In this document: positions 1 to 26,176 of the stretch, one piece after another
Layout of the letters: each line of letters begins with the position of its first letter
Numbering within the stretch: the stretch's first letter is position 1
From: a virus
IMG/VR virus record: IMGVR_UViG_3300034062_003542
Coordinates: 1 to 26,176 of that record
Strand: one strand, 5' to 3'
Length of the DNA stretch: 26,176 nt
Translations under genes and position numbers: made by a program
Notes under the pieces: generated by a model
What the model was told of the DNA's origin: nothing
Database searches by the model: none
The model's input: only the letters and a program-made list of their open reading frames with translations

Positions 1-11
1 GAAAGGTAACA

Positions 12-200
12 ATGCAAGAGAAAATTCTAGCAGCGTTAGCAAGCTATGGTCGTCACTTTCTAGGTGCCGCTATTGCTCTTTACATGACTGGAAATACTGA
101 CCCAGGAGATTTAATTAAGGGTGGTATTGCAGCATGCTTACCAGTTATTTTGAAGGCACTGAATCCAAACGAGTCATCTTTTGGCTTCACAAAGAAGTAA
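12..200 (+). CDS. Holin-like small membrane protein
   Basis: This 62-residue protein has two hydrophobic stretches, about residues 15-27 and 35-50, separated by a short polar turn containing TGNTDPGD. It ends in a short polar tail with two lysines. The pattern GAAIALYMTG...ALNPN closely resembles small proteins annotated as holins or membrane proteins in actinobacteriophages, which oligomerise in the inner membrane to time lysis. A GAAAGG ribosome-binding sequence lies at 1-6, six bases before the ATG. No endolysin is visible in the window, so lysis function rests on family resemblance and topology alone. It could instead be a structural or accessory membrane protein. A hairpin follows the stop at 224-249. 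Confidence 0.6.
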   Translation: MQEKILAALASYGRHFLGAAIALYMTGNTDPGDLIKGGIAACLPVILKALNPNESSFGFTKK

Positions 201-223
201 AATAAAGTAACAGATTAGGATCG

Positions 224-257
224 CTCCTATGCTAAAATGGGCATAGGAGTTTTCCTA
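224..257 (+). terminator. Hairpin terminator candidate after the holin-like gene
   Basis: CTCCTATGC (224-232) and GCATAGGAG (241-249) form a perfect 9-bp stem with an 8-nt loop, followed directly by TTTT and a second T-rich run. This fits an intrinsic terminator for the upstream lysis gene. The loop contains a TAAAAT promoter box, so termination and initiation would overlap here. Confidence 0.6.
231..238 (+). promoter_or_regulatory. Extended -10 promoter within hairpin loop
   Basis: TGCTAAAAT (230-238) matches the TGnTAnAAT pattern repeated before several genes in this window. No good -35 is visible. A start site near 245 would give a roughly 30-nt leader with AGGAG at 262-266, suited to the gene at 277. 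Confidence 0.5.
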
Positions 258-276
258 TTTTAGGAGATTTTAGCAA

Positions 277-624
277 ATGGCAGTACAAAAAAATTTCGAA
301 GTAGATCAAAATGCTACTTTTACATTTATTGTCGAATATAAAGACAATAACGATATACCTATTAACTTAACTGGCGCAACAGCAAAATTGCAGGTTAGGG
401 ATACAAAGGGTGGATCAAAACTAGCTTTTACTTTAACATCCCCTTCAGGCGGAATTACAATTGATGGACCTAATGGTAAATTAACTTGTAAAATGACTCC
501 TACTCAAACAAATAAACTATTTTACCCAAAGTCATCTTATGACTTGATGGTTACAGATACCAATTTAAATAAGATAAAACTTGTTGAGGGTTTTCTGACT
601 TTGAGTAGATCGGTCACAATATAA
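277..624 (+). CDS. Small Ig-like tail/baseplate-associated protein
   Basis: This 115-residue, all-beta-looking protein has the pattern of a family found beside tail-fibre genes in many tailed phages: an N-terminal FEVDQNATFTFIVEYKD, then 'INLTGATAKLQVRD', an 'ITIDGPNGKLTCKMT' strand pair and a closing 'VEGFLTLSRSVT'. It resembles the BppU N-terminal/Ig-like fold that docks appendages onto the tail tip. That assignment is by pattern only. AGGAG at 262-266 supports the start. The stop overlaps the next ATG as TAATG, so the two are probably translationally coupled. The gene truncated at the right edge of the window has a loosely similar opening. Confidence 0.6.
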   Translation: MAVQKNFEVDQNATFTFIVEYKDNNDIPINLTGATAKLQVRDTKGGSKLAFTLTSPSGGITIDGPNGKLTCKMTPTQTNKLFYPKSSYDLMVTDTNLNKIKLVEGFLTLSRSVTI

Positions 625-1073
625 TGCCAGAGACAATAAAGATAACCGAACAGGTAAACAAAGTTGTTATATCTTCATCTGGTCCCCAAGGACCTAGAGG
701 AAGAACCATTCTTAATGGAACTTCTTCTCCAGCGAATAATCTTGGGCTAGAGGGAGATTTTTACTTCAACACCACAACAAATGAATTTTATGGGCCAAAG
801 CTTTCAGATATAACATGGGCTGGAGCCAACATAATTGACCTTGTTACAAAAGAAGACATAGCCTTCGTTTACTCATGGGAACTTGCTCAGGTAGTAGGTC
901 CAGTAAATGGTGTATATACCGTCACTATAAACCATAATCTTGGATTTTCCCCAGGCGTAACCGTAAAATCAAACGCTGGAGATGTATTGGAAACTGGAAT
1001 AGATTATAATAGTCTTAATACTTTAACACTGACAATGGCTCAACCGTTTTCAGGGACAGCGTACCTGTCTTAA
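624..1073 (+). CDS. Short tail-fibre-like protein
   Basis: This 149-residue protein has three parts. Residues 1-28 hold a short collagen-like stretch (GPQGPRG). Residues 34-70 hold the anchor motif 'GDFYFNTTTNEFYGP', found in slightly different form in the next fibre genes. The C-terminal beta domain contains 'YTVTINHNLGFSPGVTVKS', which recurs as 'YTVTHNLGTADVLVQVS' at the end of the next protein. The last feature suggests a shared terminal tip domain. It starts on the TAATG junction with the preceding gene and has no strong Shine-Dalgarno sequence of its own. It is probably a structural component of the tail appendage. No enzymatic motif is seen. Confidence 0.6.
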   Translation: MPETIKITEQVNKVVISSSGPQGPRGRTILNGTSSPANNLGLEGDFYFNTTTNEFYGPKLSDITWAGANIIDLVTKEDIAFVYSWELAQVVGPVNGVYTVTINHNLGFSPGVTVKSNAGDVLETGIDYNSLNTLTLTMAQPFSGTAYLS

Positions 1074-1085
1074 GGAGCATAGCAA

Positions 1086-2489
1086 ATGGCAAGAAAATTT
1101 TTAGTTAGCGTTGATCTTAACAAAAATGAGTTAATCAATGCTCGAATTCATCACAACTCTGGCCCAGTAAGTAACCCAGTTACAGGTCAGATTTATTATG
1201 ACACATCAAATAGTACTATGTACTATTACAATGGCTTACCATCACCAGATGGTCCATGGATGCCAATGTCTGGATCTACAGAACTATTCCAGGATATTAT
1301 TGGCTCTTCCGTAATCGGAGGAACAGGTCTAACAGCAACTTATGTTGACGCAACTGGCCTAACAACAATTGATTTAGACAACACAACAGTTGTCGCAGCT
1401 TCATATGGTTCAGCAACCAAGATTCCTACATTTACAGTAGATGCACAAGGTCGCTTAACTGCAGCTGGAGAAGCAGATGTAGCAACAACACTTACAATTA
1501 ATGGTGATGCCTCAACCACAACTGGCATTTCTTTACTAACAGAATCTCTACAGGTTTCTGGAGGAGAAGGAATTGATGTTATCGTATCAGATAACACAAT
1601 CACAATTTCTGGAGAAGATGCTTCTTCTACTAATAAGGGTGTCGCAAGCTTTGACGCAACAGACTTTACAGTAACAACTGGCGCAGTAACATTAAATGCT
1701 GAGCGTGTACAGGATATCGTTGGCGGAATGGTATCAACTAACACAGAGTCTGGAATTTCAGTATCATACGATGATACAAACGGAAAGCTTGACTTTGATG
1801 TAAACGATCCAACAATTACACTTTCTGGAGAAGTAACTGGTTCTGCCACAATGACAGACCTTGGTAACGTAACAATTACCACAACTATTTCAGCAAACTC
1901 AGTAGAGCTTGGAACAGATACAACAGGAAATTATGTAGCAACAATTTCTGGAACAGATAACGAAATTACAGTATCTGGTTCTGGATCAGAATCTGCAGCA
2001 GTAACAATCGGACTCCCAGATGACGTTTCAATTACTAATAACCTTAACGTCGGCGGTAACTTGAATGTTACAGGTACAATCAATGCAGTAAATACTACAC
2101 AAATTAATATTGAGGATAACAAGGTAAACCTCAATAGCAATGCTACTGGAACCCCAGTGGTGGATGCTGGAATCCGTGTTGAGCGTGGAGATTCAGCCGA
2201 TGTAGAACTACTATGGAAAGAGAATGTCGATCAGTGGCAATTAACCAATGATGGCACTAACTACCATGCTATTTCAAGAAAGTTTGTTCAAACACTTTCT
2301 ACATCTGCGACTAGCTATACAGTCACCCATAATTTAGGAACGGCTGATGTTTTAGTACAAGTATCTGAAACAGCATCTCCATACGCCAAAGTCGAAACGG
2401 ATGTAGAGTTAACCTCTACTTCAGCGGTCACAATTAAATTTGCGACTGCGCCTTCAGCAGGAGAATATAAAGTCGTAGTTATTGGATAA
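1086..2489 (+). CDS. Tail fibre protein
   Basis: This 467-residue fibre protein begins with an anchor segment (residues 1-60) containing 'GQIYYDTSNSTMYYYNG'. A long Thr/Ser/Val/Gly-rich beta region follows, with repeats such as 'ASYGSATKIPTFTVDAQGRLTAAG' style strands. Around residues 315-390 is the module 'SITNNLNVGGNLNVTGTI' followed by 'INIEDNKVNLNSNATGTP', a hallmark of long fibre proteins in cyanophages and related viruses. The C-terminus (about 400-467) repeats the 'VTHNLGT' tip domain of the previous gene. AAGGAG at 1072-1077 precedes the ATG. There are no catalytic motifs. The expected role is a trimeric fibre shaft and receptor-recognition tip. Confidence 0.7.
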   Translation: MARKFLVSVDLNKNELINARIHHNSGPVSNPVTGQIYYDTSNSTMYYYNGLPSPDGPWMPMSGSTELFQDIIGSSVIGGTGLTATYVDATGLTTIDLDNTTVVAASYGSATKIPTFTVDAQGRLTAAGEADVATTLTINGDASTTTGISLLTESLQVSGGEGIDVIVSDNTITISGEDASSTNKGVASFDATDFTVTTGAVTLNAERVQDIVGGMVSTNTESGISVSYDDTNGKLDFDVNDPTITLSGEVTGSATMTDLGNVTITTTISANSVELGTDTTGNYVATISGTDNEITVSGSGSESAAVTIGLPDDVSITNNLNVGGNLNVTGTINAVNTTQINIEDNKVNLNSNATGTPVVDAGIRVERGDSADVELLWKENVDQWQLTNDGTNYHAISRKFVQTLSTSATSYTVTHNLGTADVLVQVSETASPYAKVETDVELTSTSAVTIKFATAPSAGEYKVVVIG

Positions 2490-2493
2490 TTAA

Positions 2494-3753
2494 ATGTCCA
2501 GAAAATTTAAAGTCCCGCTAAATCTCGTAGGACTAACTAGCGATCCAGGATCTGCCACGAATGGTGATCTTTACTTTAACACAGCTTCTAATAAAGTAAG
2601 ATACTACACACAAAACACCTGGCAAGATCTTGGCGCTGCGGCAGGCGGAGCTACAGTAGAAGTTAGTACATCAATCCCAGCAACAGCAACCGAAGGTAAA
2701 CTTTGGTATGACAACGATGACGCAAACCTTTATGTTTTTGACGGAACATATTGGGTTGAAGTTTCAATTGGACCCGTAGGACCACAAGGACCAACTGGAT
2801 TAACTGGTCCAACTGGTCCCATAGGATTAACTGGCGCAACAGGTGCAACTGGAGCAACAGGTGCAACTGGAGCAACTGGACCTGGAGTAGCATCTGGCGG
2901 AACTACTGGGCAATATTTAATAAAGTCATCAAATAATAATTACGAAACAGAATGGTCTACATTACCAGCAGCATCTTTAACATCTACAGATGTATCTAGA
3001 TTAACTGGCGCTACTTCAAATTTACAAACACAGATAGATACTCTTGCCACCAACTTAGGAAATACTTTAGATGATTATGTTCCAATCGGAGATGTTGGAC
3101 AACCTGACGGCGTAGCCTCCTTAGATTCATCTGGTAAAATTCCAATTGCACAATTAGGTAATTTAATTGACGGAGCTCCAGCAGCCCTAGACACTTTAAA
3201 TGAGTTGGCGGCTGCTATTAATGATGACTCTTCATACGCATCAACAATTACAACGGCGCTTGGAAACAAGCTTGATTCTATAACTGCTGCAAGTACTTAT
3301 TTAACTCAAACAAATGCGGCATCTACATATGCCCCACTAGCATCACCAACATTTACTGGTACAGTAATATTGCCAAATAGTACAGTAACAAATGCTATGC
3401 TTTCAAATTCATCTATTACAATTAATGGCTCAGCAGTCTCTCTTGGTGGATCTACCACAATTGCAGCAGGACTTACCCCAGTAGCAGTTTCTACAAATAT
3501 AACAATGGTGGCTAATACTAGATACTTTGTAGATACAACAAATGACCTGACTTTAACTCTTCCAGCAAATCCAGCATTAGGAGCAGAAATTGAATTATAT
3601 GACGCTTCAAATAATGCATTTAATGATGACGTAGTAATTTTAAGAAATGGACAAAAGATAAACGGACTTACAGAAGATGCAGCCCTGGACATAAATGGAT
3701 TTACGGTATCATTCATATATACAGGATCTACATATGGTTGGAGGATGAAATAA
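2494..3753 (+). CDS. Tail fibre protein with collagen-like segment
   Basis: This 419-residue fibre protein has a clear modular order. Residues 1-88 carry two anchor motifs ('GDLYFNTASNKVRYY' and 'GKLWYDNDDANLYVF'). Residues 93-131 are 13 uninterrupted Gly-X-Y triplets. Residues about 188-250 carry the 'YVPIGDVGQPDGVASLDS' module shared with two other proteins in this window. A phage tail repeat ('APLASPTFTGTV') follows, then 'NSSITINGSAVSLGG', shared with the protein at 15075. The C-terminal beta domain ('TLTLPANPALGAEIELYD') is typical of fibre tips. The start lies four bases after the previous stop without a good Shine-Dalgarno sequence, so re-initiation is likely. The stop overlaps the next ATG. 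Confidence 0.72.
   Translation: MSRKFKVPLNLVGLTSDPGSATNGDLYFNTASNKVRYYTQNTWQDLGAAAGGATVEVSTSIPATATEGKLWYDNDDANLYVFDGTYWVEVSIGPVGPQGPTGLTGPTGPIGLTGATGATGATGATGATGPGVASGGTTGQYLIKSSNNNYETEWSTLPAASLTSTDVSRLTGATSNLQTQIDTLATNLGNTLDDYVPIGDVGQPDGVASLDSSGKIPIAQLGNLIDGAPAALDTLNELAAAINDDSSYASTITTALGNKLDSITAASTYLTQTNAASTYAPLASPTFTGTVILPNSTVTNAMLSNSSITINGSAVSLGGSTTIAAGLTPVAVSTNITMVANTRYFVDTTNDLTLTLPANPALGAEIELYDASNNAFNDDVVILRNGQKINGLTEDAALDINGFTVSFIYTGSTYGWRMK
2770..2886 (+). repeat. Collagen-like Gly-X-Y coding repeat
   Basis: Thirteen consecutive Gly-X-Y triplets run from GPV GPQ to GAT and GPG. The last part is five GAT triplets encoded by near-identical 9-bp DNA units alternating ggtgcaact and ggagcaaca, so it is also a DNA-level tandem repeat prone to length change. 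Such segments form triple-helical fibre stalks. Confidence 0.9.
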
Positions 3754-5051
3754 TGGTAGTTAGACTATCTGGTACTCAGCCACAAGGTCCTAAGCATTTA
3801 GAAACTTTAGAAAATAAGACGGTAGATGGAACTCAGAATACAGTAAGAGTAAATAGAGGAGTTACCGCTAATCGTCCAGCATTCCCAGTTGTTGGAGAAT
3901 TTTATTACAATACCGATAAGCAGGCTTTTGAACAGTATACTTCTGCTGGATGGTTTAATATTGCACAGGCTCCATCTGCTCCGACTTCTGTTGTAGCAAC
4001 AGATCAGGGTTCTGGCAGATCTTATGACGACGGACAGGCTTCTGTTGCATTTACTCCAAACTCAAGCGGCGGTGCACCAAGTTCATTTATTGTAACTCCA
4101 TCTCCAGCTACATCTCCAACAACATTTACAACAACATCATCTCCAGCTACAGTAACAGGTCTTTCTTCAAGTACTCAATATACATATACAGTATCTGCAA
4201 CTGGAACATATGGAGCATCTGCAGCTTCTGCTGCATCAGCAGGAGTTACAGCAACTACTGTGCCACAGGCACCAACAGTTGTAGCATCTGCAGATACAGC
4301 AACAACTGCATCAATTGCAATTACTGCAGGAGCAACAGGCGGATCTGCAATAACACAATATACTATTATTTCAAATCCAACTACTACAACACAAACAACA
4401 TCTTCTTCTCCATATATTTTTACTGGACTAACAACTGGAACTGCATATACTTTTACAACAACCGCAACAAACTCTAATGGAATATCTTTACCTAGTTCTG
4501 CTTCTAATTCAATAGTAGTATCAGAACCTAGTGTTTTGGCTTATGAATCAATTGCAAGTACAAGACTTTCTTCACCTCAAGCTGCAGTTACTTTTTCATC
4601 AATTCCACAAGGATTTAAACATTTACAGGTTAGATGGACTGGTGGATGTGGTGATGATTATATTTATCTTACAACTAATTTAGGTAACTCTGGAGGAGCT
4701 GGTCGTATAAGTAACTATGGAAATAATTGGCTTAATGGTGGCGGAACGGTAAATGGTGGACAAGATGCAACATATGGGCACGAGCTGCATTTCGGTGGAA
4801 TAGGTGGAGCTAATCCAGCAGCAGGAGTTATAGATATATTAGATTATTCCAGTACTACAAAAGGAAAAATTGCATTAAGCAGATTAGCTAGAACATTTTA
4901 TCCAGATAATCAATATTCAGTAAATAACATTACATTTTTTAATTTAGGAAATGGAGCAACTGGAGCAATCAATTCAGTAACATTACAAGCAAAAGCAGCT
5001 TATCCGTTAGTTGCTGGAACAACTGTTTCTTTGTACGGAATTAAGGGGTAA
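3753..5051 (+). CDS. Fibronectin type III tail adhesin
   Basis: This protein has 432 residues when started at the ATG overlapping the preceding stop (TAATG). GGAGG at 3740-3744 is well spaced for this start, and an in-frame TTG at 3738 is less likely. Residues 1-72 form an anchor containing 'GEFYYNTDKQAFEQYTSAGW'. Two fibronectin type III domains follow (about 73-170 and 171-257), recognisable from 'GLSSSTQYTYTVSATGTYG' and 'GLTTGTAYTFTTTATNSNG'. Residues about 262-432 form a 'YGI' tip domain ('FSSIPQGFKHLQVRW' to 'SLYGIKG') shared with four other proteins here. Fibronectin-like domains are common on phage virions and are thought to bind surface carbohydrate weakly. This is probably a host-recognition appendage. 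Confidence 0.72.
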   Translation: MVVRLSGTQPQGPKHLETLENKTVDGTQNTVRVNRGVTANRPAFPVVGEFYYNTDKQAFEQYTSAGWFNIAQAPSAPTSVVATDQGSGRSYDDGQASVAFTPNSSGGAPSSFIVTPSPATSPTTFTTTSSPATVTGLSSSTQYTYTVSATGTYGASAASAASAGVTATTVPQAPTVVASADTATTASIAITAGATGGSAITQYTIISNPTTTTQTTSSSPYIFTGLTTGTAYTFTTTATNSNGISLPSSASNSIVVSEPSVLAYESIASTRLSSPQAAVTFSSIPQGFKHLQVRWTGGCGDDYIYLTTNLGNSGGAGRISNYGNNWLNGGGTVNGGQDATYGHELHFGGIGGANPAAGVIDILDYSSTTKGKIALSRLARTFYPDNQYSVNNITFFNLGNGATGAINSVTLQAKAAYPLVAGTTVSLYGIKG

Positions 5052-5053
5052 TC

Positions 5054-5527
5054 ATGGCAGCAGGAGCAACATATGAACCAATTGCAACAGCAAGTCCAAC
5101 AAATGGAACAATTTATACATTTTCTGGATTTCCAAGCAGCTATACAGATTTAGTTTTAGTAGGATCTTGTATTATGACTGGAGGAACTACATTAAGATTA
5201 AGATTAAATGGATCCACCAGTGGATATCTTTATCAAATATCGAGAAGTGATGGAACTATTGCTGGAAGTGGAAATACCTCAATGATAGAATTGTGTGACA
5301 ATAATGGATCGTTTCTTTCTACATTTGTTGTAAATATAATGGATTATTCCGCCACAACTCTTCAAAAAGTTGTTTTAGGTCAAAGTGGAGATCAAGCCAA
5401 TAGCTTATTAATATGCGGAGGTTTAGCAACAACAAGTGCTATAACATCAATATCAGTTTTAACTACTAATGGCCAGTCATTTGCTAGTGGTACAAAACTT
5501 ACACTTTATGGAATAGCGAGGGCATAA
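5054..5527 (+). CDS. YGI-type tail tip domain protein
   Basis: This 157-residue protein consists almost entirely of one domain. It opens with 'FSGFPSSYTDLVLVGSC' and closes with 'TLYGIARA'. The same opening and closing motifs bound the C-terminal domain of the preceding gene and the whole of the genes at 5530, 8784 and 16859. It is therefore a free-standing copy of a tail-tip or receptor-binding domain. AAGGGG just upstream of the ATG serves as ribosome-binding site. It has no signal peptide, membrane segment or enzymatic motif. A virion location is inferred from the neighbours. Confidence 0.6.
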   Translation: MAAGATYEPIATASPTNGTIYTFSGFPSSYTDLVLVGSCIMTGGTTLRLRLNGSTSGYLYQISRSDGTIAGSGNTSMIELCDNNGSFLSTFVVNIMDYSATTLQKVVLGQSGDQANSLLICGGLATTSAITSISVLTTNGQSFASGTKLTLYGIARA

Positions 5528-5529
5528 AA

Positions 5530-6051
5530 ATGGCTGCAACTTTTAAATTAATAAATCAATATACAGTTACTGGAAGCGGTATTAGTAACTTTTCTTTTAC
5601 ATCTATTCCAAGTACTTATACAGATTTATGTATTTATATATCTTCTAGAGCAAATTATTCTGGCGGATATCATTTAAATACATTAATACAATATAATTCA
5701 CAATCAACTTCTTCAAACTATACTGGACAGTTTGCTTACTTTAGGCCTGGAGACACAACAAGTACATTGCCATCTCAAAGTACCGATCCAGTAGCTCTTT
5801 TTGTGTCTGGTGCAAATAGTAATACATCTGGTTATTTTTCTAATTATTGGAGTTATATTCCAGATTATAATAGCTCATTTAGATCTGAAAGAATATATTT
5901 AGGTTCAACAGTTCCTGGAGGAATAGTTGTATTTGGTAAAGCTAAACCAGGAACTGGAGAAGCAATATCTAGTTTAACATTTAAAGAATTGTCTGGAAAC
6001 AATTTTATAGAAGGTTCAACATTTTATTTGTATGGAATAAAAAATAGTTAA
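5530..6051 (+). CDS. YGI-type tail tip domain protein
   Basis: This 173-residue protein is a second free-standing copy of the same domain family. It has an N-terminal 'FTSIPSTYTDLCIYISS', a Tyr/Ser/Asn-rich middle and the C-terminal 'YLYGIKNS'. The middle sections of neighbouring copies are clearly diverged while the flanking motifs stay constant, as expected of receptor-binding domains under diversifying selection. It starts two bases after the previous stop, with GAGGG upstream. It is followed by a helper-like gene at 6070. Confidence 0.6.
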   Translation: MAATFKLINQYTVTGSGISNFSFTSIPSTYTDLCIYISSRANYSGGYHLNTLIQYNSQSTSSNYTGQFAYFRPGDTTSTLPSQSTDPVALFVSGANSNTSGYFSNYWSYIPDYNSSFRSERIYLGSTVPGGIVVFGKAKPGTGEAISSLTFKELSGNNFIEGSTFYLYGIKNS

Positions 6052-6069
6052 TTCACAAAGGAGAAAAAA

Positions 6070-6306
6070 ATGACAGATAGACCAGTAAAAATAGAACTAA
6101 ACTGTGAGACTGGAGAAGAAATAATTACTCCACTAACTGATGAGGAAATTGCTCAGTCAGCTCTCGAACAGGCAGCATATGAAGAGCGTAAAGCACAAGA
6201 AGAAGCTGCAGCACAAGCAAAAGCAGAACTTAAGGCTTCTGCAAAAGCTAAGTTAATTGCTGGACAACCACTAACTGCTGAAGAAGCAGATATTTTGGTT
6301 ATCTAA
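6070..6306 (+). CDS. Small helical protein, possible tail-fibre helper
   Basis: This 78-residue protein opens with 'IELNCETGEEIITPLTDEEI'. A strongly helical, Glu/Ala/Lys-rich segment (about residues 28-62) follows and it ends 'LTAEEADILVI'. The 'T.GEEI..PLTDEEIAQ' opening recurs in small proteins encoded directly downstream of phage tail fibres, some treated as assembly helpers. The role here is inferred from position only. AAGGAG at 6058-6063 gives an excellent ribosome-binding site. The helix is likely to form a coiled coil. It closes the first appendage block, since a new promoter follows. Confidence 0.5.
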   Translation: MTDRPVKIELNCETGEEIITPLTDEEIAQSALEQAAYEERKAQEEAAAQAKAELKASAKAKLIAGQPLTAEEADILVI

Positions 6307-6330
6307 GCTCAAAATTTATATAGATTGAGG

Positions 6331-6336
6331 TATAAT
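6331..6336 (+). promoter_or_regulatory. Leaderless promoter of adhesin cassette A
   Basis: TATAAT ends six bases before the ATG at 6343, with the context GAGGTATAAT. Normal -10 to start-site spacing puts the first transcribed base on or next to the start codon. No Shine-Dalgarno sequence exists between the two, so a leaderless mRNA is predicted. Confidence 0.65.
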
Positions 6337-6342
6337 TAGAAT

Positions 6343-6537
6343 ATGGCAACAGTATTCCCACTTAACCCTACGGTTAACCAAACCTATACCACTGGTGGTA
6401 TAACTTGGCGCTGGACGGGAACATTGTGGGAACTATTTACAGATGTAGCACAGGTATTTGAGCATGTTCATTCATATGATGGTGCAATACTATCTGTAGG
6501 TGGAGCAATTGCTACATTGGATGGCGGTGAAGCATGA
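6343..6537 (+). CDS. Short adhesin-cassette anchor protein
   Basis: This 64-residue protein starts 'ATVFPLNPTVNQTYTTGG' and continues 'ITWRWTGTLWELF', a pattern seen at the attachment end of phage tail proteins. It finishes with 'GGAIATLDGGEA'. It overlaps the next gene as ATGA, the same junction used at 15075 in cassette B, where the corresponding upstream gene is much longer (419 residues). This copy may be a minimal or shortened version of that gene. It starts directly at a predicted leaderless promoter. Role: probably a small tail-appendage component. Confidence 0.55.
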   Translation: MATVFPLNPTVNQTYTTGGITWRWTGTLWELFTDVAQVFEHVHSYDGAILSVGGAIATLDGGEA

Positions 6538-7157
6538 GCGTGTATACTAGAATTAAATTAAGAAGAGATATTGCTTCTGATTGGACTGCTAATAACCCCA
6601 CCCTTTTATCAGGCGAAGTTGGAATTGATACAACCAATAATAAGATTAAAATTGGAACAGGATCAACTCCTTGGAATTCTCTTGCTTATGCCACATTAAC
6701 CCCAACTGAAATTAATGCTCTTATTACAGGGCTACAGGGACAAATTGATTCCCTAGCATCAAATTTAAATAACACATTAGATGACTATGTGCCAATCGGA
6801 GATGTAGCACAGGCGGACGGAGTAGCATCCCTTGATTCAAGTGGCAAGGTTCCAGATACTCAAATTTCTTCAACTATAGCAAGAACCACAGATGTATCTA
6901 CAGCAATATCTAATCTAGTTGATTCCTCCCCAGCCACACTAAATACTTTAAATGAACTAGCAGCCGCTTTAAATGACGATTCTAATTTTGCAGGAACAGT
7001 TACTACCGCCCTTGCAGATAAGGCTCCTATAGCCTCTCCTGCCCTTACAGGAGTGCCTACAGCACCAACGGCAGCGGCGGGAACAAATACAACACAAATA
7101 GCCACTACAGCTTATGTACAAGACTCTTTAGCCATGGCAATGGCATTAGCCTTATAA
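6534..7157 (+). CDS. Tail fibre protein with Mtd_N-like anchor
   Basis: This is a 207-residue protein. Residues 1-55 ('RIKLRRDIASDWTANNPTL' to 'IKIGTGSTPWNSLAY') match the N-terminal domain of the major tropism determinant family, a virion-attachment domain. Residues about 83-145 contain 'YVPIGDVAQADGVASLDS' and 'TLNTLNELAAALNDDSNF', a module present in three proteins in this window. The C-terminus is a phage tail repeat ('APIASPALTGVPTAPTA', 'TNTTQIATTAYV'). The paralogue at 15075 has the same anchor. No C-type lectin variable region or reverse transcriptase is seen, so there is no evidence for a diversity-generating system. Confidence 0.68.
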   Translation: MSVYTRIKLRRDIASDWTANNPTLLSGEVGIDTTNNKIKIGTGSTPWNSLAYATLTPTEINALITGLQGQIDSLASNLNNTLDDYVPIGDVAQADGVASLDSSGKVPDTQISSTIARTTDVSTAISNLVDSSPATLNTLNELAAALNDDSNFAGTVTTALADKAPIASPALTGVPTAPTAAAGTNTTQIATTAYVQDSLAMAMALAL

Positions 7158-7167
7158 GCCTCTAAAT

Positions 7168-7175
7168 GGTAAAAT
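7168..7175 (+). promoter_or_regulatory. Extended -10 promoter (TGGTAAAAT)
   Basis: TGGTAAAAT ends at 7175 between two genes. The identical nonamer precedes the genes at 11185 and 21016. A start site near 7182 gives a leader of about 10 nt carrying AGGAGA before the ATG at 7192. Confidence 0.55.
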
Positions 7176-7191
7176 TTGTTAGGAGATAAAT

Positions 7192-7608
7192 ATGTCAGCA
7201 GTACAATTTGATTTAACCAACTTCAACTCAGTAATTCAGGCGAAGATGAATCAACTGCATTCTACTACTTCCGCCAATGATATGATTCTTATCTTAAAGG
7301 CGCTAGAATCGGCATATAGTACAATTTTAAATGGTACTGCAATTAACACTGCAAATGCTATTACAAGTATCGGTGATACTAAGGTAGCAGCAGTAAATAC
7401 AGCAGGAACTACACAAGTAAATGCAGTAAATACAGCGGGAACCACACAGGTTGGTCTAGTAAATACAGCTGGAACAACTGGCGTATCAAATATTAATACA
7501 AATAAAACAACAGCACTGACAGAAATAGATGTGGCAAAAACCCAAGCAGTCGCATTAGTTACAAGTTCAGCTGGCGGAACAAATCCGTTCTTGTTGATAG
7601 GAGCATAA
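7192..7608 (+). CDS. Repeat-rich fibre stalk protein
   Basis: This is a 138-residue protein. Residues 1-45 look helical. Residues 68-111 are a tandem repeat of 11-residue units (VNTAGTTQVNA, VNTAGTTQVGL, VNTAGTTGVSN, then a degenerate INTNKTTALTE). The C-terminus 'AGGTNPFLLIGA' resembles the end of the 15075 protein ('GGGKAGIFMLMGV'). In cassette B the Mtd_N gene runs straight into such an ending, so this gene looks like a detached stalk/tail equivalent. Eleven-residue periodicity suits a hendecad coiled coil or a repetitive beta stalk. AGGAGA supports the start. A fibre-stalk role is inferred. Confidence 0.55.
   Translation: MSAVQFDLTNFNSVIQAKMNQLHSTTSANDMILILKALESAYSTILNGTAINTANAITSIGDTKVAAVNTAGTTQVNAVNTAGTTQVGLVNTAGTTGVSNINTNKTTALTEIDVAKTQAVALVTSSAGGTNPFLLIGA
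7393..7524 (+). repeat. 33-bp tandem repeat (11-residue units)
   Basis: There are three near-identical 33-bp units at 7393-7425, 7426-7458 and 7459-7491, each starting gtaaatacagc. A degenerate fourth runs from 7492 to 7524. They encode VNTAGTTQV-type units of the stalk protein. Confidence 0.85.
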
Positions 7609-7611
7609 TAA

Positions 7612-8784
7612 ATGGCAACAGACTATAAAATTTTAGGACAAGCGCAAGGTGTAAATGCACCAGCACAAGAAAATATAAATCTTTATCCAGATCCAAACCA
7701 CGAAAGATATACTTCAGAATTTAACCCAAACGCTAACGCAACAAATGCTGTTGGAAATGCAAATAACAGTATCTGGGTCTGGGATCCAGCAAGCCATAAC
7801 ACATCACACGCAGAACAACACTGGCCTATGGGCAACTCTACTCATGGAGGAGCACAGGCATCTGGAAGAACAGGATATGTTAGATTTTCTTCACATGAAA
7901 ATACTGGAGGATCACACTCACAAGGCGTAGGCCACGCAAGATCTTGGTTTCTAGATCCAGATAGAACTGGAACACTGACTGCTGGAAAAACATACACAAT
8001 TAATCTTTGGGCACACGCTACAGTTGATTCTCATAATCACCACGCACAACATGGACAAAATAGCTTACAATTTTGGGATGGAGCTTCTTGGCAAATTGTA
8101 GTTGGAGGATTTGCAAGTCAGGTAGCAACCCATCTTAACAACGTAGACAATACCCATGCTGGTATTAATCAAATTCAAACAGATGCTGCTGGCAATAGAC
8201 AGGCCTGGGCTGCTGGCTGGTGTAGATATTATAGAACATTTACAGCACAAGCAACAGATAAATTTAGAATGAGAGTTAATCTAGGAAGTCACAACTCTGG
8301 CGTATGGCAGAGGCTTTCCTTAGATAACGTATATGTTGCAGAAGGAGCAATTCCACGGGCACTTATCCCAGATAAAGCTCCTGACGGAACAAGCGGAAAT
8401 CCCATAGCTATTCATACACCACCTTTTACGACAAGAGCAGAAGGATGGGCTGCATTACCATATCAATCTCCAACAACAAGAAAGTTTACAGGAGAATGGC
8501 AAACTGTTTACCAGGTTCCAGATCTTGCAGGTGCAAGTGCAGTATGCTCTACATTAACAATTACAAATACTGGATCTACTGCAAATACATATAGAGTAGC
8601 AATTCAAAAGTTTGGTGAAACTCTTACACATAAGCATATAATTGCTTTTGACCATAATTTAGCAGCTCAATCTCTTGAGACACTAACACTTGGTGTAACA
8701 TTAGGAAGACAAGATAAGCTAATAGTTCAATCAGACTCAGAAAGAATGTCATTCTCTCTATTCGGATCGGAAAATACCCTATAA
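7612..8784 (+). CDS. Carbohydrate-binding jelly-roll tail adhesin (cassette A)
   Basis: This 390-residue protein starts 'DYKILGQAQG', a motif common at the head of phage minor tail proteins. The central region (about 30-260) resembles a carbohydrate-binding module jelly roll ('GKTYTINLWAHATVDSHNHH' to 'RLSLDNVYVAEGAIPRALIP'). The C-terminal beta domain (about 285-390) has 'WQTVYQVPDL', 'STLTITNTGSTANTYRVAIQ' and 'LIVQSD..RMSFSLFGSE'. It is paralogous along its length to the gene at 15763. The central domain is strikingly histidine-rich, and its paralogue keeps a His cluster at the equivalent place. AGGAG near 7600 supports the start. The stop overlaps the next ATG (TAATG). Confidence 0.68.
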   Translation: MATDYKILGQAQGVNAPAQENINLYPDPNHERYTSEFNPNANATNAVGNANNSIWVWDPASHNTSHAEQHWPMGNSTHGGAQASGRTGYVRFSSHENTGGSHSQGVGHARSWFLDPDRTGTLTAGKTYTINLWAHATVDSHNHHAQHGQNSLQFWDGASWQIVVGGFASQVATHLNNVDNTHAGINQIQTDAAGNRQAWAAGWCRYYRTFTAQATDKFRMRVNLGSHNSGVWQRLSLDNVYVAEGAIPRALIPDKAPDGTSGNPIAIHTPPFTTRAEGWAALPYQSPTTRKFTGEWQTVYQVPDLAGASAVCSTLTITNTGSTANTYRVAIQKFGETLTHKHIIAFDHNLAAQSLETLTLGVTLGRQDKLIVQSDSERMSFSLFGSENTL

Positions 8785-9425
8785 TGACAAGAAGAGTAGT
8801 TGGAGGAGTAGCTGGTACAAGCACAGTTGTAACACAAAACAACTCCTCATATGTATTACTTGCAGAAACAACAAATACTGCTTCAGTAAATCCTTTTAGC
8901 GGAATGTCAAATCCAGTAATGCTTGATGGAACAGGCACAGTTACTTTTGCAAACATTCCACAGACATATAGGGATCTTAAAGTTCAGCTTTCTTATATGT
9001 CACATAACACTAACAACGATTCCCAGTATAGATTTACTTGGTGGTATAACAACGATAATACAAATCAAAGATACTATTCTCGTGGAGGTACTCAGGCAAC
9101 TGGTACTCCAGGATGGAATGCTGACAACGTAGATAGACTTTATGGATGGTATAGCTATAATCATTTAAATCGTGGAAGAAGCTGGTCAAGTAATGGAGAA
9201 ATTATAATTCCAAACTATTCTACAACCCTTAAAACAAATCATAGGGGTGCTTATGGCGTTCATTTTAACATGGAATCATTAAGCTATCCAACACAATGGG
9301 GATGGAATTATTACAATGCTGATGTTGTAAAGCAACCAGTTACCCGTCTAGACTTTTCCTGGGAAAGCGATGTTAAGTTTAGCGAAGCATCCAAAATAAC
9401 TCTTTACGGAATTGGCGCAAAGTAA
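8784..9425 (+). CDS. YGI-type tail tip protein (cassette A)
   Basis: This is a 213-residue protein. The first 55 residues ('TQNNSSYVLLAETTN') act as a linker or anchor. The YGI domain then begins with 'FANIPQTYRDLKVQLSYMSH' and ends 'ITLYGIGAK'. The copy at 16859 matches it closely, including 'RYYSRGG', 'ATGTPG' and 'FSWESDVKF'. Translation is coupled to the preceding gene through TAATG. It is Trp/Tyr/Asn-rich, as expected of a glycan-contacting surface. The probable role is a receptor-binding subunit working with the jelly-roll protein encoded just upstream. Confidence 0.65.
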   Translation: MTRRVVGGVAGTSTVVTQNNSSYVLLAETTNTASVNPFSGMSNPVMLDGTGTVTFANIPQTYRDLKVQLSYMSHNTNNDSQYRFTWWYNNDNTNQRYYSRGGTQATGTPGWNADNVDRLYGWYSYNHLNRGRSWSSNGEIIIPNYSTTLKTNHRGAYGVHFNMESLSYPTQWGWNYYNADVVKQPVTRLDFSWESDVKFSEASKITLYGIGAK

Positions 9426-9428
9426 AAA

Positions 9429-9452
9429 TAGTGTATAATATAAACGGAGGAA
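9429..9452 (+). promoter_or_regulatory. Promoter plus ribosome-binding block, copy A
   Basis: TATAAT at 9434-9439 is followed by GGAGG at 9446-9450 and the ATG at 9456. The whole 24-nt block is identical at 17492-17515 before the paralogous gene, although the flanking genes have diverged. This points to functional constraint or recent shared origin. Confidence 0.6.
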
Positions 9453-9455
9453 CAA

Positions 9456-10895
9456 ATGCCATCTACATATAATTTATTCGAAAGATACGGGTTTACATCC
9501 CCTGCCGAAACGGGAGAAATTCTTTATGCTCCTGTAAAGAACGGCCTTGGAGTATCAATTCAACAGGGAACTACAAATCAGATATACTCATTTGATGCCA
9601 CAGCAGATTATGCAACATTTACAACAACTGGTTTAACCGCCTACTACGACCCACATTTTGGAACAGTAGGAGTTGGATGCCCAAAGTATACAATTGATGG
9701 ATCAAACCCTTCACCAACAATTAAATTTCCTTCAGCAAATTATTTTCAAACATCGGCGGACACATATAAAACTGGACAGTTAGCAATTTGGTCAGAATAT
9801 GCACTTCAATTTAGATTAGATCTACAGCTTCAAAATGATTCAAATACTCAAGTTGGAGGAGTAGATAGCTCTTCAGTTATTACACTAGTTCCATATCAAT
9901 GGAATACTATTACAGTAACAACATCAACCAACTCTACTAAGTTTTTGATGACATTAAATGTAATGAACACAACCTCAGCAGATTATGGTAAAAAATTCTG
10001 GATTGATGATATTCAGGTTGAAAACTTAAGATATGCAACTCCACCAACAAATGGAGTTACAAGAGTTGCTGGAGACTGTTCATTTTCTGTTCCAAACTGG
10101 GGTGCAGACTATACTGTAACTGGATGGACAATAATTGGCCCACAATGCAGCGCAGCTGCAGGTGGAACACATACATTTTTTACTCTTTATAAGACAAACT
10201 CATCTTATGCAACAATGAGATATCAAGAGGGTGCTACAAGAGTAAATGCTTTCAAAGATGATACCGACCCAAACACAGACATATCTATAACATCAACAGA
10301 TTATGCACCTGGAGATCTAGTATTCTTCGCTCTTGTTCATAATGCAGGAACCTTGGTAGCATATACAGCAAAAAGTGGTGGGTCAATATCTTCTGTATCG
10401 GGAAATACCGAATGGGAAGGCTTCGATAGGATTTTTGTTGGAGAAGATCCAGTAAATAGTCTTTTTGCGAATGCACCAATTGAACAGTTATTATTCTGGG
10501 ACGAGGCTTTAACACAGGAAGAAGTTACAACAATATTTAACTCATCTGCAGCCTATGACTTTAACACAGATAAGAGAATCGTGTTTGCTTTTGCAACACC
10601 TACAACTGCAGGAACATCTAAAGCCATCAGCACATTTTCTACTGGTTTTTATAGAAATTTAGACAGAACAGCTTCTTTAGATATAATTCCTTTAAATGGG
10701 CTTGCTGGAACAATTTCTACAACAACTGGATTTTCTGCCGCCACACACATTGTTTATGGAGGAGATGTTACTAAATTATACTTAAACGGAATAGTTGCAA
10801 GCGGATCTAATCTACAAACTGCAAATATTTATAGAGTTTTAGGTATTAAAACAAACCCTGGCGTAGGATCAGTTGCCTACCTAGTTAAAATTTAG
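9456..10895 (+). CDS. LamG-like tail adhesin (cassette A)
   Basis: This 479-residue protein opens 'TYNLFERYGF'. Residues about 20-195 form a beta-sandwich resembling carbohydrate-binding modules ('YKTGQLAIWSEYALQFRLDL' to 'KKFWIDDIQVENLRY'). Residues about 205-370 form a LamG/concanavalin-like domain, with 'IGPQCSAAAGGTHTFFTLYK' and the hallmark 'FWDEALTQEEVTTIFN'. A smaller beta domain closes the chain ('IYRVLGIKTNPGVGSVAYLV'). The gene at 17519 is a full-length paralogue. It has its own promoter and a strong GGAGG site, so it can be expressed separately from the cassette start. Expected role: glycan-binding tail appendage. Confidence 0.68.
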   Translation: MPSTYNLFERYGFTSPAETGEILYAPVKNGLGVSIQQGTTNQIYSFDATADYATFTTTGLTAYYDPHFGTVGVGCPKYTIDGSNPSPTIKFPSANYFQTSADTYKTGQLAIWSEYALQFRLDLQLQNDSNTQVGGVDSSSVITLVPYQWNTITVTTSTNSTKFLMTLNVMNTTSADYGKKFWIDDIQVENLRYATPPTNGVTRVAGDCSFSVPNWGADYTVTGWTIIGPQCSAAAGGTHTFFTLYKTNSSYATMRYQEGATRVNAFKDDTDPNTDISITSTDYAPGDLVFFALVHNAGTLVAYTAKSGGSISSVSGNTEWEGFDRIFVGEDPVNSLFANAPIEQLLFWDEALTQEEVTTIFNSSAAYDFNTDKRIVFAFATPTTAGTSKAISTFSTGFYRNLDRTASLDIIPLNGLAGTISTTTGFSAATHIVYGGDVTKLYLNGIVASGSNLQTANIYRVLGIKTNPGVGSVAYLVKI

Positions 10896-10903
10896 GAGAA
10901 TAT

Positions 10904-11071
10904 ATGTCAGTAACGTATCATGGATCAATAGAAAACGAAGAGGTTATGAGAATTGGCCTTGGGTTAACATGTATAGTTCCAGTTAATTCAAAGGAAGTTC
11001 AAGACTGGATTGCCAATGGTGGCGAAATAATTCCAATTACAGTACAGCCAGTTCAACCAGAAGACGAATAG
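10904..11071 (+). CDS. Small conserved cassette-end protein (A)
   Basis: This 55-residue protein runs from the ATG at 10904 to the TAG at 11069-11071 and is preceded by AGGAG at 10893-10897. It opens 'SVTYHGSIENEE' and carries 'EVQDWIANGGEIIP' followed by a Pro/Gln tail. The W(I/V)A-x-G pattern is common at the ends of small phage proteins encoded after tail fibres. The gene at 18961 holds the matching position in cassette B and has 'SLWVAEGNIIGE', so the two may be diverged counterparts. An assembly-helper role is possible but unproven. The gene is followed by a terminator. Confidence 0.6.
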   Translation: MSVTYHGSIENEEVMRIGLGLTCIVPVNSKEVQDWIANGGEIIPITVQPVQPEDE

Positions 11072-11093
11072 TCTATAGATAAGTAATAAAAAA

Positions 11094-11120
11094 TAGCCCT
11101 AAAAAGGGCTAGACTTTTTT
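11094..11120 (+). terminator. Intrinsic terminator closing adhesin cassette A
   Basis: TAGCCCT (11094-11100) pairs perfectly with AGGGCTA (11105-11111) around an AAAA loop. Then GAC and six T residues follow. It separates cassette A transcription from the halogenase promoter just downstream. Confidence 0.75.
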
Positions 11121-11130
11121 GATTTTAAAT

Positions 11131-11138
11131 GGTAAAAT
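11131..11138 (+). promoter_or_regulatory. Extended -10 promoter of the halogenase cassette
   Basis: TGGTAAAAT ends at 11138, identical to the boxes before the genes at 7192 and 21016. A start site near 11145 gives a leader of about 40 nt before the halogenase ATG, unlike the leaderless promoters nearby. Confidence 0.55.
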
Positions 11139-11141
11139 ATT

Positions 11142-11164
11142 CATATATATATAAGTTATATATG
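11142..11164 (+). repeat. Inverted repeat in the halogenase 5' leader
   Basis: CATATATA (11142-11149) and TATATATG (11157-11164) are perfect inverted 8-bp arms around a 7-nt spacer. They lie just after the -10 box. This could be an operator, an mRNA hairpin or AT-rich coincidence. Confidence 0.4.
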
Positions 11165-11184
11165 TATTTAAAGAAAAGAATAAT

Positions 11185-12780
11185 ATGAGCGAAATAAACA
11201 GTATTGCAATTGTTGGTGGCGGATCTTCTGGATGGATGACTGCAGCCACACTTATTCATGCATTCCCAAATAGAGAAATTACTTTAATTGAAAGCCCTAA
11301 TATTTCAACAGTTGGTGTTGGAGAAAGTACACAGGGGGCGGTTACTCAATGGGTAAAAAGTCTTGGAATAGACCATAAAGATTTTATGCAATATACAGAT
11401 GCTTCATATAAAATGAGCATTAAGTTTACAGATTTTCATAAAAAGGGCGATAAAGGATTCCACTATCCGTTTGGCACAGCATATTTTGGTGACTCTCAAT
11501 ATGGTGCAAAAGACTGGTACATGAAAAAAGCTAAGTATCCAGAAACTCCAGTTCAAGATTATTGCAATACATTCTTTTCTCAAATGGCATTAGTAAATAA
11601 AAATAAAATTAATACTAACAAGTACGGAATATTTAATGATTTTAGTTTCTATGACGCTTCAGCGTTTCATTTTGACGCAACCAAGTTCGGTCTTTGGCTA
11701 AGAGATAGGTATGCTCTTCCTAGAGGAGTTAAGCATATTACAAAAGAAGTTTCAAAGATTAATACTGGTGATATTGGAATTACATCACTTACCCTGGAAG
11801 ATGGTTCAGACTTTAAAGCAGATTTATATATTGACTGTACTGGATTTAAGTCTATGTTACTAGAAGAAACACTAGGGGTCGAATTTGAGGATGCTTCAGA
11901 TAAACTCCCTTGTAATCGTGCATGGGCCACCCAAATACCATATGTTAATAAAAAAGAAGAGATTGAAAACTTTACAAACTGCACAGCTCTTGGGTACGGA
12001 TGGGTTTGGAATATCCCATTATATTCAAGAATTGGTACTGGATATGTTTATTCAGATAAATTCACAACTCCAGAAGAAGCTCTAGAAGAATTTAAACAGC
12101 ATTTAAAGGAGAAAAAGGATCCAATATATGCTCCAGACCGTGACTTTAGTAATGTAGAGTTTAAAGACATTAAAATTAAAACTGGAATTCACAAAAAATT
12201 ATGGGAAAAGAATGTCGTAGCTCTAGGTCTTTCTGCAGGATTTATTGAGCCTTTAGAAAGCAATGGCCTTTATACAGTTCATGAATTTTTAAGAGTTTTA
12301 GTTAAGTCATTAGATAAGGGATTTTCTACACAATTTGATAAAGATTCTTATTCGTACGAATGTAGAAAAATATTTTATGGCTTTATGTACTTTGTTCAAA
12401 TGCACTATACATTAAGTAGAAGAGACGATACAGATTTTTGGAAGTATATGACTTCGCAGTCAATTGATTTAGAAAATACAACTAGCGCATATAATCATGT
12501 ATCTTCAACAAGAACTCAATACCAGTCAGATTATGAAACAAATAGCGGCATACACTGCATTGCAACTGGTCATCATAACTTTACTTATGGAAATTATATC
12601 AAAGAAACATTTAATGCTTATTCTGGACAAGACGCAGATATTGCTGTAGAAGGATTTATCTGGAAGACAGATCAGTCAAAGAAAAAGTGGGAAGAAGAAG
12701 CTGATCTTTCACCAAGTCACTATGAGTATTTAAGAGATAATTTTCACTCTAACAAAGAAGATATAGATGAAGAGGTTTAA
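11185..12780 (+). CDS. Flavin-dependent (tryptophan-type) halogenase
   Basis: This 531-residue protein has the length and landmarks of flavin-dependent tryptophan halogenases, which use FADH2, O2 and halide to form hypohalous acid and halogenate an electron-rich ring. The FAD GxGxxG motif is GGGSSG at residues 11-16. 'VGVGEST' is at 43-49. The Lys that guides the hypohalous acid in this family (K79 in PrnA) matches K76 in 'DASYKMSIKF'. 'DCTGF' is at 217-221. The diagnostic WxWxIP appears as WVWNIP at 273-278, and 'GFIEPLES' at 352-359 places the catalytic Glu at E358. All key residues are intact, so activity is plausible. Phage precedent exists: VirX1 of a cyanophage. No flavin reductase is visible, so the host would have to supply FADH2. 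The substrate is unknown. The ribosome-binding site is weak (AAGAAAAG). Confidence 0.9.
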   Translation: MSEINSIAIVGGGSSGWMTAATLIHAFPNREITLIESPNISTVGVGESTQGAVTQWVKSLGIDHKDFMQYTDASYKMSIKFTDFHKKGDKGFHYPFGTAYFGDSQYGAKDWYMKKAKYPETPVQDYCNTFFSQMALVNKNKINTNKYGIFNDFSFYDASAFHFDATKFGLWLRDRYALPRGVKHITKEVSKINTGDIGITSLTLEDGSDFKADLYIDCTGFKSMLLEETLGVEFEDASDKLPCNRAWATQIPYVNKKEEIENFTNCTALGYGWVWNIPLYSRIGTGYVYSDKFTTPEEALEEFKQHLKEKKDPIYAPDRDFSNVEFKDIKIKTGIHKKLWEKNVVALGLSAGFIEPLESNGLYTVHEFLRVLVKSLDKGFSTQFDKDSYSYECRKIFYGFMYFVQMHYTLSRRDDTDFWKYMTSQSIDLENTTSAYNHVSSTRTQYQSDYETNSGIHCIATGHHNFTYGNYIKETFNAYSGQDADIAVEGFIWKTDQSKKKWEEEADLSPSHYEYLRDNFHSNKEDIDEEV

Positions 12781-13489
12781 TACAAAAAAAATAAAGTTTT
12801 TAGTAAGTGGATTTAATCCAGGTTCTCTTTTAGAGCATTCTGATATTCCTTCTCCTTCAAAAAACTTTCTTCCAGAATGGTATAAGAATACTAAAAAAAC
12901 TAGAAAAGATTCAGCAGAAACCGCATCTAAAACAAATATAAAAGATTGCATGCCTTTTGCAGACACGCTTCTATCTGGATATACTTGGACACTTCCATCA
13001 GATGTTTACGTTGAAAGAGTTCCTGGAGAAAAACCAGCACCAAAAATAAATTTTAATAAAGATCTAGATTATATTAGCAATAGAGATCCAAAAAGCGCAG
13101 GGCTAATGGATGTTCCAGACGGATGCTATGATATACATTTTTTATGGAAACACCCCCTACACATTCAAACTCCACCAGGATATAGTGTTTTAATAACACA
13201 GCCATTAAACAGGCACGATCTGCCATTTATATCCCTGTCTGGAATAGTTGATACAGATGTGGTTCCATTAAGACCAGGCAACTATCCATTCTTTTTAAAG
13301 AAAAGTTTTGAAGGAATGATTCCAAAAGGAACACCAGTTTTGCAAATTATTCCAATAAAAAGAGAAAATTGGATTTCAGAAAAAGATACTGACTTATTTA
13401 AAACATGGCAAATGAATACCTATGATGTTAAATCACGATTAAGTGGATGGTATAAAAAACAATTTTGGCAAAAGAAATCTTATAACTAA
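12767..13489 (+). CDS. Conserved phage protein of unknown function (DUF6065-like)
   Basis: This 240-residue protein overlaps the halogenase end by 14 bases, so the two are probably co-translated. Recognisable blocks are 'LPEWYKN' (35-41), 'DCMPFADTLLSGY' (60-72), 'PPGYSVLITQPLNRHDLPF' (136-154), 'GNYPFFLKK' (171-179), 'FEGMIPKGTPVLQIIP' (181-196) and 'KRENW' (198-202). I recall the same blocks in hypothetical proteins of cyanophages and other large phages, and tentatively link them to DUF6065. No function is known to me. There is no signal peptide, membrane helix or classical cofactor motif. The coupling suggests work with the halogenase, for example on substrate or product, but that is inference. 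The stop overlaps the next ATG. Confidence 0.65.
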   Translation: MKRFNTKKIKFLVSGFNPGSLLEHSDIPSPSKNFLPEWYKNTKKTRKDSAETASKTNIKDCMPFADTLLSGYTWTLPSDVYVERVPGEKPAPKINFNKDLDYISNRDPKSAGLMDVPDGCYDIHFLWKHPLHIQTPPGYSVLITQPLNRHDLPFISLSGIVDTDVVPLRPGNYPFFLKKSFEGMIPKGTPVLQIIPIKRENWISEKDTDLFKTWQMNTYDVKSRLSGWYKKQFWQKKSYN

Positions 13490-13782
13490 TGCTTAAGCCC
13501 AAAGATATAGTTCAGGTAACTAAGCAGTTAGGTCATAAAGAATACTGGAATATGACAAACACCATAGAGTTTTGGGCATTTTCTACAAAACTAATGATCA
13601 TATTTCCAGGATTGATCCTAGGAATCCAGTTCTGGTGGCTGTACATATTTGCCCTAGTTTCAAGTCTAGCTTTAATTCTTACTTCAACCGTCAAGACCTT
13701 GCCAACAATCATATACTTCAATGTTGGCTGGACCATACTAGCTTCCGCTGCAATAGCTAAACATTTTGGACTTATACTTTAA
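13489..13782 (+). CDS. Small three-helix membrane protein
   Basis: This 97-residue protein begins with a polar N-terminus (1-26) and then has three predicted membrane helices at about 27-47, 48-66 and 70-90, joined by very short turns. It starts on the TAATG of the preceding gene, making it the third member of the halogenase transcript. Similar 'FWAFSTKLMIIFPG' style proteins are, as far as I recall, uncharacterised viral proteins. It is not a typical holin: there is no charged tail and it is far from the lysis gene at 12. It could anchor the cassette products at the host membrane or move a substrate or product. This is speculative. Confidence 0.6.
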   Translation: MLKPKDIVQVTKQLGHKEYWNMTNTIEFWAFSTKLMIIFPGLILGIQFWWLYIFALVSSLALILTSTVKTLPTIIYFNVGWTILASAAIAKHFGLIL

Positions 13783-13804
13783 TTAATTATAAGTCGTTAC
13801 GGGG

Positions 13805-13810
13805 TATAAT
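13805..13810 (+). promoter_or_regulatory. Leaderless promoter of adhesin cassette B
   Basis: TATAAT (context GGGGTATAAT) ends eight bases before the ATG at 13819, with no Shine-Dalgarno sequence between them. It holds the same position as the promoter at 6331 in cassette A. Confidence 0.65.
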
Positions 13811-13818
13811 ATATCTAT

Positions 13819-15078
13819 ATGGCTACCTCATTTCCAACCTCTTTAGATGCTCTGCAGAACCCGCATTCAACCACCCCGCTTCATGCAGATGGTGGACACG
13901 CACAGCAGCACATTAATTCAAATGATGCCATTGAAGCATTGCAATACAAGGTTGGTCAAGATAATTCAACAGTAGTAACATCACATGACTATAAGATTGC
14001 ACATCTTGAGGGTCTTGTAACTTCACAAGTTGCTGGAGCAAGGTCTTTATATGCTGATGTAAGAAATCAAAGCGGATCTCCGATTCTTAAAGGATCTCCA
14101 GTTCGTATTACTGGCACAGACGGAGCCTCTGGAAAAATATTAATAGATGTAGCAACTAATCTTACTGAATCTGGATCCTCAAAAACATTTGGTCTTACAA
14201 CATCTGCAATAGCAAATAACTCAAATGGTCAAGTAATTACATTTGGTCTTCTCGAAGGTATTGACACAACAGGTGCAATTGACGGAGACGCAGTATGGCT
14301 TGGAATAAATGGAGCTAAGATATATGGTCTGATCAATAAGCCATCTGCCCCAAATCATTTAGTATATTTAGGAGTTGTTGCAAGAGGCGGTCAACAAAAT
14401 ACTGGTTCAATTCAAGTAACTATTCAAAACGGATTTGAGCTAAAAGAATTACATGATGTTTCAGTACAGAGTCCATCTACAGGCGATACAATTAGATATA
14501 ATCAAACTACAGATTTATGGGAAAAGTATACATTAAATAATTTTGTAACAACAGATAATTTAAGTAACACTCTCGGAGACTATGTTCCAATTGGCGATGT
14601 TGGTCAGCCTGACGGCGTAGCGTCTTTAGACTCAACTGGTAAAATTCCAGTATCGCAACTTGGTAATTTAATTGATGGAGCTCCAGCCGCTTTAGACACA
14701 CTTAATGAATTGGCAGCAGCTTTAGCAGATGATTCAAATTATGCAACTACAATTACAAACGCATTGTCTCTAAAGGCACCTTTAGCCAGCCCAACATTTA
14801 CTGGAACTGTAGACTTTTCTTCAGCCACAGTTAATGGAGTTATATCAACTGTTCAGCAAAATGGAACGGCTTTAACCAAGAGGCCAACCCTTAACTTTTT
14901 AGGTGGAGCCCTTGTCCAAGATGACTTGGTTAATAACCGAATAAATGTTACAATTACAGGAGGAACACCAGAGCTAATTGATGGCGGTAATTTTGACTCA
15001 GTGTCTCCATACGATGGTGGAGCGCCAGACGCAACAACATTCGAAAATACATTTGACGCAGGAGAAATTGCAGCATGA
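13819..15078 (+). CDS. Tail fibre / minor tail protein (cassette B anchor)
   Basis: This 419-residue protein starts 'ATSFPTSLDALQNPHSTTPL' and 'HAQQHINSNDAIEALQYKVG', a very common opening of phage minor tail and fibre proteins. A beta domain follows (about 70-230). Then comes 'YVPIGDVGQPDGVASLDS' with 'LIDGAPAALDTLNELAAALA', nearly the same as in the protein at 2494. A phage tail repeat ('APLASPTFTGTV') follows, and a C-terminal 'LIDGGNFDSVSPYDGGAP' segment. It overlaps the next gene as ATGA, matching the 6534 junction. The counterpart in cassette A has only 64 residues, so one copy has gained or lost most of its body. Confidence 0.7.
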   Translation: MATSFPTSLDALQNPHSTTPLHADGGHAQQHINSNDAIEALQYKVGQDNSTVVTSHDYKIAHLEGLVTSQVAGARSLYADVRNQSGSPILKGSPVRITGTDGASGKILIDVATNLTESGSSKTFGLTTSAIANNSNGQVITFGLLEGIDTTGAIDGDAVWLGINGAKIYGLINKPSAPNHLVYLGVVARGGQQNTGSIQVTIQNGFELKELHDVSVQSPSTGDTIRYNQTTDLWEKYTLNNFVTTDNLSNTLGDYVPIGDVGQPDGVASLDSTGKIPVSQLGNLIDGAPAALDTLNELAAALADDSNYATTITNALSLKAPLASPTFTGTVDFSSATVNGVISTVQQNGTALTKRPTLNFLGGALVQDDLVNNRINVTITGGTPELIDGGNFDSVSPYDGGAPDATTFENTFDAGEIAA

Positions 15079-15761
15079 GCGTAAATTCAAGATTCCAAAT
15101 TCGTAGAGGTACCGCAGCAGAGTGGACAGCATCAAACCCAACATTGGCGGCAGGAGAATGGGGTTTTGAAAAAGATACTGGACGATTTAAAATCGGCAGA
15201 GGAACAATTGCTTGGACAGCCTTAGAATATGCTGGCCTAACTCCAAATACAAATGATACGTTTACAAATAAGACAATTAATCTTTCTAACAATACATTGT
15301 CTGGAACAGTAGCTCAATTTAATACAGCCCTTTCAGATGATAATTTTGTAACTTTGACTGGATCAGAGATTCTTACAAATAAGACTCTGACTAGCCCAAC
15401 AATTTCTAACCCTACATTTACTGGACAAATGTCTGGAGTAGAGTTAGCATTCGCACAGAGCATAGTTTTTGAAGGAGCCACAGCAGACTCATATGAGATG
15501 ACTTTGAGTGCTGGAGAACCAACAGAGGATAGAGTTATTACCCTTCCAAACGCTACCGACACCCTTGTAGGTAGAGTAACACAAGACACTTTACAAAATA
15601 AGAGCATTAGCGGCTCTCAAAATACGCTTACAAATATTCCAAATGCAGCCTTGGTAAATAGCTCCATTACTATAAATGGAACTGTAGTATCATTAGGTAG
15701 TACAACTGAAATCGCCACAGGCGGGGGCAAAGCAGGAATATTTATGTTAATGGGAGTATAA
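15075..15761 (+). CDS. Tail fibre protein with Mtd_N-like anchor (cassette B)
   Basis: This is a 228-residue protein. Residues 1-55 ('RFQIRRGTAAEWTASNPTLA' and 'RFKIGRGTIAWTALEY') are a textbook Mtd_N-type attachment domain, paralogous to the gene at 6534. Next come 'TNKTINLSNNTLSG' and 'TNKTLTSPTISNPTFTG' repeats, typical of fibre shafts. 'EDRVITLPNATDTLVG' and 'NSSITINGTVVSLGS' follow, the latter shared with the fibre at 2494. It ends 'GGGKAGIFMLMGV', like the end of the 7192 protein. This protein therefore combines what cassette A encodes as separate anchor and stalk genes. Confidence 0.68.
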   Translation: MSVNSRFQIRRGTAAEWTASNPTLAAGEWGFEKDTGRFKIGRGTIAWTALEYAGLTPNTNDTFTNKTINLSNNTLSGTVAQFNTALSDDNFVTLTGSEILTNKTLTSPTISNPTFTGQMSGVELAFAQSIVFEGATADSYEMTLSAGEPTEDRVITLPNATDTLVGRVTQDTLQNKSISGSQNTLTNIPNAALVNSSITINGTVVSLGSTTEIATGGGKAGIFMLMGV

Positions 15762-15762
15762 A

Positions 15763-16857
15763 ATGCCAGAGTATATTAAAATTTTAGGACAAGTAACAGC
15801 ATCAACAGCTGGACCACTTCAACAGCTAAGCATGTTTCCAGATCCAAACGGAGAATTTGCTACAACAGATGTAACATTTGCACATCCAAATCAAAGCCCA
15901 CTTTTTGGTGTCCCAACAGATAACGGTGGTGGAGTTAACTCAAACTGTCAGGTTGGATACTCTGCATCAAGATTCGCACCAAATTCTGCAAACGCAGGAG
16001 GCAGAACAAACTCCTTTTTTACATCAACACATAGCGATAACATGAGACCTTTATGGAAAATGAGTACCAATACAACTGGACTAGAAAGACCATTTCTAAA
16101 ATCTGGTCAAGTTTATACTATGTCATTTTGGGCAAGATCAGAAGGCGGTAGCCACTGGAATAGTCATCATGGACATGGCGGAATTCATTATTCAAGAGGT
16201 GCTGGACTATACGACATTATTCCTTATACAAGTAGCGTAACAGATCACGCTTATAGCGGATATGGCTGGAATGATGATAGTAGTATACAGAATAACTGGA
16301 AACAATGGTATGCAACATTTAACGGTGAAGGCGGATTTTTTGACCTACAAGTTCAAATGAGAAATCATAGCTTTAATGCATGGACATATTTCTACTTTGA
16401 TAATTTTACAATTTTAGAAGGCGCTGTTCCAAAAGCACTTCTTCCAACAAGACCATTAGACGGGGCTTCTGGAAACGCAAATGCCCTCTATACGTCACCA
16501 TATACAACACGTTCTGAAGGCTGGTCTTCTTTAGAGTATAGATCTCCAACAATTAGAAAAGTAACTGGAGCCTGGCAAACACTTTATACTGTTCCAGATA
16601 ATAGAACAGCAGTAGCCTCAACTTTAGTTATAACAAATTATGGAACATCTTCAGCAACTTATAGAATTGCAGTACAAAAATATGGTGAAGCATTAGCATC
16701 TAATCATATATTAGCTTTTGACCATCCAATTATACAAACATCAAGTGAATCTATGAGTATAGGACTTACACTTTCAGCTGGAGATAGAGTAATAGTTCAA
16801 TCTGATACAAATAAACTTAACTTCCAGCTATTCGGTGCAGAACAGACAGTAGGATAA
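15763..16857 (+). CDS. Carbohydrate-binding jelly-roll tail adhesin (cassette B)
   Basis: This 364-residue paralogue of the gene at 7612 shares the opening 'YIKILGQV' with 'FPDPNGEF', the jelly-roll landmarks 'GQVYTMSFWARSEGGSHWNS' and 'FYFDNFTILEGAVPKALLP', and the C-terminal domain ('WQTLYTVPDN', 'STLVITNYGTSSATYRIAVQ', 'VIVQSDTNKLNFQLFGAE'). The central loops differ most, but a histidine cluster (GSHWNSHHGHGG, near residue 129) is kept at the equivalent place. It is probably a glycan-binding tail appendage. GGGAG upstream supports the start. The next gene begins two bases after its stop. Confidence 0.68.
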   Translation: MPEYIKILGQVTASTAGPLQQLSMFPDPNGEFATTDVTFAHPNQSPLFGVPTDNGGGVNSNCQVGYSASRFAPNSANAGGRTNSFFTSTHSDNMRPLWKMSTNTTGLERPFLKSGQVYTMSFWARSEGGSHWNSHHGHGGIHYSRGAGLYDIIPYTSSVTDHAYSGYGWNDDSSIQNNWKQWYATFNGEGGFFDLQVQMRNHSFNAWTYFYFDNFTILEGAVPKALLPTRPLDGASGNANALYTSPYTTRSEGWSSLEYRSPTIRKVTGAWQTLYTVPDNRTAVASTLVITNYGTSSATYRIAVQKYGEALASNHILAFDHPIIQTSSESMSIGLTLSAGDRVIVQSDTNKLNFQLFGAEQTVG

Positions 16858-16858
16858 T

Positions 16859-17488
16859 ATGACAATCAGAAAATCGGGGGGAACGCTAGCTACTTCTGTT
16901 CAAAATAATTCATCATATGTTTTAATTGCTGAAACAAGCCCTCTTTCTGGAACAAAAAATCTTGCTAGTGGTATGACTAACCCACAAATGGTAGACGGGA
17001 CAGCACAGTTAACGTTTGATAATATTCCTCAAATATATCGGGATCTTAAAATTCAGTTTGCTTACATGTCTCACAATACAGCAAATACATCTCAGTATAG
17101 AATTTCCTGGTGGTATAACAATGACACCACAAACAATAGATATTATTCTCGTGGAGGTACAGTTGCAACTGGTACTCCAGGACATAACTCAGACAACACA
17201 GATAGACACTATTTTATGTACTGCAGAAACCACACACAGACATCATGGGGATCAGTTGGAGAGATAATAATTCCAAATTATTCAACAGCATGTCCATCAA
17301 ACTTTAGAATGGCATACGGAACTTCTTGGAATATGAACAGCTTAGACTATACAATTCCATGGGGCTTTAACTACTACAATAACGCAGCAGCAGCACTACC
17401 TGTAACCCGTCTTGATTTTTCATGGGAAAGCGATGTTAAATTTAAAGAAATATCAAAGATTTCAATCTACGGTATAGGCGCAAAATAG
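16859..17488 (+). CDS. YGI-type tail tip protein (cassette B)
   Basis: This 209-residue paralogue of the gene at 8784 matches it through most of its length: 'QNNSSYVLIAET', 'FDNIPQIYRDLKIQFAYMSH', 'WWYNNDTTNNRYYSRGG', 'LDFSWESDVKF' and the closing 'SIYGIGAK'. Differences concentrate in the middle third (residues about 115-175). It is likely expressed together with the jelly-roll gene upstream. No enzymatic motif is seen. Confidence 0.65.
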   Translation: MTIRKSGGTLATSVQNNSSYVLIAETSPLSGTKNLASGMTNPQMVDGTAQLTFDNIPQIYRDLKIQFAYMSHNTANTSQYRISWWYNNDTTNNRYYSRGGTVATGTPGHNSDNTDRHYFMYCRNHTQTSWGSVGEIIIPNYSTACPSNFRMAYGTSWNMNSLDYTIPWGFNYYNNAAAALPVTRLDFSWESDVKFKEISKISIYGIGAK

Positions 17489-17491
17489 AAT

Positions 17492-17515
17492 TAGTGTATA
17501 ATATAAACGGAGGAA
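17492..17515 (+). promoter_or_regulatory. Promoter plus ribosome-binding block, copy B
   Basis: This block is identical over 24 nt to 9429-9452. TATAAT lies at 17497-17502 and GGAGG at 17509-17513, ahead of the ATG at 17519. Confidence 0.6.
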
Positions 17516-17518
17516 ATA

Positions 17519-18952
17519 ATGGCAACCACATACAACGTATTTGAAAGATATGGAACAGTTAATCCAGAATTAGCTGGAACTCATTTTTATGGTAATTGCA
17601 GATATAACTTGTCACCAGCAATATATCAAGGTACAACTAACACAATTTTTGCTGCTGATGCAACGGCAGATTACTCAACTTTTTCTACAACAGGAATAAC
17701 TGGATTTTTTGACTCACAACATTACATGTATGGAGTAGGTTCAGCTAGATATATGTTAAATGGTGCATCTCCAACACCATTAGTTAGAATGCCATCCTCA
17801 TCTTATTATAATACTGGTCAAGATACTTATAAGACTGGATCGGTAAGAGTTTGGTCAGAACACGCTCTTCAAATGAGATTAGATATTCAAATGTATGACG
17901 GTAGCGGAAATACTGTTGGAGGAACAGATAGCACAACAGTTACATTAACGGCAAATCAATGGAATACTCTACAAGTAACATCAAGCGTTAACTCTGTTGG
18001 ATATTTGCTTTCTCTTAATATTTTAAACTTTAACTCAGGTACAGACACGGGTAAAATATTTTATTTAGATCAGGTTCAAGTAGAAAATTTAAGATATCAT
18101 ACAGTATTTCAAAATTCTTCTTCAAGATCTAATGGTCAAATTAAATATACAATTCCAAAAACTGGTCCAGACTATACAGCTTTAATGTGGACCGTTATTG
18201 GGCCACAATGTAGCGCAGCAGCAGGCGGAACTCATCCATTCTTTACTTTATATAATACATCAACATCTTATGCAACATTAAATTATCAAGAGGGATCAAC
18301 AAAGCTACAGGCGTTTAAAGACGATACAGACCCAAATACAGATATTCAAATAAATGCTGTTAACTATAACCCAGGAGACGTAGTATTTGGAGCTTTAGTC
18401 AACGATGGATTAACTCTTACAATGTATGTAGCTAAAATGGGAGATGCATCTCTTCTGACAACAAATAGCGCAACAGAGTTTGACACCTTTGAGTCTATCT
18501 TCTTAGGACAAGATCCAGCAAATTCACGTTGGGCAAACTCAACATTCGAACAGTTCTTACTATATAATCGTGCTTTAACTCAGGCAGAAGTTTTAGCAAT
18601 ATTTAATTCAGCAACGCCACTAGATTATACATCAGATAGAAGAATTATATTTGCAGCAGCAACGCCGTCAACAATAGCCTCTTACTCTGCACTTGGTGTT
18701 AGTGGAGTTGGTTCATATAGAAATGAAGATATTACAGTATCTCTAGATAGAGTATCTGCCCTTAATTCAAATACAACATACGGTCCAACAGGAGCATCTA
18801 CAGATATGTTTTATGGAACAGATGTTAGAAAATTACAAGTAAATGCTATTATATCTACTGGGTCAAATATATCAACATCAACACTATATAGAGTTGATAA
18901 CATAACTGACACACCAAACCTTGGCCCTATAGCCTATGCGAGTAGAATCTAG
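17519..18952 (+). CDS. LamG-like tail adhesin (cassette B)
   Basis: This 477-residue full-length paralogue of the gene at 9456 opens 'TYNVFERYGT'. It has a carbohydrate-binding-like beta-sandwich to about residue 195 ('YKTGSVRVWSEHALQMRLDI', 'LDQVQVENLRYH') and a LamG-like domain from about 205 ('IGPQCSAAAGGTHPFFTLYN') to the hallmark 'LYNRALTQAEVLAIFNS'. A C-terminal beta domain ends '...IAYASRI'. The block around 'AFKDDTDPNTDI' is almost unchanged between copies, while exposed-loop regions differ. Its own promoter and GGAGG site are conserved with copy A. Confidence 0.68.
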   Translation: MATTYNVFERYGTVNPELAGTHFYGNCRYNLSPAIYQGTTNTIFAADATADYSTFSTTGITGFFDSQHYMYGVGSARYMLNGASPTPLVRMPSSSYYNTGQDTYKTGSVRVWSEHALQMRLDIQMYDGSGNTVGGTDSTTVTLTANQWNTLQVTSSVNSVGYLLSLNILNFNSGTDTGKIFYLDQVQVENLRYHTVFQNSSSRSNGQIKYTIPKTGPDYTALMWTVIGPQCSAAAGGTHPFFTLYNTSTSYATLNYQEGSTKLQAFKDDTDPNTDIQINAVNYNPGDVVFGALVNDGLTLTMYVAKMGDASLLTTNSATEFDTFESIFLGQDPANSRWANSTFEQFLLYNRALTQAEVLAIFNSATPLDYTSDRRIIFAAATPSTIASYSALGVSGVGSYRNEDITVSLDRVSALNSNTTYGPTGASTDMFYGTDVRKLQVNAIISTGSNISTSTLYRVDNITDTPNLGPIAYASRI

Positions 18953-18960
18953 GAGACAAA

Positions 18961-19176
18961 ATGAATATAGAATCTATAAAGTACGACAATCACGAAAATA
19001 CACTTGTTAAGATTACATATGATACAACACAAGTAAAATACGGAGTTCCAGTAGAAGACGATGAAGTGTCTCTATGGGTGGCAGAAGGCAATATAATTGG
19101 AGAATGCCCATACGGAGATTATGCAACAAAGGGCGATCCAAATAATACGCCAAATACAAATCCAATAGTAGAATAA
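18961..19176 (+). CDS. Small conserved cassette-end protein (B)
   Basis: This is a 71-residue soluble protein preceded by AGGAGA and placed exactly like the 10904 gene after the LamG-like paralogue. It contains 'VEDDEVSLWVAEGNIIGE' and an Asn/Pro-rich tail. Similarity to the 10904 protein is limited to the W(I/V)A-x-G-x-II segment, so common origin is possible but not certain. A small tail-assembly helper or an unrelated structural peptide are both open. There is no obvious terminator after it, only a short weak ACCC/GGGT dyad before the next -10. Confidence 0.5.
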   Translation: MNIESIKYDNHENTLVKITYDTTQVKYGVPVEDDEVSLWVAEGNIIGECPYGDYATKGDPNNTPNTNPIVE

Positions 19177-19194
19177 TAATTAACCCATTTAGGG

Positions 19195-19200
19195 TATAAT
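19195..19200 (+). promoter_or_regulatory. Leaderless promoter
   Basis: TATAAT (context AGGGTATAAT) ends six bases before the ATG at 19207. There is no Shine-Dalgarno sequence, so a leaderless mRNA is predicted. Confidence 0.65.
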
Positions 19201-19206
19201 GGCATT

Positions 19207-20952
19207 ATGTCATATCAGTTAAAAACCATAAAAGACTCACCAATGGGATTTTGGACCTTGGATGAGTCTTCTGGCTCTATTGCATATGATAAATCTGGAT
19301 GTAATAATCATGGGACCTATGTAGGATCCCCCGCCTCAAATATGCTGCCTTTAGTTCCTGGCGGAATCTCTGGAACTAAAATAACCAATACAGCATATGC
19401 TACATTTCCAATAACAAAAAACTACTACTCATCAAATGTAGGCGCAGGCTTTGCAAATAAATATACATCGGATAATGACTTTACTTTAGAGGTATGGGTA
19501 AATCAATCTATAGAGTCTAACAATGAAACCCCGCTCTTTGCAGACACAACAAATAATATAGGGCTATATTGGCACAAAGGCGATATTGTATTTAAAGTAT
19601 CGTCAACAGAATCTGTAAGATATTGCATTCCTTACAGCAAAAGAGCGCTTCACATAGTTGGGGTATATTCAGTTTCTGGAATATCTTTATATGTTGATTC
19701 AGCCCCAATAGCATCAAAAAGCCTTTCTAATTTTAAATTTACAAATACTACCTCTACATTTCAGACTGGCCCAACTACAGATGCTGGGGACGCCTTTGTT
19801 GTAGATGCTCCAGCGGTATACAGATATGCTCTGCCTGCTCCTGCAATCAGAAGACACTATGTTGAAGGCAATGTTACAGTATCACCAATTCACGTAGTAT
19901 TTCCAGATAATGGAGTTTTATTCAGCGGTACAGATGCTAATATCAGAGCCCCATTTGATTATTCATATCCAGTCAATAAACCATGGACGGACTTTGTAGA
20001 CTCCAATACATATTACGATAGTGCGAAACAGCATATTACTTTTTATGAAACAGAAACGGCTCAGGCTAAGAGCTTTGTAATAAATGATTATTTCTTAATC
20101 CCATCTCAAATAGGATTAATTACTTCTAAGGCTGAATGGCGGAATGATCTAGGAATTACAGTAGAGTCTAGCGTAGATGGAACCACATACCTTCCTTGCG
20201 TAAATGGACAGCCATTGCCTCAATATAACAAAGATTCATTTAATTCTAATGGTAGGGTATATATTCGAATTACCATGTCTACTACAGATGCTAGTAAATT
20301 CCTACCTAAGCTATCATTTTTCTGCATAACCTTTTATTCAGACAGGACAATATATGCCGATAATTTTGGGGATAGAATAACATCTACAACAGATTATTAT
20401 CTAGGATCATTAAATTATCCTATTCTATCTCGAAATTACATGAATGGAATTAGGGCTAAAAGCGGATCTGGATTTGATCTTGAAACATCATCTTCTATAA
20501 AGTCCCTAGAAATGTTCTTTACGCCCTCTACGCTGGCCGCTAACACCCTATTCTATGCTTCTGGTGGTACAACCACAAGATTCGCCTGGAATGGCTCTGG
20601 AGCCCTTTCTAAGGCCAATATAAGCAAGGTCTACATAAATGGGGTAGATGTATCGACTGCTACTAATATAACTAATTATTTCTTAGATGAAGAACCTCAT
20701 CATGTGGTGCTAGTATTTACAGATCCAATTACAGGCACATTTAAATTTAATTATGAGACAAATGGGGGTCCAAGTAACCTTTACAAGCATATAGCAATAT
20801 ATCAGGATGAGCTTACTGCTGGCAAAGTTGAGACTCATTTTGAATTATATACAGGCAAGCCTGTTGAAACTATTACAGAATCTGCCATCACCCTGACAGA
20901 ATTACCAGTCGTTTATTATAATAATGACTGGATTGTCCTTCAATCAGTATAA
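19207..20952 (+). CDS. Large LamG-like minor tail protein
   Basis: This 581-residue protein has two LamG/concanavalin-like regions. The first, about residues 8-225, has 'GFWTLDESSGSIAYDKSGCN', 'FTLEVWVNQS' and 'PAVYRYALPAPAIRRHY'. The second, about 420-560, has 'IKSLEMFFTPSTLAANTLFY', 'KVYINGVDVS' and 'HHVVLVFTDPITGTFKF'. Between them is a discoidin-like beta region ('GITVESSVDGTTYLPC', 'RVYIRITMSTTD'). LamG folds bind glycans, and such proteins are typical minor tail components in siphophages. It is not an obvious paralogue of the cassette A/B LamG genes. It starts at a predicted leaderless promoter and has no signal peptide. Confidence 0.68.
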   Translation: MSYQLKTIKDSPMGFWTLDESSGSIAYDKSGCNNHGTYVGSPASNMLPLVPGGISGTKITNTAYATFPITKNYYSSNVGAGFANKYTSDNDFTLEVWVNQSIESNNETPLFADTTNNIGLYWHKGDIVFKVSSTESVRYCIPYSKRALHIVGVYSVSGISLYVDSAPIASKSLSNFKFTNTTSTFQTGPTTDAGDAFVVDAPAVYRYALPAPAIRRHYVEGNVTVSPIHVVFPDNGVLFSGTDANIRAPFDYSYPVNKPWTDFVDSNTYYDSAKQHITFYETETAQAKSFVINDYFLIPSQIGLITSKAEWRNDLGITVESSVDGTTYLPCVNGQPLPQYNKDSFNSNGRVYIRITMSTTDASKFLPKLSFFCITFYSDRTIYADNFGDRITSTTDYYLGSLNYPILSRNYMNGIRAKSGSGFDLETSSSIKSLEMFFTPSTLAANTLFYASGGTTTRFAWNGSGALSKANISKVYINGVDVSTATNITNYFLDEEPHHVVLVFTDPITGTFKFNYETNGGPSNLYKHIAIYQDELTAGKVETHFELYTGKPVETITESAITLTELPVVYYNNDWIVLQSV

Positions 20953-20953
20953 A

Positions 20954-20974
20954 TTTGTCAATTAGTCTGACAAA
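20954..20974 (+). repeat. Inverted repeat upstream of the head module
   Basis: TTTGTCA (20954-20960) and TGACAAA (20968-20974) are perfect 7-bp arms with a 7-nt spacer. There is no T-tract, so it makes a poor terminator. It could be an operator for the promoter at 21002. Confidence 0.4.
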
Positions 20975-20999
20975 AAGCTGGACTTAGGTCTTATAAAGT

Positions 21000-21007
21000 G
21001 GTAAAAT
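21000..21007 (+). promoter_or_regulatory. Leaderless promoter of the head module
   Basis: TGGTAAAAT ends eight bases before the ATG at 21016, with no Shine-Dalgarno sequence. A weak -35 (TGGACT, 20979-20984) is spaced 17 bp upstream. Confidence 0.62.
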
Positions 21008-21015
21008 AAAACTCT

Positions 21016-21354
21016 ATGGACACTGGAAAGATTAAATATTCATCTGCTGAAGAAGAGACCCGCCTAGGAATTTATGTCTGGGAAATGCCAGATGGTCGCT
21101 GGATAGGCGACGACGATGGAAATTATCTTTCAGTAACATCCATGAAAAATAATAAAACCAAGATTGATGCTTTAGCAAACACTGTAAGATCCTTTGGAAT
21201 ATATGAGGGAGCCCCTAAATTCTTATCAGGACGCAGAAAGATTGATGATGAAGAGTTTGAACATCAGAAGCAAAGACTTGACTGGGGGCTAGTACCAGAT
21301 CCTTTGGATATTGGAAACTACAAAGACGAAATGAAAAAAATAGGTAAAAGATAA
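21016..21354 (+). CDS. Small conserved protein upstream of portal
   Basis: This is a 112-residue, charged, soluble protein. It contains 'GIYVWEMPDGRWIGDDDGNY' near the N-terminus, a helical middle ('KIDALANTVRSFGI') and a C-terminal 'DWGLVPDPLDIGNYKDEMKK'. I recognise the pattern from uncharacterised proteins encoded just before portal genes in actinobacteriophage-like genomes, but no function is established. The stop overlaps the portal ATG (TAATG), suggesting coupled synthesis and perhaps a role at the portal vertex. It opens the head-gene transcript at a predicted leaderless promoter. Confidence 0.55.
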   Translation: MDTGKIKYSSAEEETRLGIYVWEMPDGRWIGDDDGNYLSVTSMKNNKTKIDALANTVRSFGIYEGAPKFLSGRRKIDDEEFEHQKQRLDWGLVPDPLDIGNYKDEMKKIGKR

Positions 21355-22934
21355 TGGATCACATACAAGACGATAGCACTGAAGATATTCAGATCTCTAA
21401 TGCAGCAGACTGGGTAAAGTTTAATACACCAACAACCCAAAAAACAAATGATCCTTTTAAAATTGAAGGCGAAGACCTAGTTAAAGTATCTGGACTAAGT
21501 CCAGCATTTCGTCGTAAGATGAACCGTGATTTGCAAAAAAGATTTTCTGGTATTGACGGAACTGGAACACAACAAAACTTATTGGCTCAAGCAATTAGTG
21601 GCTATGCCATGTTCGATCTTATTGAGCCACCATACAATTTAGAATATTTATCACAAGTATACGAAATCTCTCCATACAACTATGCAGCAATTAATGCTAA
21701 GGTTGCAAATATTGTAGGACTAGGATTTGATTTTATTGAAACTCGTAAAACAGTTGAGGCAATGGACGGAATTGATAGCGACATGCAACTAGAAAGAGCA
21801 CGTCGTAAATTAAATAGATTGCGCCAAGATTTACATTCATGGCTAGAAGATTGTAACGAAGAAGAAACATTTAAAGAAACCCTTATGAAATTCTACACAG
21901 ACGTAGAAGCCACAGGTAACGGATACCTTGAAGTAGGCAGAACAACAAATGGCAAAATTGGATATATCGGACATATCCCTGCAAAGACCATGCGTGTACG
22001 TCGTTTACGTGATGGCTTTATTCAATTGCTTTATGGCAAGGCTGTATTCTTCCGTAACTTCGGAGATCAAGATACCCCTAATCCAATCGCAGGCGGACTA
22101 GAGCGTCCTAATGAAATTATTCATATAAAGAAATATACTCCACAAAACAACTATTATGGAATTCCAGATATCGTAGCAGCATCAAACGCTATGGCTGGAA
22201 ACGAGTTTGCTGGAAAGTATAACCTAGATTATTTTGAAAATAAGGCAGTTCCACGTTATATTATTACAGTTAAGGGAGCTAAGCTTTCAAGCGAATCAGA
22301 GAGAAAGCTTCTTGAATTTTTCCAGGTTGGACTAAGAGGAAAGAATCACAGATCTCTATATATTCCACTTCCAGCAGATTCACCAGATTCAAAAACTGAA
22401 TTTAAGATGGAGCCAATTGAGGCTGGATCTCAAGAGTCATCATTTAATACATATCGTAAAATGAACAGAGACGAAATCCTGATGGCTCATAGAACACCAA
22501 TTAATAAAATTGGAACTCCAGAAGGAATTAATTTAGCAGCAGCTCGTGATGCAGATAAGACATTTAAAGAGCAGGTATGTCGTCCAGCACAGGATATTCT
22601 TGAAAAGAAAATAAATAGAGTTATTGCAGAAATGACCGATGCCCTTGAAATTAAATTCAACGAATTGGCTCTTACAGATGAAGATACTCAATCTAAGATT
22701 GATGAGAGATATTTGAGAATGCAGGTAATCACTCCTAACGAAATTAGAATTCGTAAGGGTATGGTTCCCCTAGACAGTGGGGATGAGGTAGTTGTATTAA
22801 AGCCACAGCAACAGGCAGAAGTTCGTGCCCAGGCCTCAAATAGTAGAAGACGGGATCAGGAAAGAGAAAATAATGCTCCTGATATTTCTGGGGAAGCCAG
22901 AAATCCTCAAGGCGAAGGCAGACAAGTCAACTAA
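21354..22934 (+). CDS. Phage portal protein (PBSX-type)
   Basis: This 526-residue portal protein forms the dodecameric ring at one capsid vertex through which DNA enters and leaves. Family landmarks are 'AAINAKVANIVGLGFDFIET' in the N-terminal clip region, 'EATGNGYLEVGR', 'IPAKTMRVRR', 'IIHIKKYTPQNNYYGIPDIV', the long helical crown-stem stretch 'NEFAGKYNLDYFENKAVPRY', and 'MNRDEILMAHRTPINKIG'. The length suits the PBSX/XkdE-like portal family. The C-terminal 45 residues are Gln/Arg/Asn-rich and probably disordered. The neighbours (protease and capsid downstream) support the call. Arg codons are mainly CGT, unlike the AGA-rich tail genes. Confidence 0.88.
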   Translation: MDHIQDDSTEDIQISNAADWVKFNTPTTQKTNDPFKIEGEDLVKVSGLSPAFRRKMNRDLQKRFSGIDGTGTQQNLLAQAISGYAMFDLIEPPYNLEYLSQVYEISPYNYAAINAKVANIVGLGFDFIETRKTVEAMDGIDSDMQLERARRKLNRLRQDLHSWLEDCNEEETFKETLMKFYTDVEATGNGYLEVGRTTNGKIGYIGHIPAKTMRVRRLRDGFIQLLYGKAVFFRNFGDQDTPNPIAGGLERPNEIIHIKKYTPQNNYYGIPDIVAASNAMAGNEFAGKYNLDYFENKAVPRYIITVKGAKLSSESERKLLEFFQVGLRGKNHRSLYIPLPADSPDSKTEFKMEPIEAGSQESSFNTYRKMNRDEILMAHRTPINKIGTPEGINLAAARDADKTFKEQVCRPAQDILEKKINRVIAEMTDALEIKFNELALTDEDTQSKIDERYLRMQVITPNEIRIRKGMVPLDSGDEVVVLKPQQQAEVRAQASNSRRRDQERENNAPDISGEARNPQGEGRQVN

Positions 22935-22974
22935 CCCTGCTCAACCATTATTTGCCTTATATACAATAACGTTA

Positions 22975-22980
22975 TAAAAT
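22975..22980 (+). promoter_or_regulatory. Leaderless promoter of the protease-scaffold gene
   Basis: TAAAAT (within TTATAAAAT) ends seven bases before the ATG at 22988, and no Shine-Dalgarno sequence is present. It would boost protease-scaffold and capsid expression relative to the portal. Confidence 0.58.
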
Positions 22981-22987
22981 TAAGCAT

Positions 22988-24316
22988 ATGAATATTGAGA
23001 AATCTTTATGGTCTTCGCATGGCGAGAATATCAGCCTTTCTGTTCCATTCACGAAAGTTAATCGTGAAAAAAGAACAGTTTCTGGTTTCGCCACACTCGA
23101 TAATTTGGATCAAACAGGCGATGTTGTTACATCTGAAGCAAGCCTAAAAGCATTTGAAAGTTTCCGTGGAAACATTCGTGAAATGCATGGACCAACAGCA
23201 GTTGGCAAGATGGTTTCTTTTAAGCCAGAAACATTTTACGATCCAAGCACAAAAGAATTTTTTAACGGAGTATATGTAGATGCATATATTTCAAAAGGCG
23301 CTCAAGACACTTGGGAAAAGATTTTGGACGGAACCCTACAAGGTTTTTCTATTGGCGGTAAGATTATTGATTCAGAGAATCAAGTTAATAAGTCTACAGG
23401 TAAGCCAGTAAGATTTATTAAAGATTATGCACTGATTGAATTATCAGTAGTAGATTCTCCAGCAAACGAACTTTGCAATATTCTTTCTATTCAGAAAATG
23501 AATGGAGAACTTATTTTTAAAGGAATTGCTGCAGAAACAGTAACAGAAAATATTTTTTATTGTGCCGATTCAGATTCAGTTTTTATCTCAAAAGATGGAT
23601 CATATGACTCCCCAGTTACAGGAAAGCCTGCAACATTAATCGGATGGGTAGAGTCAAATGATGTTAACAAAGCAAAAGAAATAGATAGCATTCTTGATTC
23701 GTTTAAGAAATCAAGATTTACGTTGCCTGATACACAAACAATTGCAAAACAGGCAAACGCAGAAGGAGGTAATGAAGTGTCAGAAAACACAGAGACAGTA
23801 GTAGCAGAAGAAACTCCTGCTGCTGTAGATGAGACAACAGTAGCTGCACCTGCAGAGGATGTAGCACCTGTTGAGACAACTGTTGCTGATGAAGCACCAG
23901 CTGTTGACGCTTCTGCTGAAGTTCTGGAAAAAGCAGCCGACGTATCAGAAGTTGAGGTTGATGAACCTGATTTTGCAAAGATGCTCGGTGATCTTAAGGG
24001 ATTCTTCTCAGACACACTTGCAAAAGCATCTGAGGCAAACGCAGCTCAAGTTTCTACAATTAAAGAAACTGTTGAGACATTCAGCAAGAGCGTAGATACT
24101 CGAATTTCAGAATTAGCAGAACAACACGCAGCCCTTTCAAAGGCTGTCGAAGACATCAAGAGCACGATTGATGGTGTAGAAAAGCGTGTCGATGCAGTAG
24201 AATCAGAGACTGCAATTAAGAAGTCCTCAGACCTTGGCGGGTCTCAGGAAGTAACAATCAAAAAATCAAAATGGAACGGTTCTTTCCTCGGTTCCGTACA
24301 GGAAATTTTTAACTAA
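22988..24316 (+). CDS. Prohead serine protease fused to scaffold
   Basis: This is a 442-residue protein. Residues 1-175 form a prohead protease domain of the XkdF/caudoviral S78-like type. 'DQTGDVVTSEASLKAF' begins at 41, a His sits in 'REMHGPT' (H67), the nucleophile Ser is in 'GFSIGGK' (S121), and an acidic residue is in 'LIELSVVDSPAN' (E151). Residues about 265-315 are Ala/Glu/Val-rich and low-complexity. Residues about 320-410 form a long coiled coil typical of internal scaffolds. A basic C-terminus ('KKSKWNGSFL') probably contacts the capsid protein. It matures the procapsid by cleaving scaffold and itself. An in-frame internal start at 23777 would give free scaffold. Confidence 0.85.
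   Translation: MNIEKSLWSSHGENISLSVPFTKVNREKRTVSGFATLDNLDQTGDVVTSEASLKAFESFRGNIREMHGPTAVGKMVSFKPETFYDPSTKEFFNGVYVDAYISKGAQDTWEKILDGTLQGFSIGGKIIDSENQVNKSTGKPVRFIKDYALIELSVVDSPANELCNILSIQKMNGELIFKGIAAETVTENIFYCADSDSVFISKDGSYDSPVTGKPATLIGWVESNDVNKAKEIDSILDSFKKSRFTLPDTQTIAKQANAEGGNEVSENTETVVAEETPAAVDETTVAAPAEDVAPVETTVADEAPAVDASAEVLEKAADVSEVEVDEPDFAKMLGDLKGFFSDTLAKASEANAAQVSTIKETVETFSKSVDTRISELAEQHAALSKAVEDIKSTIDGVEKRVDAVESETAIKKSSDLGGSQEVTIKKSKWNGSFLGSVQEIFN
23763..23779 (+). promoter_or_regulatory. Internal ribosome-binding site and GTG start
   Basis: AAGGAGGT at 23763-23770 is the strongest Shine-Dalgarno match in this gene. It lies seven bases before an in-frame GTG (codon 264 of the protease-scaffold gene), just where the protease part ends. 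An out-of-frame ATG at 23772 would give only nine codons. Confidence 0.6.
23777..24316 (+). CDS. Nested capsid scaffold protein (internal start)
   Basis: Starting at the internal GTG, the same reading frame gives a 179-residue protein. It holds the acidic Ala/Val/Glu-rich linker, the coiled coil (about residues 60-145 of this product) and the basic capsid-binding tail, without the protease. Phage lambda uses the same arrangement (Nu3 inside C), because far more scaffold than protease is needed. Support here is the AAGGAGGT site with ideal spacing and the exact coincidence with the domain border. No experimental evidence exists, and a GTG start is weaker than ATG. Confidence 0.55.
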   Translation: MSENTETVVAEETPAAVDETTVAAPAEDVAPVETTVADEAPAVDASAEVLEKAADVSEVEVDEPDFAKMLGDLKGFFSDTLAKASEANAAQVSTIKETVETFSKSVDTRISELAEQHAALSKAVEDIKSTIDGVEKRVDAVESETAIKKSSDLGGSQEVTIKKSKWNGSFLGSVQEIFN

Positions 24317-24339
24317 ACTAAGGTAGGTGAAATAAAATA

Positions 24340-25386
24340 ATGAGCAATGAAACATTAGAAAAGACAGTCGCCGCTGGTACTACACAAACTACTACTATGG
24401 TAGGCGATGCTTTCAGTGACACTGGTATCCATCGTGGAAACGAAGGAAAAGGTGGTCTACTAAATCCAGAGCAATCATCACGATTCTTGGATTACATGTT
24501 CGACGCAACCGTTATTGGTAAAGTGGCTCGTACTGTTCGCATGAGAGCAGACACCACTGAAATTGACCGTATCGGTGTAGGAGAGCGCTTAATGACAGTT
24601 GCAGCACAAGCAGATGATACATCATCAAATGCAGCAGTAACTTTCTCAAAGATTTCTCTAACAACAAAGAAGCTTCGCTTGGATTGGGAGCTTTCAACTG
24701 AGTCTCTAGAAGACAACATCGAGGGTGCAGATCTAGAAGATCATATTGCACGTTTGATGGCAACACAGGCTGGTAACGATATTGAGGACGTAGTCCTTAA
24801 CGGTACAGGCACAGGATCAGGCTTAATGTCTGCATTCCAAGGTGTTGTTGCAAAGTCTAAGGCTACAGCACGTGTTATCGACAACGGTGTAGCAGCAGGT
24901 ATTTCCCGTGCTACATTCAACGCAGCACTAAAGGCTATGCCACGTAAGTACAAGCAACGTCGTACAGACCTTCGCTTCTTGTCAGGTTCAAACTTGATTC
25001 AAGATTACTTATACAATACATCTGGAAATATCCAGAACGTAAACCCACAGGATATTGCTTCAAGCATCATCCGTGGAGACGTAGCTCCAGTTTCAGGTCC
25101 AGCAGGATACGTAGCACCATACGCATTTGGTATTCCAATTGTTGAGGTTCCGCTACTTAATGAAACACAAAACGGAGATTACACAGGCGCATCAGGATCA
25201 CACGGTGACGTTCACTTGACATTCCCAAATAACGTAGTTATTGGTATCAAGCGTGACGTAACTGTATACCGATTCTTCTGGCCACGTAAGGACTCAATTG
25301 AGTACACAATGTATACTCGTGTTGGCGTCCAGATCGAGCAACCAGATGCTTGGGTAGTTGTAAAGAACGTTAAGGTCGCTTCCTAA
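24340..25386 (+). CDS. Major capsid protein (HK97-like fold)
   Basis: This 348-residue protein directly follows the protease-scaffold gene, the standard place for the major capsid protein. Family features are an N-terminal extension (1-45), 'LLNPEQSSRFLDYMFDATVI', an E-loop-like region ('TKKLRLDWELSTESLEDNIE'), 'IARLMATQAGNDIEDVVLNG' for the spine-helix region, and a C-terminal A-domain ('FGIPIVEVPLLNE', 'NNVVIGIKRDVTVYRFFWPR'). AAGGTAGGTG precedes the ATG. Arg codons are almost all CGT/CGC with AAC, GAC and AAG favoured, a bias typical of highly expressed genes and different from the tail region. A strong terminator follows. Virion role: icosahedral shell. Confidence 0.85.
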   Translation: MSNETLEKTVAAGTTQTTTMVGDAFSDTGIHRGNEGKGGLLNPEQSSRFLDYMFDATVIGKVARTVRMRADTTEIDRIGVGERLMTVAAQADDTSSNAAVTFSKISLTTKKLRLDWELSTESLEDNIEGADLEDHIARLMATQAGNDIEDVVLNGTGTGSGLMSAFQGVVAKSKATARVIDNGVAAGISRATFNAALKAMPRKYKQRRTDLRFLSGSNLIQDYLYNTSGNIQNVNPQDIASSIIRGDVAPVSGPAGYVAPYAFGIPIVEVPLLNETQNGDYTGASGSHGDVHLTFPNNVVIGIKRDVTVYRFFWPRKDSIEYTMYTRVGVQIEQPDAWVVVKNVKVAS

Positions 25387-25409
25387 TTTAAGGATTTAGA
25401 TCTGCAATT

Positions 25410-25441
25410 AAAAGTCCCCCCAGTAACCCTGGGGGGCTTTT
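25410..25441 (+). terminator. Strong intrinsic terminator after the capsid gene
   Basis: CCCCCCAG (25416-25423) pairs with CTGGGGGG (25429-25436) around TAACC. An AAAAG/CTTTT extension follows with one bulged T, then a T-run. This is the strongest hairpin in the window and probably limits readthrough from capsid transcripts. Confidence 0.9.
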
Positions 25442-25458
25442 CATTTTAATTTCTTAAT

Positions 25459-25466
25459 GCTATAAT
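25459..25466 (+). promoter_or_regulatory. Extended -10 promoter
   Basis: TGCTATAAT ends at 25466, with a partial -35 (TTTTCA, 25438-25443) 17 bp upstream. The start site would fall near 25473, giving a leader of about 20 nt with AGGAGA before the ATG at 25493. It restarts transcription after the terminator. Confidence 0.62.
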
Positions 25467-25492
25467 TGATTTACACGGAACTAGGAGAATAA

Positions 25493-25891
25493 ATGTCATT
25501 TGAGACACTGAAGGTATCTGACCTTAAAAAGATAGCCGAAGATTTTGGGGTCGACATAGATAGTTTAAAGAATAAAACAGATATTATTGCAGCACTCTCA
25601 GAAGAGGGAGTCACTTGGGCGGTTTATCAAAAAACCGTAGCTATACTAGAAGAAGAGACAGAAGACATGGCAGACTTAACAGTCGTAAAGAACGAAAAGA
25701 AAGAGCAGTCAGAAGAGGATGTCCTTGTTAAGATGGAAAGAGATAACTTCCATTATGACATTTTAGGATTTAGTTTTACAAAAGAACATCCATTCGTTGC
25801 AATGAGTAAAGACAAAGCTCAACAAATTTTTGACAAGGAGGACGGGTTTAGATTAGCTACTCCTACAGAAGTACAGGATTACTACCACTAA
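25493..25891 (+). CDS. LEM/Rho-N-like domain protein, head-tail connector candidate
   Basis: This is a 132-residue protein. Residues 1-38 ('ETLKVSDLKKIAEDFGVDID' and 'KTDIIAALSEEGV') form a helix-extended-loop-helix of the LEM/SAP/Rho-N type, often seen in small phage proteins beside capsid genes. An acidic linker follows (50-80). The C-terminal motif 'FTKEHPFVAMSKDKAQQIFD' with 'GFRLATPTEVQDYY' recurs in proteins encoded just after major capsid genes. The position suggests a head-completion or connector role. The domain may touch DNA or the capsid. AGGAGA supports the start, and the gene has its own promoter. Confidence 0.6.
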   Translation: MSFETLKVSDLKKIAEDFGVDIDSLKNKTDIIAALSEEGVTWAVYQKTVAILEEETEDMADLTVVKNEKKEQSEEDVLVKMERDNFHYDILGFSFTKEHPFVAMSKDKAQQIFDKEDGFRLATPTEVQDYYH

Positions 25892-25906
25892 TCTTCCCCG
25901 CAATAA

Positions 25907-26176
25907 ATGGAACTATACATAGGGTCTACTAACCCAGTAAAGCACAAAATCTTTTGGAGAGGTGAGCCAACAGATGCTGATGCTCTTCCAGTAGTAACCG
26001 TTTATGATGTTAGCCAGGATCCATTAAGTCCAGTTAACCCCTCAACAATACTATACACACTTACTGCAGAAAGACTTGAAACAGAAATCGGTGTATACCA
26101 AGTAGCTCTCCCAGTAAATGCAACTTTCAAGTCAAGAGACCTAAAGTTGACATGGAGCTATTCAGTAGCTGGATCT
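25907..26176 (+). CDS. Partial structural protein (cut by the window edge)
   Basis: An open frame begins at the ATG at 25907 and runs off the window without a stop (90 codons seen). The product opens 'MELYIGSTNPVKHKIFWRG' and continues with alternating hydrophobic strands ('PVVTVYDVSQDP', 'IGVYQVALPVNATFKSRDLK'), consistent with a small Ig-like beta domain. The opening is loosely like that of the protein at 277. Its place after the connector candidate suggests a head-tail joining or neck protein. No clear Shine-Dalgarno sequence is seen, so translation may be coupled to the upstream gene 15 bases away. Confidence 0.55.
   Translation, partial: MELYIGSTNPVKHKIFWRGEPTDADALPVVTVYDVSQDPLSPVNPSTILYTLTAERLETEIGVYQVALPVNATFKSRDLKLTWSYSVAGS

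Follow-up and report, generated by a model that had tools for sequence, protein, structure and literature searches.

A recurrent, portable phage cassette around a VirX1-type flavin-dependent halogenase

Introduction

What do the halogenases of phages act on, and do they act alone? Cyanophage halogenases and their company with 2OG-Fe(II) oxygenases are already known (PMC2984593, PMC7824862, PMC9964418), and protection from antibiotics or the alteration of host metabolites have been put forward as guesses at the role of phage halogenases (PMC2984593, PMC10452541, PMC9964418). For these enzymes, the reviews covered name neither a natural role nor a natural substrate. VirX1 has been studied for biocatalysis, and the review consulted gives no biosynthetic context for it (PMC8407142). 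The question is raised again by the window analyzed here, 26,176 bases of sequence from an uncultured tailed phage, in which a halogenase gene (hal) is followed by a DUF6065-related gene (duf) and a gene for a small membrane protein (mem). A preliminary description of this locus had suggested that the enzyme belongs to a pathway and does not work alone. The features discussed below are collected in Table 1.

Table 1. Features of the halogenase locus and its upstream region (positions in the window)
Feature	Position	Strand	Basis or remark
Three tail genes	7612..10895	+	directly upstream of hal; divergence like that of the cassette; one exchange block 7612-13782
Intrinsic-terminator-like stem-loop with T-run	11094..11121	+	7-pair stem, 4 G-C pairs, T6; ends the upstream tail unit
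Sigma-70-like promoter TAGACT-17-TAAAAT	11110..11138	+	overlaps the terminator tail; position kept in L002
Inverted repeat CATATATATATAAGTTATATATG	11142..11170	+	between promoter and start codon
hal, VirX1-type flavin-dependent halogenase (apparent), 531 aa	11185..12780	+	PF04820, VirX1 as best PDB match, conserved catalytic residues, dN/dS
duf, DUF6065-related, 240 aa, predicted dUTPase fold, invariant Cys61	12767..13489	+	phrog_7084, AlphaFold model, structural matches
mem, three-helix membrane protein, 97 aa, SemiSWEET/MPC-like model	13489..13782	+	invariant columns, dN/dS, predicted model

An apparently intact halogenase

The earlier view of hal as an intact halogenase is borne out by its motifs and by profile comparison. 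GGGSSG occupies residues 11-16, WVWNIP residues 273-278, and K76 and PLES with E358 complete the set of GxGxxG, WxWxIP and catalytic Lys and Glu by which flavin-dependent halogenases are recognized; the lysine is the counterpart of K79 of PrnA and VirX1. The protein matches the Pfam family Trp_halogenase (PF04820) with E=4.5e-104 and phrog_2928 with E=2e-142. Its best PDB match is VirX1 (6qgm, E=3e-100), whose residues 2-529 align with residues 2-523, the C-terminal part included; the two enzymes are 37% identical over nearly the full length. Other solved halogenases can be aligned only up to about residue 420-464, and the alignment to PrnA and RebH ends near residue 420 of 531. In the latter two enzymes, the part holding the backbone of tryptophan comes C-terminal to this point. 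Because the match to PrnA and RebH stops there, free tryptophan would not be the expected substrate. The active site of VirX1 is open and accepts large aromatic substrates (PMC8407142).

In an alignment of 103 viral relatives of hal, K76 is kept in 103/103 sequences, E358 in 93 and the glycines G11, G13 and G16 of the FAD motif in 101, while WxWxIP is largely kept. Judged from its sequence, hal is apparently an intact flavin-dependent halogenase of the VirX1 type. It is very improbable that hal is instead a plain flavin monooxygenase with a retained halogenase-like sequence. NCBIfam does link it to the monooxygenase QhpG, weakly and far under the family cut-off (E=1e-7), but the conservation of K76, WxWxIP and E358 argues against this explanation, as does the fact that the nearest solved relative, VirX1, is a proven halogenase (PMC8407142).

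Two partner genes under purifying selection

The tight overlaps of the three reading frames proposed earlier are present, amounting to 14 nt between hal and duf (12767-12780) and 1 nt between duf and mem (13489). A second virus, L002, carries the same trio in the same place, with amino acid identities of 84, 67 and 98% for hal, duf and mem, respectively; a further contig, L003, is 99.7% identical to L002. Comparison of the window with L002 yields dN/dS values of 0.069 (hal), 0.206 (duf) and 0.015 (mem), with the synonymous sites of the trio near saturation (dS about 1.3). Since the open reading frames are kept at low dN/dS, all three are real genes under purifying selection, which is stronger on mem than on any other gene compared with L002.

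The assignment of duf to a DUF6065-like family is secure at the level of phrog_7084 (E=1e-34) and weak at the level of Pfam, where the match to DUF6065 (PF19541) reaches 15 bits, below the curated cut-off of 26.6; 19 of 60 duf relatives match DUF6065 at E<=0.01. An AlphaFold model computed from the 60-sequence alignment has a mean pLDDT of 88.9. The 50 structural matches listed for this model consist entirely of dUTPases, the best with Z 9.4 and 3.8 A over 130 residues; Foldseek places a dUTPase and a dCTP deaminase first, and the only PDB sequence matches of the duf profile are dUTPases at E about 1. A dUTPase fold can thus be predicted with good confidence, and the model supplies a fold for the phage members of DUF6065, on which no paper was found in the literature searched. 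Like members of the dUTPase/dCTP deaminase superfamily, duf retains loose counterparts of motif 3 (GIVDTD) and motif 4 (GTPVLQ). Unlike them, it lacks motifs 1, 2 and 5, present in just 1, 3 and 0 of the 60 family members, and has instead an invariant cysteine, Cys61, and a helical extension at its C terminus. Because these motifs are absent while the fold is predicted, we conclude that the protein combines a dUTPase fold with a different function and is probably no dUTPase enzyme. Cys61 and Pro190 are invariant in 60/60 family members; the Cys61 codon lies at 12947-12949 of the window, and the residue is constant although mean column identity in the family is only 23%.

That the third gene encodes a three-helix membrane protein, as first described, is upheld by its predicted model. 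An alignment of 38 mem sequences contains 29 invariant columns, including E27, K34, Q47, K69 and N78. The libraries searched hold no sequence-level family for mem, and the gene is absent from the isolate phages of the collection searched. The model (pLDDT 73.5) shows an amphipathic N-terminal helix followed by three helices, as in SemiSWEETs and mitochondrial pyruvate carriers. Its first 15 structural matches are chains of these two kinds, headed by the SemiSWEET 4rng (Z 8.8, 2.1 A over 75 residues), after which scores fall to Z 4.3; among viral models, SemiSWEET/PQ-loop proteins rank first in Foldseek at E near 1. For a helical bundle, a Z of 8.8 is no more than suggestive, and mem differs from these transporters in that no sequence similarity to them was detected and the PQ motif is absent. 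The window contains no match to PF04193 or PF03650, profile comparison of mem with true SemiSWEETs remained at noise level, and an identification of mem as a SemiSWEET by sequence thus found no support. The model is suggestive, at moderate confidence, of a half-transporter resembling SemiSWEETs and pyruvate carriers.

Recurrence in other viruses

Co-occurrence of the genes was scanned with mem as the sole query (neither hal nor duf was used), which retrieved relatives in 333 viral contigs. The mem-bearing loci examined were drawn from the best 80 matches of these 333 contigs, a choice that favours close relatives, and comprised 46 non-redundant loci. Among these best matches, 43 of the 46 loci have hal or duf within three genes of mem; hal is present in 33 and directly adjacent in 26. 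The check proposed in the preliminary description, whether the genes co-occur elsewhere, is strongly positive, and the refuting outcome named there, a lack of co-occurrence, did not materialize. Counted over the matches listed, 34 of 71 mem genes lie directly 3' of hal, nearly always with an overlap of 14 or 11 nt. Gene order is shuffled between viruses: hal-duf-mem in the window, L002 and L236, hal-mem in L056, L061 and L270, hal-mem-duf in L240 and L241, duf-hal-duf-hal-mem in L012, L160 and L298, and mem-hal in L299, while in L271 the genes are on opposite strands. On the halogenase tree, adjacency to mem characterizes 25 of 137 tips and takes 14 changes, against a mean of 23 after shuffling. 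Adjacency is thus scattered over the tree and is not one inherited accident. Many halogenase loci are without mem.

These data establish a recurrent, portable accessory cassette around a VirX1-type halogenase. Since its partner genes recur with hal through many unrelated viruses, the enzyme probably works with both the dUTPase-shaped protein and the small membrane protein. The original proposal of a pathway gains support from these recurring partners and from a duf homologue beside virX1 itself. In the cyanophage Syn10, the source of VirX1, an enzyme of the same subfamily with the same catalytic motifs, a DUF6065-like gene overlaps the 3' end of virX1 by 17 nt. A duf profile from which cyanophage sequences had been left out recognized it at E=1.3e-29. 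Cultured phages yield 15 records with a duf of the Syn10 type, and in 12 of these it adjoins a halogenase. The Syn10 unit differs from the window in other respects. Its third gene (73 aa) has no membrane helix and is unrelated to mem, so that homology of the two was rejected; the unit runs on into about ten genes, annotated as 2OG oxygenases in the relative S-CREM1; and the Stanwilliamsviridae-like group of the window phage is not that of Syn10.

A second comparison is offered by the jumbo cyanophage S-SSM6a, for which a cluster of halogenase and 2OG oxygenases is predicted to make a secondary metabolite (PMC7824862). The likeness lies in a phage halogenase combined with oxidative tailoring enzymes. 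Unlike the cassette, the S-SSM6a cluster is described with carbamoyltransferases, a methylase and phosphatases, and neither a dUTPase-fold protein nor mem figures in the part of its description consulted (PMC7824862). In the openly accessible literature searched, neither the dUTPase-fold partner nor mem nor the overlapping neighbour of VirX1 was found described.

Some members of the duf family occur in other company. A narrower duf profile retrieved 11 bacterial MAG or genome loci, 0/11 with a halogenase in the stretch. DUF6065-like proteins are also found in 49 haloarchaeal tailed-virus records, among them HSTV-2 gp40 (L005, 8001-8633), which adjoins a thymidylate synthase gene with no halogenase in view.

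Genomic setting

Compared with Streptomyces phages of the family Stanwilliamsviridae, identity reaches 56-59% for the portal and 61% for the capsid protein encoded in the window, and this likeness makes an actinobacterial host likely. Tail-fibre and adhesin genes fill the first 19 kb and head genes follow. As the preliminary description had it, the cassette sits in a tail region, with fibre and LamG genes around it and the genes for portal, protease and capsid further downstream. The cassette and the next two genes are bracketed by two tail modules of three genes each (7612-10895 and 15763-18952), which are paralogous (34, 64 and 49% amino acid identity).

Such surroundings raise the main rival to a pathway, namely that hal modifies the tail-fibre proteins encoded next to it, adding halogen to their Trp, Tyr or His side chains and thereby tuning receptor binding or stability, much as 2OG oxygenases at related loci would hydroxylate the fibre proteins there. 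We regard this as a serious possibility, although the less likely of the two. In the window and those relatives that have it at a tail locus, tail-fibre arrays invariably surround the cassette, and cassette or halogenase lies among fibre genes in the window, L002, L004 and cyanophages. Two tail genes of the window, W7612 and W8784, encode Trp/Tyr/His-rich proteins, and hal bears a weak likeness to the peptide-tryptophan oxygenases QhpG and LodB. Glycine-rich fibres are enriched near hal, as are 2OG-Fe(II) oxygenases, which in a count over 75 halogenase loci make up 40% of the genes within three of hal but 7.5% of those six or more genes away (p=3e-32); such an oxygenase lies close by in 58 of the 75 loci. 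The cassette also shares its divergence with the tail genes before it. Relative to L002, dS is 1.2-1.5 throughout 7612-13782, 0.06-0.19 in the genes to the left and approximately 0.4 in those just to the right. High dS common to this block, and lower on both sides, indicates that the cassette and the three preceding tail genes were probably exchanged as a single piece.

Against a role in virion modification stands the occurrence of the same hal-mem pair outside tail regions. In L299 the cassette lies between the genes for DNA primase and ssDNA-binding protein, in a region that also holds a polymerase, and in L270 between those for ribonucleotide reductase (RNR) and an integrase. These contexts led us to reject a tail-specific enzyme as a general rule, and the earlier suggestion of a virion component as target is weakened by them, although it fits the neighbourhood in the window. 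A related halogenase without mem is found among recombination genes in S-B64, and S-SSM7 has a halogenase without mem among sugar and carbamoyltransferase genes. Furthermore, related phages with the same kinds of fibre are without the cassette in the stretch seen, and tail assembly in the cytoplasm needs no membrane partner. In the main text of the virion proteomics of S-CREM1, where 14 proteins are reported, no halogenase is named (PMC9964418). YorD-like neighbours with a PxPSW motif were considered as halogenation targets and set aside, their enrichment near hal not being significant (p=0.19).

The stretch before the portal block is variable in relatives of the window phage and contains fibres, DUF/2OG arrays or hal-duf-mem. 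A search for an empty site gave no clean insertion junction, since the related phages that lack the cassette have different fibres or DUF/2OG arrays at that place. In L163, L181, L194, L198, L204, L206, L213 and L216, a DUF6065-like gene pair interrupts arrays of 2OG-Fe(II) oxygenases immediately ahead of the portal block.

Expression of the cassette

Of the promoter and terminator originally assigned to the cassette, the hairpin with its T-run is well formed (fold z=-2.9 for the region) and the position of the promoter is kept in L002, where it reads TAGACT-17-TATTAT. Less firm are the promoter of the window, which taken alone scores at chance level, and the place of the stem-loop in the family, as it is not kept in L002 and is unique to the window. 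Relatives have near-consensus promoters resembling TTGACA-18-TATAAT, with the -10 box inside a palindrome, and an inverted repeat of this kind lies ahead of 13 of the 32 hal genes that could be tested, compared to 94 of 530 other genes (p=0.004). The conserved promoter position together with the strong promoters and inverted repeats of relatives makes it likely that the cassette is a separate expression unit, a claim for which the promoters of relatives now provide most of the support. Among the features of a moron, a terminator and a weak promoter are present in the window, and related phages are without the cassette in the stretch seen.

The TTGACA promoter with its -10 box in a palindrome was observed upstream of hal in L230, L234, L236, L240, L301, L106 and L119. 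The palindrome arms vary in sequence yet keep pairing. At position 1025 of L301, one copy of the element precedes an apparent tRNA gene.

What the cassette may do

The most economical reading of the recurrent cassette is a pathway module. As to its content, we give roughly even weight to the view that this accessory module, portable between phages, adds halogen to an aromatic molecule of host origin, assisted by a dUTPase-fold partner and a step of membrane carriage. Transcribed from its own promoter, the cassette would supply hal, which would use reduced FAD, oxygen and halide to form hypohalite inside the infected host. K76 and E358 would steer the hypohalite to an aromatic acceptor, which would not be free tryptophan. 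Rather than being a dUTPase enzyme, duf would be dedicated to hal as its partner, binding the acceptor or presenting it. VirX1 is a trimer, and duf might for this reason be a matching trimer. The membrane protein would carry acceptor or product over the host membrane, or hold the reaction there, and in relatives the 2OG-Fe(II) oxygenases may contribute oxidative steps. Infected cells would in this way come to contain a halogenated product, either a small molecule or a compound of the envelope.

A rival view, in which the cassette alters an aromatic compound of the host envelope and so excludes other phages while mem anchors the reaction at the membrane, appears unlikely. It accords with the nearly constant presence of mem near hal or duf, with its conservation far above that of either, and with the moron-like separate expression and varied genomic sites of the cassette. 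The invariant polar residues of mem and its half-transporter-like model, however, suggest more than an anchor. In addition, the defence-system models of PADLOC give no match for the cassette, for which membership of a defence system was consequently rejected.

For the pathway module, a more specific picture can be sketched tentatively: VirX1-like phage halogenases may be the catalytic part of a system in which a dUTPase-fold protein has been repurposed as partner and a half-transporter-like protein acts as membrane carrier, so that in the course of infection a halogenated compound would be made and moved through the host membrane. The conserved, overlapping dUTPase-fold partner of VirX1-type enzymes makes the question of what is halogenated testable, and so does their extremely conserved membrane partner in many uncultured viruses. 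Single phage loci can also hold two or three distinct halogenases side by side, as seen in L012, L083, L084, L124, L160 and L298.
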